Positions 1 through 64,000 of a DNA stretch of 64,000 bases are shown here, one piece after another. The stretch comes from Oscillospiraceae bacterium. GTDB taxonomy: Bacteria > Bacillota > Clostridia > Oscillospirales > Ruminococcaceae. The notes beneath the pieces were generated by a model. It ran no database searches, was not told where the DNA came from, and saw only the letters and a list, made by a program, of their open reading frames with translations. Positions within the stretch are counted from its first letter, which is position 1, and every line of letters starts with the position of its first letter. The stretch spans positions 3,286,001-3,350,000 of the forward strand of contig BQOK01000001.1 of the NCBI GenBank assembly GCA_022835495.1. The letters run 5' to 3'. Made by a program: the position numbers and the translations under genes.

Positions 1-380
1 ATAAAGGGCTGGTCGGTGATGTCCAGCACCCAGCCGGCCTGCACCTCGGTGGGCACGTATTCCACGGCCAGGATGTCCGGGCCCTCGCCCGCGTTCATCT
101 GGGTCTTGTACACCGTGGCAAACGAGGTGGTGTCCACAAATTCAAACTGGAAGTCCACGTTGGGCAGCTTTTCATTGATCAGGTCGATCAGGGCCTGCAT
201 GCTCTCCTCTTTGTTCCAGTACATGAACCGGATGGGGATCTTTTCGCCGCTGGCCTGGCCGCCGGTGGACCCCGCCGGGGTGCTGGGCGTTCCGGGCGCA
301 GAGCCCGCCCCGCCGCCGCAGCCTGCCAGCAGGCTCAGGCACAGCGCCGCAGCAGACAACATCGCTACGAACTTCTTCAT
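1..380 (-). CDS. ABC transporter sugar-binding lipoprotein, N-terminal part (truncated by window)
   Basis: The first 126 residues of an extracellular solute-binding protein are visible; the C-terminus lies outside the window. The N-terminus is a lipoprotein signal peptide: a KK start, a hydrophobic stretch and the lipobox LLAGC, then a Gly/Ser/Pro-rich linker. The mature start (IPIRFMYWNKEE) is typical of family 1 carbohydrate-binding proteins, which sit on the outer membrane face and deliver sugars to MalF/MalG-type permeases. An AAGGAGG site lies 7 bases before the ATG. It follows the YesM/YesN pair, which in Firmicutes commonly controls such transporters. The substrate cannot be read from the sequence; the nearby beta-galactosidase suggests a galactoside (inference). 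Confidence 0.9.
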   Translation of the reverse strand, partial: MKKFVAMLSAAALCLSLLAGCGGGAGSAPGTPSTPAGSTGGQASGEKIPIRFMYWNKEESMQALIDLINEKLPNVDFQFEFVDTTSFATVYKTQMNAGEGPDILAVEYVPTEVQAGWVLDITDQPF

Positions 381-450
381 AAAATTTCCTCCTTAAAAAC
401 GCGTCTTTGCGCACCGCCTTTGCTGGGGGCGGCGCCCTCTTGCTGCTCTC

Positions 451-459
451 ATTATAGCA
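451..459 (-). promoter_or_regulatory. extended -10 promoter of the sugar-binding lipoprotein gene
   Basis: On the minus strand TGC-TATAAT is an extended -10 element, about 70 bases before the lipoprotein ATG. No good -35 box is seen. Upstream, at 494-505, lies the small inverted repeat TGAAA-CC-TTTCA overlapping the kinase stop codon. It could bind the YesN-type regulator, but that is only a guess. Confidence 0.5.
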
Positions 460-502
460 GTCGTAACGGCGCGCTTTCCATTTCAAAAATTTATGAAACC
501 TT

Positions 503-2230
503 TCAAAAATCCCGCTTCCGTATGCGCAGGAACGCGGTGGTGCCCCCGCCCGGGCGGCTCTCCACATACACCCCGCACGCCTCGCCGAACACCAGCTTGA
601 TGCGCTCGTTCACGTTTTTCAGCCCGTAGCCCGCCGTTTCCCGCGCGGTCAGCGAGGCCGCGAACTCCGGGTCCATGCCCACCCCGTTGTCGCTCACCGC
701 AAACAAAATGTCCCCGCCCTGCACCTCGGCCCGGATCACCAGCTTGCCCCGCACGCCCTCGTGCTCGTCGATGCCGTGCAGGATCGCGTTCTCCACCAGG
801 GGCTGCAGGGTAAAGTTCACGGTGGCGCAGTCGTACACCGCCTCGTCCACCTGGTATTCCACGTCAAAATCGTACTCGTGCATCACCAGCTGCAGTTCCA
901 CATAGGCCCGCACGTTGTCCAATTCGCCCTTCACGGCAATGCGGTTTTCGCCCCGGTTCAGGCTGGTGCGGTAAAATTGCGACAGCAGCCCCGCAATGCG
1001 GCTGATCTCGGGGCTGTCCGCCTCAATGGCCTTCCAGTTGATCAGCGACAGGGTGTTGTACAAAAAGTGCGGGTTGATCTGGCTTTGCAGGCTTTTCAGC
1101 TCCGCGTCCTTCTGGGTGATCTGGCTGGTGTACACCTGGTCGATCAGCTCGTTTACCCGCCGCAGCATGCGCCCAAAGCCGTTGGTCAGCTGGCCGATCT
1201 CGTCCTTCGAGTCCGAGTGGATGCTCACCCCCAGATCGCCCTGCTCCACCAGCGCCATCTTCTGGCCCAGCTTGTCGATCCGGCGCACCAGCGTGCGCGA
1301 GAAAAGCCACACGAACAGCAGCATCACCGCCAGGCAGGCCGCCACCGTTACAATGGTGTACCACAAAATCACCCCCGCCCGCTGGGTGTAGGCGCTGGGG
1401 GTGTAGTAGTAAAGGTTCCAGCCCCCGCTCTCCACAAAATCGCTGGCGCAGAAATAGTCGCCCCCGGCGGTGCGCAGGCGGCCCTCGCCGCCCTGCTCCA
1501 CCAGCTCGCGCAGCAGCTCCTCCGGCTCGCCCGCCGCCCCGGGGATGTTGGTGTAGTGGTACACAAGGCTGCCCTCGCCGTCGGTCAGAAAAAAGCCGCA
1601 GGGCGCCTCCTGCCGGCGCAGCACGCTGCCCATCAGGTATTCGGTGTTCATGCGCATGTGCACCACGCCGATCAGCACCTGTGCGCCGGAATCGTAAATG
1701 CGGCGGCTGGCGTACAATTCGCCCCCGTCAAAAAACCAGCGGGTGTCGCTCTGGGCGCAGGCGGTGCGGTACCACTCCTCGCCCTGCACCGCGCCGCTGG
1801 GCTCCAAAAACGAGCCGATGGGCCGGGTCAGGTAGTCGGCGTAAATGGTCAGCTTGCGGAAGTCCCGGTTAATGCTCATGTTGTACCACGACAGCGGCTC
1901 AAAATAATTGTTTAGCCGCTGCGAAAGCTCGTACCACTGGATGTCCGAATCCGATAATTCCTCCATCACATAGGGGCAGAACGCGGTAAAGCGGATGAAC
2001 TCGTTGTTTTTATCCAGCCGGCTGGAAAGAGAATAGGCCACCTGCCGCAGATTGTTGTCTGTGGCGGCGGCCATTTGCTGCTCCAGCGCGTCGATGCTCT
2101 GCCGGTACGACACCACGCCCAGCGCGGTGACCGGCAGAATGATCACGAACACATACGAAAGAATGAGCTTGTTGCGGAATTTCAGGTGCTTGAACCGCTC
2201 CAGCACCTGCCGTTTGAACCACTGTTTCAT
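503..2230 (-). CDS. YesM-type sensor histidine kinase
   Basis: Membrane sensor kinase of 575 residues. It has an N-terminal membrane segment (about residues 22-44), an extracellular sensing region, a second membrane segment around residues 285-310, a HAMP linker, then a His_kinase/HATPase module. The phospho-acceptor histidine is in NPHFLYNTL and the ATP-binding N box is QPLVENAILHG, both diagnostic of the YesM/LytS class. The start at 2230 was chosen because GGAGGAG sits 6 bases upstream; an in-frame ATG 24 bases earlier would place this ribosome site inside the coding region. It lies 27 bases after the YesN-type regulator gene and is surely its partner. The signal is probably a sugar or glycan fragment (inference from the flanking transporter and glycosidase). 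Confidence 0.94.
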   Translation of the reverse strand: MKQWFKRQVLERFKHLKFRNKLILSYVFVIILPVTALGVVSYRQSIDALEQQMAAATDNNLRQVAYSLSSRLDKNNEFIRFTAFCPYVMEELSDSDIQWYELSQRLNNYFEPLSWYNMSINRDFRKLTIYADYLTRPIGSFLEPSGAVQGEEWYRTACAQSDTRWFFDGGELYASRRIYDSGAQVLIGVVHMRMNTEYLMGSVLRRQEAPCGFFLTDGEGSLVYHYTNIPGAAGEPEELLRELVEQGGEGRLRTAGGDYFCASDFVESGGWNLYYYTPSAYTQRAGVILWYTIVTVAACLAVMLLFVWLFSRTLVRRIDKLGQKMALVEQGDLGVSIHSDSKDEIGQLTNGFGRMLRRVNELIDQVYTSQITQKDAELKSLQSQINPHFLYNTLSLINWKAIEADSPEISRIAGLLSQFYRTSLNRGENRIAVKGELDNVRAYVELQLVMHEYDFDVEYQVDEAVYDCATVNFTLQPLVENAILHGIDEHEGVRGKLVIRAEVQGGDILFAVSDNGVGMDPEFAASLTARETAGYGLKNVNERIKLVFGEACGVYVESRPGGGTTAFLRIRKRDF

Positions 2231-2257
2231 AAGCGCTCCTCCTTTCGCTTCCAAGGG

Positions 2258-3805
2258 TCAGGCGTGCTGCTCCCGGTACTGCGAGGGCGACATGCCGTAC
2301 GCCCCCCGGAACACGGTCACAAAATAGCTGGCCGAAGAAAACCCCACCCGCGCGCCGATGTCGGCAATGCGGGTGTTCGTTCCCTCCAACAGCTCCCGGG
2401 CCCGTTCCAGCCGGTAGCGGGCCAAAAAGTGCGTGGCGCTCTCGCCGGTCTCGGCCTTGAACACCGCCGAAAAATAGCTGGGAGAAAGATACGTCTTTTT
2501 CGCAATGTACTCCATGCTCAGGGCCGGGTCGGCGTACTGCTCGCGGATCATGGCAATGGCCTCGTTCACCGCCCGGTGCGCCGCGGTCTGCCGCTCCTCG
2601 TCGCCGGTCCGCTCGCCCATGGCCCGCAGCTGCTCCGCCGCGTGCTCCTTCAGCTCGTACAGGCTGGGGGCGGCCATCACCGCGCGCAGCACCTCGTCCC
2701 GCTCGTCGGCGGTCAGGGGCGGCCGGGCCTTGCCCGCCGCCTTGCGCAGCGCCTCGGCCATCAGGTTTTTCACATATAACACCGAGAGGCTGTGGTTCTG
2801 CTCCAGGGTCTTGAACAGCAGCTCCAGCCGCCCGGCGGCCTTTTCAAAGGCCGCGTAGTGGATGTCCTCCATCAGCGAGCGGGTCAGCCCGTCCACCACG
2901 GTGTTCAGGTCCGCAGCAGCAAGGTAGCCCTCCTTGCTGAACACCACCATGCCTGCGTCGGCAAAAAATTTGTACTCGCTGCGCTCCTCGGCCTCCTGCA
3001 CGCTGGCGGCCAGCTGGCGGGGGCCCTGGGCGGGCGGCCCCACCGTAAAAAACACCTCCCGCCGGGTCAGCCGGCGCAGCTTTTCCAGCAGCTTCAGGGC
3101 CGCCGCTTCCAGCGCCTCGTCCGGCACGGGCCGCGCGCCGTGCACCAGCGCCACGGCCTGGTTCTCCTCAGTCACCAGCACCTCGCAGGGCCAGGGCCAC
3201 AGCTCGGCCAGCTGCTTTGTGAACTCCTCCTCGTGGGTGCCGAAAAACGGGTCGTGGGTCTCGGCCAGCACCGGCGTGACCCAGTGCTGGCCAAAGCCCG
3301 CCTCGTAATAGGCCCCCGCCTCGGCGGTGAGCTCCTTTTCCGGCGGCAGGAACAAAAGGTCCCACAGGGCCTGCTCCCGCTTCATGCGGTGGTATTCCTC
3401 CAGCTCCCGGGCGCGGTCCGCCTCCTGCCGGTCGGCCTCGCACAGGGCCTGCACGTGCTCCATCATGGTCTGGAACTGGGCAAGGTCCACCGGTTTCAGC
3501 AGGTAATCCCGCACCTGCATGCTGATGGCCTTTTGGGCATAGGCAAAATCGCCGTAGGCGCTGGCAATCACCACATGCACCGCCGGGCGGTTTTTGCGCA
3601 CCCAGTCGGTCAGCTCCAGCCCGTCCATCAGCGGCATGCGGATGTCGGTGATCAGCACGTCCACCTCGGTGTGCCCCAGCAGCTGCACGGCCTGCTTGCC
3701 GTTGGCCGCCTGAAAGATCTCAAACGGGTAGCCAAAGCGCCGCACCAGGCCGCAAAGGCCGGTGCGCTCGATCTTTTCGTCGTCCACGATCAGCATGCGG
3801 TACAT
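2258..3805 (-). CDS. YesN-type response regulator with AraC DNA-binding domain
   Basis: Two-domain regulator of 515 residues. The receiver domain occupies about residues 1-120: acidic pocket VDDE, phospho-acceptor Asp in LITDIRMPLMDG, conserved Lys in LLKPVD. A long middle linker follows. The last 100 residues form a pair of AraC-type helix-turn-helix motifs (SYFSAVFKAETGESATHFL and SYFVTVFRGAYGMSPSQYR). The start at 3805 has GGGAGGG upstream and begins directly with the receiver fold. It probably activates the adjacent sugar transporter after phosphorylation by the downstream kinase. It is co-transcribed with the Gfo/Idh/MocA gene (31-base gap). Confidence 0.94.
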   Translation of the reverse strand: MYRMLIVDDEKIERTGLCGLVRRFGYPFEIFQAANGKQAVQLLGHTEVDVLITDIRMPLMDGLELTDWVRKNRPAVHVVIASAYGDFAYAQKAISMQVRDYLLKPVDLAQFQTMMEHVQALCEADRQEADRARELEEYHRMKREQALWDLLFLPPEKELTAEAGAYYEAGFGQHWVTPVLAETHDPFFGTHEEEFTKQLAELWPWPCEVLVTEENQAVALVHGARPVPDEALEAAALKLLEKLRRLTRREVFFTVGPPAQGPRQLAASVQEAEERSEYKFFADAGMVVFSKEGYLAAADLNTVVDGLTRSLMEDIHYAAFEKAAGRLELLFKTLEQNHSLSVLYVKNLMAEALRKAAGKARPPLTADERDEVLRAVMAAPSLYELKEHAAEQLRAMGERTGDEERQTAAHRAVNEAIAMIREQYADPALSMEYIAKKTYLSPSYFSAVFKAETGESATHFLARYRLERARELLEGTNTRIADIGARVGFSSASYFVTVFRGAYGMSPSQYREQHA

Positions 3806-3836
3806 CCCGGCGCCCTCCCGTCTTTTTTCCAGGCCC

Positions 3837-5093
3837 TCACAGGCTGCGCTCAAAGGCGGCCAGCTCCACCGCCGCGCCGCCCACCCGGGCCTGCTCGGCC
3901 GCAAAGGCCATCAAATGGCTTTCCAGGCTCTGCTTTGCGCTGGTGCGGCCCTCGCCGCCGCCCCGCACCTGCAGCACAAAATCGTGCATCAGCCCCACGT
4001 CGCCGCCGCCGTGGCCGTAGGCGTTGGCCCCCAGCACCTCGGCGGAAAAGGTCTGCGCCTCGCCCCCAAAGGGCTGCAAGGTCACCGTGCACTGTTCCAG
4101 GTCGCCCTCGATCATGCCCTTTGTGCCCATCACCCGCACGGTGCGGGTCAGGCGGGGGGTAAAGGCTGTCATGGTCAGGGTGGCGGCAATCCCGTTTTCA
4201 AATTCCATGGCCACCACCTGGTGGTCCACCACATCGTTGTCGCACCGGTACACGCAGCGGCCGTAGGGGCCGGTGCGCAGCGCCTCGGTGCGTGCCTCCA
4301 GGCTCATGTCCACGCTGATGGTGTCGGTGGGCCAGTCGGTGTTTTCGGTCAGGTAGAGCTTCGGGGCGTAATAGGGGCAGCTCTCACTGGCGGGGCAGCC
4401 GTCCAGGCAGCGCGCCGGCGCGCCGGCGGGGGCGTGTTCCGCCGTGAAGTGGGCAAGGCCGCCGTACGAGGAAAGGCTTCTGCACGCCGCGCCCGCCATC
4501 CAGCTCAAAAGGTCCAGGTCGTGGCAGCACTTTGCCAGGATCATGGGGGCGCTCTCGTCCTTCCGGCGCCAGTTGCCCCGCACAAAGCTGTGGGCCTGGT
4601 GCCAGTAGCACACGTGCTCGGTCTGCTCGATCACCTGCACCTCGCCCACCGCCCCGCCGTCGATGAGCTGCTTTATTTTGGAAAAGAAGGGCGTGTAGCG
4701 CAGCACATGGCACACCGCCAGCACCACGCCCTTTTCCTCGGCCGCGCGCTGCATGGCGGCGCACTCCGCCGCACTGGGCGACATGGGCTTTTCCAGCAGG
4801 ATCTGGTAGCCCTGGCGGATCGCCTCCATGCAGGGGGCGTAGTGCAAATGATCCATCGTGCAGATCAGGGCCGCGTCCGCCAGCCTGGGCTGCGCCAGCA
4901 GCTCGGCCCAATCGGTGTAGCAGGCAGCCTCGGGCACGCCGTAGTCCCGGGCAAACCGGGCCAGGCGGTCGGCCTTCGGCTCGGCCACCGCCACGATCCG
5001 GATCTCCTCCGGGTGGGCCTTGGCATAGTCCGCGTAAACGCGGCCGCGGGCGCCCGCGCCCAGCACCACGGCGGTAACAGGTTCCATTCTCAT
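3837..5093 (-). CDS. Gfo/Idh/MocA-family NAD(P)-dependent oxidoreductase
   Basis: 418-residue dehydrogenase. The N-terminal Rossmann fold shows the dinucleotide motif GAGARG (residues 12-17) and the family motif LLEKPMS, whose Lys belongs to the catalytic EKP signature. The C-terminal half is the substrate-binding alpha/beta domain. A Cys cluster (ChxgCPASESCPYY style, near residues 225-240) is seen in related proteins annotated as oxidoreductases acting on sugar derivatives. Members oxidise or reduce sugars, inositols or glycosides; the substrate is not predictable here. It is the first gene of a minus-strand operon with the YesN and YesM genes, and an AAGGAG site lies 11 bases before the ATG. 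Confidence 0.88.
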   Translation of the reverse strand: MRMEPVTAVVLGAGARGRVYADYAKAHPEEIRIVAVAEPKADRLARFARDYGVPEAACYTDWAELLAQPRLADAALICTMDHLHYAPCMEAIRQGYQILLEKPMSPSAAECAAMQRAAEEKGVVLAVCHVLRYTPFFSKIKQLIDGGAVGEVQVIEQTEHVCYWHQAHSFVRGNWRRKDESAPMILAKCCHDLDLLSWMAGAACRSLSSYGGLAHFTAEHAPAGAPARCLDGCPASESCPYYAPKLYLTENTDWPTDTISVDMSLEARTEALRTGPYGRCVYRCDNDVVDHQVVAMEFENGIAATLTMTAFTPRLTRTVRVMGTKGMIEGDLEQCTVTLQPFGGEAQTFSAEVLGANAYGHGGGDVGLMHDFVLQVRGGGEGRTSAKQSLESHLMAFAAEQARVGGAAVELAAFERSL

Positions 5094-5143
5094 GGTTGTA
5101 TCGACTCCTTTTTCGGCCGCCTTCAGCAGCGCTTGTTAGTTTC

Positions 5144-5149
5144 ATTATA
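5144..5149 (-). promoter_or_regulatory. -10 box of the oxidoreductase-YesN-YesM operon
   Basis: A perfect TATAAT on the minus strand lies 50 bases before the oxidoreductase start. The -35 region is poor in this GC-rich stretch. A second TATAAT, on the plus strand at 5260-5265, is the likely -10 box of the divergent beta-galactosidase gene, also with a weak -35. Weak -35 boxes on both sides fit activator-dependent promoters, perhaps driven by the YesN regulator (inference). Confidence 0.5.
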
Positions 5150-5267
5150 AAAGGCCCGCGGCCCAAAAGCACCGCCGCGCGGCCCGGAACATAAAAAAAC
5201 GCAAGGAATCGTAAAAAATCAAAAGCCCGCCCCCCTGCCCACAGGCGCGCCGGGCACGGTATAATAA

Positions 5268-8348
<3,081 letters not shown>

Positions 8349-8459
8349 CGCGCTTTTCCCGGGCAATTCTCTCTTTTCCCCGGAGCCGGCGTCCGTTGCA
8401 TGCCGGGGAGCTTGCGGCAGGGTCTGCCGCAAAACAGCCCCCCAAAAAACATCACACGG

Positions 8460-8503
8460 AAAATGGCGTTCCCCCGCTCAGGCTTTGGGAAACGCCATTT
8501 TTG
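8460..8503 (+). terminator. intrinsic terminator after lacZ
   Basis: Inverted repeat AAAATGGCGTTCCC ... GGGAAACGCCATTTTT with a GC-containing stem and a terminal T run, 110 bases after the lacZ stop. The rest of 8349-8590 holds no gene I can support. Confidence 0.85.
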
Positions 8504-8590
8504 ATTGCTTCACAATAAAAAGCTCCTCTTAACGCACCCGCGCCGCGGCCCTGCTGGGCAGCCGGTGCGGGGATGCAAACAAATTCCAAT

Positions 8591-8944
8591 TCATTTATCC
8601 TCTATGTGTGCCAATTCTTGATTCTTTATGTAATTTCCATGCTCGTCCTTTATAAAAGGAAGCACGGCTATCACCGCGTCATTGTTTATTAACCCATATA
8701 CATGAGGGTAAAACCTGCCGCAGTTATCTTCATCTTCATAACGAACCTCTGCTTTTAATTTGTTTTCATCAATGCAAAGCAGTACCAGCTCTTCTTCCAT
8801 GTCTTTGAAATTTGGAGCGACACGCCAGAAATATTCAATTGTTGAGCAATGTATACATCCCTTGGCCCGAATGTTTCGATTTCCCCAAGCGGGTTTGTGT
8901 TTTCTTTCTTCCCAAGTTGTTCTTTTCATACAATGTAAAATCAT
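8591..8944 (-). CDS. DUF952 family protein
   Basis: 117-residue small cytoplasmic protein. The pattern matches DUF952: start with hydrophobic-H and W-E (MILHCMKRTTWEE), the GCIHCST motif, VLLCIDENKL, and FYPHVYGLINNDAVI near the C-terminus. The biochemical role of DUF952 is not known. The gene is clearly AT-richer than its neighbours and is isolated between two terminator hairpins, which suggests recent acquisition. GAGGAGG lies 10 bases before the ATG at 8944. A nearby ATG at 8951 is out of frame and was not used. Confidence 0.85.
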   Translation of the reverse strand: MILHCMKRTTWEERKHKPAWGNRNIRAKGCIHCSTIEYFWRVAPNFKDMEEELVLLCIDENKLKAEVRYEDEDNCGRFYPHVYGLINNDAVIAVLPFIKDEHGNYIKNQELAHIEDK

Positions 8945-9123
8945 GGGCCATCACCCTCCTCACAATCCCGATCTGCCGATTTCTATATTTGTACATTTTA
9001 CCATCAAGTTCAGTGTTTGCAACTGTTTTTAAGGTTTTGCACTTTTCGGCGGCTCAAATTGAAATACTGTTTTTCAAAGCACCCTTGTCCCGCTCCTGCC
9101 GGGGCGGCCGAACCATAAGGCCC

Positions 9124-9174
9124 AAACAGCGCGGGACCCTCCCCCCTTCGGGAAAAAGGCCCCGCGCTGTTTTT
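9124..9174 (-). terminator. inverted repeat, probable terminator of the MurK-like kinase gene
   Basis: Stem AAACAGCGCGGG paired with CCCCGCGCTGTTTTT, just beyond the kinase stop codon. The T run is longer on the plus-strand side, so it may work in both directions. Confidence 0.7.
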
Positions 9175-9185
9175 CTGCCTGCGGT

Positions 9186-10109
9186 TCACTTTTTTTGCAG
9201 CAGCGCGCGGCGGGCGATCAGCACCGCGCCGCTGGCCGCGTCGTTTTGGGGCGAAACGCAGCGCAGCCCCGGCAGCGCGGTCTGCAGCGCCGCGCGCACC
9301 GCCTGCCGCACCGGCGGGCATTTGGCAAGCACGCTGCCCGCCAGCGCCGCACGGGCGTTCTGCAGGCCCAGCTTGTTTGCCACCGGCAAAACCAGCAGCG
9401 CCAGCTCCCGCCCCGCTTTTTCGCAGATCTGCCGGGCCGCGGCGTCGTTTTGTTCCAGCGCCTCGCTCAGCAGCGGCGCCAGGGCCGCGATCTCCCGCTT
9501 GCCCACCCCGGGGGCGTAAACGCGGCCGATCATGCCCCGCACGTCCCCCACGCCCAGCCGGCCGAACACCAGCGGTTCCAGGCAGGTTGCCGGGCCCCGG
9601 CCGTCAAAACCGCGCACCACTGCGGCCAGGATGTCGCGCCCCAGGGCGTAGCCGCCGCCCTCGTCGTCCATCAGGCTGCCCCAGCCGCCCGCCCGGGCCT
9701 CTTCGCCCGCGAGGGTCTGGCCGTAGCAAATGGAACCGGTCCCCGCAATCAGCACCATGCCCCCCGCGCCGCCCAGCGCGCCGTACAGCGCGGTCTGCTG
9801 GTCGCCGGTAAAGCACACCGGGCCGGCATAGCCGCCCTGCTCCAGCGCGGCCCGCAGCCGCTGTTCGGTGGCCGGGTTGCTGATCCCCGCGGCCCCCACG
9901 CACAGCATGCGGCAGCCCGCAAGCCCGCCCGGCAGGGCGGCCATCTGTGCCAGCAGCCCTGCGGCGGTGGCGTCCGCCTGGCCGGGCACCGTGCCGTTGG
10001 GGTTCAGCGGCCCGGCGGTAAATCGCAGCGTTTCGCCGCCTGCCAATTCCCGCACCTCGCAGATGGTTTTGGTCCCACCGCCGTCCCAGCCGGCAATGTA
10101 TTCTTTCAT
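9186..10109 (-). CDS. murK: BadF/BadG-type N-acetylhexosamine kinase (MurK-like)
   Basis: 307-residue sugar kinase of the BadF/BadG/BcrA/BcrD ATPase family (ASKHA fold). Motifs: phosphate-1 loop AGWDGGGTKT at residues 6-15 and the phosphate-2 loop LIAGTGSICYG. Family members include human-type NagK and Clostridium acetobutylicum MurK, which phosphorylates MurNAc and GlcNAc at O6. The setting (murQ, namZ, nagZ, anmK and an RpiR regulator) points to MurNAc/GlcNAc kinase activity that makes MurNAc-6-phosphate for MurQ. Sequence alone cannot exclude glucosamine or plain GlcNAc kinase. The start was placed at 10109 because AGGAGAGGAAG lies just upstream and the fold begins at once. Confidence 0.85.
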   Translation of the reverse strand: MKEYIAGWDGGGTKTICEVRELAGGETLRFTAGPLNPNGTVPGQADATAAGLLAQMAALPGGLAGCRMLCVGAAGISNPATEQRLRAALEQGGYAGPVCFTGDQQTALYGALGGAGGMVLIAGTGSICYGQTLAGEEARAGGWGSLMDDEGGGYALGRDILAAVVRGFDGRGPATCLEPLVFGRLGVGDVRGMIGRVYAPGVGKREIAALAPLLSEALEQNDAAARQICEKAGRELALLVLPVANKLGLQNARAALAGSVLAKCPPVRQAVRAALQTALPGLRCVSPQNDAASGAVLIARRALLQKK

Positions 10110-10198
10110 CACACACACTTCCTCTCCTGCGTCCTTTGGTTTTTCCAAAAACAGCCCGGAAACGCCGAAATCTTTACTCACTTTTGCCGCGGTTCTGC

Positions 10199-10249
10199 TA
10201 TAATAAGAGCAGTGCGAAACTTTATTTCAAAAAACGGTCGTTTTGTCAA
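10199..10249. promoter_or_regulatory. divergent murK/anmK promoter with RpiR-type operator
   Basis: Plus strand: extended -10 TGC-TATAAT with TATAAT at 10199-10204, serving anmK. Minus strand: TTGACA (10244-10249), a 17-base spacer and AATAAA, serving the kinase gene. Between them, at 10214-10230, lies GCGAAACTTTATTTCAA, an imperfect inverted repeat of the form GAAA-N5-TTTC. It would cover the anmK start region and the -10 of the kinase promoter, a repressor position. The same element recurs at the transporter promoter at 24432-24448. Confidence 0.7.
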
Positions 10250-10282
10250 AAAAACTGGTCAAACCCATGGGAGGGTCTTTGT

Positions 10283-11458
10283 ATGAACTTTTCCAAAACC
10301 GAACCCCACATCGTGCTGGGGCTCATGAGCGGCACCAGCGCCGACGGCATCGACGCGGTTGCCGTTCGCATTGCGGGCTGCGGCCTCGATACCGCGGTGG
10401 AGCAGCTTGCCTTTGTCACCCTGCCCTTTGCAGACGGGGTTCGCGCCCGCATCCTCGCCCTGGCGGGGGGCTGCGCTGCAAACAGCCGGGAGTTCTGCCT
10501 GCTCAATTTTCTGCTGGGCGAGCTGTTTGCCGACGCCTGCGAAGCGGTGTGCCGGGCCGCGGGCCTGCGCCCGGAACAGGTGGATTTTGTGGGCAGCCAC
10601 GGCCAGACCTTCTGGCACGAGCCCGCCGGGGCCGAATACCTGGGCCGCACGGTGCGGGCCACCCTGCAGCTGGGCGAAGCCAGCCTGATCGCCGAGCGGC
10701 TGGGCTGCCCCGTGGTGAGCGACTTCCGCGTGCGCGACATGGCCGCCGGGGGCCTGGGCGCGCCGCTGGTGCCCTATACCGAATACCTGCTTTACCGGCA
10801 GCGGGACCGCACCGTGGCGCTTCAGAACATCGGCGGCATCGGCAACATCACCCTGCTGCCCGCCGGGGGCCGCCTGTGCGACACCCTCGCCTTCGACACC
10901 GGCCCCGGCAACATGGTCATGGACGCGCTCGCCGCGCGCATGACCGGCGGCAAACAGCGCTACGACGAAGGCGGCCGGCTGGCGGCCGGGGGCCGGGTGA
11001 GCGAAACGCTGCTGGCATACCTGCTGCAAACCGACGGCTACCTCAACCTCGCGCCCCCCAAGACCACCGGCCGGGAATATTACGGCGAGGGCTTTGTAAG
11101 CGCACTGTGGGCCAAAGGCGCGGAGCTGGGCCTTTCCGGGGCGGACATTCTGGCCACCGCCACCCGCTACACGGCCGAGACCATCCGGCTGGCGGTCGAG
11201 CGCTTTTGCCCCGTGCGGCCGGACCTTCTCATCGTGGGCGGCGGCGGCAGCCGCAACCCGGTGCTCATGGCCCATCTGGCCGCGGCCCTGCCCGGCTGCC
11301 AGGTCATGACCAACGAGGGCCTGGGCCTCAACAGCGACGCCAAAGAGGCCGTGGCCTTTGCGGTGCTGGCCAACGAGGCCATGGCGGGCCGCTGCAACAA
11401 CGCCCCCAGCGCCACCGGCGCCGCGCACCCGGTGGTCATGGGAAAAATCTCATTTTGA
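10283..11458 (+). CDS. anmK: anhydro-N-acetylmuramic acid kinase
   Basis: 391-residue cytoplasmic kinase that opens the 1,6-anhydro ring of anhydroMurNAc and phosphorylates it to MurNAc-6-phosphate, the substrate of MurQ. Signature motifs are present in order: LGLMSGTSADGIDAV at the N-terminus, GSHGQTFWHEP, QNIGGIGNITLLP and FDTGPGNMVMD. Length fits the family (about 370-390). The start at 10283 follows GGGAGGG by 7 bases. It heads a three-gene operon with the serine hydrolase and the RpiR regulator. AnmK is best known from Gram-negative recycling, where lytic transglycosylases make anhydro-sugars; here it may serve scavenging of neighbours' wall fragments (inference). Confidence 0.95.
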   Translation: MNFSKTEPHIVLGLMSGTSADGIDAVAVRIAGCGLDTAVEQLAFVTLPFADGVRARILALAGGCAANSREFCLLNFLLGELFADACEAVCRAAGLRPEQVDFVGSHGQTFWHEPAGAEYLGRTVRATLQLGEASLIAERLGCPVVSDFRVRDMAAGGLGAPLVPYTEYLLYRQRDRTVALQNIGGIGNITLLPAGGRLCDTLAFDTGPGNMVMDALAARMTGGKQRYDEGGRLAAGGRVSETLLAYLLQTDGYLNLAPPKTTGREYYGEGFVSALWAKGAELGLSGADILATATRYTAETIRLAVERFCPVRPDLLIVGGGGSRNPVLMAHLAAALPGCQVMTNEGLGLNSDAKEAVAFAVLANEAMAGRCNNAPSATGAAHPVVMGKISF

Positions 11459-11488
11459 ACCGTATTTTTCAAGGAGGCCTGACCCGCC

Positions 11489-12553
11489 ATGTTTGAAACT
11501 GCCTGTTCCCTGCTGCAGCATGCGGTGACCGCCGGGCGCTGCCCAGGCGCCGCGCTCGCCGTGGGCTGCCGCGGCCGGCTGCTGGCGCAGGCGTATTTTG
11601 GCACCATGGCCCCGCTGGACGCCCCGTTTGAGCCCGTGGGGCCCCACACGGTATACGACCTGGCAAGCCTGAGCAAGGTGGTGGCGGCCACCACCCTGCT
11701 GCTGCAGGACTTTGCGTCCGGGGCCCTTTCGCCGCAGGACCCGCTGCGCCGCTTTTTTGCCGGGGCCGGCCCGCAAAAGGGGGCGCTCACCCTGGCGCAG
11801 CTGCTCACCCACGCCGCGGGGCTGAAAAGCTGGGCCCGGCTGGACCTGCTGGGCCCGCCCCCCGCCGCCGCGGCCGAAACCATTCTTTCCATGCCCCTGG
11901 CCTGTGCCCCCGGCAGCCGAGTGGTATACAGCGACCTGGGCTTTATTTTGCTGGGCCGCGTGCTGGAGCTGGTGCACGGCGCGCCCCTGCCCCAGCTGGC
12001 GCAGCAGCGGGTGTTTGCGCCGCTGGGCATGGCGCACACCGGCTACGCGCCCGCGCCCGCCCTGTGCGCCCCCACCGAGCGGGATGAGCGGGGCGCTTGG
12101 CTGCGGGGCGTTGTGCACGATGAAAACGCCCAGTTCCTCGGGGGGGATTCCGGCAATGCGGGGGTGTTTTCCACCCTGCCGGACCTCGCCCGCTACGCCG
12201 CGGCGCTGGCCTGCGGCGGCAGCCTGGAGGGGGTGGAGCTTGTACCCGCCGCCACGCTGCGCGCAGCCTGCCAAAACGCCACCCCGGGCCTTGGGCAAAA
12301 CCGGGGGCTGGGCTTTCAGCTGGCGGGCGCGCCGGGCGATTTTTTCGGGCCGCTGTTCAGCCCCGCCGGGTTTGGGCACACCGGCTTTACCGGCACCAGC
12401 CTGGCCGTGGATCCCGCCGGCGGGCTGTTTGTGGTGCTTCTCACCAACCGGGTGCACCCCGCCCGGCAGCCCGACCGGTTCGCGGGCCTGCGGGCCGAAA
12501 TCCACAGCGCCATTCTCCAGGAGTGGCGCGCGCAGCAAGGAGGAAACACATGA
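11489..12553 (+). CDS. class C beta-lactamase-like serine hydrolase
   Basis: 354-residue serine hydrolase of the beta-lactamase/PBP4* (S12) superfamily. The SxxK nucleophile motif is SLSK (about residue 60), the second motif is YSDLG, and HTGFTGTS near the C-terminus takes the place of KTG. There is no signal peptide, so it should act in the cytoplasm. In Bacillus subtilis the murQRP-amiE-nagZ-namZ cluster also holds a protein of this superfamily, assigned as a MurNAc-L-alanine amidase. By position, the present protein may likewise strip peptides from MurNAc (inference). AAGGAGG lies upstream; its stop overlaps the regulator start by 4 bases (ATGA). Confidence 0.85.
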   Translation: MFETACSLLQHAVTAGRCPGAALAVGCRGRLLAQAYFGTMAPLDAPFEPVGPHTVYDLASLSKVVAATTLLLQDFASGALSPQDPLRRFFAGAGPQKGALTLAQLLTHAAGLKSWARLDLLGPPPAAAAETILSMPLACAPGSRVVYSDLGFILLGRVLELVHGAPLPQLAQQRVFAPLGMAHTGYAPAPALCAPTERDERGAWLRGVVHDENAQFLGGDSGNAGVFSTLPDLARYAAALACGGSLEGVELVPAATLRAACQNATPGLGQNRGLGFQLAGAPGDFFGPLFSPAGFGHTGFTGTSLAVDPAGGLFVVLLTNRVHPARQPDRFAGLRAEIHSAILQEWRAQQGGNT

Positions 12554-13416
12554 CCAACGTGGAGGCGCGCATCCGCAGCAGCTACGGCAGCCTCAGCGAC
12601 ACCGAGCGCAAAGCGGCCGACTACTTTTTAAACCACATGGAGGCCAGCTATTCCCTTCCCATCGCCCAGCTGGCGCAGGAGGCGGGGGTAAGCCCCACCG
12701 CCTGGGTGCGGCTCTGCAAGGCCGTGGGCTACGAGGGTTTGAAGGAAATGCGCAAGCATCTGCTGGTGGAGCGCATGAACGAACCCCAGGACGCTCCCGA
12801 AGACAAGCGCTATTTCTCCGATCTGAACGAGGGCAGCGATGTGGCCCAGATTCTGCAAACGGTGTCCAACACCAGTATACAGGCAATTCGCGACACTGCC
12901 AAGATGCTGGACCAGAATGCGTTATATCAGGCGGCCAACTGCATTTTAAAGGCCGCCACCATCCGGCTGTTTGGGGTGGGCGCCTCGGCCCTGGTGGCCG
13001 AGGACCTGTATCACAAGCTCACCCGCATCAACCGCTACGCCATGTTCAGCCGCGACAGCCATGTTCAGCTTAGCTACAGCTCCACCCTTTCCCAGCGGGA
13101 TGTGGCCGTGTTCGTGTCCAACACGGGCGCCACCCAGGAAACGCTGGAAACGCTGCGGGCCGCAAAACAGAGCGGCTGCCGCACCATCGGCATCACCCGG
13201 TATTCAAAAAGCCCGCTGGCCGCGGGCTGTGACATTCTTTTATATACCGTGTCGCCGGAGGTGTATGTGCGCAGCGGCGCCATGAGCAGCCGAATGGCCC
13301 AGCTCATGACCGTGGACGTGCTGTTCACGCTGGTGGCCAGCAAGGATTATTCCGCCATTCAGCAGCCGCTGGAAAACAGCTATAAAATCTGCCAGACCCA
13401 CCGGGTAAAGGAATAA
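12550..13416 (+). CDS. RpiR-family transcriptional regulator (MurR-like)
   Basis: 288-residue regulator with an N-terminal RpiR helix-turn-helix (about residues 1-77; LSDTERKAADYFL and the recognition helix AGVSPTAWVRLCKAVG) and a C-terminal SIS sugar-phosphate-binding domain (about residues 120-270; GVGASALVAEDLYHKL and SNTGATQETLE). RpiR proteins respond to phosphosugars; MurR of E. coli responds to MurNAc-6-phosphate. The gene lies among MurNAc genes and is translationally coupled to the serine hydrolase, with AAGGAGG 6 bases before the ATG. It is the likely reader of the GAAA-N5-TTTC repeats at 10214 and 24432. Confidence 0.92.
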   Translation: MTNVEARIRSSYGSLSDTERKAADYFLNHMEASYSLPIAQLAQEAGVSPTAWVRLCKAVGYEGLKEMRKHLLVERMNEPQDAPEDKRYFSDLNEGSDVAQILQTVSNTSIQAIRDTAKMLDQNALYQAANCILKAATIRLFGVGASALVAEDLYHKLTRINRYAMFSRDSHVQLSYSSTLSQRDVAVFVSNTGATQETLETLRAAKQSGCRTIGITRYSKSPLAAGCDILLYTVSPEVYVRSGAMSSRMAQLMTVDVLFTLVASKDYSAIQQPLENSYKICQTHRVKE

Positions 13417-13430
13417 GCGCACGCCCCGCC

Positions 13431-14177
13431 CTATCCAAAGAAAACATCCATTGCATGCTTCAGCTGCCCGTCCCAATACGCCCATTCGTGGGCGCCGGGG
13501 CCCGCGCAAAAGGTGTGAGGGATGTTTTTTTGTGCCAAAAACCCCGCCAACTCCCGGTTTACGGGGTACAAAGGGTCCTGCTCGCCGCAGGCGAGATACA
13601 GTCGGGGCAGCGGCGCGGCGGCGGCTTCGGCCAGGGCAAACAGATCGCTCTCGGGCGGGATGCGCCCCCGGGCCAGCCCCGGGCCGAAAATGGCCTGGCC
13701 CGCCGCCGCGTCCAGCGGCCATTCCGCCGAGCCCACCAGCGTTTCCGGCCGCACCGCGGCCGAAAACGCCGCGCAGCCCGCGTATTGCCCGGGAAAGGTC
13801 AGGGCGCATTTCAGCGCCCCATAGCCCCCCATTGAAAGGCCGAACACATAGTTTTGCTCCCGCTTTCGGCTCAGGCCGAACAGCCGCGCGCACTCGGCGG
13901 GCAGCTCCCCGGTAACAAACCTGAAAAACTGCGGGCCGCAGGCCATGTCCGCATAATAGCTGTTGCGGGCGTCGGGTGCCACAAGGACCACGTTTTTTTC
14001 CGCGGCGTAGCGCTCGGCCGCAGTGAACCGCAGCCAGCCGCTGCCGTCGTCCGACGCGCCGTGCAGCAGCAGCACGACCGGCGCCTCACCCGGCGCGCCC
14101 TGCTCCGGCAGCACCAGCCGCACCCGGCCCTGCCCGCCCAGGGTCTTGAACCGGTGTGTAAATTCCACAAGGGCCAT
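13431..14177 (-). CDS. alpha/beta-hydrolase esterase (EstA/esterase D-like)
   Basis: 248-residue cytoplasmic hydrolase. The oxyanion region is LLLHGASDDGSGW, the nucleophile elbow is GLSMGGYGA and the catalytic His lies near the C-terminus in GAHEWAYWD. It resembles the esterase D/tributyrin esterase group, which deacylates short acyl esters and sugar acetates. It is the last gene of the long operon and starts 12 bases after the NagZ stop. In this setting it may remove O-acetyl groups from MurNAc, a common wall modification (inference). It is convergent with the regulator gene, with 14 bases between the stops and no clear terminator. Confidence 0.85.
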   Translation of the reverse strand: MALVEFTHRFKTLGGQGRVRLVLPEQGAPGEAPVVLLLHGASDDGSGWLRFTAAERYAAEKNVVLVAPDARNSYYADMACGPQFFRFVTGELPAECARLFGLSRKREQNYVFGLSMGGYGALKCALTFPGQYAGCAAFSAAVRPETLVGSAEWPLDAAAGQAIFGPGLARGRIPPESDLFALAEAAAAPLPRLYLACGEQDPLYPVNRELAGFLAQKNIPHTFCAGPGAHEWAYWDGQLKHAMDVFFG

Positions 14178-14189
14178 GCTTTTTGCCCC

Positions 14190-15740
14190 CTATCGCAACC
14201 GGGCCAGCGGCAGCCTGCCCTGGGGCGGCGTTTTGCCGCACAGCACCGGCCAAAGCGCCCGGAACATGGCGGGCGTGTATTCCCAGGCGGCCAGCCCGGC
14301 CACATGGGGCGGCAGCTCCGCCAGATCGTAGGGATTGCGCAGCGCCACCAGGATCATGGGCAGCCCGGTGGCGGCCAGCGCCCGGGCCAGCCGGAGCTGG
14401 CCCTTTAAAATATGGCCGTTGTAGGTGCCCAGAACAAGGCAGCTGTGCCCGGCGGCCTGGGCCGTGATCGCTTCGATCTCGGCGTCCGTGGGGTCCTTGG
14501 GGGTGACCAGCGCCTCGCCCGCGCCCGCCAGCCCGCGCATTTCCTCGGCAAAGGTAAAATTGCCGCTGGCGGCGCTGGAGGCGAGGGTGCTGCGGTAGTC
14601 CGGGCAGCCCAAAAACAGGGGCGTTTCGCCCAGCGGGGGCAGACCGCCCTGGGGCAGCTGCACGGCGGTGACGCTTTTTTGCCGCAGCCCGCGCACGGCG
14701 GCGCGGCACTGCGCGTCGCTGGGCGTGCCGCGCACCGGGCCCAGGGCGGCGCACCGGGCCTTGTGCTCCAGGATGCGCCGCGCGCTCTCCTCCAGCTGCA
14801 CCCGGTCCATGCGGCCCTCCGCCAGGGCCTCCTCCGCTTTGACCACCGCCTCCCGGGCCAGCGCCGCCGTGTGCGACACGAACACCAGATCCACCCCGGC
14901 GTTCATGGCCGCCAGCACCCCGTTCACGGTGCCGTAATGGGTGGCGATGGCCTGCATCTCCATGCAGTCCGAAATCACCAGCCCCTCAAAGCCCAGACGG
15001 CCCCGCAGAAGGTCGGTCATGATCGCGCGGGACATGGTGGCCGGCACCCCGCCGGGCTCCAGCTGGGGAAACAGGATGTGGGTGCTCATAACCGCGGGCG
15101 CGCCCGCCGCAATGCCCGCCCGGAAGGGGATCAGCTCCCGCTGTTCCAGCTCCTCCAGCGATTTGTCAATGCAGGGCAGCCCGATGTGGGAGTCCACCGC
15201 CGTGTCGCCATGGCCGGGGAAATGCTTCAGGCTGGCGTAAACGCCGCCCTCGGTCAGCCCCTTCATCATGGCCGTGGCGTACCGGGCCACAGCGGCGGGG
15301 TCGTCGCCGTAGCTGCGCACCCCGATCACCGGGTTGTCGGGGTTCGAGTTCACGTCCATCACCGGCGCCAGGTCAAAATCCACCCCCAGCGCCCGCAGCC
15401 GGCAGCCGGTCAGGTAGCCCATTTCATAGGCGTTTTCTTCCCCGCCCGCGGCAGCAATGGCCATGGCCCCGGGGGGGTTGGTGGTATCGTCCGGCAGGCG
15501 GGTCACAACGCCGCCCTCCTGGTCAATAGTAATAAAGGGCTCCGCGCCGGTCGCGGCGCAAATGCGCCGCCGAAGCTCGGCGCAAAGGGCGGCAAGCTGT
15601 TCCTCGCTCTCAATGTTGTGCCGGAACAGAATGATGTTCCCCACCTTGTATTCTTCCACCAGCCGGATAAACTCCCCGTCCAGTTCCCTCCCCGGGAAGC
15701 CCACCACCAGCTTTTGGCCGATCATTTCGCGCAGGGTCAT
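14190..15740 (-). CDS. nagZ: GH3 beta-N-acetylglucosaminidase NagZ
   Basis: 516-residue family 3 glycosidase that removes non-reducing GlcNAc from GlcNAc-MurNAc fragments. The diagnostic NagZ motif KHFPGHG-x4-DSH, which holds the Asp-His acid/base dyad, and the nucleophile Asp in LVISDCMEMQA are both intact. It is longer than Gram-negative NagZ because it has the C-terminal domain found in Gram-positive members. No signal peptide is present, whereas B. subtilis NagZ is secreted, so it should act on imported material. The start at 15740 is set by AGGAGGA 8 bases upstream, 23 bases after the NamZ stop. Confidence 0.94.
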   Translation of the reverse strand: MTLREMIGQKLVVGFPGRELDGEFIRLVEEYKVGNIILFRHNIESEEQLAALCAELRRRICAATGAEPFITIDQEGGVVTRLPDDTTNPPGAMAIAAAGGEENAYEMGYLTGCRLRALGVDFDLAPVMDVNSNPDNPVIGVRSYGDDPAAVARYATAMMKGLTEGGVYASLKHFPGHGDTAVDSHIGLPCIDKSLEELEQRELIPFRAGIAAGAPAVMSTHILFPQLEPGGVPATMSRAIMTDLLRGRLGFEGLVISDCMEMQAIATHYGTVNGVLAAMNAGVDLVFVSHTAALAREAVVKAEEALAEGRMDRVQLEESARRILEHKARCAALGPVRGTPSDAQCRAAVRGLRQKSVTAVQLPQGGLPPLGETPLFLGCPDYRSTLASSAASGNFTFAEEMRGLAGAGEALVTPKDPTDAEIEAITAQAAGHSCLVLGTYNGHILKGQLRLARALAATGLPMILVALRNPYDLAELPPHVAGLAAWEYTPAMFRALWPVLCGKTPPQGRLPLARLR

Positions 15741-15763
15741 GGCGCAGTTCCTCCTGTTTGTAT

Positions 15764-16918
15764 TCAATAAAGATGAAATGGCTCCTTGCGGCGGGCAAAC
15801 TGCTCCTGCTCCCGCCGCTGCCGCTCCAGCAGCGCCGCGGCGGTCCAGCCCGGCCGCTCAAACTCCCGGTGGCCTGCCAGCAGCGAGATAAACGGCCGGC
15901 CGCCCTCGCGCACCGGCGGCAAAAAGGCAAACTCCTTTTCGTGGCGGTCCCGCACCAGCTCCAGCAGGGTCAGCGCCGCCGCCAGCGGCCGCAGGGCTTC
16001 GGGGTCGGTCACATGCAGGTGCACGCCGCCGCACACCTGCCCCTTGTGCTTGGAGGTGGTCGGCTCAAAGTACTGGGGCGTGGCCAGAATGCCCGGCAGC
16101 TTTTTCTGGTTGAACGCAGCGGCAAGGCCCTCCACGTCCTGAATGTAAGGCGCGCCCAAAATGGCAAAGGGGTCCGCGGTGCCCCGCCCCTCCGAAAGGT
16201 TCGTGCCCTCGAACAGGCAGGTGCCCGCGTACAAAAACGCCGTTTCAAAACGCGGGAGGTTCAGGCTGGGCAGGATCCAGGGCCTGCCCCAGGCAGGGAA
16301 CATTTCGTCCCGCCGCCAGCCCTCGCAGGGGATCACGGTAAGCTCACACCCAAGCGCCCGCTCCCGGTTCGCCATGCCGGCAAATTCGCCCGCCGTGAGG
16401 CCGTAGCGGTTGGGCAGCGGGTAGCAGCCCACAAAGCTGGCAAGCTCCTGTGCCAGCAAATTCCCCTCCACAATCCGGCCGCCCAGGGGGTCCGGCCGGT
16501 CCAGCACCACCAGGCGCTTGCCCGCGCGGGCACAGTCCTCCACCGCGTACAGCAGGGTCGACAGGAAGGTGTAGTACCGGCTGCCCACATCCTGGATGTC
16601 GTATACCAGCACGTCAAAGGCGTCCAGCATTTCCGGGGTAAACCGCTTGGAATCCGCCCCGTACAGGCTGTAAACCGGCAGGCCGGTAGGGCCGTCGGTG
16701 TAGTGGGGAACCAGCGCGCCCGCGGCAAATTCGCCCCGCACCCCGTGCTCCGGGCCGAACAGGGCGCACAGCCTGCACACCCTGCCCAGCGCGGCAATGG
16801 TGGCCTCACCCGCCCCGGTGCGGCCGGTGGGGGTGGTAACAAGCCCCACCCGCGCGCCCTTAAAAAGCGCGGCGTATTCTTGCAGCCGGTCTGCGCCGAC
16901 GCAAAGCTTCTGTTCCAT
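15764..16918 (-). CDS. namZ: DUF1343/GH171 exo-beta-N-acetylmuramidase NamZ
   Basis: 384-residue member of the former DUF1343 family, now known as the exo-acting MurNAc hydrolase NamZ. Recognised by GLVTTPTG, LFGPEHGVRG, VYDIQDVGSRYYTF and the DRPDPLGG motif. NamZ releases MurNAc from the non-reducing end once NagZ has removed GlcNAc, so the two work in turn. No export signal is seen. It lies between murQ and nagZ in the operon; the ribosome site is a modest AGAGG, fitting translational coupling to MurQ 14 bases upstream. Confidence 0.93.
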   Translation of the reverse strand: MEQKLCVGADRLQEYAALFKGARVGLVTTPTGRTGAGEATIAALGRVCRLCALFGPEHGVRGEFAAGALVPHYTDGPTGLPVYSLYGADSKRFTPEMLDAFDVLVYDIQDVGSRYYTFLSTLLYAVEDCARAGKRLVVLDRPDPLGGRIVEGNLLAQELASFVGCYPLPNRYGLTAGEFAGMANRERALGCELTVIPCEGWRRDEMFPAWGRPWILPSLNLPRFETAFLYAGTCLFEGTNLSEGRGTADPFAILGAPYIQDVEGLAAAFNQKKLPGILATPQYFEPTTSKHKGQVCGGVHLHVTDPEALRPLAAALTLLELVRDRHEKEFAFLPPVREGGRPFISLLAGHREFERPGWTAAALLERQRREQEQFARRKEPFHLY

Positions 16919-16932
16919 GGCTCACGCCTCTT

Positions 16933-17838
16933 TCAGCTTTTTATTTCGCCCAGCGCGGCCGCCACCCGGCCCTTGGCGCCTTCCAGCCGCCGGGCCGCCT
17001 CGGCCGCGTCTACCCCGGCCCGCACCATCACAATGGCGGTCTTGGCGCTGTATTCGCACTGCTCCAGCGCCGCCCGGGCCTGGGCCTCGGTGCACTCGGC
17101 GGCGGTGCACACGATGGACACGCACCGCTGCACCAGCTTTTCGTTCGAGGGCTTCACGTCCACCATCAGGTTTCCGTACACCTTGCCCAGGCGGATCATG
17201 GTACAGGTGGAAAGCATGTTCAGCACCATTTTTTGGGCCGTGCCGCTTTTCATGCGGGTGGAACCGGTAACCACCTCGGGCCCCGGCGTGGGCGCAATGC
17301 CCACATCCGCCAGCTGGTCGATCTCGCTGCCGGGGCAGCAGGTCACGGCCAGCACCGCGCCGCCCTTCTGGCGGGCATACCGCATGGCGCCCAGCACGTA
17401 GGGGGTGCGGCCGCTGGCCGCAATGCCCACCAGCACGTCCTTTTCGCCAAAATGAATGGCCTCAAGGTCCTCCCGGCCCAAAGCGGGGTCGTCCTCCGCG
17501 CCCTCCACCGCTTGGAACACGGCGGGCATTCCCCCCGCAATCAGTCCCTGCACCAGCTCCGGGTCGGTGGAATAGGTGGGCGGGCACTCCACCGCGTCCA
17601 GAATACCCAGCCGGCCGGACGTGCCCGCGCCGCAGTAGATTAGGCGGCCGCCGCCGCACATTTTTTCGCAGATCAGGTCAATGGCCGCCGCAATGTGCTC
17701 GGTTTCCCGCTCCACCGCCAGCGCCACCTTCTGGTCCTCCCGGTTGATCAGGCGCACCATATCGCAGCTGGAAAGCGTGTCGATGTTCGCCGTCGCTTCG
17801 TTGCGCTGCTCGGTTGCGATCTGTTTCAGCTCAACCAT
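16933..17838 (-). CDS. murQ: N-acetylmuramic acid 6-phosphate etherase MurQ
   Basis: 301-residue SIS-domain lyase that cleaves the lactyl ether of MurNAc-6-phosphate to give GlcNAc-6-phosphate and D-lactate. The phosphosugar site GAGTSGRLG (residues 70-78) is intact. Glu84 in VECPPT and Glu115 in GAED match the two catalytic glutamates described for E. coli MurQ. A strong GAGGAGG site precedes the ATG. It joins the products of the MurK-like kinase and AnmK to glycolysis through GlcNAc-6-phosphate; nagA and nagB are not in the window. Confidence 0.97.
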   Translation of the reverse strand: MVELKQIATEQRNEATANIDTLSSCDMVRLINREDQKVALAVERETEHIAAAIDLICEKMCGGGRLIYCGAGTSGRLGILDAVECPPTYSTDPELVQGLIAGGMPAVFQAVEGAEDDPALGREDLEAIHFGEKDVLVGIAASGRTPYVLGAMRYARQKGGAVLAVTCCPGSEIDQLADVGIAPTPGPEVVTGSTRMKSGTAQKMVLNMLSTCTMIRLGKVYGNLMVDVKPSNEKLVQRCVSIVCTAAECTEAQARAALEQCEYSAKTAIVMVRAGVDAAEAARRLEGAKGRVAAALGEIKS

Positions 17839-17886
17839 ATAACAACCTCCTCAGGGTCTGCTTTGCCGCTTTGTGAAAGGCGGCGT

Positions 17887-19215
17887 TCACACGATCTTAT
17901 GTTTTTGCCACGCACCCGAGCGCAGCCGCAGGCTGAACAGCACCGCGCGCACGCCCCAGTCGCAGAAAATGGTCATCCAAATACTCACCACGCCCCAGCC
18001 CAGCCCCAGCACGAACAGGCAGCTCAGCCCCACCCGGCACACCAGCATGGACGCAATGCTCACCGCCATGGTAAAGCGCACGTCGCCCGCGGCCCGCAGG
18101 GCGCTGGGGGTGCAAAAGCCTGCCGGGTAAAACAGGGTGGCGAACAGGCAGTGCCAGGCCAGCAGCTCCCGCACCACCGCCGTGGTCTCGGCGGAAAGGG
18201 CGTACAGGCCGCTCAGCTGCGGCAGGAACACATACACCAGCAGGTTCGCCGCCAGCATCAGCCCATAGGCCGCGCGCAGCAGCTTTGCCGCCAGGCGTTT
18301 TGCCTCCTCCGGCTGGCCCGCGCCCACGGCGCGGCCCACCACCGGCAGCATGGCAAGGCTCAGCGCACCGCCCGGCAGGGTGGCAATGCAGGAAAGCGCC
18401 CCCGCGGCCGCATTGGCCGCCAGGGCCACCGTGCCCAGCCCCGCATACAGCCGCTGTACCAGCAGCTTTCCCAGGCTGAACAGGCCGCTCTCCACCCCGC
18501 TGGGGATCCCCACATACAGGATCTTGCCCAGCATTTCCCTGCATTCGGCCAGCCGCACCGGCTGCTTTTGGGGCGCCGCAAGCATCCCGCTTTTTGCCAG
18601 CAGAACACACAGCAGCGCGGCGGCCCCGCCCCGGGCGATCAGGGTGGCAAGCGCCGCGCCCGCCGCGCCCATGCCCTTGCCGTAGATAAACCATGCGTTG
18701 CCGGCCACGTTCAGGCCGTTCATCAGCAGGCTGGCCGCCAGGGTGACCATGCTGTTGCCCTGGCTTCGGAACAGGGCCGCCGCCGCGCTGTAGGCCGCCA
18801 AAAACGGGAAGCTGCACCCAATCAGGGCAAAATACTCCCGGGCGCTGCGCATGACCTCCGGTTCCACCCGGCCAAAAATCAGCGCCAGCAGCCCGTTGCC
18901 GCACAGCAGCACCAGCGCCGCCATGGCCAGGGCAATCGCCAGGGTGCTGCCCATCAAAAGCCGGGCCGCCAGGCTCACGCGCGCCCGGTCGCCGCTGCCG
19001 CTGTACTGGCTGGCCAAAATCGAGCCGCCCGCGCACAACGCGCCGAACACCGCCACCACCAGGTAGCTGATCGTGTCCACCAGGGCCACGCCCGAAACGG
19101 CGCTCTCTCCCGCATGGGCCACCATAAAGGTGTCGGTAATGCCCACCAGCACCACCAGAAACTGCTCGCCGAACAGCGGCGCCACCAATCGCACCAGTTG
19201 TTTGCTCGAAAACAT
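17887..19215 (-). CDS. MATE-family efflux transporter in the MurNAc operon
   Basis: 442-residue integral membrane protein with about twelve hydrophobic helices in two pseudo-repeats and the MATE pattern near the N-terminus (LVRLVAPLFGEQFLV, then DTISYLVVAVFGALCAGGSIL). MATE proteins export drugs or metabolites with Na+ or H+. The start at 19215 lacks a good ribosome site but lies 4 bases after the PIG-L stop, so translation is probably coupled. Its place inside a wall-sugar operon is unusual; it might export a waste product or a wall fragment, but nothing in the sequence names the cargo. Confidence 0.9.
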   Translation of the reverse strand: MFSSKQLVRLVAPLFGEQFLVVLVGITDTFMVAHAGESAVSGVALVDTISYLVVAVFGALCAGGSILASQYSGSGDRARVSLAARLLMGSTLAIALAMAALVLLCGNGLLALIFGRVEPEVMRSAREYFALIGCSFPFLAAYSAAAALFRSQGNSMVTLAASLLMNGLNVAGNAWFIYGKGMGAAGAALATLIARGGAAALLCVLLAKSGMLAAPQKQPVRLAECREMLGKILYVGIPSGVESGLFSLGKLLVQRLYAGLGTVALAANAAAGALSCIATLPGGALSLAMLPVVGRAVGAGQPEEAKRLAAKLLRAAYGLMLAANLLVYVFLPQLSGLYALSAETTAVVRELLAWHCLFATLFYPAGFCTPSALRAAGDVRFTMAVSIASMLVCRVGLSCLFVLGLGWGVVSIWMTIFCDWGVRAVLFSLRLRSGAWQKHKIV

Positions 19216-19219
19216 TTTT

Positions 19220-19909
19220 TTACAGAGCCCGGATCTGTCTCTGCTCCTCCGGCAGCACCATAAACGTCTCGGCGTACCCCTTTCGGGCCTCAATGCCCCG
19301 CAGGCGTTTCAGGTGGGAATAATACTCGTAATAGGGAAAGCTGGTGGAACCGGTCACAAACCAATGGGTCTGCACCGCCTCCTGCCACAGCGCAAAGCCC
19401 TCGCCGCTCACCTGTGCGTAAAGATACGGGCGGTAGCCGGTGGCGTCCTCCCAGTTTTCCGCAAAGTACAGCCGGGCAAAATGCGCCGCGCCGCTTCGCT
19501 CAAAGCCCGGGGTGGCCGCATAGAACCAGGCGTCGTGCACAATGCGGTGGCAGGCTGCGTGGTCCTTGTGCATGGACTCGGCATGGTGGGTCAGGATCAC
19601 ATCCGGCTTTACCGCGCGGATCACGTCGCACACCGCAAAGCGGGCCGCGTCATCGTCGGCCAGAAGGCCGTCCGGGTAGTCCAGCACATGGGCCTCGCCC
19701 CCCAGCTTCTCTGCAAAGGCGCGGGCCTCGGCGCATTTTTGCTGCCGGTATTCCGCAATGTCCCGCCCGGCGGGCACGCCCTTTTCTCCCGCCGTCAGCG
19801 CCAGGGTCACAATGCGTCCCCCCTCCAGCGCACAGGTGGCAAGGGTTCCGCCCACCGTCAGCTCCATATCGCCCACATGGGCGCCAATGGCCAAAATGGT
19901 TTTTGCCAT
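19220..19909 (-). CDS. PIG-L/LmbE-family deacetylase with altered catalytic motif
   Basis: 229-residue protein of the PIG-L superfamily, Zn-dependent N-deacetylases of GlcNAc-type substrates. The metal motif AHPDD of active enzymes reads AHVGD here (residues 8-12): the zinc-binding His and second Asp are kept, but the first Asp, the usual general base, is Gly. The distal histidine motif HKDH is present. This variant may be inactive, use another base or act on another bond. The start at 19909 follows AAGGAAAGGAA. It lies between the GNAT gene and the MATE gene, so it was probably selected with amino-sugar use. Confidence 0.85.
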   Translation of the reverse strand: MAKTILAIGAHVGDMELTVGGTLATCALEGGRIVTLALTAGEKGVPAGRDIAEYRQQKCAEARAFAEKLGGEAHVLDYPDGLLADDDAARFAVCDVIRAVKPDVILTHHAESMHKDHAACHRIVHDAWFYAATPGFERSGAAHFARLYFAENWEDATGYRPYLYAQVSGEGFALWQEAVQTHWFVTGSTSFPYYEYYSHLKRLRGIEARKGYAETFMVLPEEQRQIRAL

Positions 19910-19938
19910 GCTTCTCGTTCCTTTCCTTGCGGCGCGGC

Positions 19939-20904
19939 TCACAGCTCTTTCACAAGCACGCCAAAGCTGCGCACCTGCTCAAAGCCCGCGCTCTCGTAAA
20001 TTTTGCGGGCGTGGTTGGTCTCGCCGGTAAACAGCGACATATACCGCGCGCCCGCTTCCTTTTCGGCCTGGCACAGCCGGAAGAACAGCAGCCTTCCCAG
20101 CCCGCGGCCCTGGTACGCGGGCGCGATCCCAATGCCCGCAAAGTATCCCCTGCCGGTCGGCTCTGGGTAAACCGGCCCGGCAAATCCGGCCACCACGCTG
20201 CCGCAAAGCGCCACGGGAAGCAGCTGCCCGGTGCGCCCGGCCTGGGTGATCTGGGCGGTCCAGTCCGGGTTTTCCAGCGCCGCCAGCATCTCTTCCAGGC
20301 CGGTGTGCCGGCCGGGATCGTAGGGCTGCACGGTGCAGCCGTCGGCCGCAAGCCGCGTTTCCAGCGCCTTGATCTCGGGCGGCAGGGCAAAATCCTCCAG
20401 GCTGCGGTACATGGCGCACTCGCGGGCGGCCTCGGTATAGCCCTGGGCCAGCATTCGGCTGTGCAGCGGCAGCCCGGCGGCCACCCCCGGCATGTTGTTG
20501 TGCTCAAAGCCGGGCGTGCCCGGGATCACCCAGGGCAGCCGCATGGGGTTAAAAAAGGTCACCGCGCTGTACCGCTTGCCCGCCGCACAGAACGACTCCT
20601 CCAGCGCGGCGAACATGTCCGCGCAAAGCGCGGGGGTGTCCAGCGCTTCGTCCGCCAGAAAACAGGTAAAGTACCCCCGCTCGCCGCCCCGGGGAATGTC
20701 GTCGCCGGTGCAGCCGCAGATGAACGCGCCCACGCCGCCCCCGTTTTCCCACACAAAGGCGTGCCGGCTGTTAAAATAGGGGTGCTCGAACAGCAGCGGG
20801 CCCAGCTGCCCGGGCGTGCGGGGGGCATACCCCTGCCGCACCGCGCTGCGCTGCCACAGGGCCGCGACGGCCGGCCGGTCGGCCGGAATATAATTTCTCA
20901 GCAT
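19939..20904 (-). CDS. GNAT-family N-acetyltransferase (tandem domains)
   Basis: 321-residue acetyltransferase. The C-terminal half has a clear acetyl-CoA site: IGIAPAYQGRGLGRLLF (motif A, Q/RxxGxG) and the following ARKIYESAGFE (motif B). The N-terminal half looks like a second, degenerate GNAT domain, seen in many Firmicute proteins of this length. The acceptor is unknown. In this operon an amino sugar such as de-N-acetylated GlcN or muramic acid is an attractive acceptor (inference). It begins 24 bases downstream of the MalG-type permease stop. Confidence 0.85.
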   Translation of the reverse strand: MLRNYIPADRPAVAALWQRSAVRQGYAPRTPGQLGPLLFEHPYFNSRHAFVWENGGGVGAFICGCTGDDIPRGGERGYFTCFLADEALDTPALCADMFAALEESFCAAGKRYSAVTFFNPMRLPWVIPGTPGFEHNNMPGVAAGLPLHSRMLAQGYTEAARECAMYRSLEDFALPPEIKALETRLAADGCTVQPYDPGRHTGLEEMLAALENPDWTAQITQAGRTGQLLPVALCGSVVAGFAGPVYPEPTGRGYFAGIGIAPAYQGRGLGRLLFFRLCQAEKEAGARYMSLFTGETNHARKIYESAGFEQVRSFGVLVKEL

Positions 20905-20928
20905 ATGCAGACCTGTTCCTTCCTGGGC

Positions 20929-21798
20929 TCAGCCCTTAACCGCGCCCACGGTAACGCCTTCCAAAAAGTACTTTTGCAGGCAGAAAAACAAAACGAACAT
21001 CGGCATGGCGCTGATGGTCGCGCCCGCCATCATGGGGCCAAACAGGGTGGTATTGGCAAATTTGAACTGCTTGAGGCCCACCTGGATGGTGTACATGGCC
21101 TCCTTGGAGGTGGCCAGGAAGGGCCAGAAGAAATTGTTCCAGCTGCTCAAAAAGGTGGTGATTGCCAGCACCGCCAGAATGGTTTTGGAAAGGGGCAGGA
21201 TGATGCGGCAGAAGATCCCCATCTGTGTGCAGCCGTCCAGCTTGGCACTCTCGATCAGGGCGGTGGGGATGCTGCTGAAGAACTGCTTGGTCAAAAAGAT
21301 GCTGTAGGTGGTAACCAGGCCCGGCAGAATCAGGGCCATGTAGGTATTCGACATTTTGAAGTTGTTCACGATCAAAATGTAAAGGGGCACCTGGGTGACC
21401 TGGTAAGGGATCATCATGCCCACCATGATCAGGTAGAACAACACGTTTTTGCCTTTAAAATTCAGCTTGGCAAAGGCGTAGCCCGCCATGCTGGCAAACA
21501 GCACGTTGCCAATCACCTGGAACACAGCCACCACAAGGCTGTTCCAAAGCCACCTGCTGCTGTATTTGCTGAAATCGAAAAAGGCTTTATAAGAGTCCAG
21601 GCTCCAGGAGGAGGGCAGGATGCTGCGCGAGGAACCGGCCGCCTCCACCGCGGGGCCAAAGGAGTTGGCGATCATATAAAACAGCGGAAATAGGCAGGCT
21701 ACGGCCAAAAGCAGCAAAAAGGCGACCAAAAGGGTGTTTCGCAGATATCGCGCCTTTTTGTTGTTCACATGCTGGGAATACAAACCGGTGGTTGCCAT
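20929..21798 (-). CDS. ABC sugar transporter permease (MalG type)
   Basis: 289-residue inner-membrane permease with six predicted helices. The EAA loop that contacts the ATPase reads ESAKLDGCTQMGIFCRIILP. It pairs with the MalF-type protein encoded just upstream (15-base gap). As in most Firmicute carbohydrate importers, no ATPase gene is present; a shared MsmX-type ATPase elsewhere in the genome is assumed. By context the system should carry MurNAc-containing sugars or muropeptide glycans, which would be a new specificity for this family (inference). Confidence 0.93.
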   Translation of the reverse strand: MATTGLYSQHVNNKKARYLRNTLLVAFLLLLAVACLFPLFYMIANSFGPAVEAAGSSRSILPSSWSLDSYKAFFDFSKYSSRWLWNSLVVAVFQVIGNVLFASMAGYAFAKLNFKGKNVLFYLIMVGMMIPYQVTQVPLYILIVNNFKMSNTYMALILPGLVTTYSIFLTKQFFSSIPTALIESAKLDGCTQMGIFCRIILPLSKTILAVLAITTFLSSWNNFFWPFLATSKEAMYTIQVGLKQFKFANTTLFGPMMAGATISAMPMFVLFFCLQKYFLEGVTVGAVKG

Positions 21799-21813
21799 GT
21801 CGTCCCCTCCCCC

Positions 21814-22779
21814 TTAATATTCAACGTCCGAACCAGCTACTTTGAACTGGAAGAACGATATGGCCGCAATGATGATGGTCAGGATCACCGCCTGGGCACA
21901 GGCCAGGCCGTACTTGTTGTATTTGAAGGCGTTGTTGAAAATCAGCAGGCCGATCATGGTGGTGTTGTTGTCCGGCCCGCCGCCGGTCATCATGTAGGCG
22001 TTCATGAACACCTGGAAGGAACCGATCACGCCGGTGACCAGCAAAAACAGGGTGGTGGGCTTGACCAGCGGGAACACGATGAACCGCACCTTCTGCATAA
22101 AGCTGGCGCCGTCCAGCTCGGCGGCTTCAAAATAGGTGTTGTCAATGCCCAAAAGGGCCGCGGTATAAATAATGATGTTCTGCCCCTGGCCGCTAAGCAG
22201 CGCCATAATGATGAGCGAGAGCATCGAGGTCTTGCTGGAACCCAGCCAGTTCTGGGTGGGCAGGTGGAACACGGTGAGCAGCTGGTTGAACAGGCCCGTG
22301 GGCGAAGCGTCGTAGATCCACAGCCACACCACGCTCAGCGCGATCCCCGAGGCCACCGCCGGCAGGTAGTACATGGCCTTGAACACCGACTGCAGCTTTT
22401 TACCAAAGGGCATAAACATAATTGCCACCGCAAACGAGAGCAGCAGCGAAACAGGCACCACCACCGCGGTGTAAACCAGGGTGTTCTTCATGGATTTCCA
22501 GAACAGCTCGTTCTGAAAGGTGGTTGCATAATTTTCCAGCCCCACAAAATCCGAGCCGAAGGGCTTGTAATTTTCCAGGCTGGTCTTCAGCGCCGAAAAC
22601 AGCGGATAGATCGTAAACATCACAAAGAACACCAGGGCCACCGCAATGAACAGGTACCCCCACAGATCGTCGTTTGTGAAAAAGCGCCGCCTGCGGCGCA
22701 GTGCGGTCCCGCCGGCCCCGTTGCAGCTCACCGGGCGTTGTTTTGTGGGAGCCCCCGCGCCCGAACCCTTATATTTCAT
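21814..22779 (-). CDS. ABC sugar transporter permease (MalF type)
   Basis: 321-residue permease: a basic cytoplasmic N-terminus (Arg cluster RRRRRFF), a first helix at about residues 40-62, and five further helices. The EAA loop is EAAELDGASFMQKVRFIVFP. It forms the translocation channel together with the MalG-type partner. It follows the binding-protein gene after a 146-base gap that holds a terminator-like hairpin. Confidence 0.93.
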   Translation of the reverse strand: MKYKGSGAGAPTKQRPVSCNGAGGTALRRRRRFFTNDDLWGYLFIAVALVFFVMFTIYPLFSALKTSLENYKPFGSDFVGLENYATTFQNELFWKSMKNTLVYTAVVVPVSLLLSFAVAIMFMPFGKKLQSVFKAMYYLPAVASGIALSVVWLWIYDASPTGLFNQLLTVFHLPTQNWLGSSKTSMLSLIIMALLSGQGQNIIIYTAALLGIDNTYFEAAELDGASFMQKVRFIVFPLVKPTTLFLLVTGVIGSFQVFMNAYMMTGGGPDNNTTMIGLLIFNNAFKYNKYGLACAQAVILTIIIAAISFFQFKVAGSDVEY

Positions 22780-22856
22780 TCAAAAGCACCTCCTGTGAAT
22801 CATGAAAATCGGAAGAAAAGGCCGGCATAAAAAAGCTTTGTTTTTGCCCAAGAGGC

Positions 22857-22888
22857 AAAAAAGCGGCCTGTCCTTTGCAGGACAGGCC
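22857..22888 (-). terminator. attenuator-like hairpin between binding protein and permeases
   Basis: On the minus strand GGCCTGTCCT-GCAA-AGGACAGGCC is followed by GC and six T. A second small hairpin, TTTTTGCC/GGCAAAAA, overlaps the T run (22841-22861). Such partial terminators allow more binding protein than permease to be made. Confidence 0.75.
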
Positions 22889-22925
22889 ACCTGCCCATAT
22901 GGGCTTTCCCTCGTGCAGAAAACGA

Positions 22926-24335
22926 TCAGGTCAGATCGCAGTTTGCCTCGCCGAACGCGGCGGTGCCCTTGGAAACGATCTCGTCGTACATCGCCTGCGC
23001 GGTCACCTCGCCGGCCAGCAGCGCCTGGAACTTGGGCACAATGACCTCGTCCATGATCTGCTGCGCGGTGGCGCTCTGCTCGGCGGTGATGCCGGTGGGA
23101 GGCGCGATCACGGTGGTGATCATGCGGGCGGCGCAGTCGATGTTGCCCTGGTCCCGCTCGCCCACGTCCATGGTGGCCAGCGCTTCGCGGGAGGTCTTGC
23201 TCACGCCGTCCAGGCAGGTCGCGGCGTCCACATAAGCGGCGCGCTCACCGGAGGACAGGAAGTACAGCGCCTTCATCACGTTCTGGGTGTGCTCCTCAGA
23301 GGTGTTCTGGTTGCGGAAGGCCACCAGGCCGTCCACCGAGCCAAAGCAGGTCTCGGTAACGCCCTCCATGGTGGGCACGGGCAGGAACGCATAGTTCACG
23401 GGGATCGAGTTCTCCACCGCGGTGCCGTCGTTGGCCTCCAGGGCGGCGTTGTTCTTGGTGATATTGATCTCAAACAAAGGCATTGCCTTGCCAAAGATCA
23501 TGGCGTTGCCGGTTTCGCACATCACCATGCGCTGCGAAGCCTCCACGCCGTAGTTGGGCATGTAGCCCGAAGCGGTCATTTCCTCCACCGCCTTGAGCAG
23601 GTCCAGCATTTTGGTGCTGGTGTAGGCATATTTCAGATCCGAGGTGAAAGCGTTGTTCAGCCCGGCGCTCACGCCGAAGATGGTCAAAAAGTCAGACGCG
23701 GTCACGCCGGAGTTGGCGAACACGAACCCAAAGCAATCCTTGGTGGTGCCCGCCTTGATGGCGGCCATGAATTCCTCGTAGGTCCAGCCGCTGGACTGCA
23801 CCTTGGCAACGTCCACGCCGGCAGCGGCGAGCATATCCTTGTTGGCGCCCAGCGCCTGGATGGTGATGTACAGCGGCAGGCCGTACACATTGCCCGCAAT
23901 GGTCATGTAATCCAGCGCGTTCTGGTCAAAATCGGCCAGCAGGGTGGGATCCATCACCTCAGACAGGTTCAGCGCGGTGCCGTTCTCCACATAGGTACCG
24001 ATGGCCGCATACGACATTTCGGCAATGTCCGGCGCCTCGCCGGCGTTGGCCATGGTGGAGAGCTTGGTGTTGTGGTCGTCCCAGGAGGTGCCGATGACTT
24101 CCATGGTCAGGTTCGGGTACATCTCGTGGAACTCGGCGGCCCACTCGGTCATCTTTTCCAGATAATCGTTGGTCACGGGGGGCACCAATACGGTAATGGT
24201 GTCTTCCGCCCCAGCGGTGGAAGACGCGCCGGAGGCCGGCGTGGACGCGGGGGCGCTGGACGCCGCCCCGCCGCAGGCGGTGAGCAGGCTGACCAGCATC
24301 AGCACCGCCAAAGACAAAGCCAGAAACTTTTTCAT
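22926..24335 (-). CDS. ABC transporter solute-binding lipoprotein of the MurNAc operon
   Basis: 469-residue family 1 extracellular binding protein. Signal peptide MKKFLALSLAVLML ends in the lipobox LLTAC; an Ala/Ser/Pro linker follows (residues 22-45). The mature protein holds typical Trp- and Tyr-rich sugar-contact regions. The start at 24335 has AAAGGAGG upstream; longer in-frame starts would destroy the signal peptide. It is the first gene of the ten-gene operon and sits behind a near-consensus promoter. Its ligand is inferred, not seen: MurNAc, GlcNAc-MurNAc or a deacylated muropeptide. Confidence 0.93.
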   Translation of the reverse strand: MKKFLALSLAVLMLVSLLTACGGAASSAPASTPASGASSTAGAEDTITVLVPPVTNDYLEKMTEWAAEFHEMYPNLTMEVIGTSWDDHNTKLSTMANAGEAPDIAEMSYAAIGTYVENGTALNLSEVMDPTLLADFDQNALDYMTIAGNVYGLPLYITIQALGANKDMLAAAGVDVAKVQSSGWTYEEFMAAIKAGTTKDCFGFVFANSGVTASDFLTIFGVSAGLNNAFTSDLKYAYTSTKMLDLLKAVEEMTASGYMPNYGVEASQRMVMCETGNAMIFGKAMPLFEINITKNNAALEANDGTAVENSIPVNYAFLPVPTMEGVTETCFGSVDGLVAFRNQNTSEEHTQNVMKALYFLSSGERAAYVDAATCLDGVSKTSREALATMDVGERDQGNIDCAARMITTVIAPPTGITAEQSATAQQIMDEVIVPKFQALLAGEVTAQAMYDEIVSKGTAAFGEANCDLT

Positions 24336-24398
24336 GCGATAATCCTCCTTTGTGAATCCGGCCCGGCAGCACTTCCCGCCGGGACTGTTTCTTCTTGA

Positions 24399-24470
24399 AT
24401 TGTATTCTTTTTTCATAAAAGTGTCAATATATTGAAACTTTATTTCAAAATCGGTTTGAACTTTTGTCAA
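24399..24470 (-). promoter_or_regulatory. promoter and RpiR-type operator of the MurNAc transport/catabolic operon
   Basis: Minus strand: TTGACA (24422-24427), 17-base spacer, TACAAT (24399-24404), a near-perfect sigma-A promoter. Immediately upstream, at 24432-24448, is TTGAAATAAAGTTTCAA, an inverted repeat (TTGAAA-N5-TTTCAA). A second TTGACA lies at 24465-24470. From that TTGACA to TTTC the arrangement TTGACAAAA...ACCG...TTTTGAAATAAAGTTTC is the same as at the murK promoter. Confidence 0.78.
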
Positions 24471-24690
24471 TCCAGCCAGATATCCCGGCCTTTCTCTGTG
24501 GGAGTTGTACAAGAAAAGTGTGGCCATTTGTGAAACTTTCGCGGCTTATTTTACACATTTTAACCTGGTTTTTAAAAAGCCCTGTCCTGCCGCGGCTGGG
24601 GGCCCGCCGGCAGGCAGGCCCCTTTAAAATAAGGGGGGCCGCGGCCCGCAGCGCGGGGCGGGGGCTTTAGCGGGCGGCCTTTCCACTGCA
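24449..24690. other. non-coding stretch upstream of the MurNAc operon
   Basis: Apart from the second TTGACA at 24465-24470 and a repeat-like GTGAAACTTTCGC at 24530-24542, I see no gene or RNA here. The latter shares GAAACTTT with the RpiR operator but lacks the N5 spacing, so its relevance is uncertain. Confidence 0.4.
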
Positions 24691-24742
24691 AAAAGAGCGG
24701 CGCGGCCCTGTTCAGGTTCAACAGGGGCCGCGCCGCTCTTTT
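24691..24742 (-). terminator. strong terminator after the ABC exporter genes
   Basis: AAAAGAGCGGCGCGGCC... pairs with ...GGCCGCGCCGCTCTTTT over about 22 bases with one bulge. It stands 40 bases beyond the exporter stop codon and can work in both directions. Confidence 0.9.
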
Positions 24743-24782
24743 CGTTTTTTGCTCCCGCCGGGGCAGGGGCCGCGCCGGGCGC

Positions 24783-26684
24783 TCAGTCCAGTTCCAGCGC
24801 GCCGGTGTACAGCTGGTAATAGGTGCCCTTCTGGGCGATCAGCGCCTCATGGGTGCCCCGCTCGATGATGCGCCCGTGATCCAGCACCATAATGGCGTCC
24901 GAGTTTTTCACGGTGGACAGCCGGTGCGCGATCACAAACACCGTGCGCCCGGTCATCAGTGCGTCCATGCCCTGCTGCACAATGGCCTCGGTGCGGGTGT
25001 CGATCGAGCTGGTGGCCTCGTCCAGCACCATCACGGGCGGGTCCGCCACCGCGGCCCGGGCAATGGCCAGCAGCTGCCGCTGCCCCTGCGAAAGGTTCGC
25101 CCCGTTGCCGGTCAGCGGCGTGTCGTAGCCCTGGGGCAGCCGGGTGATGAAGTCGTGCGCGCCCGCCAGCTTTGCGGCGGCGATGCACTCCTCGTCGCAG
25201 GCCTCCAGCTGCCCGTAGCGGATGTTCTCCATCACGGTGCCGGTGAACAGGTTCGTGTCCTGCAGCACCACGCCCAGGCTGCGGCGCAGGTCGGCTTTTT
25301 TGATCTTGCGGATGTTGATGCCGTCGTACCGGATCTTGCCGTCCGCAATGTCGTAAAAGCGGTTGATCAGGTTGGTAATGGTGGTCTTGCCCGCGCCCGT
25401 GGCCCCCACAAAGGCCACCTTCTGGCCCGGCTGCGCATACAGGCTCACGTCGTGCAGCACGGTCTTGTGCGGCTCGTAGCCAAAGTCCACGTCAAAAAAG
25501 CGCACGTCGCCCTCCAGGCGGGCGTAGGTCACGGTGCCGTCGCCGTGGGGGTGCTTCCAGGCCCACACGCCGGTGCGCTCGGGGCATTCCACCAGCTCGC
25601 CGTTCACCTCTTTGGCGTTCACCAGGGTCACATAGCCCTCGTCGGCCTCGGGCGCCTCGTCGATCAGGTCAAAAATCCGCTTTGTGCCCGCCAGGCCCAT
25701 CACCACGGCGTTCACCTGGTTCGATACCTGGCCGATGTTGCCGCAGAACTGCTTGGTCATATTCAAAAAGGGCACCACAATGCTGATGCTGAACGCAAGG
25801 CCCGAAACGCTCAGGTTCGGCGCGCCGGTCACCAGCAGCACGCCGCCGGCCAGCGCCACCACCACATACAGCACATTGCCGATGTTCATCAAAATGGGCA
25901 TCAGCATGTTGGCGTAGCGGTTGGCTTTTTCCGCATCGGCGAACAGCGCGTCGTTCACAGCGTCAAAATCAGCCTCGGCCCGGCGCTCGTGGCAGAAGAC
26001 CTTCACCACCTTCTGGCCGTTCATCATCTCCTCCACAAAGCCCTCGGTGCGGGCCAGCGCCTGCTGCTGGCGCACAAAATATTTGGCCGATGCGCCGCCC
26101 ACCTTTTTGGTCACGGCTACCATAAACACAACGCCCGCCAGCACCACCAGGGCCAGCCACAGGCTGTAATAGACCATGATGCCGAACACGGTGAGCACCG
26201 TCACCGCCGAGATCATCAGCTGGGGAAAACTCTGCGAAATCATCTGCCTCAGGGTGTCGATGTCGTTGGTGTAGTAGCTCATCACGTCGCCGTGGTTGTG
26301 GGTGTCGAAATACTTCACGGGCAGGTCCTGCATGCCGTCGAACATCTTTTCCCGCAGCTTTTCAAGCGAGCCCTGTGTGATAACGGCCATGAGCTGGGTG
26401 TAGGCAAAGCCCGCGGCCAGGCTGATCGCGTAAAAAACGCCCAGCAGGCCCACCAGGCCCAGAATATGGCTCCCAACCCCGGCCCAGTCGCCGGTCTGCC
26501 AGCTTTGCTCCACGGCGGCAATCACATTCTGCATAAAAATCGAGGGCACCGAGCTCACCACCGCGTTCAGCAGGATGCACACGATCACCACCGGCATCAG
26601 CGCCGGGTAAAAGCCGAACAGGGTCCTGATCAGCCGCCCCAGCACGCCCTTCGGCGCGCGGCGGCCGGTTTTTTTACTGCTCAT
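24783..26684 (-). CDS. ABC exporter half-transporter with consensus ATPase site
   Basis: 633-residue fusion of a six-helix exporter domain (about residues 20-330) and an ATPase domain. Walker A is GATGAGKTT, the signature is NLSQGQRQ, and Walker B is VMVLDEATSSID with the catalytic Glu. A linker of about 50 residues (ECPERTGVWAWKHPHGDG region) separates the domains, as is usual for Firmicute TmrAB/LmrCD-like pairs. It forms a heterodimer with the upstream gene, whose stop it overlaps by 11 bases. A GTG at 26693 is a possible alternative start. Likely cargo: drugs or toxic lipophiles, under MarR control. Confidence 0.93.
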   Translation of the reverse strand: MSSKKTGRRAPKGVLGRLIRTLFGFYPALMPVVIVCILLNAVVSSVPSIFMQNVIAAVEQSWQTGDWAGVGSHILGLVGLLGVFYAISLAAGFAYTQLMAVITQGSLEKLREKMFDGMQDLPVKYFDTHNHGDVMSYYTNDIDTLRQMISQSFPQLMISAVTVLTVFGIMVYYSLWLALVVLAGVVFMVAVTKKVGGASAKYFVRQQQALARTEGFVEEMMNGQKVVKVFCHERRAEADFDAVNDALFADAEKANRYANMLMPILMNIGNVLYVVVALAGGVLLVTGAPNLSVSGLAFSISIVVPFLNMTKQFCGNIGQVSNQVNAVVMGLAGTKRIFDLIDEAPEADEGYVTLVNAKEVNGELVECPERTGVWAWKHPHGDGTVTYARLEGDVRFFDVDFGYEPHKTVLHDVSLYAQPGQKVAFVGATGAGKTTITNLINRFYDIADGKIRYDGINIRKIKKADLRRSLGVVLQDTNLFTGTVMENIRYGQLEACDEECIAAAKLAGAHDFITRLPQGYDTPLTGNGANLSQGQRQLLAIARAAVADPPVMVLDEATSSIDTRTEAIVQQGMDALMTGRTVFVIAHRLSTVKNSDAIMVLDHGRIIERGTHEALIAQKGTYYQLYTGALELD

Positions 26685-28419
26685 CCTTGTCACCTGCCTT
26701 GTTCTGCGAGGTATACACCTCTTGATAGATATCGCTGGTGCGCATCAGCTCCTCGTGGGTGCCCACCACGTCGATGGTGCCGCCCTTCATTACTACAATG
26801 CGGTCTGCGTCCTGCACCGAGGCGGTGCGCTGCGCGATAATGATCTTTGTGGTTTCGGGGATATACTCTCTCAGCGCCTTGCGGATCAGCGCGTCGGTGC
26901 GGGTATCCACTGCGCTGGTCGAGTCGTCCAGGATCAGGATCCTGGGTTTTTTCAGCAGCGCCCGGGCAATGCACAGCCGCTGCTTCTGCCCGCCCGACAC
27001 ATTCGCCCCGCCCTGCTCAATGTAAGTATCGTAGCCGTCCGGGAACTGGCGGATGAATTCGTCCGCCTGGGCAAGGCGGCAGGCCTCCTCCAGCTCGGCG
27101 TCGGTGGCGTTCTGGTTGCCCCAGCGCAGATTTTCCTTGATGGTGCCCGAAAACAGCACGTTTTTTTGCAGCACCACGGCCACCGCGTCCCGCAAGGTTT
27201 CCAGATCGTACCGGCGCACGTCCACGCCGCCCACCCGCACGGTGCCCTCGGTGGCGTCGTAAAGCCGTGAGATCAGCTGGATCAGGGTCGATTTCGACGA
27301 CCCTGTGCCGCCGATGATCCCGATGGTTTCGCCCGGGCGCACATGCAGGTCAATGTGTTCCAGCGCCATGCGCTCCGCGCCCTTGGCGTACTGAAAGGCC
27401 ACCCCGTCAAAATCAATCGAGCCGTCCTTCACCTGCATCACCGGCTGGTCGGGGTTGCGGATGGCGCTCTCCTCCCGCAATACCTCCACAATGCGCTGCG
27501 CCGATTCGCTGGCCATGGTAATCATCACAAACACCATCGACAGCATCATCAGGCTGTTCAGGATCTGGAAGCTGTAGGTCAAAAGCGACGACATCTGCCC
27601 CACATCCAGCGCGAGGCCCCGGCTGGTGATAATGGTGTAGGACCCGAACGACAGCACGAACACCATGGCCGCGTACAGGCAGAACTGCATCAGGGGGTTG
27701 TTGATGGCCAGAATGCGCTCCGCCCGGGTAAAATCATCGCACACATCCTGGGCGGCGGCGCCGAATTTTTTCTTTTCATGTTCCTCCCGCACGTAGGATT
27801 TTACCACCCGGATGCCCTTGATGTTCTCCTGCACCGAGCTGTTCAGCGCATCGTATTTTCGGAACACCCGCCGGAACAGCGGCATGGTCCTGCGCACGAT
27901 CACCGCCAGCCCAATGCCCAAAACAGGGATGGTAAATAAAAAGACAAACGCCATCCTGCCCCCCATCACATAGGCCATGATAAACGAAAAGACCAGCATC
28001 AGCGGGCAGCGGATGGCCGTGCGCACGATCATCATGTAGGCGTTCTGCACGTTGGTCACATCGGTGGTCAGGCGGGTCACCAGCGAGGAGGTCGAAAATT
28101 TATCGATATTCTCAAACGAGTAGCCCTGTATTTTATAAAACATGTCCCTGCGCAGGTTGCGGGCAAAGCCGCAGCTGGCGGTGGCGCAGGCCGAACCGGC
28201 CAGCGCGCCGAACAAAAGCGACAGCCCCGCCATCACCACCAGCACAAGCCCGTAGCCCAGGATCACGTTCACCGTGCAGCCCGCCTTGATCTGGTTCACC
28301 AGGTTTGCGGTGACAAAGGGAATGATGCACTCCATCACCACCTCCCCGCTCACCAGCACCGGTGCGGCCAGCGAAGGCTTTTTATATTCGCGGATGCTTT
28401 TTGCAAGCTCTTTCAGCAT
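26674..28419 (-). CDS. ABC exporter half-transporter with degenerate ATPase site
   Basis: 581-residue exporter half: six-helix domain (about 1-310) and ATPase domain. Walker A reads GGTGSSKST and Walker B reads ILILDDSTSAVD, in which Asp replaces the catalytic Glu. This is the hallmark of the degenerate site in heterodimeric exporters; the partner downstream supplies the active site. The signature NVSGGQKQR is intact. The gene starts 126 bases after the MarR stop, with the operator-like TGTTA-N6-TAACA at 28470-28485 between them. Confidence 0.93.
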   Translation of the reverse strand: MLKELAKSIREYKKPSLAAPVLVSGEVVMECIIPFVTANLVNQIKAGCTVNVILGYGLVLVVMAGLSLLFGALAGSACATASCGFARNLRRDMFYKIQGYSFENIDKFSTSSLVTRLTTDVTNVQNAYMMIVRTAIRCPLMLVFSFIMAYVMGGRMAFVFLFTIPVLGIGLAVIVRRTMPLFRRVFRKYDALNSSVQENIKGIRVVKSYVREEHEKKKFGAAAQDVCDDFTRAERILAINNPLMQFCLYAAMVFVLSFGSYTIITSRGLALDVGQMSSLLTYSFQILNSLMMLSMVFVMITMASESAQRIVEVLREESAIRNPDQPVMQVKDGSIDFDGVAFQYAKGAERMALEHIDLHVRPGETIGIIGGTGSSKSTLIQLISRLYDATEGTVRVGGVDVRRYDLETLRDAVAVVLQKNVLFSGTIKENLRWGNQNATDAELEEACRLAQADEFIRQFPDGYDTYIEQGGANVSGGQKQRLCIARALLKKPRILILDDSTSAVDTRTDALIRKALREYIPETTKIIIAQRTASVQDADRIVVMKGGTIDVVGTHEELMRTSDIYQEVYTSQNKAGDKDEQ

Positions 28420-28469
28420 GGATTTCCCTCTCTTTCCCGTCTTTCTCCAGGGCCGCCCAGGCCCTCTTC

Positions 28470-28485
28470 TGTTATGAACCTAACA
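28470..28485. promoter_or_regulatory. second MarR-type operator, upstream of the exporter genes
   Basis: TGTTATGAACCTAACA, an inverted repeat with arms TGTTA/TAACA and a 6-base centre. It matches the site at the marR promoter (29032-29047) in arms and spacing. Confidence 0.65.
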
Positions 28486-28544
28486 TTTTGTGCCCGCTCA
28501 CAGGGCGCAAAAATCGGCCCCTCCCTCCGGCGCTGCGGCCGGGT

Positions 28545-28976
28545 TCAGGAGCCGAGATTCTTGCTCATCTGTTTTGCAACCTGTAAAAACACCCGCAGCT
28601 CGTCCGGGTCCACGCCCCGGGTGAGCAGGGCCTCGGTCTCGCGGATGCACTCGCGCATCCCCAGGTGGATGCCCCCGGCTTTTTCCGTGGGCACAAGGCT
28701 TTTCAGGCGCGCGTCGCTGGGCACGCTCTCCCGCCGGATCAGGCCGTTCTTTTCCAGCAGCTGCAAAATGCCCGTGGCGGTAGAGCGGCGCAGGGTAAAC
28801 GCCTGCTCCACATCCCGCTGGAATACGGGCCCCTCTTTGCACTTGTCCATAATATAGTGCAGCACCCGGCCCTGCACGCCGGTCACGCCCATGCCCGCCA
28901 GGCGCGCGTCCATGCGCCGCTTGATCTGGTGCGCCAGCTGGTTGATCCAGCGCCCGCAGTCTTCCTCGCTTCTCAT
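28545..28976 (-). CDS. MarR-family repressor of the ABC exporter
   Basis: 143-residue winged-helix regulator. The MarR core is visible: GVTGVQGRVLHYI, the recognition helix region QRDVEQAFTLRRSTATGILQ, then LEKNGLIRRESVPSDAR (wing, with the DxR signature). The start at 28976 was chosen because AGGAGG lies 6 bases upstream. It is followed by the two exporter genes in one operon; such regulators usually sense the exported compound. Its own promoter carries a perfect inverted repeat over the start region, so autoregulation is expected. Confidence 0.92.
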   Translation of the reverse strand: MRSEEDCGRWINQLAHQIKRRMDARLAGMGVTGVQGRVLHYIMDKCKEGPVFQRDVEQAFTLRRSTATGILQLLEKNGLIRRESVPSDARLKSLVPTEKAGGIHLGMRECIRETEALLTRGVDPDELRVFLQVAKQMSKNLGS

Positions 28977-29031
28977 GCACGCCTCCTGCAGGCCCCCGGC
29001 TTTTCCGCTGTGTGCGGCCGGCCCGGCCATC

Positions 29032-29077
29032 TGTTAGCTTCCTAACATATTATAGGGCCGAACGGAACCAATGTCAA
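29032..29077 (-). promoter_or_regulatory. consensus promoter and operator of the marR-exporter operon
   Basis: Minus strand TTGACA (29072-29077), 17-base spacer, TATAAT (29049-29054): full consensus at both boxes. The inverted repeat TGTTAGGAAGCTAACA at 29032-29047 starts right after the -10 box, so binding would block transcription initiation. Confidence 0.85.
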
Positions 29078-29144
29078 CCAATGGGCGCAAATTTTCCTCC
29101 CCTTTTTGCTCCCCATTCCGTTCGTGGGGGCTCCGCTTTCCCGG

Positions 29145-29648
29145 TCAGTACTGGCTGATGGGCAGCGAGGGGTCGTCCTCGCCCCGCTCCACCGCCCGGA
29201 TCTCCGCCGGGTACGAAACCTCGGCATTCACCTGCACCTGCACGGTTTCCCCGGCCCTGCGGCCAAAAATGGCCCGCCCCAGCGGCGACTCGCGGCTGAT
29301 ATACCCCGCGCCGGCATTCACCCGCAGGGTGGTCACCAGCTGCACCTGCAGGGTCTCGTCGTCCCCCGGCAGATAGAGCGTCACATGATCGAACAGGCCC
29401 ACTCCCTCGCCCTCGTGCCCGGCCGGCACCACCCGCGCCGTTTTGATCATGCGCTGCAAATACCGGATCCGGCTGTCGTTGTGGTTTTTCTGGCGCTTGG
29501 CCTCCTTGTACTCAAAGTTCTCGCTCAGATCACCAAAGGCCCGCGCCTCCTGCACCTCCCGGATATATTGGGGCCGCAGCACCAGGATGCGGTGATCAAT
29601 CTCCTCCTGCATTTTTTGAATGTCCACGGCGGTCAGCTCGTCGTACAT
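29145..29648 (-). CDS. greA: GreA/GreB-family transcript cleavage factor
   Basis: 167-residue protein with the N-terminal coiled coil and C-terminal FKBP-like domain of Gre factors, which enter the RNA polymerase secondary channel and rescue backtracked complexes. The tip acidic pair is in GDLSENFEYKEAKRQ and the C-terminal signature is ISRESPLGRAIFGRRAGETV. Length is close to the usual 158. Gene context gives no further clue; many Clostridia carry a second Gre-like protein, so this may not be the main copy. Confidence 0.88.
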   Translation of the reverse strand: MYDELTAVDIQKMQEEIDHRILVLRPQYIREVQEARAFGDLSENFEYKEAKRQKNHNDSRIRYLQRMIKTARVVPAGHEGEGVGLFDHVTLYLPGDDETLQVQLVTTLRVNAGAGYISRESPLGRAIFGRRAGETVQVQVNAEVSYPAEIRAVERGEDDPSLPISQY

Positions 29649-29762
29649 GGGGCGTTCTCCTTCCTGTGGGCGGGGCGTGCCCTTTCTCTTCGTTGATTAT
29701 ACTCCATTCCGCGGGGGAACGCCAGGCGGCGCAGGCCAAACACGGGCGGCAGGGCCTTTTGT

Positions 29763-29792
29763 TTGTCTGGGCGCGGCCCGCCGTGCTATAAT
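29763..29792 (+). promoter_or_regulatory. promoter of the 178-residue unknown gene
   Basis: TTGTCT (29763-29768), 18-base spacer, extended -10 TGC-TATAAT (TATAAT at 29787-29792), 29 bases before the ATG. Confidence 0.65.
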
Positions 29793-29820
29793 AAAAACAC
29801 ATTAAGAGGTGCAAAGCGTT

Positions 29821-30357
29821 ATGGAAAAACAAAAAGGCTATATGGATCTGCTGCGCTCCCGCGGCGTTTTTGCCCGGGGCTTTTTCCAGATCGGTTCCGA
29901 CCCGGCGGCCTGCTACGGCGTGACCCGGGGCGGCGCGCTCTACGGCCTCGATCTGGAGCCCGCCGCGCTGGGGGAAAACGAGATCTGGGAGCAGCTGGAA
30001 CAGATCCGGCGCATCTCCAAAGAGGAATTCGAGGCCGCGCAGGAGCAGTATTGGGACGCCCGGCGCGCCGCCCGCGGCGCGCCCACCAACGCGCAGCTGC
30101 AGCCCCTCGCCGCCCGCTTTGCGGCGGAATACGCCCACAGCTACGCCCTGGGGCGCTGGAAAACAGCCGCCGGCTTCAGCGAAGAAACCCTGCGCCGCAT
30201 CGCAGCCCGCGCGGCGGCGCTGCTGGCCGCCGAAAAGCGCCTCGGGCCGGGCAGGCAAAAAAAGCTGTTCCGCCGCATGTTCGCGGACCTTGCCCGTGCC
30301 CGGGCCGAACGGATGGCCCGCGGGCCCGGCTCGGCTTTTGAAGGCGAAGAGCAATAA
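29821..30357 (+). CDS. uncharacterised cytoplasmic protein, 178 residues
   Basis: I do not recognise the family. The protein is soluble, rich in Ala, Arg and Glu, and largely helical by composition, with a basic C-terminal third (RQKKLFRRMFADLARARAERM). The N-terminus (YMDLLRSRGVFARGFFQIG, then YGVTRGGALYGLDLE) looks like a small beta-rich part. It has its own promoter and terminator, so it is a single-gene unit between greA and the GH65 operon. AGAGG lies 10 bases before the chosen ATG; an upstream alternative start at 29809 is possible. Confidence 0.75.
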   Translation: MEKQKGYMDLLRSRGVFARGFFQIGSDPAACYGVTRGGALYGLDLEPAALGENEIWEQLEQIRRISKEEFEAAQEQYWDARRAARGAPTNAQLQPLAARFAAEYAHSYALGRWKTAAGFSEETLRRIAARAAALLAAEKRLGPGRQKKLFRRMFADLARARAERMARGPGSAFEGEEQ

Positions 30358-30422
30358 TGCGCTGCCGCCAGGCAGCGGCCGCCCTTACCTGGCGGCGCAT
30401 TCTGCAAACGATCATAAAACGC

Positions 30423-30463
30423 AAAAGCCGCCCTTACCATCAGCAGGGAAGGGCGGCTTTTTG
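30423..30463 (+). terminator. bidirectional terminator
   Basis: AAAAGCCGCCCTT ... AAGGGCGGCTTTTT with a 13-base loop, between the unknown gene and the convergent GH65 gene. It can serve both. Confidence 0.9.
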
Positions 30464-30468
30464 CATTT

Positions 30469-33400
30469 CTACTCTTCCGCGGCCGGGCAGCCGCAGGCTG
30501 TGGCGGGGGCTTCGGCAGTGCTCCCAAACAGGGGCAGCAGGTCCGTCACGTCCTGCAGCGGGTAATCGGCCTCCCTCGCCTGCGCGGCACAGGCAAGCCC
30601 CGCGCACGCAAAGCCGCCGGCCGCCGCGGCCTGCGCCCCGGCCGCCGCGTCCTCCACCACAAGGCACTGCCGCGGCTCCAGCCCCAGCAGCTCCGCCGCC
30701 CTCAGGAACACCTCCGGGTCGGGCTTGGAGCGGCGCAGCATCGTGCCGTCCACCACCGCGTCCAGCAGGCCGTCCAGTTCCACCCGGCGCAGGATCATCG
30801 GCGCGTTTTCGCTGGCGCTGGCCACCGCCAGCCGCACGCCCTGGGCCCGCAGCGCTTTCAGCATTTCCCGGGTGCCGCGCGGCACGTCCGCCGGGGTCAG
30901 TTGCTCCAGCAGGGTGCGGTAGCGCGCGTTTTTCTCCCGGGCCAAAGCGTCCTTTCCGGGCTGCGGCAGCTCCATCGCCGCGCTCTTTAAAATCAGCTCC
31001 ACACTGGCGCTGCGGCTCACGCCCCGCAGCTGCTCGTTCACAGCCTCGCTGAAGGGAATGCCCCTCTGCGCACAGGCGTGCGCCCACGCCTCGCAGTGCA
31101 GCCGGTCGGTGTGGCACAAAACGCCGTCCAGATCAAACACAACACCGTCGTACCGCCTGGGCGCTGTGTCCGCCGCGCGCTCCACGCCGGGCTCCAGCCA
31201 CAGGCGCGCGCCCTGGTGAAGCAGGGCCATGGCCTCCCCCTCCTCCAGCAGATAAGCTGCCTGCGCCCGCCCCACACGGACCCGCAGCCGCCTGCCCCGC
31301 CAGCGGATGCAAAAGCCGTATTGCTGCCAGCCCTGCGGCAGGCAGGGGTGAAACGCCAGCAGCCCGCCTTTTTGCCGCATGCCGGCAAAGCCGTACACCA
31401 CGCTGAGCCAGGTGCCCGCCATGTTGGCCATGTGCAGCCCGTCCCGCGAGTTGCCGTGGCTGTCGTCCAGGTCCAGCCGCGCCGACCCCTCAAAAAACGC
31501 ATATGCCTTTTCGTGGTAGCCGATCTCGCTGGCCACGATGCTGAACACCGTTTTGGAAAGGGAGGAATCGTGGGTGGTGAGCGGCTCGTAAACGTCAAAA
31601 ATCCTCCGCTTTTGCAGCAGGTCAAACCGCTCCCCACGCAGCAGCAGGGCCAATACCAGATCTGCCTGCTTGCAGACCTGGTGGCGGTAGATGACAAGGG
31701 GGTGGTAGTGCAGCAAAAGCGGGAAATTTTCTGGGGGGATCGTTTGCAGCGGCCAGGGCACGCGCTGGAAAAAGGCGTCGTCCTGCAAATAAACGCCCCG
31801 CGCCTCATCGTAGGGCAGGTACATGCTTTGGGCCGCGGCGCGCCAGGCGCCGGGCTCCCCCTCCCCCAGGCCGATGCGCCGGAACAGCGCCCCGGCCGCG
31901 GCAGGGTCGGTTTCCCGCAGCCAGGCCGTCCACCGCGCCGCCTGCTCCAGGTTCTCGGCGGCCATCAGGTTGGTGTAGCAGTTGTTGTTCACCAGCACGC
32001 TGTATTCGTCCGGCCCCGTGACCCCGTCAATGCAAAAGCGTCCGCCCTGTTCCGCGCTGTAAAAGCCCAGATCCAGCCAAAGGCGCGCCGTTTCCGCCAG
32101 GATCTCCACGCCGCATTCCCGCATAAAGGCCTCGTCGCCCGTCGCCTCGGCATACAGGGCCACGGCGTTGGCGATGTCGGCGTTGATATGGTACTGAGCC
32201 GTGCCCGCCGGGTAATAGGCCGAGCATTCCTCGCCGTTGATGGTTCGCCAGGGGAACAGCGCCCCCCGGGGGTGCCCCATCTCCCGGGCGCGGGCGCGGG
32301 CCTGGTTCAGGATGGAGTAGCGGTAGCATAAAAGCGACCGGGCGATCCCGGGCAGGGTATACAGAAAAAACGGGAAAATATAGGTTTCGGTGTCCCAAAA
32401 ATAGTGGCCCTCGTAGCCCTCCCCGCTCAGGCCCTTGGCGGAAATATTCGTCTTGCCGTCCCGCCCGGCGGACTGAAACACCTGGAACAGGCTGAACCGC
32501 AGCCCCTGTAAAAGGCGCGGGTCCCCCTCGATTGAAAGGCCCGTGTTTGTCCAGAACTCCTCCAGCGCCTCCCGCTGCGCCGTTTGCAGCCGCTCCGCGT
32601 CGGCGGCGGCCTGCCGGGCCTGCGCCTGCGCCCGGCGGCCCAGCGCCGCCGCCTGCCCGGCCGGGCCGTGGGTATACGCCACGAATTTTTCCAGCAACAC
32701 AGCGCCGCCGGCACAGTAGGTGCAGCACACCTCCTGCGCATTCTGGCTGCAAACAGCCGTTACCGGCGCGGCCGACCGCACGCGGTGCACCGCCGCGCAG
32801 GCATAGGCCAGGGCCGAACGGCGCGTCGCCTGCACCAGCATGCAGCCGTCGCCCTGCGCCCTGAACTGCATCGTTTTCAGCGGCGCGCCGTCCAGGCAGG
32901 AGCCCACCCGCGGGTCTTCCCGGGCGGCGGTATTTTTGGCCCGGGCGTCGATGGCGCTCTCGATCCGCACCTGTTTTACCCCCTCCAGCGGCTCCACCGC
33001 GCAGCGCAGGCAGGCAACATCCCCGCCCGAAAGCGAAACCATGCGCTCAAACCGCACCCGCGCGGCGCGCCCCTCCGGCGAGCGCCACTCGAATTCCCGG
33101 GTGAGCGTGCCCTCCTTCATCGAGAGCACGCGCCGGTAATTTTTCACCTCGCCCCGCGCCAGGCACAGCTCCTCGCCGTCCAAAAAAATGCGTATCCGCT
33201 TTGCGTTGGCAAGGTTGAGCATGGTCTGCCCGTTGCGGGCATAGCCATAGGCCGTTTCCCCGTAGCGGATGGGCGCGGTATCGTAAAAGCCGTTCAGATA
33301 AACTCCCTCGCGCGCGCCCGGATAGCCCTCCTCAAAATCCCCCCGGAAGCCCAGGGAGCCGTTCCCCAGGGTAAAAAGGGATTCGCCGCGGCCCAGGGCG

Positions 33401-33471
33401 GCGGGGTCGAACCGGTCCTCTGTCATATAAAAGCTGTCGTCCGGGCCGCTTGTGCGCTTTGTCCCTTCCAT
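30469..33471 (-). CDS. GH65 glycoside phosphorylase fused to beta-phosphoglucomutase
   Basis: 1000-residue two-enzyme protein. Residues 1 to about 770 are a GH65 phosphorylase of the maltose/kojibiose/nigerose/trehalose phosphorylase group: N-terminal LGNGSLGFRGDFEEG, catalytic Glu in TGPDEYSVLVNNNCYTN, and the phosphate-site region YRHQVCKQADLVL. Residues 774-1000 are a HAD beta-phosphoglucomutase: DLDGVLCHTD with nucleophile and acid/base Asp, RGVSRSAS, KPDPEVF and VVEDAAAG. Inverting phosphorolysis of an alpha-glucoside gives beta-glucose-1-phosphate, which the second domain turns into glucose-6-phosphate. It ends the LacI-controlled operon. The disaccharide specificity is not readable. 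Confidence 0.93.
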   Translation of the reverse strand: MEGTKRTSGPDDSFYMTEDRFDPAALGRGESLFTLGNGSLGFRGDFEEGYPGAREGVYLNGFYDTAPIRYGETAYGYARNGQTMLNLANAKRIRIFLDGEELCLARGEVKNYRRVLSMKEGTLTREFEWRSPEGRAARVRFERMVSLSGGDVACLRCAVEPLEGVKQVRIESAIDARAKNTAAREDPRVGSCLDGAPLKTMQFRAQGDGCMLVQATRRSALAYACAAVHRVRSAAPVTAVCSQNAQEVCCTYCAGGAVLLEKFVAYTHGPAGQAAALGRRAQAQARQAAADAERLQTAQREALEEFWTNTGLSIEGDPRLLQGLRFSLFQVFQSAGRDGKTNISAKGLSGEGYEGHYFWDTETYIFPFFLYTLPGIARSLLCYRYSILNQARARAREMGHPRGALFPWRTINGEECSAYYPAGTAQYHINADIANAVALYAEATGDEAFMRECGVEILAETARLWLDLGFYSAEQGGRFCIDGVTGPDEYSVLVNNNCYTNLMAAENLEQAARWTAWLRETDPAAAGALFRRIGLGEGEPGAWRAAAQSMYLPYDEARGVYLQDDAFFQRVPWPLQTIPPENFPLLLHYHPLVIYRHQVCKQADLVLALLLRGERFDLLQKRRIFDVYEPLTTHDSSLSKTVFSIVASEIGYHEKAYAFFEGSARLDLDDSHGNSRDGLHMANMAGTWLSVVYGFAGMRQKGGLLAFHPCLPQGWQQYGFCIRWRGRRLRVRVGRAQAAYLLEEGEAMALLHQGARLWLEPGVERAADTAPRRYDGVVFDLDGVLCHTDRLHCEAWAHACAQRGIPFSEAVNEQLRGVSRSASVELILKSAAMELPQPGKDALAREKNARYRTLLEQLTPADVPRGTREMLKALRAQGVRLAVASASENAPMILRRVELDGLLDAVVDGTMLRRSKPDPEVFLRAAELLGLEPRQCLVVEDAAAGAQAAAAGGFACAGLACAAQAREADYPLQDVTDLLPLFGSTAEAPATACGCPAAEE

Positions 33472-33482
33472 GTTGTTTCCCC

Positions 33483-34304
33483 TCAATCGAAAATATGATC
33501 CGCCCTGTAGGCGATGGAGATATCCTCCCACGGGCCCAGCAGGCAGGCCTCGCCGGCGGATTCCCCCGGGATCCCCTGCACCCGCCCCTCCAGGATGCCG
33601 GTGGCGCAGGCGTCGTATTTTTCCAGCACCTCCGGCCCCAGCGGCGCCTCGTGGTGGCCGGGGTGGATGGTGGTAAACCGGTCCGCCAATGCGCGCAGGC
33701 TCCGGATGCTCTGCCGGAAGGTCGCCACCCCGCAGGAGTGGGGCAGGCTCAGCAGCACGCCGCGGGCGCAGGCGGTGTCGCCCGTGTACAGGGCGCCCCG
33801 GCCTTCCTCCAAAAAGCAGACCGAACCGGGTGTGTGCCCGGGCGTGGCCAGCACGCGCAGGGTGCGGCCGCCCAGCTCAAACACATCCCCCTGCGCCATA
33901 GGCAGGTAGCGCGCGCCCTCGCACCGGTGCGCCAGCGCGGCCAGCTGTTCCTCGCCCAGCAAAACGCCGAGCTCCTGCGCAAACCGCAGAAACATGCCGC
34001 GCCGGTAGGCCGGGTCGCCGTGCTCCTGCGCCACCGGCAGATCAGCCTCGGTGAGATAAGCCGCGGCAAAGGCGGCGTTGCCGCCGATGTGGTCCAGGTG
34101 GCCGTGGGTGTTGGCCACGAGCACGGGCTTTTTCGTCAGCTGCTCCACGGCGGCGCGCAGGTTCCCCAGGCCCTGGCAGGTGTCGATCAGCAGGGCCCGC
34201 TCAGCGCCCTCCAGCAGGTAGGCGTAGGTGTGCGCGCCGCCCATCGCTTCGTCGATGCGCCAGGTGTCCGCGCTCAGGGGCGTAACGGCATACGTAAATT
34301 CCAT
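33483..34304 (-). CDS. MBL-fold metallo-hydrolase
   Basis: 273-residue metallo-beta-lactamase-fold hydrolase with the metal motif THGHLDHIGG (HxHxDH), the third-ligand region ATPGHTPGSV, and GDTACA for the bridging Asp. No signal peptide. The closest general groups are glyoxalase II-like or lactonase-like enzymes; a sugar-lactone or ester substrate would suit the operon, but this is inference. The start at 34304 follows AAAGG by 8 bases; the stop is 11 bases from the GH65 start. Confidence 0.86.
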   Translation of the reverse strand: MEFTYAVTPLSADTWRIDEAMGGAHTYAYLLEGAERALLIDTCQGLGNLRAAVEQLTKKPVLVANTHGHLDHIGGNAAFAAAYLTEADLPVAQEHGDPAYRRGMFLRFAQELGVLLGEEQLAALAHRCEGARYLPMAQGDVFELGGRTLRVLATPGHTPGSVCFLEEGRGALYTGDTACARGVLLSLPHSCGVATFRQSIRSLRALADRFTTIHPGHHEAPLGPEVLEKYDACATGILEGRVQGIPGESAGEACLLGPWEDISIAYRADHIFD

Positions 34305-34333
34305 AAGCTTGCCTTTCTGCGGCAGATCGCCGC

Positions 34334-35122
34334 TCACTGCAGCATGGGGCCGGGGCCGAACACCCGGTATTCCCCGGGCACGGCCTCGTCCAGGCGAATG
34401 GTCGCAACCCCCTGTGCCCGGCAGATTTCCAGCGTGCGGGGGTCGGCCATAAAGGCGGCGTCCGCGGCCCGGTGCCGCGCGATCTCCTCGCCCGAACACA
34501 GCGCATTGCCCGTTTGCAGCATCTCCTCGCCGTACAGCGCCGGGTGCGCCACATAACAGTACTGCCCGTCGCCCAGCCCCGAAAGCACTTTTTCAAAAAG
34601 GCCCGGCGTCACCGCAACCTCGTCCATATGCGGCAGCACCCTGTCCATGTAAAAGCTGAAATCCAGCAGGCCTTTTTCGCGGATCCACTGCGCCAGGCGC
34701 TGCTGCAGGCCGGGCAGGTACCGCTCGGGCAGCATGTGGCACTCGGCGTAGCTCAAATGGAACCCGGCCCCGGCAAGGCGGGCGTATTGGGCCTCGATCT
34801 CCGCCATCACCTCGTCCAGCCGGGGCGGGTGCTCCGCGAACTGCGCGGGGTCCTGGTAAAAACAGCCGCGCGCATCCGTCAGCGACGGCGCGTTTGTCAG
34901 CGGGCCCCAGCGCATCACGTCCCACTCCGAGTTCAGGGCGATGTGCAGGCCGAAGCACAGCCCGTCTTTATGTGCCAGCAGACCGGCGGCCTCCTCCACA
35001 AAAGGGCACACCGCCATCACCGAAATATTTTTAACAAACCCCGCCTGCGCCGCCCGGGCAATGGCCTGGTTGGCCGCGTGGCTGGACGCATAGTCGTCTG
35101 CGCGGGTAATGAGCGTTTTCAT
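34334..35122 (-). CDS. YdjC/ChbG-family carbohydrate deacetylase
   Basis: 262-residue protein with the YdjC/ChbG features: TRADDYASSHAANQAI at the N-terminus (metal-binding Asp-Asp), FGLHIALNSEWD (His ligand in LHIALN), SYAECHMLPER, and YVAHPALY near the C-terminus. ChbG removes one N-acetyl group from chitobiose-type oligosaccharides so that they can induce or be degraded. Its start codon overlaps the esterase stop by one base (TGATG). A pathway for an acetylated disaccharide is likely. Confidence 0.9.
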   Translation of the reverse strand: MKTLITRADDYASSHAANQAIARAAQAGFVKNISVMAVCPFVEEAAGLLAHKDGLCFGLHIALNSEWDVMRWGPLTNAPSLTDARGCFYQDPAQFAEHPPRLDEVMAEIEAQYARLAGAGFHLSYAECHMLPERYLPGLQQRLAQWIREKGLLDFSFYMDRVLPHMDEVAVTPGLFEKVLSGLGDGQYCYVAHPALYGEEMLQTGNALCSGEEIARHRAADAAFMADPRTLEICRAQGVATIRLDEAVPGEYRVFGPGPMLQ

Positions 35123-36027
35123 CAGCAGTCCTCCCCTTTTTGCGGCGTTTCTCTGCACAGTGCGCGGAAAAAGCCCAGGATCGGCAGGATGTGCTCCTCC
35201 TCCAAAAATTCCGGCCCGCCGCCCGCGTGGGCCACGCCCTCCATCAGATCCAGCGTCACCGCGCCGCCCCCGCACACCGCGCGCAGCTGCGCCGCAAACT
35301 CCCGGGCCTGCTCCACCGGCACGGCCGGGTCCAGCGTGCCGTGCTGCAGGTAGAAGGGCGGGGCCTTGGGCGTGATATATTCCCGCGCGCCGGCGCGGCG
35401 GGCAAGGGGCGCATCCTCGCTCGGCGCAGCGCCCAGGTACTGCACGGCCGATGCAAGGAACATTTCCCGCACCGCGGCTTCGCCCTCCATCGCCTGCACA
35501 TACGCCCACTGGTTTTCAAAATCCAGCAGCGGGCACAGGGCCGCCACGCCCGCCACGGCTTCCGGCGTGCCCGCGTTTTGCAGGCCCGCCAGCGTCACCA
35601 GGTTTCCGCCCGCCGAGGTTCCATACAAAAAAACGTCCTGTGTGCGCAGGCCGTACCGCCCCGCCTGCGCCCGCAAAAAGCGAAGGGCCGTTTTCAGGTC
35701 CTCCACCGGGGCGGGGAACCTGGCCGCCGGCGCCAGCCGGTAATTCACCGACGCCAGGGCAAAGCCCTCGCGCAGGGCGTAAAAACCGGGGTACAGGTGC
35801 CAGTCGCGCTTGTCGCACAGGCAGAACCCGCCGCCGTGCACCAGCACCACCAGCGGCAGCGGCTTTTCCGCGTGCGGCGGCAGGTAGAGATCCAGCCTCT
35901 GCAGCGGGTCTTCGCCGTAGGCGAGATCCAGGTATTTTTCTTCGATCCAGTCGATGCGCGGCTCCGGCACCTGGGGCGTCATGTCGATCCACGCGGGAAC
36001 AAACTGTGCGTCACGAATCGTTTTCAT
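35122..36027 (-). CDS. alpha/beta-hydrolase, HSL/acetyl-esterase type
   Basis: 301-residue esterase with the HSL-type oxyanion motif HGGGF (about residue 65) and the nucleophile elbow GTSAGGN (about residue 146); a catalytic Asp-His pair is plausible in DPAVPVEQ and GVAHAGGG. Such enzymes remove acetyl groups from short carbohydrates. It starts 5 bases after the permease stop with AAAGGA upstream, so it belongs to the ABC-GH65 operon and probably deacetylates the imported sugar. Confidence 0.88.
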   Translation of the reverse strand: MKTIRDAQFVPAWIDMTPQVPEPRIDWIEEKYLDLAYGEDPLQRLDLYLPPHAEKPLPLVVLVHGGGFCLCDKRDWHLYPGFYALREGFALASVNYRLAPAARFPAPVEDLKTALRFLRAQAGRYGLRTQDVFLYGTSAGGNLVTLAGLQNAGTPEAVAGVAALCPLLDFENQWAYVQAMEGEAAVREMFLASAVQYLGAAPSEDAPLARRAGAREYITPKAPPFYLQHGTLDPAVPVEQAREFAAQLRAVCGGGAVTLDLMEGVAHAGGGPEFLEEEHILPILGFFRALCRETPQKGEDC

Positions 36028-36031
36028 GGTA

Positions 36032-36868
36032 TTATCCTTTCAAAGCGCCGGCCGTCAGGCCGTCCATGATGTTTCTCTGCATGAGCAGAAAGAACACGAG
36101 CACCGGGAAGATCGAGAGCACCAGCCCGGACATAATGAGCTGCCACTCGTTCAGGTAGCTGCTGTAAAACACGCTGAAGGAAAGGGGCAGGGTCTTCAGG
36201 CTTTGCGAGCTCAGCATGATCAGCGGCAGGGTGAAATCGTTGAACACGCCCAGAATGTTGATGATGGCCACCGTGGCCGTGATGGGCTTCAGCATGGGGA
36301 ATACGATGCGGAAAAAGGCGCGGATCTGGCCGCAGCCGTCGATCATGGCCGCCTCCTCCAGCTCGCGGGGCACCCCCTTCACAAAGCCCTGGTACAAAAA
36401 CATGGCCATGGGCAGCAAAAAGCCCCAGTACATCACGATCATGCCCGGCCGGCTGTTCACCAGGTGCAGCTCCCGCGCCACAATCACCGAGGGCACCATC
36501 AGCACCTGGAACGGAATGGCCATGGAAGCCACCATCAGCCCCGAGATGATCCGGCTCGCCAGGCACTTGCGCCGCACCACCTGATAGGCCGCCATCGAGG
36601 CGAACAGCACCAGGCCCGCAACGCTGCACACCGTGATCAGGATGGAATTGGCAAAGGCCTGCAGGTAGTTCATCTGCGCCATCGCATCTGGAAAGTTTTC
36701 AAAGTGCAGCTGCGTGGGCAGGGCCAGCAGCGACGCCGTGATCTCCGATTGGCTTTTGAGGCAGTTCAGAAAGATCAGGATCAGCGGAAACAGGAACAGC
36801 AGCGCCGCAAGCAGCAGCACCGTTACCAGCACGGCTTTTCCGGCCGCGCGCTTTTTCTTTTGCGCCAT
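36032..36868 (-). CDS. ABC sugar transporter permease (MalG type), GH65 operon
   Basis: 278-residue inner-membrane permease with six helices; EAA loop EEAAMIDGCGQIRAFFRIVFP region near residue 185. Its ATG shares one base with the stop of the MalF-type gene (TAATG), so the two are translationally coupled. The basic N-terminus AQKKKRAAGK is cytoplasmic. Confidence 0.93.
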   Translation of the reverse strand: MAQKKKRAAGKAVLVTVLLLAALLFLFPLILIFLNCLKSQSEITASLLALPTQLHFENFPDAMAQMNYLQAFANSILITVCSVAGLVLFASMAAYQVVRRKCLASRIISGLMVASMAIPFQVLMVPSVIVARELHLVNSRPGMIVMYWGFLLPMAMFLYQGFVKGVPRELEEAAMIDGCGQIRAFFRIVFPMLKPITATVAIINILGVFNDFTLPLIMLSSQSLKTLPLSFSVFYSSYLNEWQLIMSGLVLSIFPVLVFFLLMQRNIMDGLTAGALKG

Positions 36869-37758
36869 TACAGCTCCACCTCCTTGCGCCGCGTCAGCAG
36901 GACCTGCAGCCCCGCCACAAGGGCGATGAGGATGCTGAACAGCACCGCCTTGGCCGACGCATAGGAGATGGCGTCGCGCTTGAAGGCGTCCAGATAGATC
37001 TGGAACGACAGCGACTGTGTGGTGCCGAAGGGCCCGCCGTTGGTCAGCGAATAGTTCAGGTCGAAGGACTTAAACCCGCCCACCAGGCTCAAAAACAGGC
37101 AGATGGTGACCGAGGAGCGGATCATGGGCAGCTTCACCCGGAAAAAGGTCTGCACGGGCCCGGCGCCGTCGATGGTGGCGGCCTCCACAATTTCCTGCGG
37201 CACGCCCTGTAAGCCGGTGAGATAAATCAGCATGTAATAGCCCGTCATCTGCCACACCGAAACAATGATGATGGCCGCAAACGCCAGCGGCGGATACGAC
37301 ATCCAGTCCTTCTGCAGCCCTTCGATCCCCGTGAGCTTGCCCAGCATGGGGAAAAGATGCACCACGATGAAGTTCCACAAATAACCGCTGGTGACCGAAC
37401 TGATGACCATGGGCGTAAAAAAAGCCGCGCGCAGCAGGCCGCGCCCCGGGATCCTGGCGTTCAGGCCCACGGCCAGCAGCAGTGCAAAAACGTTCACCAG
37501 CACCACCGTGATCGCGGTGTAACGGATCGTGAACCAGAGCGACGCCCTGAAATCCGGGTCGCTGAACACCCGAACATAGTTGCGCAGGCCCACAAAGTTG
37601 GATGCCGGGTCGATGCCGTTCCAGTCGCGCAGGGAGTAAAAAATCCCCAGCCCCACCGAACAAATTACAAAGGTAAAGAACAGCAGCATAGCCGGCCCTG
37701 TAAACAGAACGTACAGCGCGTTCTGCCGCAGCTTTTTCTGCAAATGTTTTTTCTGCAT
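36868..37758 (-). CDS. ABC sugar transporter permease (MalF type), GH65 operon
   Basis: 296-residue permease with six helices; EAA loop EAATIDGAGPVQTFFRVKLP. The start at 37758 was chosen for the AAGAGG site 5 bases upstream and for a normal length; longer in-frame extensions have no hydrophobic or conserved sequence. It lies between the binding protein (145-base gap) and the MalG-type partner. No ATPase is encoded in the operon. Confidence 0.92.
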   Translation of the reverse strand: MQKKHLQKKLRQNALYVLFTGPAMLLFFTFVICSVGLGIFYSLRDWNGIDPASNFVGLRNYVRVFSDPDFRASLWFTIRYTAITVVLVNVFALLLAVGLNARIPGRGLLRAAFFTPMVISSVTSGYLWNFIVVHLFPMLGKLTGIEGLQKDWMSYPPLAFAAIIIVSVWQMTGYYMLIYLTGLQGVPQEIVEAATIDGAGPVQTFFRVKLPMIRSSVTICLFLSLVGGFKSFDLNYSLTNGGPFGTTQSLSFQIYLDAFKRDAISYASAKAVLFSILIALVAGLQVLLTRRKEVEL

Positions 37759-37903
37759 GTGTACCTCTTCTTTTTGGAGGGCGGGGTTTGCCGCGCCCCT
37801 GCCTTGTTGCACCTCGCGGGCACGCTCTGGCTGCGGCCCTGTTAAAAACGCGGGGCCGGGCAAAAAGCGCTCCTTGCTCCTTCACCCGGCCCCCTTTATT
37901 CTC

Positions 37904-39187
37904 TCAGCCGCCCTGGGCCGTCAGCCGGTTTTCATATGCCTTCTGCAGCGCGTCGATGGTGGCCGCCTCATCGGCCATGCCCGCCGCATAGGCCTGCAGC
38001 GGCGTGGCAATATCGGTCACAAAACCGGAGGGAAAATACTCTGTGCCGAAGATCGGGAACGCCTTTCCCTCGGCCATATAGCGCTGCATATCCTCGTTCA
38101 GCGCCCCCAGGTTGCTCAGATCCACATTGTCGTAGGGCGGGGCCACGCGCATGGCGCTGTCCACCAGGTATTTCTGCGCGTTTTCATAGATCCAGTTCAG
38201 GAAGGCTCCCGCCTCCGCGGCGTGCTTGCTGGTGTTGGCAACGCTGAAATAGCGGGTGGCCGAGGTCATCAGCTTGGTATCGGCCGCGTTGTTGGTGAGG
38301 GGCACGGCAAAAAGGCCGATGTCCAGGTCTGGGTTGGTGGCCCACAGCGGGTCGCCGTACCAGGTTCCCTGCTTGATCATCGCCATCTTGCCCGCGGCAA
38401 AGTCCGCCACCTGGTCGGCAGCGCCGTACCCCACGGACTCCGCGCCCTTGCCGTAATCCAGCGTCAGGTCGTACAGGCGGAAGAAATTGTCGATGTTGGC
38501 CAGATCGCCCAGGGTCTTGGTGCCCGCGTTCAGCTCGTCGCAGAAGGCCTTGGGGTCCTTCTCATAGGCCACGGTGGTACCGAAAATGTGCATCAAAAAG
38601 CCCCACTCTTTAAAGGCCTCGCCAAAGGGCTGGATGCCCGCGGCCTGCAGCTTTTTGCAGGTGTCCTCCAATTCGTCCAGGGTTTCGGGCACCTTGTCGA
38701 TGCCTGCCTGGGCAAAGAGCGCCTTGTTGTAAACAATGCCGTTGCCCTCCACCGCATAGGGGAAGCCCAGCACCCTGCCGTCAACCGTGGCGGCGGCCAG
38801 GGCGGTCTCGTCCATATGGCTGACCCAGTCCGCGCCGGTCAGGTCGGCGCAGCGCACGCTCCAGGTGGCGTAGTCGCCGTTGGCCAGGTCAAAGATATCG
38901 GGCGCCTCGTTGGAGGCAAACCGCGTTTTGAGCAGGGTGTAGGGCTCGTCGCCCGGGATCTCCCACTCCACGGTAACGCCGGTCTGGGCTTTGTAGTCCG
39001 TGGTCATCTGGTCAATGGCTTCCTTCATGGGCGAGGTCCCGCCGTAAACGCTCAGTGTAACGGCGCCCCCTTCGGGCGCCGCCCCGCTGCCGCTGGGCGC
39101 TGCGGAAGGCGCGCCGCCGCAGCCGGCCAGCAGCCCCGCCGCCAACGCGCCTGTCAGAAGCAGTGCAGTAAATCTTTTCATTTTCAT
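37904..39187 (-). CDS. ABC sugar-binding lipoprotein, GH65 operon
   Basis: 427-residue family 1 binding protein. Signal peptide with lipobox LLAGC at residues 19-23, then a Gly/Ser/Pro linker. The mature part begins VTLSVYGGTSPMKEAI and has the usual ANGDYATW and GFPYAVEGNGIVYNK regions. It is the first gene of the operon, behind a strong promoter and a LacI-type site. Likely ligand: an alpha-linked, perhaps acetylated gluco-disaccharide (inference from the downstream phosphorylase and esterases). Confidence 0.93.
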   Translation of the reverse strand: MKMKRFTALLLTGALAAGLLAGCGGAPSAAPSGSGAAPEGGAVTLSVYGGTSPMKEAIDQMTTDYKAQTGVTVEWEIPGDEPYTLLKTRFASNEAPDIFDLANGDYATWSVRCADLTGADWVSHMDETALAAATVDGRVLGFPYAVEGNGIVYNKALFAQAGIDKVPETLDELEDTCKKLQAAGIQPFGEAFKEWGFLMHIFGTTVAYEKDPKAFCDELNAGTKTLGDLANIDNFFRLYDLTLDYGKGAESVGYGAADQVADFAAGKMAMIKQGTWYGDPLWATNPDLDIGLFAVPLTNNAADTKLMTSATRYFSVANTSKHAAEAGAFLNWIYENAQKYLVDSAMRVAPPYDNVDLSNLGALNEDMQRYMAEGKAFPIFGTEYFPSGFVTDIATPLQAYAAGMADEAATIDALQKAYENRLTAQGG

Positions 39188-39217
39188 TTTATTTCCTCCT
39201 TAAAATCGGTTTTGCAA

Positions 39218-39263
39218 GTAAATTCTTTACCAAAACCATATCATTCCGGCATTTGTCTGTCAA
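39218..39263 (-). promoter_or_regulatory. promoter and candidate LacI operator of the GH65 operon
   Basis: Minus strand TTGACA (39258-39263), 17-base spacer, TATGGT (39235-39240). The inverted repeat GTAAA-GAA-TTTAC at 39218-39230 lies just downstream of the -10 box, a repressor position. The LacI-family gene is the adjacent upstream unit. Confidence 0.72.
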
Positions 39264-39335
39264 TGCATTCAAAATATTTTCATTAAAATCTATTTTTTGG
39301 CCATATGAACCAAATAATAAATGGCTTTTTGGACA

Positions 39336-39395
39336 AGAAAAACCCACCTGTCAGATAAATTACTAAATAAATTTATCCGACAGGTGGGTTTTTCT
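39336..39395 (-). terminator. very long-stemmed terminator after the lacI-type gene
   Basis: Two 26-base arms (39336-39361 and 39370-39395) differ by a single mismatch and close an 8-base loop; both ends carry AAAAA/TTTTT. It starts 9 bases after the regulator stop and insulates it from the operon promoter. Confidence 0.85.
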
Positions 39396-39404
39396 GTTCT
39401 TCTC

Positions 39405-40358
39405 TCACGCAGTTTCGCGCCAGCACACCGAGGCGCTGATCTTAAAAGGCTCATCGGCGGCAGCCCCTTCAATCAGGTTCAGAAGCTCTTTTGCCGCCAG
39501 ATATCCATTCTCATACCGGGGGATGGAAACCGTGGTAAGGCCCATCAGCGCCGCGGCGTCGCAGTCGTCGAACCCGGTAACCGCAATATCGCCCGGGATC
39601 TCCAGGCCGCGCTCCTTAAACGCACGCATCGCGCCCAGGGCCATGTTGTCGTTGGCGCATACCAGCACCTGCGGCAGCGCATTGCCCAGCAGCATCAGCT
39701 TGGCCGCCTGGTAGCCGCTTTTTTCCCGGTAATCCCCATGGAAATAATACTTTTTATCAAAGGGGAGATTGTTTGCCCGCAGCGTGCTTTCGAACGCCGC
39801 AAACCGCTCGATGTTGTCCAGTGAGCGCTCGGTTCCCCCCACATAGCCAAAGCGCTGGTATCCTTTTAGAATCAGTTTCTGCACCAGCTCGCACATCACG
39901 GGGTAATTGTCCACCACCACGCTTTTGATCGATTCATTTTCCAGCACCCTGTCCATCACCACAACCGGGTATCCGTCCTGCGCCACGGCCAGCAGCTGCT
40001 CGTCGCTGATCTTTCCGTCCAGGCTGATCGCCCCCGCAGAAAACCGGCTTTTCATAAAGTTCCGGCTGGATCTGCTGGTGCACACGATCAGGTCGTAGTT
40101 GTTTTCCGTCAGGCATTCGCTGATGCCCTTGATGATGTTCAGGTAAAAGCTCCGGTCAAAATCGCTGAAGTTGAACACCACGGTGCGGGGCTGGCCCCCT
40201 TTGTGCACCCGCGCCGCGGGCTGGTAGCCCGTCTGCCTGCAAAGCTCCAGTACCTTTTGGCGCACTTCCTCGCCCACATTTTTTCTGCCGTTCAGCACGT
40301 TGGACACGGTCGCCGGCGAAACGCCCGCCATTTCCGCGATCTGTTTCAGTTTGATCAT
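39405..40358 (-). CDS. LacI-family transcriptional regulator
   Basis: 317-residue repressor. The helix-turn-helix lies at residues 1-25 (KLKQIAEMAGVSPATVSNVLNG), the hinge follows, and the sugar-binding domain fills the rest (VVVMDRVLENESIKS and VTGFDDCDAAALMGLTTV). The ATG at 40358 was chosen; a GTG 15 bases upstream is possible. It has its own promoter and terminator and stands before the ABC-GH65 operon, its probable target. The effector is probably the imported sugar or a breakdown product. Confidence 0.93.
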   Translation of the reverse strand: MIKLKQIAEMAGVSPATVSNVLNGRKNVGEEVRQKVLELCRQTGYQPAARVHKGGQPRTVVFNFSDFDRSFYLNIIKGISECLTENNYDLIVCTSRSSRNFMKSRFSAGAISLDGKISDEQLLAVAQDGYPVVVMDRVLENESIKSVVVDNYPVMCELVQKLILKGYQRFGYVGGTERSLDNIERFAAFESTLRANNLPFDKKYYFHGDYREKSGYQAAKLMLLGNALPQVLVCANDNMALGAMRAFKERGLEIPGDIAVTGFDDCDAAALMGLTTVSIPRYENGYLAAKELLNLIEGAAADEPFKISASVCWRETA

Positions 40359-40383
40359 CCTGCGCCACCACACTCAAAAAGTA

Positions 40384-40421
40384 TTTTACTAAATTGTACC
40401 AGTAAAATATAGTTTTGTAAA
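40384..40421 (-). promoter_or_regulatory. promoter of the lacI-type gene with inverted repeat
   Basis: Minus strand TTTACA (40416-40421), 17-base spacer, TACAAT (40393-40398). The arms TTTTACT and AGTAAAA (40384-40390 and 40401-40407) flank the -10 box with a 10-base centre, a candidate autoregulatory site. Confidence 0.65.
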
Positions 40422-40474
40422 CCAATAAAATGAATTTTTACTGATCCTCCTGGCGCTTTGCCACACAATAAAAG

Positions 40475-40501
40475 CCGTCTGCCTTTGAACAAGGCAGACG
40501 G
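40475..40501 (-). terminator. terminator of the retron operon
   Basis: CCGTCTGCCTT-TGAAC-AAGGCAGACGG, a perfect 11-base stem one base after the reverse transcriptase stop, followed on the minus strand by CTTTTATT. Confidence 0.88.
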
Positions 40502-40502
40502 A

Positions 40503-42188
40503 TCATTGCTGGACAATTAGATCTAACTTATCCAATAAGGGGCGAAATCCGCTAAAGTCTATTTGCTCAAAATTGGCCGATACATATTGTGAAAAAATTT
40601 CTTTTCCATAATATTTTTCAGTGTCGAACTTATCTTTTAAGCACAAACTTTTTCCCTCTATTTTGAGATTGCGAGTTTCTTCCGAAAACAAGTATTCGAT
40701 CTCACACTCTTTTTCTCCAGAAATCAAAGGATTCGTTAACAAGTATAATTTTCCATTATCTAGTATCTTTAAATATAGCTTGCTTCGCAAGTCTTCTATT
40801 TGAGCCTCCGAAAGCTTTTGTTCAGTTAAAAATTTTCTCAAGGGGCGCTTACTTTCCAATTCATTATCGAATAACAGTATTACTGGCTTTTTTGGTTTTG
40901 CACCCATGCGTAAAAAATAGCTGAAGTAGTTGGGATATCTTTTGCTTTCTCGCCCCTTTCCACCCATGAAATACCTATAAATATTTTGAATTGTATCCGC
41001 TCCATCCAATCGAATTCCTAAAAAATATTGCAATCTTTTTGTTCGTTTTAAAAAAGTAACCCTGAACTCAAATTTCCCATCTTTAGATTTTGTAATAAGA
41101 TTGGGATACTCTTTGCTTAAGGATTTCAGTGCGGACTTTAAGTATCGTACATCCGTTTTTCCCTCAGTAACAATTATCGGTGTACTATTTCCATAAAAAT
41201 ATTTGTAAAAAAGAAAACGTTTAAATTCTCGTTCTCGTCCGGCCAAAACGCCAAATTCGTGCGTTTCGTTATCGAGCTTGTTGTTATACCAGTCTAGCTG
41301 ATTGATAAAAGAGAAGCGACCTTCCAGTTGTTCGAGCGTACCCGTTTGCCCATCTATAGTGAATTCACCTTTTGTATAAAGCGAATGCGCCATCGACTTT
41401 GTCTTTCTATAATAATCTTGCGCAACATTGACTTTTTGATTTACAATGAGTCCTGTCACTTTTTGTTGTGAATTTTTACATGCCAGTCGTGTTTTCTTTT
41501 CGTTAATTTTAAATCCTGCGCGTTCAATTTCTTTTTGAATTGTGCAAAGGAATTCATCTTTGAGTCCAGCAAACGTTTTGTCATTTGTTGAAAATGTCAA
41601 ATCATCAGCATATCTCGTGTAATCAAGTTTGTATCTCTTCGCAATTTTTAGCAGCCTGTTATCCAAAATTCGGCAGATTAAATTTGTAAGGATGGGAGAT
41701 GTTGGTGCACCTTGCGGCAAACAGCCTTCAAAACATGTTAATTGCGCAAGTACAGTAGCAACTTCTAGCGGCAAAGCAAAATCTCTATTCTTTTCAAAAA
41801 AGCCTCTGACTCGGCCGAAATGAAAACTATCAAAAAAGTCCTGAAGGTCAATATTTAACAAATACCTTTTATTTTTGTGTATTTTAGCATTTGTAACAAT
41901 GCTTTTCCCTTTTTCAAATCCATGGGAAATATTAGGCTTCATGCCTTTACTTCTCCAAATTTCCCGTTGATACTGCACCAACTTGCTTACTAATTTTTTC
42001 TGTATGAATTTTAACTCGCCAGTTGGTGCTTTGATTGTGCGAGTCTCCCCATTCTTCTTGGGTATTTCAAACGAAGTATAGTAACTTTCTACCTTTTTTA
42101 CATATAAAACATACGTCATTCTTTGCCGGGGGATTCCTAAAAAATCTGCCAATTCATTTCTTGAAGCAATATCGCAAAATTGTGCCAT
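40503..42188 (-). CDS. retron reverse transcriptase fused to a TOPRIM-like nuclease domain
   Basis: 561-residue protein. Residues 30-300 form a retron-type reverse transcriptase: retron region X NAKIH (100-104), catalytic Asp114 in NIDLQDFF, LPQGAPTSP (157-165), YADD (193-196), and region Y VTG (244-246). Residues about 336-560 form a second domain with TOPRIM-type acidic motifs: VTEGKTD (Glu342, Asp346), LLFDNELE (Asp441, Glu443) and ECEIEYLF (Glu496, Glu498). No partner gene lies nearby, so the fused domain is the likely effector. Retron reverse transcriptases copy the upstream structured RNA into msDNA and act in anti-phage abortive infection. The gene is strikingly AT-rich against its host, a sign of transfer. 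GGGAG lies 8 bases before the ATG. Confidence 0.93.
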   Translation of the reverse strand: MAQFCDIASRNELADFLGIPRQRMTYVLYVKKVESYYTSFEIPKKNGETRTIKAPTGELKFIQKKLVSKLVQYQREIWRSKGMKPNISHGFEKGKSIVTNAKIHKNKRYLLNIDLQDFFDSFHFGRVRGFFEKNRDFALPLEVATVLAQLTCFEGCLPQGAPTSPILTNLICRILDNRLLKIAKRYKLDYTRYADDLTFSTNDKTFAGLKDEFLCTIQKEIERAGFKINEKKTRLACKNSQQKVTGLIVNQKVNVAQDYYRKTKSMAHSLYTKGEFTIDGQTGTLEQLEGRFSFINQLDWYNNKLDNETHEFGVLAGREREFKRFLFYKYFYGNSTPIIVTEGKTDVRYLKSALKSLSKEYPNLITKSKDGKFEFRVTFLKRTKRLQYFLGIRLDGADTIQNIYRYFMGGKGRESKRYPNYFSYFLRMGAKPKKPVILLFDNELESKRPLRKFLTEQKLSEAQIEDLRSKLYLKILDNGKLYLLTNPLISGEKECEIEYLFSEETRNLKIEGKSLCLKDKFDTEKYYGKEIFSQYVSANFEQIDFSGFRPLLDKLDLIVQQ

Positions 42189-42204
42189 AGCATAATCTCC
42201 CTAT

Positions 42205-42346
42205 AAAAGAGCACATGGCAACTCATTATGCAAAAAGATTCTCTCTTTGTATGGGTAACGGCCAAACGGATGGAGGAGCCAACTCCCCTGCCATTTTAGT
42301 CAACACTCGCGATACGCGAGTACAAAATCTTGCCATGTGCTCCTTT
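42205..42346 (-). ncRNA. predicted retron msr-msd RNA
   Basis: A 142-nt region directly upstream of the reverse transcriptase. Its ends are complementary: a1 AAAGGAGCACATGGCAA (42330-42346) and a2 TTGCCATGTGCTCTTTT (42205-42221), 17 positions with one G-U pair. Inside, in RNA order, are a perfect 7-bp hairpin ACTCGCG-TAT-CGCGAGT (42305-42321, msr), a GGGGAG-TTGG-CTCCTC hairpin (42273-42288), and an imperfect stem CAAAGA-GAGAA-TCTTTTTG (about 42230-42250, msd). The G at 42329, just after a1, is the candidate branching guanosine. The a2 arm ends next to the ribosome site of the reverse transcriptase. Exact msd limits are inferred. Confidence 0.85.
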
Positions 42347-42348
42347 AC

Positions 42349-42394
42349 AGTATAGTATAAAAAGTCGAATCTCACAAGGCGTTTGATCAAACGC
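42349..42394 (-). promoter_or_regulatory. retron promoter with upstream perfect palindrome
   Basis: Minus strand TTGTGA (42372-42377), 17-base spacer, TATACT (42349-42354); initiation 6-8 bases later would begin at the a1 arm. Next to the -35 box, at 42379-42394, is the perfect 16-base palindrome GCGTTTGATCAAACGC, a candidate operator. Confidence 0.7.
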
Positions 42395-42605
42395 AAAACA
42401 TCACAATAACTTTGCAACACAAAGCAGCTGCACTGTGCCAATCAATACAAAACCCGGATCGAGTAGAGGCGGATTGTGAGTGGCGTAAAAAATCCATCCT
42501 TACTGTACATGGTTCAAAAGACGTTCCCGAGGATATTTGAGATATAATTTAAAAAAGTTTCGGTTTTTGTTGTCTCACAGGTAAAGCAAAAAGTTCTTGA
42601 TACAA
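42395..42605. other. AT-rich non-coding stretch between retron and tRNA terminator
   Basis: No gene, RNA or clear repeat could be supported here. The composition is that of the retron rather than of the host, so it probably came with the same insertion; no flanking direct repeat was found by eye. Confidence 0.4.
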
Positions 42606-42610
42606 CACAA

Positions 42611-42663
42611 AAAAGGAGTCAAGTTTTGTCCAGTCTCATCAGACTGTTCAGAACTTGACTCCT
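42611..42663 (-). terminator. terminator of the initiator tRNA gene
   Basis: AGGAGTCAAGTT (42652-42663 on the minus strand) pairs with AACTTGACTCCT (42614-42625); an inner AGTCT/AGACT hairpin is present and a run of six T follows. Confidence 0.87.
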
Positions 42664-42670
42664 ATTCATT

Positions 42671-42747
<77 letters not shown>

Positions 42748-42778
42748 ATATAAGCGCCCGTTTTTTGGGTGCCTATAT

Positions 42779-42807
42779 AATATAGCACGGCGCAGCAGCC
42801 TTGTCAA
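42779..42807 (-). promoter_or_regulatory. promoter of the initiator tRNA gene
   Basis: Minus strand TTGACA (42802-42807), 17-base spacer, TATATT (42779-42784), 32 bases before the tRNA 5' end. Confidence 0.82.
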
Positions 42808-42850
42808 GCTTTTTTAGGGCGTTTTTTTGCCGGGCGCTGCCGGCCCTGCT

Positions 42851-43888
42851 TCACTCCACCGAAAACCGCCAGGTGGTCACGTGGCGCTGGGGCTTTGCGG
42901 GCAGCAAAAGGTTCTGTTCAAACTCCGGGTGGTGCACCGCATCCGGGAAATACTGGGGCTCCAGGCAGAAGCCGCTGTGGCGGCCGTAGGCCGCGCCCCC
43001 CTTGCCCTGCACCTCCTCCAGGCAGTTGCCGGTATACAGCTGCACGCCGGGCAGGGTGGTGTCCATGCGCATGCACACGCCCGTGGCCGGGCTGTACGCT
43101 TCCGCGCAGGGGTGCGGCACGCCCGTTTCGCCCTGCAGAACAAAATTGTGGTCGTAGCCCCCGCCGAAGCCAAGCTGCGGATCCGGCGCCGCGATCTCCC
43201 GGCCAAGGGGCTTTGCCGCGGTAAAATCAAAGGGGGTGCCCGCCACGCCGCGCACCTCGCCGGTGGGGATCAGGGTCGCGTCCACCGGGGTATAAGCGGC
43301 GGCGAAAAGCTTCAGCTGCTGGTCCAGCACGCCGCCGCTGCCCTGGCCCGCCAGGTTCCAGTAGGCGTGGCAGCTAGGCCCGAACAGGGTCGGCTCGTCC
43401 GCCTCGGCCTTCCATGCCAGCGAAAAACCGTCCTCCAAAAGCTGCAGGCGCACCTCCACATGAACCGCGCCCGGGTAGCCCTGGTCCCCGGCCTCGCTTT
43501 CCAGCACAAAAGCAAGATGCTCCGGCCCCTCTTCGGTCAGGGTGAACAGCCGCCGGTCAAACCCATCCAGGCCCCCGTGCAGGTGGTTCGGGCCGTTGTT
43601 GCAGGCAAGGGCGTACTCGGCGCCCGCAAGGCAAAAGCGGCCGCCCGCAATGCGGTTTGCCACCCGGCCCACAAACGCGCCCAGGTACCCATCGTTTTCC
43701 TCGTAGCTTCGCACATCGTCGTAGCCCAGCAGCACGTCCACCGGGCCCTCCCTGCCGGGCACGGTCACGCTCTGCAGCGTCACGCCCCGGTCCAGCACCG
43801 CCACGGCCACCCGCCCGTTTGTCAGGGTGTAGCGCCGCACCGGCGCGCCGGCCGCGGTGCGGCCGAACAATTCCTGCTTCAATGCCAT
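42851..43888 (-). CDS. galM: aldose 1-epimerase (galactose mutarotase)
   Basis: 345-residue mutarotase that interconverts alpha and beta anomers of galactose (and glucose). Motifs: GYLGAFVGRVANRI, NNGPNHLHGG (catalytic His), FGPSCHAYWNLAG (second His) and the C-terminal FCLEPQYFPDAVHHPEF with the catalytic Glu. The start at 43888 follows AAGGAGAG. It is the third gene of the galK-galT-galM operon and supplies alpha-galactose to GalK after lactose cleavage. Confidence 0.95.
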   Translation of the reverse strand: MALKQELFGRTAAGAPVRRYTLTNGRVAVAVLDRGVTLQSVTVPGREGPVDVLLGYDDVRSYEENDGYLGAFVGRVANRIAGGRFCLAGAEYALACNNGPNHLHGGLDGFDRRLFTLTEEGPEHLAFVLESEAGDQGYPGAVHVEVRLQLLEDGFSLAWKAEADEPTLFGPSCHAYWNLAGQGSGGVLDQQLKLFAAAYTPVDATLIPTGEVRGVAGTPFDFTAAKPLGREIAAPDPQLGFGGGYDHNFVLQGETGVPHPCAEAYSPATGVCMRMDTTLPGVQLYTGNCLEEVQGKGGAAYGRHSGFCLEPQYFPDAVHHPEFEQNLLLPAKPQRHVTTWRFSVE

Positions 43889-43919
43889 ACGCTCGCTCTC
43901 CTTTTTGCGCCAAGCCCTC

Positions 43920-45407
43920 TTACAGGCTGGCGATAAACCGGTCAAAGGCCGCCTGGCCCTCGGCGCTGCGCTTATAAACGCCGGCGTGCTCCAGCACGGT
44001 GGCGAACACGCTGCCCACCTCGGCCTGCAGTATCGCGGCGGCATTGGCCGCGCACAGCTCGGGGTGGCGCGCCTTCACCTGCCGCGCCCATTCGGCGTGC
44101 AGCGCGGTGGCGGGGTCTGCTTCCAGGTCGGCGCCGCTCACCAGCGCGGCGGTCACCGCCTCCAGCTCGCCCTTCAGGCGGGCGGGCAGCACCGCCAGGC
44201 CCATCACCTCGATCAGGCCGATGTTCTCTTTTTTGATGTGGTGCAGCTCCTGGTGTGGGTGGAATACACCCATGGGGTATTCTTCGGTGGTCCGGTTGTT
44301 GCGCAGCACCAGGTCTAGCTCGTAATCGGCCCCCCGCCGCCGGGCAATGGGGGTGATGGTGTTGTGCGCCTCGCCCCCGGTCTCGGCGTAAATGCCGGCG
44401 GCCTCGTCGCTGTAGGCGCGCCAGGCGGTCAGGATGTGGTCGGCCAGCCCGGCCAGCTCCTCCCTGCGGGCGCCGGTCAGGCGGATCACGCTCATGGGCC
44501 AGCGCACCACCCCGGCCTGCACCCCCTCGTAGCCGGGCACGGCAAAGCCGCGCTCCACCGGCGCGGTCTCCATGGCAAATGTATGCCGCCCGCCCTGGAA
44601 GTGCTCGTGGCTCAAAATCGAGCCGCCCACAATGGGCAGGTCCGCGTTCGAGCCCACAAAGTAGTGGGGGAACTGTTCCACAATGGCCAGCAGCTTTTCA
44701 AAGGCGGCCCGGTCGATCTTCATGGGGCGGTGCTGCCGGTTCAAAAAGATGCAGTGCTCGTTGTAATACACATAGGGTGAATACTGCATGGCCCACGCCT
44801 CGCCCAGCAGCTCCAGCACCAGCAGCCGGTGGTTCTGGCGGGCCGGATGGTCGGCGCGGCCCGCGTAGCCCTCGTTTTCCTGGCACAGCAGGCACTTGGG
44901 GTACCCGGAGGGCGCCTTCAGCCGCGCGGCGGCGATGGCCTTGGGGTCCTTTTCCGGCTTCGACAGGTTGATGGTGATCTCCATGGGGCCATAGGCGGTG
45001 TCCGCCAGCCATTTCTGGTCCTTGGCAATGCGGTCCCGCCGGATGTAATTGGTAGCTTGGCTGAAGGCGTAGTACCAGTCGGTGGCGCGCTGCGGGTCCC
45101 CGGCATACAGCTGCCAAAAGCGCCCGTTCACCTGGCTGGGGCGCGGGGTCAGGCAGCCCATCAGCTTTGTGTCGAACAGGTCGTGCTTGGTGATCCCCTC
45201 GCCGCACAGGCCCTTTTCCCGGGCAAACTCCACCAGCCGGTCCAGCACTTTCTCCAGCGGCAGCGCGGGCAGCTCCGCCGGCTCGGTGTAGCTGTCCAGC
45301 CCCAGGGCTTCCAGCAGGGCGTTGATGCCGTACCAGTGGTCCCCCGCTTCCAGCAGGCCGTTGTGCTCGGCGTAAGCCGCCAGGGCCGCGATATAAGCGT
45401 CGATCAT
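43920..45407 (-). CDS. galT: UDP-glucose-hexose-1-phosphate uridylyltransferase, class II
   Basis: 495-residue transferase of the Firmicute class II GalT family, longer than the E. coli type and with no close zinc-site similarity. It exchanges UMP between UDP-glucose and galactose-1-phosphate. The active-site region is GGSILSHEHFQGG, replacing HPHPQ of class I. The N-terminus GLLEAGDHWYGINALLEALG is family-typical. It is 15 bases from the galK stop, and GAAGGGGG lies upstream. Confidence 0.95.
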   Translation of the reverse strand: MIDAYIAALAAYAEHNGLLEAGDHWYGINALLEALGLDSYTEPAELPALPLEKVLDRLVEFAREKGLCGEGITKHDLFDTKLMGCLTPRPSQVNGRFWQLYAGDPQRATDWYYAFSQATNYIRRDRIAKDQKWLADTAYGPMEITINLSKPEKDPKAIAAARLKAPSGYPKCLLCQENEGYAGRADHPARQNHRLLVLELLGEAWAMQYSPYVYYNEHCIFLNRQHRPMKIDRAAFEKLLAIVEQFPHYFVGSNADLPIVGGSILSHEHFQGGRHTFAMETAPVERGFAVPGYEGVQAGVVRWPMSVIRLTGARREELAGLADHILTAWRAYSDEAAGIYAETGGEAHNTITPIARRRGADYELDLVLRNNRTTEEYPMGVFHPHQELHHIKKENIGLIEVMGLAVLPARLKGELEAVTAALVSGADLEADPATALHAEWARQVKARHPELCAANAAAILQAEVGSVFATVLEHAGVYKRSAEGQAAFDRFIASL

Positions 45408-45422
45408 GGTTTTCCCCCTTCT

Positions 45423-46718
45423 TTACTCTTCGGTCAGGCAGGCGCCGCCCACCGGGCGGATGGCCAGCACGTGGCACATCCCCTCGCCCAGGGCCGCCTC
45501 CATGCCCATCCGGAACGCCTCCAGCCTGTGCAGCGGCACGAACGCCTGAATGGTGCCGGCAAAGCCGCCGCCGTGCACCCGGAACGCGCCCTCGCCGCCC
45601 AGCAGGTGCTCCGCCAGGGCCAGGGCCGCGGCCACCGGCTGCTCCTCCGCGGGCTTGGAATGGCAGGCCACGTTTTGCAGGTACATGAACGAGGACGCCC
45701 CGCTCTCCTTCACCAGCGTCAAAAAGCGTGCAAAATCGCCCGCCTCCAGGGCCTCGGCCTCGGCCGCCGCGCGGGCGTCGTCGGCGTAAAAATGCACGGC
45801 CCGCAGCACGGCCCGGTCGCCCAGGGCCCGGCGCAGCCCGGGCAGCTTTTCATAAAACACTTCCTCCGGTACCTGGCGCAGCACCTGGCCGCCGCAGGCG
45901 GCCGCCACCGCCCCCATCTCGGCGGGCACCGCGGCGTATTCGCCCGTCAGGTCGGCGTGATCCGCGCCGGTGTCGATCACGCACAGCGCGTACCCCTGGG
46001 CCGCCAGGTCCAGGCCGATGGGCCGCACCCTGGGCGCGGCCGGGTCGGCAAAATCAATGGCCACCACCCCACCCACCGAGCTGGCCATCTGGTCCAGCAG
46101 ACCGCTGGGTTTTTTGAAAAACACATTCTCGGCGTATTGGCCGATTTTGGCAATCTCCACCGCGTCCTGCCCGCCGCCGAACAGCCCGTTTACAATGTTG
46201 CCCAGCAGCACCTCAAAGGCCGCGGAAGACGAAAGCCCGCTGCCCTTCAGCACATTCGAAACCGTGTAGGCGTCAAAGCCCTGCACCTTGCAGCCCAGCT
46301 GGGCAAAGCGCGCACACACGCCCCGCACCAGTGCCGCCGAGTGGTTGGCCTCGCCCTCCGCAGGCTCCAGGCAGGAAAGCTCCACCACGTCCATGGGGTA
46401 CCCCTCAGACAATACCCGCACGGTATCGGTGCCGTTGGGCGCAGCCAGGGCGATCACGTCCAGGTTCACGCTGGCCGCAAGCACCCTGCCCCGCTGGTGG
46501 TCGGTGTGGTTGCCGCCCAGCTCGGTGCGGCCGGGGGCCGAGAAAAAGGCGTAGGACCGCTCCCCCTCGCCAAAGGCGGCGGCAAAGCCGGCCCCCAGGG
46601 CGGCATACCGGGCGCGGCAGGCGGCCAGCGGAATGCCCGCGCAGCCGTAAAGCGCGGTGAAAGCGGCGTCAAAGCGGCCCGCCTCCACCGCCTGTTTGAG
46701 CTCTTGGATGGTACGCAT
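45423..46718 (-). CDS. galK: galactokinase
   Basis: 431-residue GHMP kinase that makes galactose-1-phosphate. Signature GRTELGGNHTDHQRG carries the galactose contacts; the phosphate loop is KGSGLSSSAAFEV. Length fits the family. The start at 46718 follows AAGGAGG by 7 bases. It is the first gene of the Leloir operon; galE is not in the window. The beta-galactosidase at 5.3 kb can feed this pathway. Confidence 0.96.
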   Translation of the reverse strand: MRTIQELKQAVEAGRFDAAFTALYGCAGIPLAACRARYAALGAGFAAAFGEGERSYAFFSAPGRTELGGNHTDHQRGRVLAASVNLDVIALAAPNGTDTVRVLSEGYPMDVVELSCLEPAEGEANHSAALVRGVCARFAQLGCKVQGFDAYTVSNVLKGSGLSSSAAFEVLLGNIVNGLFGGGQDAVEIAKIGQYAENVFFKKPSGLLDQMASSVGGVVAIDFADPAAPRVRPIGLDLAAQGYALCVIDTGADHADLTGEYAAVPAEMGAVAAACGGQVLRQVPEEVFYEKLPGLRRALGDRAVLRAVHFYADDARAAAEAEALEAGDFARFLTLVKESGASSFMYLQNVACHSKPAEEQPVAAALALAEHLLGGEGAFRVHGGGFAGTIQAFVPLHRLEAFRMGMEAALGEGMCHVLAIRPVGGACLTEE

Positions 46719-46800
46719 GGTGGTGTTCCTCCTTACAGCGCTGCCCGGCCGGGCCGGGCCTTGTGGGCCCCCGGTGGTTCCGGCGGGCTCTTCTGCCACC

Positions 46801-46809
46801 ATTATAGCA
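46801..46809 (-). promoter_or_regulatory. extended -10 promoter of the gal operon
   Basis: Minus strand TGC-TATAAT (TATAAT at 46801-46806), 83 bases before galK. No good -35 is seen, so activator control is possible. Confidence 0.55.
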
Positions 46810-46887
46810 CAAAGACCGGTGGGTTTCGTTGTCTGTTTGTTGCTTTTCGGCTGGATAAAACGCGCAACATCTCACCAGCGGCAGGGA

Positions 46888-46916
46888 TTGCGGACCTGCC
46901 CCGGCCGCTGTATAAT
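46888..46916 (+). promoter_or_regulatory. promoter of the DUF5107 gene
   Basis: TTGCGG (46888-46893), 17-base spacer, TATAAT (46911-46916), divergent from the gal operon. Confidence 0.65.
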
Positions 46917-46964
46917 GGTGCTTGACAAAACAGCGCGGCCCTGTTCCGCGCAGAGGAGCAACGT

Positions 46965-48977
46965 ATGCGTATCTATATGGACAAATTGACCCTTCCGGGC
47001 GCGCTGCCCGGCCCGGAGAGCCCCCAGCCCGTATTCTGCGCCCCCCGGCGCGATATGGCCGTTCCGCAGGACGGCACCCTGCGCCCCGCCGAGCTCACAG
47101 GCTACGGCGCGGCCTGCGGCGCCCGCTGCCTGCCCTACCGCATGCAGGACCGGTACGCCCGCAGCGACGCGCCGGTCACGGTGGAGACCGCAGTGCTGGA
47201 AAACGACCGCCTGAAGGCCGTGTTCCTGCCCGGCCTCGGCGGGCGGCTGTGGTCGCTTTACAGCAAGGCCGAGGGGCGGGAGCTGCTGTTCCGCAACCCC
47301 GCGCTGCGCATTGCGAACCTGGCCATCCGGGGCGCCTGGTTCTCGGGCGGGATCGAGTGGAACCTGGGCCACACCGGCCACCACGTGTTCACCTGCGCGC
47401 CCCTGTATTGCTGCCGGGTCACCGCCCCGGACGGCGAGCAGTTCCTGCGCATGTACCAGTATGAGGCCATCGAGGGCCAGGTGCTCCAGCTGGACTTCCA
47501 TCTGCCGGACGGCGCCGCCCAGCTGGCAGTGCAGGTGCGCATTGAGAACACCCGCCCCGGGGAATCGCCTCTTTACTGGTGGACCAACACCGCCATGCCC
47601 CTGACCGGCGGCACCCGGGTGTTTTCCGGCACAGCCGAAGTTCTGTATCAGCTCACCCCTTCGCCGGAAAACCTGCAGCCGGGCTTCGGCATCTGCCGCA
47701 TGCCCTTCCAGCCCAACCTGCCCGGGGTGGATGTGAGCTTTCCCGCCCGCATCCCCCACTCGGTGGAATACTTTTTCCAGAACGGCCGCACCGACCTCGC
47801 CCCCTGGGAGGTCTGCGCCGAACCGGATGGCCGGGGCCTCTTCGAGCGCTCCACCCAGCCCCTGTTCGCCCGCAAGATGTTCTGCTGGGGCATAGGCCAG
47901 GGCGGGCGGCACTGGTGCGACTATCTGGCCCAGCCCGGCCAGGGCGATTACATCGAGATCCAGGCGGGCCTGGCCCCCAGCCAGCTCCACACCGCCCGCA
48001 TCGCCGGGCGGGGCGTAGTGCAGTTTGTGCAGCTGTTCGGCGCCTTCACCGCCCCGGCCGCCGCGGTGGCCGGGGAATGGAACGAGGCCCTGCCCGGGGT
48101 GGAGGCGGCGGTGGAATCGCTGCTGCCCGCGGCCCGGGTGAACGCGCTGGCCGCCCTTTACGCCGAAAAAGCCCTTTTGCCCGGCGGTGAGCTGCTCTGT
48201 GCGGGCGATGAGCGAGGCGGCCTGGAGCGGCTGCGCCGCCAGGCGGCGGGCCAGCCGGATTTTGCGCCGCACCTCGCCTTCCCCGCCCCCCGGGCGGGCA
48301 GCGAACTGGCCCCCTGGGCCGCGGTGCTGGCCGGCGAAATGCTGCCGGAAACCGAGCGCCCCCTGCCCTATATGACCGACCCCGCCTGGCTGCCCTTTTT
48401 GGAAGAGCTGGCCGCCCGCCCCGGCGCCGCCGGGCAGGCAAAATTCCAGTGCGCGGTGGCCCTGGCCGAAAACGGGCGCGAGAGCGAGGCTCTGCCCTTT
48501 TTTGAGCAGCTGGTGCGGCAGGGCAGCCCCTGGGCGGCCCACGCCCTGGGCCTGCTGCTGGCCCGCCAGGAGGAATGGCAGCTCGCAGCCGACGCCTTTG
48601 TGCTGGCCCACCGGCTGGAGGGCGACCGCCTGGATCCCAGCTTTGCCGAGCAGGCCCTGAACGCCCTGGTCCGGGCAGGCCGGCTGCAGGAGGCCTGGCA
48701 GCTCTGGCAGGCTTTGCCCCCGCGCCATCAGACCGAGACCGGGCGGCTCACCGCGGCCCAGGCGGCGGTTGCCCTGGGCCAGGATGCCTTTGTGGAGGAC
48801 TGCTTCACCCGGGAATACGCCTGCATCCGCGAGGGGGCGCTGGGGCTTGCGAACGTGTGGTTCGAGCACCAGGCCCGCCTTGCCTGCCGGCAAAAGGGCG
48901 TGCCCTTCACCCCCGCCGCTGTCGATTACAGCCTGCCCCTGCCCCGGGAACTGGATTTCCGCATGTTCGGCGCGTGA
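46965..48977 (+). CDS. DUF5107 protein, mutarotase-like fold plus helical repeats
   Basis: 670-residue cytoplasmic protein. Residues 60-340 fit the DUF5107 domain, a galactose-mutarotase-like beta-sandwich: ENDRLKAVFLPGLGGRLWSL, LFRNPALRIANLAIRGAWFSGGIEWNLGHTGH in separate short motifs, and YWWTNTAMP. The C-terminal 300 residues are Ala/Leu-rich helical repeats resembling TPRs (paired helices such as FFEQLVRQGSPWAAHALGLL). Function is not established; DUF5107 proteins often sit with carbohydrate genes. It is divergent from galK, so shared regulation is possible. GAGGAGC precedes the ATG. Confidence 0.85.
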   Translation: MRIYMDKLTLPGALPGPESPQPVFCAPRRDMAVPQDGTLRPAELTGYGAACGARCLPYRMQDRYARSDAPVTVETAVLENDRLKAVFLPGLGGRLWSLYSKAEGRELLFRNPALRIANLAIRGAWFSGGIEWNLGHTGHHVFTCAPLYCCRVTAPDGEQFLRMYQYEAIEGQVLQLDFHLPDGAAQLAVQVRIENTRPGESPLYWWTNTAMPLTGGTRVFSGTAEVLYQLTPSPENLQPGFGICRMPFQPNLPGVDVSFPARIPHSVEYFFQNGRTDLAPWEVCAEPDGRGLFERSTQPLFARKMFCWGIGQGGRHWCDYLAQPGQGDYIEIQAGLAPSQLHTARIAGRGVVQFVQLFGAFTAPAAAVAGEWNEALPGVEAAVESLLPAARVNALAALYAEKALLPGGELLCAGDERGGLERLRRQAAGQPDFAPHLAFPAPRAGSELAPWAAVLAGEMLPETERPLPYMTDPAWLPFLEELAARPGAAGQAKFQCAVALAENGRESEALPFFEQLVRQGSPWAAHALGLLLARQEEWQLAADAFVLAHRLEGDRLDPSFAEQALNALVRAGRLQEAWQLWQALPPRHQTETGRLTAAQAAVALGQDAFVEDCFTREYACIREGALGLANVWFEHQARLACRQKGVPFTPAAVDYSLPLPRELDFRMFGA

Positions 48978-48992
48978 CCTTTATACAAAATG

Positions 48993-49040
48993 CACCGGGC
49001 GGCCCCCGCATAAAAGCGGGGGCCGCCCGGTGTTCTTTTA
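48993..49040. terminator. bidirectional terminator
   Basis: CACCGGGCGGCCCCCGC-N6-GCGGGGGCCGCCCGGTG, a perfect 17-base stem followed by TTCTTTTATT, between the convergent DUF5107 and FAD-oxidase genes. Confidence 0.92.
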
Positions 49041-50801
49041 TTCCTTGCCCTCCCGCGCCAGGGGCGGGATGTCCGGCCGCAGATAGCGCTTTTGCTCCTC
49101 GGGCAGGTCCAGGCCCAGGGTGCCGCCCGGGTTCATGATGTTATCCGGGTCAAAGTGCCGTTTCAGCGCCCGGATCACGTCGTATTCCCGGTGCCCCACG
49201 CTGCCCTCCAGCCAGGGCCCGAACATCTTGCCGATGCCGTGATGGTGGCTCATGGAGGCGCCCGAGCGCTGGATCGCGTCCAGAATGCCCGCGTGGTAGG
49301 CGCGGTACTCCTCCGGGTCGCTCATCTTTGCAATAAAAATCCAGTACAGGTTCGCCCCCTGGGGGTACACATGGCTCATGTGGGTCATGCAGATGGTGTT
49401 GGGCCGGCTCTTGCAGTAGGCCCGCACCTCCCTGTGCACCCGGGCCATGTTGCTCCAGTTCACGCTGCACTCCATGGTATCGGTCACCAGGCCAAAATCC
49501 TGGATGGTGTCCCGCATGAAGGGGTCGCTGAACCGGCCCTTTTCCCAGCCCTTGGTCACATAGCCGGTCAGGCTCATGCCGCCGAACTGTTTGGCCACCC
49601 GGTGCATCACCCTTGCGCAGTTTTTGGAAAAGCCCTTTTCGCCGTTGGTAAAGCCCAGGTAGAGGCACATCTCCCCTTCCTTGAAGCCCCGCAGCTTGAA
49701 CAGCTTCATCAGCGGCGTTTCGTCCACCCCGTAAAGCCGCAGCATAATGCCGGTCTCCTCCGGGTCCGAGAGCCGGAACACCGAGGGGTGCCCCGCCTCG
49801 CACTGCATCATCTCCCGCGCGGCCGCCTGGGCGGTCTCCCAGTCCCGGAACATAAACGAAAAGCGCCGGATGGTCTCGGGGGTGTGGCGGAAGATTTTCA
49901 GGGTCACGTGGGTCAGCACCCCGAACGCGCCCTCGCCGCCCATCATGATCTGCCCCAGGTCCGGCCCGGTGGCCTTGCGGGGGTAGGCGTCGGTGCGGAT
50001 GGTGCCAATGGGGGTGGCATACTCCTGCGCCAGCACAATGTCGCTGATGCAGCCGTAATAGGTGCTGTTCTGCCCCGCGCCCCGGGTCACCACCCAGCCC
50101 CCCACCGAGGAATACTCGAAGCTCTGGGGAAAGTGCCCGCAGGTGTACGCCCGCTTTGCGCCGAAAAGCCGCACCGCGTCGTTCAGCGTTTCCTCCAGCT
50201 TGGGCCCGCTCATGCCCGCCTCCACCGTGATGGTCTGGTCCACCTCGTTAAAGGCCACCACCTTGTTGAAGCGCAGGCGCATGTCCAGCGAAACGCCGCC
50301 CTTCATGCACTCCACGCCCCGCGTTACCGACGATCCGCCGCCGTACACATACACGGGGATTTTTTCCTGCTGGCAGTAGGCAACGATCTGTTCGATCTGC
50401 TCCTTTGTGTCCGGGTACAGCACCGCGTCCGGGATGTTCTCCACAATTTTGCCCCGCAGCCGCAAAATGTCGTACATGGTTTTGCCGTATGCAACCGAGA
50501 GGCGGGCGTAATCGTCGGTGCGCAGGTACTCCGGCCCCACAATGGCCCGCAGCGCGTCCAGCTGCGCTTCGCTCAGGGCAATGGGCGCGTCGAACTGCAC
50601 CTCGTCCAGGCCCAGATCCTCGGTGTAGTGGTCAAAATCCGCGTCGGTCAGGCCGAAGGTCTCCTTGATCATCTTATATAGGGTCTCTTTGGGGGGCTTG
50701 ATCTGGTCCGGGCCGCCCCACTTAAAGATGGAGCGGTAGCTTTTGGGCGAATAATCGCCCCGGAACCAGTTGGGTTCAAAATCGCGGTATGGTTTTGACA
50801 T
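49038..50801 (-). CDS. FAD-linked oxidase, alkylglycerone-phosphate synthase-like
   Basis: 587-residue flavoprotein of the VAO/PCMH family. The FAD-binding half shows PVYVYGGGSSVTRG (pyrophosphate loop), AGMSGPKLEETL, GHFPQSFEYSSVGGWV and GGEGAFGVLT. The C-terminal FAD-linked oxidase domain ends with GASMSHHHGIGK and NIMNPGG, typical of alkyl-DHAP synthase relatives. In bacteria these relatives oxidise hydroxy acids or polyol derivatives more often than they make ether lipids. It is the last gene of the TetR-controlled cassette, directly after the FGGY kinase, so a redox step on a polyol or its phosphate is likely. Confidence 0.88.
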   Translation of the reverse strand: MSKPYRDFEPNWFRGDYSPKSYRSIFKWGGPDQIKPPKETLYKMIKETFGLTDADFDHYTEDLGLDEVQFDAPIALSEAQLDALRAIVGPEYLRTDDYARLSVAYGKTMYDILRLRGKIVENIPDAVLYPDTKEQIEQIVAYCQQEKIPVYVYGGGSSVTRGVECMKGGVSLDMRLRFNKVVAFNEVDQTITVEAGMSGPKLEETLNDAVRLFGAKRAYTCGHFPQSFEYSSVGGWVVTRGAGQNSTYYGCISDIVLAQEYATPIGTIRTDAYPRKATGPDLGQIMMGGEGAFGVLTHVTLKIFRHTPETIRRFSFMFRDWETAQAAAREMMQCEAGHPSVFRLSDPEETGIMLRLYGVDETPLMKLFKLRGFKEGEMCLYLGFTNGEKGFSKNCARVMHRVAKQFGGMSLTGYVTKGWEKGRFSDPFMRDTIQDFGLVTDTMECSVNWSNMARVHREVRAYCKSRPNTICMTHMSHVYPQGANLYWIFIAKMSDPEEYRAYHAGILDAIQRSGASMSHHHGIGKMFGPWLEGSVGHREYDVIRALKRHFDPDNIMNPGGTLGLDLPEEQKRYLRPDIPPLAREGKE

Positions 50802-50852
50802 GGCTTTGCATCTCTCCTTTTACACAGCGCGCCCAAAAAGCGCGGCAGGGTT

Positions 50853-52457
50853 TCACGGCGCCGGGGCCGGCTGCGGCTGTTCGGCGGCCGGGGCGGCGAA
50901 CTGCTCCTCCACCGCCTGCTCTTTTTTATACAGGGGCAAAAGGCGCGGGAATACCTTCTGAAACACCTGGGCATACAGCGCCTCGTACAGCCGGTGCTGG
51001 GCGACTTCCGGCTCAAACCGGTCCTTCACACGCACCATGGCCTGCGCCGCGGCCTGCATGTCCGGGTACACGCCCTTGGCGGCAAAGGCCACCATGCTGC
51101 TGCCCAGGCCGCTGGCCTCGTGGGTCTGGATGCGGTGCACCGGCAGGCCGAACATGTTTGCGGTGATCTGGCAGATCTCGTCGCTCTGGGCGCCGCCGCC
51201 CGCCGCATACAGCTCCCGCACCGTAAAGCCGCCCCGCTTTTCCAGGGTGCGCAGGCCGTCCAGCAGCGCGTAGTTGACCCCCTCGATGATGGCCCGGTAC
51301 AAATGGATGCGGGTGTGCCGGTCCGAAAAGCCCACGATGGACCCGCGGGCGGTGGGCATGGCGATACCGGGGGTAAAATAGGGCTGGAACAAAAGCCCCT
51401 CGCAGCCGGGCGGCACCTCGGCCAGCCGCCGGTTCAGCAGCTGCTCGGCGCTCACCCCCTTCTGCCGGGCCTCGGCCATCTCCTTGGCCGCGAACTCCCG
51501 CTTGAACCAGGATACCAGCCAGTATCCCCGGTAAATCTGCACCTCCGGGTTGTAGGCCCCTTTCAGCACCGCCGGGTAGGCGGGGATGAAGGGAAGCGGC
51601 TCCATGTAGCTTTGTGTGGTCACCTGCACCGTGGCGGTGGTGCCGAAGCTCAGCGCCGCCTTGTCCGGCCCTGTGCACGAAAGGCCCAGCGTTTCGCACC
51701 CCTTGTCCGAGCCGGTGGCGATCAGCTCCATGCCCTCGGGGATGCCGGTCTGCTCCCCCGCCCACCGGTGCACAAAGCCGATCCGTTCGCCCGGCTCCAC
51801 AACGCTGTACAGCTTTTCCGGCTCTACCTCAAAAATGCAGCGGCGGAGATCGCTCATGCGCATCCAGCGGCGCTCCTTGCTGTCAAAGGGGATGTGGCCG
51901 ATCAGGTTGGCGCAGCTGTCCACATAATGGCCGGTGAGGCGGTAGTTCAAATAGGCCGACAGCATTAGAAATTTGTGCGTCTTTTTCCAGATCTCCGGCT
52001 GGTTCACCTTGATCCAGTTGCAGGCGGACATGCGCCGCTGCAATTTCACCGACTCGTACATCCCAATGGCCGCAAAGGCCGCTTTGCCGGTGGCGGGGAT
52101 GCGGGGCAGGCCGTGGGCTTCCCGCTTATCCAGCCACAGGATGGCCGGGCGCAGCGGCTTGCCGTCTATATCCACGCACACGCAGGTATCGCGGATGCAG
52201 GTCAGGGTCACGGCAATGGCCCGCGCCCAGTCCGGGCCGGCCTTTTCCTTCAGCTCCCGGCTCGCCGCACACAGCTCCCGCCAGTAAAAGTCCGGGTCCT
52301 GCTCGGCCCAGTCCGGCTGGGGCGAAACATACGGCGTTTCGTACCGCCGCTGCGCCTTGTACAGGATGTTGCCCGCCGGGTCCACCAGCATGGCGCGGGC
52401 GCTCTGGGTGCCCAGGTCAAAGGTGAGCACCAGCGGCCCCCCGCCCTGTTCGCTCAT
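50853..52457 (-). CDS. FGGY-family carbohydrate kinase
   Basis: 534-residue ASKHA-fold sugar/polyol kinase. N-terminal phosphate loop LTFDLGTQSARAML, the substrate-site region WAEQDPDFYW, ILWLDKRE, and the C-terminal adenosine site YAAGGGAQSDEICQITA. FGGY kinases act on glycerol, xylulose, ribulose, erythritol and others; neighbours suggest a glycerol-like polyol. The Pro/Ala/Gln-rich C-terminal tail is unusual. The start codon overlaps the DUF1667 stop (ATGA), and AAGGAGG precedes it. Confidence 0.9.
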   Translation of the reverse strand: MSEQGGGPLVLTFDLGTQSARAMLVDPAGNILYKAQRRYETPYVSPQPDWAEQDPDFYWRELCAASRELKEKAGPDWARAIAVTLTCIRDTCVCVDIDGKPLRPAILWLDKREAHGLPRIPATGKAAFAAIGMYESVKLQRRMSACNWIKVNQPEIWKKTHKFLMLSAYLNYRLTGHYVDSCANLIGHIPFDSKERRWMRMSDLRRCIFEVEPEKLYSVVEPGERIGFVHRWAGEQTGIPEGMELIATGSDKGCETLGLSCTGPDKAALSFGTTATVQVTTQSYMEPLPFIPAYPAVLKGAYNPEVQIYRGYWLVSWFKREFAAKEMAEARQKGVSAEQLLNRRLAEVPPGCEGLLFQPYFTPGIAMPTARGSIVGFSDRHTRIHLYRAIIEGVNYALLDGLRTLEKRGGFTVRELYAAGGGAQSDEICQITANMFGLPVHRIQTHEASGLGSSMVAFAAKGVYPDMQAAAQAMVRVKDRFEPEVAQHRLYEALYAQVFQKVFPRLLPLYKKEQAVEEQFAAPAAEQPQPAPAP

Positions 52458-52840
52458 GGGTTCCCTCCTTCCCGCTCCAGGGTGCAGGTGGCCACCACCC
52501 GCACGCCGGTGCCCGCAAGGTCCTTCAGCACCTCGTCGCCACAGGCGACGGGGGCCTGCACCCTCACACGCCCCAGCTCGGCCATGGCCGCCTTCAGAGC
52601 TTCCTTGGGGATTTCCCCGTCGGTGCGCACCGGCAGCACCGGCAGCGCCGCCCCCAAAATGCGCACGGTGGTGGTCAGGCTGCGCACCGGGTGGGTCAGT
52701 TCGTCCCTTGCAAACTGGACCCCCTTGGGGCACAAGTTGCCCTTTACCGTGATCTGATCCCCCGCCCGCCGCACCGCAAGGCGGCAGCCGTTGGGGCACA
52801 CGATGCAGGTCATTTCTTTCTCAACTGCTTCGCCGGGCAT
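52454..52840 (-). CDS. DUF1667 protein
   Basis: 128-residue protein of the DUF1667 family, which is found almost always beside GlpA-like dehydrogenases and FAD oxidoreductases. An N-terminal Cys set (CIVCPNGC, then GNLCPKG) suggests an Fe-S or zinc site; a fourth Cys may be in VACGDEV. It may serve as the electron-transfer subunit of the glycerol-3-phosphate dehydrogenase-like complex (inference). Start at 52840 with GGAGG upstream. Confidence 0.9.
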   Translation of the reverse strand: MPGEAVEKEMTCIVCPNGCRLAVRRAGDQITVKGNLCPKGVQFARDELTHPVRSLTTTVRILGAALPVLPVRTDGEIPKEALKAAMAELGRVRVQAPVACGDEVLKDLAGTGVRVVATCTLEREGGNP

Positions 52841-52841
52841 G

Positions 52842-54113
52842 TCAGCCCACCTCCTCCAGCATGATCTCCAGCACACTGCCCTCTGCGGCGCCCAGCGCGC
52901 CCACCTCCAGCTCCACCCGCTCCATCTCGGGCGGGCGCAGGGCCCGGTAGGTTTTGCGCAGCACCTCCCGGCCGTCCAGCTTTACCAGCAGCCTGGTGCG
53001 GCCCCGCTCGGCACGGGTGCGGAAAAATAGCACCGCTTTTTGCGCGCCTGCCGCAAGGTCCAGCCGCCGGGGCACGCAGTACAGCAGGCTGTCGTCCGGC
53101 TCAATCCGGGCCAGCCGGCGCGGTGCGGCGGCCTTTGCCAGGGCGTATTCGGCCGCCGCCGCACCCGCGCCCTCGCCGCTCTCGCTCACATAGTCCACCA
53201 GGTCGTTCACGTGCAGCGCGTTGCCGCAGGCGAACACCCCGTCGGTCAGGGTTTGGTAATTCTGGTCGCAGAACGGGCCCTTGGTCCGCGGGTCCAGGGG
53301 CACGGCCAGCCGCTCGGCCAGCTCGTTTTCCGGGATCAATCCCACCGACAGGATCAGGCAGTCGCACGCCACGCGCTCCTCGGTGCCGGGGATGGGCCGC
53401 ATGGCCTCGTCCACGTCGCTGATCTCCACCGCTTCCAGCCGCCGCCGGCCAAAGGTGCGGGTCACCGTCCGGCTGGTGTAAAGCGGAATATCAAAATCCT
53501 CCAGGCACTGGCTGATGTTGCGGGAAAGGCCGCTGGGCGCGGGCTTTGCCTCATACACCCCCAGCACCCCGGCCCCCTCCAGGGTCAGCCGCCGCGCCAT
53601 AATCAGCCCAATGTCCCCCGAGCCCAGGATCACGCAGCGCCTCGCGGGCATCTGCCCCAACAGGTTCACATAGTGCTGCGCGCTGCCCGCGGTGAGCACC
53701 CCCGCCGGGCGTGTGCCATGAATGGCCACCTGGCGGGCCGTGCGCTCGCGGCAGCCGGTTGCCAGCACCAGGGCCTTTGCCTCCACCGTGGCAAGCCCTT
53801 TCCCGCTCACCAGGGTCAGCGCCGTGCCCCCCTCCCTGCGCTCAACGGCGGTGGCAAAGCTCTGCAGCGCCACCGTCACGCCGCTGGCGTTCACCCGGTC
53901 AATGAACACCTGCGCATACTCCGGGCCCGCCATCTTTTTGCCGAACCGCACCAGCCCGAACCCGTCGTGGATGCACTGCTTCAAAATACCGCCCAGGCGG
54001 TCCTCCCGCTCGATCAGCAGCACCCGCGCGCCCTTTCCGTCGGCGGCCAGCGCCGCCGCCATGCCCGCCGGGCCGCCGCCCAGCACCGCCACGTCGAACT
54101 GCTCATGCGTCAT
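52842..54113 (-). CDS. FAD/NAD(P)-dependent oxidoreductase of the GlpA cassette
   Basis: 423-residue pyridine nucleotide-disulfide-like flavoprotein. FAD site VAVLGGGPAGMAAALAA (residues 8-24 region), ALVLATGCRERTAR, second nucleotide site VILGSGDIGLIMARRL, and the C-terminal GVFACGNALHVNDLVD. Such proteins occur with GlpA and DUF1667 as the electron-accepting subunit. It overlaps the GlpA-like stop by 11 bases; AAGGGGG lies 8 bases before the chosen ATG, and an ATG 6 bases upstream is also possible. Confidence 0.88.
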   Translation of the reverse strand: MTHEQFDVAVLGGGPAGMAAALAADGKGARVLLIEREDRLGGILKQCIHDGFGLVRFGKKMAGPEYAQVFIDRVNASGVTVALQSFATAVERREGGTALTLVSGKGLATVEAKALVLATGCRERTARQVAIHGTRPAGVLTAGSAQHYVNLLGQMPARRCVILGSGDIGLIMARRLTLEGAGVLGVYEAKPAPSGLSRNISQCLEDFDIPLYTSRTVTRTFGRRRLEAVEISDVDEAMRPIPGTEERVACDCLILSVGLIPENELAERLAVPLDPRTKGPFCDQNYQTLTDGVFACGNALHVNDLVDYVSESGEGAGAAAAEYALAKAAAPRRLARIEPDDSLLYCVPRRLDLAAGAQKAVLFFRTRAERGRTRLLVKLDGREVLRKTYRALRPPEMERVELEVGALGAAEGSVLEIMLEEVG

Positions 54114-55818
54114 CTTCATCGCCCCCTTGCTTTGTGCCGCGGCACACGATCCAGGAACCCTCGCCGCTCTTTTGTACCTCCTTCAGGGGAACGCCCTTTT
54201 CCCGGGCAATAAGTTCTGCCACCAGCGGGCCGCAGAAGCCCCCCTGGCACCGCCCCATGCCCGGGCGCACCCGGCGCTTCACGCCGTCCACCGTGTCGCA
54301 GGGCACGCTGCGGCGCAGCGCCGCCAGGATCTCGCCCCGGCTCACCTCCTCGCACCGGCACACGATCACCCCGTAATCCGGGTCGGCCGCGATCAGCGCC
54401 TCCCGCTCGGCGGCGGGCAGCTCCGCCGCCCGGGGGATCGGCCTGCGCACCGGGTCGAACGCCTCGTTTTGCTCCGCGCCGCCCAGCAGCTCCACCGCCA
54501 TCTGGGCCACATCCGCGGCAATGGCGGGCGCGGCCGTCAGCCCCGGCGACTGGATGCCCGCCGCGTGCACCAGGTTGCGGGTGGCCCGGCCCTTGCAGAT
54601 CACAAAATCCTCTTCATAGGTGGGCGCGCGCACCCCGGTAAAGTAGGTGATGATATCCCCCGTGGCCAGGGTGGGCAGCGCCCGGCCCTGCCGCCGGAAG
54701 GTGTTCTCCACGCTGGCGCGGCTGGTGGCGTAGTCCTCCCGGTCGGGGGTTTCCACCGCGTCCGGCCCGATCAGCAGGTTGCCGTCCACCGTGCTCACAA
54801 TGCCGCCGCCCTTGGTGTGGGCCTTTTTTGTATCCGCCGTGCCCAGCATCGAGGCGATGGTCTTTACCTGCCCCGCCGCCTTTTTGTCCAGGATGGAATT
54901 GGTGCCCCTGCGGGGGTGGATGGTAAAAAACCGGTCGCCCGCCATTTGGGCCAGTTCGTCGCTGAACACGCCCGCCGCGTTCACCACCACCCGGGCCGAA
55001 AAGCTGCCCCGGTTTGTGTGCAGCCGCCGTATTTCGCCCTTCTCCAGCTCCATGCCGGTCACCGCCGTGTCCAAAAACAGCTCCGCGCCGTTGTCCGCCG
55101 CGTTTTCCGCATAGGCAATGGTGAGCCCGTAGGGGCACACGATGCCTGCCGTGGGGAAGGAAAGCCCGCACTGCACCTCGCCCGAAAGGCCGGGCTCCCG
55201 CTCCAGCACCTGGGCCCGGCTCAGGGATTCGCAGGGCACCCCCATGCTACGCCAGTAAAGCGGGGTCAGGGGCACCAGGTACCTGGCCCACTTCTGCCGC
55301 AGGCACAGGATCTGCCCCGTGCGCCGAAAGGGCACGCCCAGCTCGGTGCACACCGCGTCGTACATGGCGTTGCCCCGGGCGTTGTAGCGCTGCTTCAGGG
55401 TGCCCCTGCGCAGGTCGATGCCCGGGTGCACCATGCCGTCGTTCCGGCTGGAGGCCTGCATCGCCACGTCGTGCTCCTTTTCGATCAGGGCCACCCGCAG
55501 CTTCCAGCGGGTCAGCTCCCGGGCAACGGCGCAGCCCACCACCCCGCCGCCGATCACCGCCACGTCAAAGCTGCGCCCCTCCAAAAGTTCGTCCCGCACA
55601 GCGGGCAGCTTCATGGGGGGCTGCGGCTCGGCCGGGCAGCGCACCTCGTTCACCAGGGTGTATTTGCCCCGGGCGGCGCACAGGCGGCCCGCCTCCACCA
55701 CCTCGGCCCAGCTGGGCGCTTCGCCCGTCAGGGTCACCACGCCGTTTTCATACGCCGCCCGCACCGCGCCGCCAAAGCGCGCGGCCAGTTTTTTGTTCAG
55801 CCTGCGAACAGAGGGCAT
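54103..55818 (-). CDS. GlpA-like FAD glycerol-3-phosphate dehydrogenase with BON-like N-terminus
   Basis: 571-residue three-part protein. Residues 1-65 look like a BON-type domain (NGVVTLTGEAPSWAEVVEAG). Residues about 80-440 form a DAO/GlpA-type flavodehydrogenase (VAVIGGGVVGCAVAREL; SRNDGMVHPGID; VNAAGVFSDELA; VHAAGIQSPGLTAAPAIA). The C-terminal part is a BFD-like [2Fe-2S] domain with CRCEEVSRGEI and MGRCQGGFCG. Family members oxidise glycerol-3-phosphate or related hydroxy compounds. It heads the five-gene operon behind a TetR-type operator. AAGGAGC lies 9 bases before the start at 55818. Confidence 0.88.
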   Translation of the reverse strand: MPSVRRLNKKLAARFGGAVRAAYENGVVTLTGEAPSWAEVVEAGRLCAARGKYTLVNEVRCPAEPQPPMKLPAVRDELLEGRSFDVAVIGGGVVGCAVARELTRWKLRVALIEKEHDVAMQASSRNDGMVHPGIDLRRGTLKQRYNARGNAMYDAVCTELGVPFRRTGQILCLRQKWARYLVPLTPLYWRSMGVPCESLSRAQVLEREPGLSGEVQCGLSFPTAGIVCPYGLTIAYAENAADNGAELFLDTAVTGMELEKGEIRRLHTNRGSFSARVVVNAAGVFSDELAQMAGDRFFTIHPRRGTNSILDKKAAGQVKTIASMLGTADTKKAHTKGGGIVSTVDGNLLIGPDAVETPDREDYATSRASVENTFRRQGRALPTLATGDIITYFTGVRAPTYEEDFVICKGRATRNLVHAAGIQSPGLTAAPAIAADVAQMAVELLGGAEQNEAFDPVRRPIPRAAELPAAEREALIAADPDYGVIVCRCEEVSRGEILAALRRSVPCDTVDGVKRRVRPGMGRCQGGFCGPLVAELIAREKGVPLKEVQKSGEGSWIVCRGTKQGGDEDDA

Positions 55819-55842
55819 GTATGTCAGCTCCTTTCCCTCCAT

Positions 55843-55900
55843 GTCGGCCAGTTGGCCGACTCTCTGCTTACAGTTTACGCCCCCGCCCCCAAAAAATCAA
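55843..55900 (-). promoter_or_regulatory. promoter of the GlpA-like operon with TetR-type operator
   Basis: Minus strand TTGATT (55895-55900), 17-base spacer, TAAACT (55872-55877). Just downstream, at 55843-55860, is GTCGGCCA-GT-TGGCCGAC, a palindrome with perfect 8-base arms and a 2-base centre. It should be the binding site of the divergent TetR-type regulator. Confidence 0.75.
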
Positions 55901-55924
55901 CCGGCGGGTTGCACAAACTCCTGT

Positions 55925-55953
55925 TTGACGTGTTGGGCAGGATGCTTTATACT
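55925..55953 (+). promoter_or_regulatory. promoter of the tetR-type gene
   Basis: TTGACG (55925-55930), 17-base spacer, TATACT (55948-55953). It lies 65 bases from the palindrome, so autoregulation would need looping or a second site. Confidence 0.75.
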
Positions 55954-56009
55954 GAAAGAAAACAGCGGGCCGCCCGGCACAGGGCAGGCCCGGAAGGGGC
56001 GTTTTGGGT

Positions 56010-56588
56010 ATGGCCGCACCGCGGGGCGAAAACGTGAGGGGCATGATATTGGACGCGGCGGCCCGCCTGCTGCGCGGCACCGATTTTGGGGCGCTGAGCC
56101 TGGCGCAGATCGCGGCCGAGGCCGGGGTCAGCAAGGGCACCCTCTATTATTACTATTCCAGCAAGGACGATATCCTGTTCGACGTGGCCGACCGCTGCCT
56201 GAACGGCCTGCTGGACGAATTTCTGGCCTGGGCGGATAACCCGGAAAAGAACACCGGCCTGCCGCGCCTTTTGGGCTTTGTGCTGGAGCGGGGCGTGGGC
56301 GACGAATTCGGCAACCTGCGGCTTTACCTGATCGGGGCCAGCGTGTCCGGCCACGACGCGCTGCGGCAAAAATACATCGACCTGTACGCCCAATTCCAGC
56401 GCACCCTGGCCACCCGGCTGGCCCAGCGCGCGCCGGCGGCGGACGCCGATTTTCTGGCCTGGCTCGTGCTGGTGCTCACCGATGGTCTGCTCATTCAAAA
56501 GCAGCTTGCCAGCCCCGCCTTTTCCGAGCCCGCGTTCCGCCAAAAAGCGGCGGCGCTGCTGGCCGGGGCGGCAGGCAAAGAACTGTAA
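56010..56588 (+). CDS. TetR-family regulator
   Basis: 192-residue regulator. The N-terminal helix-turn-helix shows LSLAQIAAEAGVSKGTLYYYYSSKDDIL (two short motifs joined), a textbook TetR recognition helix. The C-terminal ligand domain is helical and unassigned. ATG at 56010 has AAGGGG 10 bases upstream. It is divergent from the GlpA-like operon, which it probably represses until a polyol-related effector is present. Confidence 0.92.
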   Translation: MAAPRGENVRGMILDAAARLLRGTDFGALSLAQIAAEAGVSKGTLYYYYSSKDDILFDVADRCLNGLLDEFLAWADNPEKNTGLPRLLGFVLERGVGDEFGNLRLYLIGASVSGHDALRQKYIDLYAQFQRTLATRLAQRAPAADADFLAWLVLVLTDGLLIQKQLASPAFSEPAFRQKAAALLAGAAGKEL

Positions 56589-56593
56589 ATTCA

Positions 56594-56624
56594 ATGAGCC
56601 GGCTGCCCAAAGCAGCCGGCTCAT
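56594..56624. terminator. terminator between tetR-type and ywaF-like genes
   Basis: ATGAGCCGGCTGC ... GCAGCCGGCTCAT, a perfect 13-base stem with a 5-base loop between convergent genes; it ends in CCTTTGTTT. Confidence 0.82.
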
Positions 56625-56632
56625 CCTTTGTT

Positions 56633-57391
56633 TCACCCAATCTTTTGCGCCGCGCGCCTGCGGCGGGCGCTGCGCACCCACAGGGGCAGATAAAACAGGC
56701 TCACCACCGCCGCGGCCAGCACGCCGTAGGGCGCAAGGTATCCGGGGCTGCCAAAGGCCTTTGCCATGGGCTCCAGGGGCGAGCCGGGCGCGGGCAGGTT
56801 CAAAAAGAAAAAGTTTGTGCCCAGCTTCAGGTTGATCCAGTAAAGGGGCGGCACCGCCGCCAGCAAAAACAGCAGCGGATATTTCAGGCCGCCGGGCTTT
56901 GGGCGCAGCTCGCCCGCAGTCAGCAGCATCAAAATCCCGCCCACCAGCAGCCCGTGGTACAAAAAGCTGTAGATGCACTGAAACTGCAAAAGCGGGGTGA
57001 TGCCCGCCCAGTTGGGGAACAGCAGCGCCGCTGCAGCGCCCGGCAGGCACAGGCTGTACAGCACCTCGCCGCAAAAGGCGTTCGGCCGCAGCGCGTAGCC
57101 AAGGTACAAAAACATGGCCGCGCCGCACAGGTGCAGCGGCCAGTAATCGGGGTAAAACACCCCCTGCGCCGCAATCACCACATCCCGCGCCGCCTCGGCA
57201 GCGGGCAGGCTGAACGCAAGGATCAGCCGCATGCGGCTGCGCCCGGCACTGCCGAGCGCGCGGTAGCCCCGGCACATTCCAAAAATGCCCAGCCCCAGCG
57301 CCGCCAGCCAGGCACAGTGCGCCACGCTGAACATACCGAACCCCAGCCCGGGGGGCAAAAGCTCTTCCGCCACCCAAAAATACCGAAACAT
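56633..57391 (-). CDS. YwaF/TIGR02206-family membrane protein
   Basis: 252-residue protein with seven predicted helices. Family features: a conserved region PDYWPLHLCGAAMFL, FPNWAGITPLLQFQCIYSFLYHGLL in two parts, and PPLYWINLKLGTNFFFLN. YwaF homologues are found in many Firmicutes; their function is unknown. The start at 57391 follows GGGGAGGAAAAGG. Confidence 0.88.
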   Translation of the reverse strand: MFRYFWVAEELLPPGLGFGMFSVAHCAWLAALGLGIFGMCRGYRALGSAGRSRMRLILAFSLPAAEAARDVVIAAQGVFYPDYWPLHLCGAAMFLYLGYALRPNAFCGEVLYSLCLPGAAAALLFPNWAGITPLLQFQCIYSFLYHGLLVGGILMLLTAGELRPKPGGLKYPLLFLLAAVPPLYWINLKLGTNFFFLNLPAPGSPLEPMAKAFGSPGYLAPYGVLAAAVVSLFYLPLWVRSARRRRAAQKIG

Positions 57392-57442
57392 TCCTTTTCC
57401 TCCCCGTTTCGCCGCATTCTCCTTTATTATGCCCATTTGGGT

Positions 57443-57471
57443 TTGAAAAGTAAAGCCGCCCGTGCTACTAT
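57443..57471 (+). promoter_or_regulatory. promoter of the M20 amidohydrolase gene
   Basis: TTGAAA (57443-57448), 17-base spacer, TACTAT (57466-57471) with an upstream TGC (extended -10). Confidence 0.75.
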
Positions 57472-57504
57472 TAAGAAAACTGACGAAACAGGGGGCCTTT
57501 TTTT

Positions 57505-58629
57505 ATGCCTTTTGCCGAAGCTTTACAGGCTGAATACGCCTGGCTGCACCGCCACCCGGAGCTCAGCTTTGAGGAACACGCCGCCACCGCCCATCTAAGG
57601 GCCGAGCTGGAAGCTTTGGGCGCGCGCATCCTGGGCACCGGCCTTGAGACCGGCCTTGTGGCCGAACTGCGCGGCGGGCGGCCCGGCCCGACCCTGGCCC
57701 TCCGGGCCGACCTGGACGCTCTGCCCATCGCCGAGGACCCCTCCCACACCCTGCGCAGCGAGGCCGAGGGCCGCATGCACGCCTGCGGGCACGACTTCCA
57801 CGCCGCCGCCCTGCTGGGCGCGGCGGCGCTGCTGGCCCAGCGCAAAGCCGAGCTTGCGGGCCGGGTGCTGCTGGTGTTCCAGCCCGGCGAAGAGAGCGGC
57901 CGCGGCGCGCTGCGGGTGCTCGCCACCGGCGCGCTGGAAGGCGCCTCGGCCATTTTCGGGCTGCACCTGCTGCCGGGCCTTGCCCCCGGCGCCGTGGGCC
58001 TCACCGAGGGGGCGAACTTTGCCGCCATCGGCCGCTTTTCCATCGAGCTGCAGGGCAGGGGCTGCCACGCGGCCCAGCCCCACGCGGGGGCCGACTGTGT
58101 GCTGGCCGCCGCCCGCCTGGCCGAGAGCCTGCAAAGCGTTGTCAGCCGCAATGTGAACCCCATGCACCCGGCGGTGGTCAGCGTCACCCGCATCCAGGCG
58201 GGCAACACCTGGAACGTGCTGCCCGGCGCCGCCCTTTTAGAGGGCACGACCCGCTGCTTTTCGGCATCGGACGACGCGCTCATCGCCCGCCGCGTGCAGG
58301 AGATCTGCCAGGGGGTGGCCGCCGCCTGCGGCGTGAGCGCGCGCCTTACCTGGCCCACCCGCCACCCGGCCACGGATAACGCGCCCGCCCTCATTGCCCG
58401 GGCCCGGGCCGCCGCCGGGGCGGAGGGCATTCCCTGTGTGCCGGCCGCCCCCACCCTTCTGGGCGAGGATTTTGCCTTTTACCAGCAAAAACTGCCCGGC
58501 GCGTTTTTGACCTTCGGGCTCAACAGCGCCCCCCTGCACCACCCGGCCTTCGCCGCCGACCCCGCCGCGCTGGAACCCGCCGCCCGCTTGCTGGCCCGGC
58601 TGGCGCTGCTGCCCTGGGGGGCCGATTAA
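57505..58629 (+). CDS. M20D-family amidohydrolase (hippurate/N-acyl-amino-acid hydrolase type)
   Basis: 374-residue metallo-amidohydrolase. M20D motifs: HRHPELSFEE, LRADLDALPI, the metal ligands in HACGHDFHAA, the catalytic Glu pair in FQPGEES, and a C-terminal GEDFAFYQQKLPG. Family members remove acyl groups from amino acids (hippurate, IAA-amino acids, N-acetyl-diaminopimelate). Cytoplasmic, single-gene unit with its own promoter and terminator. The exact substrate is unknown. Confidence 0.92.
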   Translation: MPFAEALQAEYAWLHRHPELSFEEHAATAHLRAELEALGARILGTGLETGLVAELRGGRPGPTLALRADLDALPIAEDPSHTLRSEAEGRMHACGHDFHAAALLGAAALLAQRKAELAGRVLLVFQPGEESGRGALRVLATGALEGASAIFGLHLLPGLAPGAVGLTEGANFAAIGRFSIELQGRGCHAAQPHAGADCVLAAARLAESLQSVVSRNVNPMHPAVVSVTRIQAGNTWNVLPGAALLEGTTRCFSASDDALIARRVQEICQGVAAACGVSARLTWPTRHPATDNAPALIARARAAAGAEGIPCVPAAPTLLGEDFAFYQQKLPGAFLTFGLNSAPLHHPAFAADPAALEPAARLLARLALLPWGAD

Positions 58630-58638
58630 GCCCGCGCG

Positions 58639-58682
58639 GCAAACAGCCGCCCGCCGGAATGCTCCGGCGGGCGGCTGTTTGC
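58639..58682. terminator. bidirectional terminator
   Basis: GCAAACAGCCGCCCGCCGGA-ATGC-TCCGGCGGGCGGCTGTTTGC, a perfect 20-base stem between convergent genes. Confidence 0.92.
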
Positions 58683-58698
58683 TATAGTTCTGCCTCTC

Positions 58699-59406
58699 TC
58701 ACTCGATGGGCATCTCGCCCGCGTCGCCCAGGTCGATCTCCGCGCCGGCCTCGGTGGCCTCGTTCGCATCCCCCTCGGGCACGGCGGCAGCGGCGGCGTC
58801 CTCACCCTCCGGCGCGGCGGCTGCTGCGGCTGCATCCCCGCCCTCGCCAAATTCCGCGGCGGCAGCGGCGGCCTCCTCGTCGGTCAGGGGCGCGGCGGTC
58901 TGCGCCGCGGTGGTCAGGCCCGTCACCTCGCCGCCGGGCTGCGCCAGCAGATAGGCGCCCACCGGCTGCTCCTTATACACCAGCAGTACCCCGTAGGCCT
59001 TCTGGTCGCCGCTGCTGCGCCCAGGGCACAGCACCAGCCACTTCTCCACGGTCTTGCCCTTGTACTTTTCCAGGCTCATGCCGCTCTCTTTTACCACGGT
59101 ATTGAACGCCGAGAAGCTCTCGTCCCACTTTTTGGGGATCTTGACCTTATCCACGGTGGCCGTGGCCAGGTCCACCTCCATCCCGTAAGCCTTGAAAAAT
59201 TCCTGGATGCTCTCGGTGTTCGCAATCTTCATTTTTGCCGGGTCGGTCTTCTGCGCCTCGCTGGCCGCGGCGGCGGTGGGGGCGGCGGCGCCGTCCGAGC
59301 GGAAAAAGCTGCCCGCGGCGAACACGACCCCAGCCAGCGCCACGCCGGCCACGGCCAGCGCGCCCAGCCGCTTCAGGCCGTTTTTGCCCATTGTCAACAC
59401 AAACAT
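58699..59406 (-). CDS. DUF4830 protein with Ala/Glu-rich tail
   Basis: 235-residue membrane-anchored protein: one N-terminal hydrophobic helix (about residues 13-32), an external DUF4830 domain (NTESIQEFFKAYGMEVD, KKWDESFSAFNTVVKESGMSL, YKGKTVEKWLVLCPG, AYGVLLVYKEQPVGAYL), then about 70 residues of Ala, Glu and Gly low complexity, strongly acidic. Function unknown. The domain is found in Clostridia. Start at 59406 with GAGGAGGG 8 bases upstream. Confidence 0.87.
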   Translation of the reverse strand: MFVLTMGKNGLKRLGALAVAGVALAGVVFAAGSFFRSDGAAAPTAAAASEAQKTDPAKMKIANTESIQEFFKAYGMEVDLATATVDKVKIPKKWDESFSAFNTVVKESGMSLEKYKGKTVEKWLVLCPGRSSGDQKAYGVLLVYKEQPVGAYLLAQPGGEVTGLTTAAQTAAPLTDEEAAAAAAEFGEGGDAAAAAAAPEGEDAAAAAVPEGDANEATEAGAEIDLGDAGEMPIE

Positions 59407-59504
59407 GTCTGTTACCCTCCTCGTTTTCGTGGGAACTGTCTATTCATACCTATTCTGCACGGGCTTTGTTTATTCTTGGGCGGCGCGGATAATGCGGCGC
59501 GCCC

Positions 59505-59533
59505 TTGCTTAAAGCCCCGGCCTTTGGTATACT
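59505..59533 (+). promoter_or_regulatory. promoter of coaX
   Basis: TTGCTT (59505-59510), 17-base spacer, TATACT (59528-59533), 31 bases before the coaX ATG. Confidence 0.72.
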
Positions 59534-59564
59534 GTTCACATCATAAAAGCAGGAGGGCTGCACC

Positions 59565-60329
59565 ATGGTATTTTTGATCGACATGGGCAACACCGATCTC
59601 ACCCTGGCGGCCTGGCAAAACGGGGCGCCCGCCTTTACCGCCCGCATTCCCACCGACCGCTCAAAGGATGCCGGGCACTACGCCCGGGCGATCGCCGGGG
59701 CGCTGCAAAGCTGGGGCTCGCCCGCCTTTGCGGGGTGCGCGCTCTCCAGCGTGGTGCCGCCGCTCACCGGGCCGGTGGCCGCCGCCATGCAGGCCGCGAC
59801 CGGCCTTTCCCCGGTGCTCCTGGGGTACGAGGGGGATCTGGGCCTCACAGTCCTCACGCGGGACCGGATCGGTGCCGACATGCTGGCCGGCGCCATTGCG
59901 GCCAAAAAGCGCGGTGCCCTGCCCGCCATCGTGGCGGATCTCGGCACCGCCACCACCTTCTGCGCCCAGAACGCCGCGGGCGACGTGCTGGGCGTTTCCA
60001 TCGCGCCGGGCGTTGCCCTGGGGCTGGAAGCCCTGGTGGGCCGGGCCAGCCACCTGCGCACGGTGGCCTTTGAACCGCCGGACCGGGCCCTCGGCGTCAC
60101 CACGGCCCAAAGCATGCGCAGCGGGGTCATTCTGGGCGCGGCCAGCCTTTTAGAGGGCATGTTCCGCCGCATCTCGTCCGAGCTGGACCCCGCCGAGGGC
60201 GCGCCCGCCCTGCTGGTGACCGGCGGCCTTGCGCCGCTGGTGGCGCCCTTCTGCCAGGGCCCGGTCACCGCCTGCCCCCACCTTTTGCTGGAGGGGCTGT
60301 ACCTTTACTACCAGCGCAATCACCCCTGA
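59565..60329 (+). CDS. coaX: type III pantothenate kinase
   Basis: 254-residue ASKHA-fold kinase that starts coenzyme A synthesis by phosphorylating pantothenate. Motifs: phosphate-1 loop DMGNTDLTLA at the N-terminus, the pantothenate-site DRIGAD, and the phosphate-2 loop ADLGTATTFC. Length matches the family. AGGAGGG precedes the ATG. A single-gene unit. Confidence 0.96.
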   Translation: MVFLIDMGNTDLTLAAWQNGAPAFTARIPTDRSKDAGHYARAIAGALQSWGSPAFAGCALSSVVPPLTGPVAAAMQAATGLSPVLLGYEGDLGLTVLTRDRIGADMLAGAIAAKKRGALPAIVADLGTATTFCAQNAAGDVLGVSIAPGVALGLEALVGRASHLRTVAFEPPDRALGVTTAQSMRSGVILGAASLLEGMFRRISSELDPAEGAPALLVTGGLAPLVAPFCQGPVTACPHLLLEGLYLYYQRNHP

Positions 60330-60441
60330 GCGGAAAAGCCGGCCGCTTCCCGGGCCTGTGCTTTGCTTGCCCCCGCACAGGGCGGCAAACGCGCTTTTTG
60401 CCTTTTAAAATAGGGTGTACCGTGCAGGGCCGTTAAAAGCC

Positions 60442-60482
60442 AAAGGCCGGGGGCCGTGTTTAAAACACGGCCCCCGGCCTTT
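60442..60482. terminator. terminator between coaX and the MATE gene
   Basis: AAAGGCCGGGGGCCGTGTTT paired with AAACACGGCCCCCGGCCTTT, a perfect stem between convergent genes. Confidence 0.92.
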
Positions 60483-60492
60483 CTGCCTGTTT

Positions 60493-61842
60493 TTATTTCC
60501 GGGTGGCGATGGTCTGCCGGGCCGTCAGCCGCCGCAGCTCCAGCGTCAGGGCGATGAACAGCGGCACCGCGCTGCCCGCCCAGGCCAGAGGCTCGGCCAG
60601 GCACACGCCCGCAAACCCCAGCGGCCCCGCCAAAAGCAGCGCCGCACCCGAGCGCATGATCAGTTCCATCACCCCGGCAAAGGTGGGCGCAAAGCTGCGC
60701 CCCAGCCCCTGCAGGCTCAGCCGGCACACGAACAGCGCACCCAGCACCCAGTAGGCCGCCCCCACGATCACCAGGTAGGTGTGCGCCAGCTCCACCACCT
60801 GTTCCTGCCCGGGCAAAAACACCCGCGCCAGCGCCCGCCCGAACGCAATGCTCACCACCCCCGCCGCCAGGCTGTACCCGGTGGACATGGCAAGGCACTG
60901 GAACATGCCCTTGCGGATGCGCAGGTAATCCCCCGCGCCGTAATTCTGGGCCGCAAAGGTGGCCATGGTGGTGCCAAAGCTCACCAGCGGCTGGGCAAAC
61001 AGGTTCACCAGCCGGTCGCCGGTGGTAAAGCCCGCCACTGCGTCGCTGCCCAGGTCGTTCACCGCCATCTGCAGCACAATCGCCCCAATGGCAATAATGC
61101 TGTACTGGAACGCCATGGGAAAGCCGATCCGCAAATGCGCCGCGGCCTCCGGCCAGGCGGGCCGCAGCGCGGCCTTTTTAAAGTGCAGCTGGGCAAAGCG
61201 GCGGGCAATGTACCAGATGCACAGCGCCCCGCTGAACAGCTGGGCCAGCACCGTGGCCCAGGCCGCGCCCGCCACCCCCATGTGGAACCGGGTGATGAAC
61301 AGGATATCCAGCGCAATGTTCAGCGCGCTGGCAACGATCAGGAAATACAGCGGGGTGCGGCTGTCGCCCACGGCGCGCAGAACGCTTGCCAAAAGGTTGA
61401 ACAGCATCGACGCCCCCAGCCCCGCAAAGATCACGCCGATATATCCCTCGGCGCCGGGCAAAATATCCTCAGGCGTGTGCAGCATGCGCAGGATGTGGGG
61501 CGCGCCCCACACGGTCAGGGGGGTCAGCACCAGGGTGGCCAGGCCGCACAGCGCGGCCGAGCAGCCAAAGCTGCGCCGCACCCCCTCCGCGTCGCCCGCG
61601 CCGAAGCGCTGGGCCGTGGTGATGGAAAAGCCCGCTGCCAGGCCCTGGGCAAAGCCGATCACCAAAAAGTTCAGCCCGCCTGTGCAGCCCACGGCGGCCA
61701 GCGCCCCCGCCCCCAGCGTGCGGCCCACAATAAAGGTGTCGGCCATGTTGTAGAACTGCTGGAACAGGTTGCCGATAAACAGCGGCAGGCTGAACTGCAA
61801 AATCAGTTTCGCCGGGCTTCCCCGGGTCATGTCAAGGGTCAT
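60493..61842 (-). CDS. MATE-family efflux transporter (second copy)
   Basis: 449-residue protein with about twelve membrane helices. N-terminal family motif region LQFSLPLFIGNLFQQFYNMADTFIVG in short parts and the mid-protein VLRAVGDSRTPLYFL are typical of the DinF/NorM-like Firmicute MATE group. It exports drugs or metabolites by ion exchange. It is clearly different from the MATE protein at 17.9 kb. Start at 61842 with GGAGGAAGG upstream; it follows the GDPD gene in the same direction by 19 bases, so they are probably co-transcribed. Confidence 0.92.
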   Translation of the reverse strand: MTLDMTRGSPAKLILQFSLPLFIGNLFQQFYNMADTFIVGRTLGAGALAAVGCTGGLNFLVIGFAQGLAAGFSITTAQRFGAGDAEGVRRSFGCSAALCGLATLVLTPLTVWGAPHILRMLHTPEDILPGAEGYIGVIFAGLGASMLFNLLASVLRAVGDSRTPLYFLIVASALNIALDILFITRFHMGVAGAAWATVLAQLFSGALCIWYIARRFAQLHFKKAALRPAWPEAAAHLRIGFPMAFQYSIIAIGAIVLQMAVNDLGSDAVAGFTTGDRLVNLFAQPLVSFGTTMATFAAQNYGAGDYLRIRKGMFQCLAMSTGYSLAAGVVSIAFGRALARVFLPGQEQVVELAHTYLVIVGAAYWVLGALFVCRLSLQGLGRSFAPTFAGVMELIMRSGAALLLAGPLGFAGVCLAEPLAWAGSAVPLFIALTLELRRLTARQTIATRK

Positions 61843-61861
61843 ACCGTGTGCCTTCCTCCGT

Positions 61862-62677
61862 TCAATAGCGGGGCCGGGGGGTGTAAAACTCAAAAATCAC
61901 CCCGTCGTACTCTGCCTGCAGGGCCTGGGTGTCCATGTCGGCGTGGGCCGTCCAGAATACCTTCATGGGGCCAAAGGCCTCGGCCAGCTTTACCATCACA
62001 TTCTTTTTGCGGGGCCCCCAGGCAATGAACTGGGGCCGGGCCAGGCAGTTTCCAAGGCACCGGCTCAGCGCAAAGGCCAGCGGCGCGGGCATTTTTTTGT
62101 AGCTGTGGTAATCGTCGGCCAGCTGGCCGCGCAGAATGTCCGGCGCGTTGTTTTTAAACCAGGCCACCACGGTGGGGTCAAAGCTCTCCACACAGAAAGG
62201 CCCCTCGTACTCCCGCAGCAGCGCCAGGGTCTTCTGGCACAGCTCCCTGTTGCGCGGGCCGCTTTTCAGCTCTACGATCAGCGGCGTTTTGCCCGCCACC
62301 ACCGCCAATACCTCGGTGAACAGGGGCATACGCTCCGCGCCGCCGCACAGCTGCATTTTCTGCAGTTCTTCCCAGGTGAACGCGTCCACCCTGCCCTGCA
62401 CGCCGGTCACCCGGTCCAGCGTGTCGTCGTGGAACACCACCACCTGGCCGTCTTTCGAAAGCTGCACGTCCAGTTCCATGCCGTACCCCGCCGCCACGGC
62501 GGCGGCAAAGGCGGGCAGGCTGTTTTCCGCCACCTGTTTGTCCTGGGTGTGCAGCCCCCGGTGGGCATAGTTCCAGCCCTGGAACGGCGCAAGCTGGGCC
62601 GGGCGCACCCGCCCGGGGCGCACAACAAACAGCACCGCCAACACCAGCGCGGCCAGAACGATCAAAATTTCGATCAT
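61862..62677 (-). CDS. membrane-anchored glycerophosphodiester phosphodiesterase family protein
   Basis: 271-residue protein with one N-terminal helix (residues 2-19) and a GDPD TIM barrel. Active-site parts: AHRGLH (catalytic His), AENSLPAF, the metal-binding MELDVQLSKDG, and VVFHDDTLDR (second catalytic His). These enzymes split glycerophosphodiesters into an alcohol and glycerol-3-phosphate. GAGAGGGGGAG precedes the ATG. Its product could be used by the GlpA-like dehydrogenase at 54 kb (loose inference). Confidence 0.9.
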   Translation of the reverse strand: MIEILIVLAALVLAVLFVVRPGRVRPAQLAPFQGWNYAHRGLHTQDKQVAENSLPAFAAAVAAGYGMELDVQLSKDGQVVVFHDDTLDRVTGVQGRVDAFTWEELQKMQLCGGAERMPLFTEVLAVVAGKTPLIVELKSGPRNRELCQKTLALLREYEGPFCVESFDPTVVAWFKNNAPDILRGQLADDYHSYKKMPAPLAFALSRCLGNCLARPQFIAWGPRKKNVMVKLAEAFGPMKVFWTAHADMDTQALQAEYDGVIFEFYTPRPRY

Positions 62678-62836
62678 GGTCTTTCTCCCCCTCTCGTTTC
62701 ACCATTCTACCGCCGCGCCGCACCGCCGTCAATCCATCCGGCACACATTTTTCCGCCGGCTTTCACATTTTTTCCACATCCTGCTTTTATTATGGTACTA
62801 TAAGAACAAACACACTGCGAGAGGAGGATCCGTACC

Positions 62837-63523
62837 ATGGCAAAAATTCTCATCGTGGACGACGAGCCCCGCATCCGCGAACTCATCCGCGCCCACCTGG
62901 AACACGACGGCTTTGTCTGCGAGGAAGCCAGCGACGGGGGCGCCGCCCTGGCCGCGCTGAGCCTGGGGGGCATCGACCTTGTGATCCTGGATATCATGAT
63001 GCCCTTTGTAGACGGCATGACCTGCCTGAAAGAGATGCGCAGCCGCAAGATCACCACCCCGGTCATCATACTCACCGCCCGCGCCGAGGAATACGATAAG
63101 CTGGCGGGCCTGGAGGGCGGCGCCGACGACTACGTGGTAAAGCCCTTCAGCCCCCGCGAGCTGGTGGCCCGGGTCAAGGCGGTGCTGGCCCGCACCATGC
63201 CCCGCCCCGAGGCCGCGGGCGGGGTCTACACCTTCGGCGGCCTTTCCATCGACGAGGCGAGCCACAGCGTAAAAGTGGACGGGCAGGAGGCCGCCCTCAC
63301 CCCCAAGGAATTTGACCTGCTGGTGTTCCTGGCCTCCAACAAGGGGCTTGCGCTCTCCCGCGAGCGCATTCTGCAAAAAGTCTGGAACTACGACTATTAC
63401 GGCGAGGACCGCACCGTCGACACCCACATCAAAATGCTGCGCGGCCATTTGGGCCGCTACCGCGAGGCCATTGTGACCGTGTGGGGTATCGGCTATAAAT
63501 TCGACCCGGATGGGGTAAAGTGA
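62837..63523 (+). CDS. OmpR/PhoB-family response regulator
   Basis: 228-residue regulator. Receiver domain residues 1-115: acidic pocket VDDEPRI, phospho-acceptor Asp in LVILDIMMPFVDG, Lys in YVVKPFSPRE. Winged-helix DNA-binding domain residues 130-225: LTPKEFDLLVFLASNKG, SRERILQKVWNYDYYG, TVDTHIKMLR. GAGGAGG lies 9 bases before the ATG. The sensor kinase gene follows after 13 bases. Confidence 0.95.
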   Translation: MAKILIVDDEPRIRELIRAHLEHDGFVCEEASDGGAALAALSLGGIDLVILDIMMPFVDGMTCLKEMRSRKITTPVIILTARAEEYDKLAGLEGGADDYVVKPFSPRELVARVKAVLARTMPRPEAAGGVYTFGGLSIDEASHSVKVDGQEAALTPKEFDLLVFLASNKGLALSRERILQKVWNYDYYGEDRTVDTHIKMLRGHLGRYREAIVTVWGIGYKFDPDGVK

Positions 63524-63536
63524 GAGGGCGCGCATC

Positions 63537-64000
63537 TTGAAACAGGCAGTCAAACAGGCGGTTAAAAAGCCGCCGAAAAAAGATCACCCCTTCTGGGGCC
63601 TGCGCGCAAAGCTCATGCTGTTCATGTGCCTGTTCAGCGCCTTTGTGCTGGGGCTGGTGTGGTTTTTCTCCACCCAGCTGCTCCAGCCGCTCTACAACCG
63701 CTACATCTACACCCACCTCTCGGCCCAGGTGAACACCCTCGCCGCCCTCATCGAGGCCAGCGAGGACCCCATCAGCCGCCGGCCCCTGCAGCTTTCCGGC
63801 TCACGGGTGCAGCTCAACTGGGATTTCTGGAACCAGGTCAACGCCCTGGCCGCCGAGGGCAAGCTGGATTTCCACAACAGCTGTGTCGACATTGCCGACA
63901 GCACCCTGCAATACGTGATCGGCTTCGAGGGGCTGTATCCCTGCCTGCTGCACGAAACCAGCGGCAGCCTGCGCAACTGGGTGGTGGGCGAGAACGAGTT
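63537..64000 (+). CDS. sensor histidine kinase, N-terminal part (cut by window end)
   Basis: The first 154 residues are visible. A basic cytoplasmic start (KQAVKQAVKKPPKK) is followed by a membrane helix (about residues 28-48: LMLFMCLFSAFVLGLVWFF) and the beginning of an extracellular sensing region. HAMP, phospho-acceptor and ATPase domains would lie beyond the window. The chosen start is TTG at 63537, 8 bases after GAGAGGG; no closer in-frame ATG is seen before residue 29. It pairs with the preceding OmpR-type regulator. Confidence 0.82.
   Translation, partial: MKQAVKQAVKKPPKKDHPFWGLRAKLMLFMCLFSAFVLGLVWFFSTQLLQPLYNRYIYTHLSAQVNTLAALIEASEDPISRRPLQLSGSRVQLNWDFWNQVNALAAEGKLDFHNSCVDIADSTLQYVIGFEGLYPCLLHETSGSLRNWVVGENE

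Follow-up and report, generated by a model that had tools for sequence, protein, structure and literature searches.

The closest described systems are those of Escherichia coli, Streptococcus pneumoniae and Bacillus subtilis. For E. coli MurR, a tetramer has been proposed to bridge two sites that lie 17 bp apart and span 47 bp over the -35 and -10 elements (PMC12713135). This separation and span correspond to 32 bp from centre to centre, equal to the spacing found in the window, that is, the whole 64,000-nucleotide stretch of an Oscillospiraceae genome (contig BQOK01000001.1) analysed here. The E. coli murR / murQ-murP-yfeW divergon resembles the window in that murQ and the gene of a PBP4B-type hydrolase lie next to an RpiR regulator, but MurR is ~27% identical to the regulator of the window (P0001), uptake is by a PTS in E. 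coli and by an ABC system with kinases in the window, the regulator gene of the window lies within the anmK operon, and the palindrome GAAA-N5-TTTC, described below, is absent from the E. coli murR-murQ spacer. NanR of S. pneumoniae recognizes an 18-bp near-palindrome, TCTGAAAGTACTTTTAGA, with a degenerate half-site nearby (PMC12713135). It shares a TGAAA half-site with the sites of the window, but is an activator whose effector is N-acetylmannosamine-6-phosphate, and its palindrome is of even length with the additional half-site ~23 bp downstream. In B. subtilis, the murQ-murR-murP-amiE-nagZ-namZ (ybbC) cluster has the pathway genes in common with the window and likewise encloses a MurR-like regulator (PMC5061867); it differs in using PTS uptake, and our comparison with it concerns the genes. 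In the open papers searched, we found neither a literal GAAA-N5-TTTC consensus string nor a described operator of this kind for Clostridia.

The window carries an island of MurNAc genes with two candidate operator sites, A and B (Table 1). The original prediction described these sites as flanking two divergent gene sets, whereas the two main sets converge (10283 to 13416 and 24335 to 13431), with 14 bp between their convergent ends. The divergent pair is instead found at site A, where the gene of a BadF-family kinase (10109 to 9186) is transcribed away from anmK (from 10283 onward). Because the kinase gene diverges from anmK at this site, there are three transcripts for the two sites, and the boundary of the island moves out to position 9186.

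Table 1 Candidate control elements and genes of the MurNAc island, in window coordinates.
Feature	Position	Strand	Remarks
BadF/BadG-family sugar kinase	9186..10109	-	PF01869; weak NagK match; transcribed away from site A
Extended -10 TGCTATAAT, anmK promoter	10196..10204	+	Read from sequence; -35 poor
Possible -10 TATTAT, BadF kinase promoter	10200..10205	-	Read from sequence; weak
Site A primary operator (candidate) GCGAAACTTTATTTCAA	10214..10230		Between BadF kinase gene and anmK; unique in the genome together with site B
Site A candidate weak partner TCAAAAAAACTGGTCAA	10246..10262		32 bp from primary; weak by itself, singled out by spacing alone
anmK, anhydro-MurNAc kinase	10283..11458	+	First gene of the operon carrying rpiR
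Serine hydrolase, beta-lactamase/PBP4B type	11489..12553	+	4-bp overlap with rpiR
RpiR/MurR-type regulator P0001	12550..13416	+	HTH_6 and SIS domains
Site B operon: SBP, two permeases, GNAT, LmbE, MATE, MurQ, NamZ, NagZ, esterase	13431..24335	-
SBP operon promoter TTGACA-17-TACAAT	24399..24427	-	11/12 matches
Site B weak partner ATGAAAAAAGAATACAA	24400..24416	-	32 bp from primary; overlaps -10; aligns with GTGAAATAATAATACAC of locus L065
Site B primary operator (candidate), TTGAAA-TAAAG-TTTCAA (- strand)	24432..24448		Perfect palindrome

Several features of the long operon merit separate mention. The importer encoded at 20929-24335 comprises a binding protein (SBP) and two permeases with no ATPase gene seen in the operon, and would need a shared MsmK-type ATPase from elsewhere. 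A hairpin of 14 pairs with a T-rich stretch after it (22861-22892, - strand) separates the SBP gene from the first permease gene and is likely to act as a partial terminator or mRNA-stabilising element, which would allow an excess of binding protein. The GNAT, LmbE-type deacetylase and MATE genes of the window occupy 17887-20904; GNAT and LmbE-type genes also lie amid MurNAc genes at L104 (3590-5255) and at L079/L114, joined at L114 by a MATE gene. Given this recurrence in other genomes, the three genes probably belong to the pathway.

The identity of the two sites is exact. The inverted repeat GAAACTTTATTTCAA occurs at 10216-10230 and at 24434-24448, precisely where it had been predicted, and the identity extends to a 17-nt run, GAAACTTTATTTCAAAA (10216-10232 at site A, 24434-24450 at site B); in 2000 paired shuffles of these promoter regions, no common word was as long. 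The complete TTGAAA-N5-TTTCAA is present only at site B (24432-24448), while site A reads GCGAAACTTTATTTCAA. The genome-wide motif search that the original prediction had proposed as a check confined the exact motif to the island: across the whole 3.76-Mb genome, the pattern WTTGAAATAAAGTTTCRM has two matches at 0 mismatches, sites A and B, none at one or two mismatches, and 21 at three mismatches versus 16 for a reversed control, which is background only. The exact motif, being present only at the two island sites, is therefore not one that occurs at many unrelated promoters. The looser TGAAA-N5-TTTCA is found at 12 places genome-wide versus two for its reversed control; one is site B, and the other 11 fall within called genes (eight) or outside them (three). 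Among the latter, the palindrome at 1809114-1809128 (L088) lies upstream of another sugar-binding-protein gene, its right arm overlapping a possible -35 with TATAAT downstream, and is possibly the operator of another regulator or a point of cross-talk.

To follow the sites in relatives, we sought P0001 orthologs in family and wider genome contigs and obtained RpiR proteins 41-57% identical to it, most of which adjoin murQ, anmK, namZ or nagZ; an order-wide search gave no further close ortholog. We then took the promoter regions of eight ortholog loci, with the window excluded, and counted every 4-mer palindrome that had a spacer of 0-12. GAAA-N5-TTTC was the commonest promoter palindrome, present at five of the eight loci, and in 300 shuffles neither it nor a pattern of any other kind attained that count. 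It again ranked first, at 9 of 17 loci (0/300 shuffles), when nine loci with 33-40% identical regulators were added. In the closest relative, L065 (RpiR 57%, SBP 68%), the SBP promoter carries GTGAAATAAAATTTCAT 5 bp upstream of TTGACA-17-TACACT, and alignment of this promoter with that of site B shows the palindrome, the -35 and the -10 region to be kept. An identical 13-mer, GAAATAAAGTTTC, lies between rpiR and namZ at L072. Further sites were seen at two SBP promoters, those of L072 and L073, and at the L077 operon promoter. At L071 and L073, the sites in the namZ/anmK spacer are degenerate only.

The repeat had further been described as part of a longer element, TTGACAAAA...ACCG...TTTTGAAATAAAGTTTC, common to both sites. 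Its parts are indeed shared, but their spacing is not fixed, and the element is only loosely common to A and B. The 9-mer TTGACAAAA, found beyond both sites at 10241-10249 and 24462-24470 (- strand), is an unusual thing to share (29/5000 shuffles), but it starts 19 nt before TTGAAA at site A and 22 nt before it at site B, with ACCG shifted too. We rejected TTGACAAAA...ACCG as a second promoter or a conserved part, given no fitting -10 on reading, the 3-bp difference in spacing and no equivalent seen in the printed ortholog promoters. The extra feature that recurs is instead a second, weaker site at a distance of 32-33 bp from the primary.

Weaker copies near the primary site are found at site B (ATGAAAAAAGAATACAA, 32 bp), L065 (GTGAAATAATAATACAC, 33 bp), L072 (GTGAAATAATGGTTCAC, 32 bp) and L073 (TTGAAACATTTGTTCCT, 29 bp), and at both B and L065 the weak partner covers the -10. 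When offsets of 18-79 bp from the primary were scanned at 14 sites and compared with 1000 shuffles, the 31-33 window ranked first of 60, with the best value at any offset reached in 2/1000 shuffles and the value at 32 in 0/1000. For the eight strict sites the any-offset figure was 45/1000, and for the six strict ortholog sites alone 32 bp was not the best offset (30/1000 at that offset). Nine sites at other, previously unused RpiR loci placed 32 first of 60 offsets (0/1000 at 32, 190/1000 at any offset), a replication that was not fully blind because partners in some of the nine had already been seen. The twin-site spacing is supported statistically by this enrichment; as a layout over the promoter, the 32-bp pair is present at B and weak at A.

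P0001 scores above the gathering thresholds of both PF01418 and PF01380, which correspond to an N-terminal RpiR-type HTH and a C-terminal SIS domain. Its domains make it a member of the RpiR family, as does the palindromic candidate operator at the promoters of neighbouring sugar genes. It is classed as a MurR-type regulator by gene context, namely linkage of the RpiR gene to murQ and other MurNAc genes, seen in the window and in most ortholog loci. It is not the E. coli MurR equivalog (NF012026), against which it scores 114 bits with a curated cut-off of 408 bits.

We consider the repeat a probable operator for the RpiR/MurR-type repressor that the island itself encodes, with a strong palindrome and a weak copy 32-33 bp away that a tetramer would hold until released, probably by MurNAc-6-phosphate. 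In the circuit that we infer, one RpiR tetramer would grip the strong and weak sites, three helical turns apart. At site B, where the primary ends 4 bp before the -35, the pair would straddle the -35 and cover the -10, repressing the operon from SBP to esterase. At site A, the primary lies downstream of the extended -10 TGCTATAAT, centred at ~+11 of the promoter for anmK, the hydrolase and rpiR, and would also cover the -35 region of the putative BadF kinase promoter. Since the operon beginning at site A includes rpiR, the regulator would control its own gene. Imported muropeptides and MurNAc would be converted to MurNAc-6-phosphate by AnmK and probably by the BadF kinase; this compound, probably the effector judging from family knowledge and gene content, would bind the SIS domain and release the repressor, and MurQ would reset the circuit by removing the inducer.

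Repression is the most economical reading of the sign of control, but the strong site upstream of the -35 at B and L065 would also suit an activator. Under this alternative, RpiR would act with dual sign: at site A, which follows the -10, it would repress anmK-rpiR, and from site B it would activate the transporter operon, like S. pneumoniae NanR, which activates from a position upstream of its promoter. The primary is centred at approximately -48 in the window and -49 at L065, it lies at -58 to -60, one helical turn further, at L068, L070 and L108, and an RpiR activator with an upstream site has been described (PMC12713135). However, the weak partner lies over the -10 at B and L065, both promoters are near consensus and should need no help, and at L071-L073 the sites of the SBP promoters fall within the promoter or beyond it. 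This last placement, which also holds for the anmK promoters at site A and L066, is as would be expected for a repressor. Activation from site B is accordingly less likely than repression, and we regard the dual-sign arrangement as unlikely.

The sites might alternatively be bound by another regulator, such as a different RpiR paralog of the genome, which contains six further RpiR-like matches. Palindromes of a similar kind also precede RpiR genes without murQ, at L111, L003, L005 and L098; L098 is in the same genome, and there another RpiR paralog is preceded, at positions 10658-10703, by two palindrome-like sites, GCGAAAAAAATTTTCAA and ATGAAAAATTTCTTCAT, at a distance of 29 bp. The half-site is probably common within the RpiR family by its distribution, and specificity may lie in the operator centre and flanks. 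As this type of palindrome is not private to MurNAc regulators, binding by P0001 alone is putative. Against a different regulator, the genome has no exact copy of the motif outside the island encoding P0001, the palindrome turns up again alongside orthologs of P0001 in other genomes, and neither A nor B has a cre-like CcpA site, so that we judge such a binder to be quite improbable. Control by CcpA through cre was rejected on the same absence, the two weak matches elsewhere being fewer than expected by chance. The core of the original proposal, the island RpiR as the likely binder of a two-site local regulon, is well supported by motif confinement and ortholog recurrence. That the repeat arose by chance, or is a duplicated piece of promoter devoid of a regulatory role, is barely credible: both sites do lie in AT-rich spacers (40-44% GC versus 64% in the window) and palindromes of the loose form are found elsewhere, for the most part within coding DNA, but the 17-nt identity is unmatched among the shuffle pairs and the palindrome was recovered independently in relatives, where its footprint makes chance unlikely.

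The conserved pair of sites is real, its role as the operators of a MurR-like repressor is well supported, and the circuit that they would serve is an ordinary one; the 32-33 bp twin spacing is the part beyond expectation in an otherwise known kind of circuit. The island's gene cluster scavenges the bacterial cell-wall sugar MurNAc, and the two identical candidate switches that bracket it provide a concrete candidate operator and, for a complete muropeptide-scavenging island of Clostridia, a control circuit that can be tested. More tentatively, and with somewhat more doubt than confidence, we propose that clostridial RpiR operators share a general layout, in which a strong GAAA-N5-TTTC is accompanied by a weak copy at a distance of 32-33 bp, or three helical turns, with the geometry reported for the distant E. 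coli MurR despite differing sequence. The spacing of the twin sites points to a simple rule by which RpiR-controlled genes might be predicted and, if this general layout holds, would represent a family-wide tetramer constraint that helps to predict RpiR regulons.
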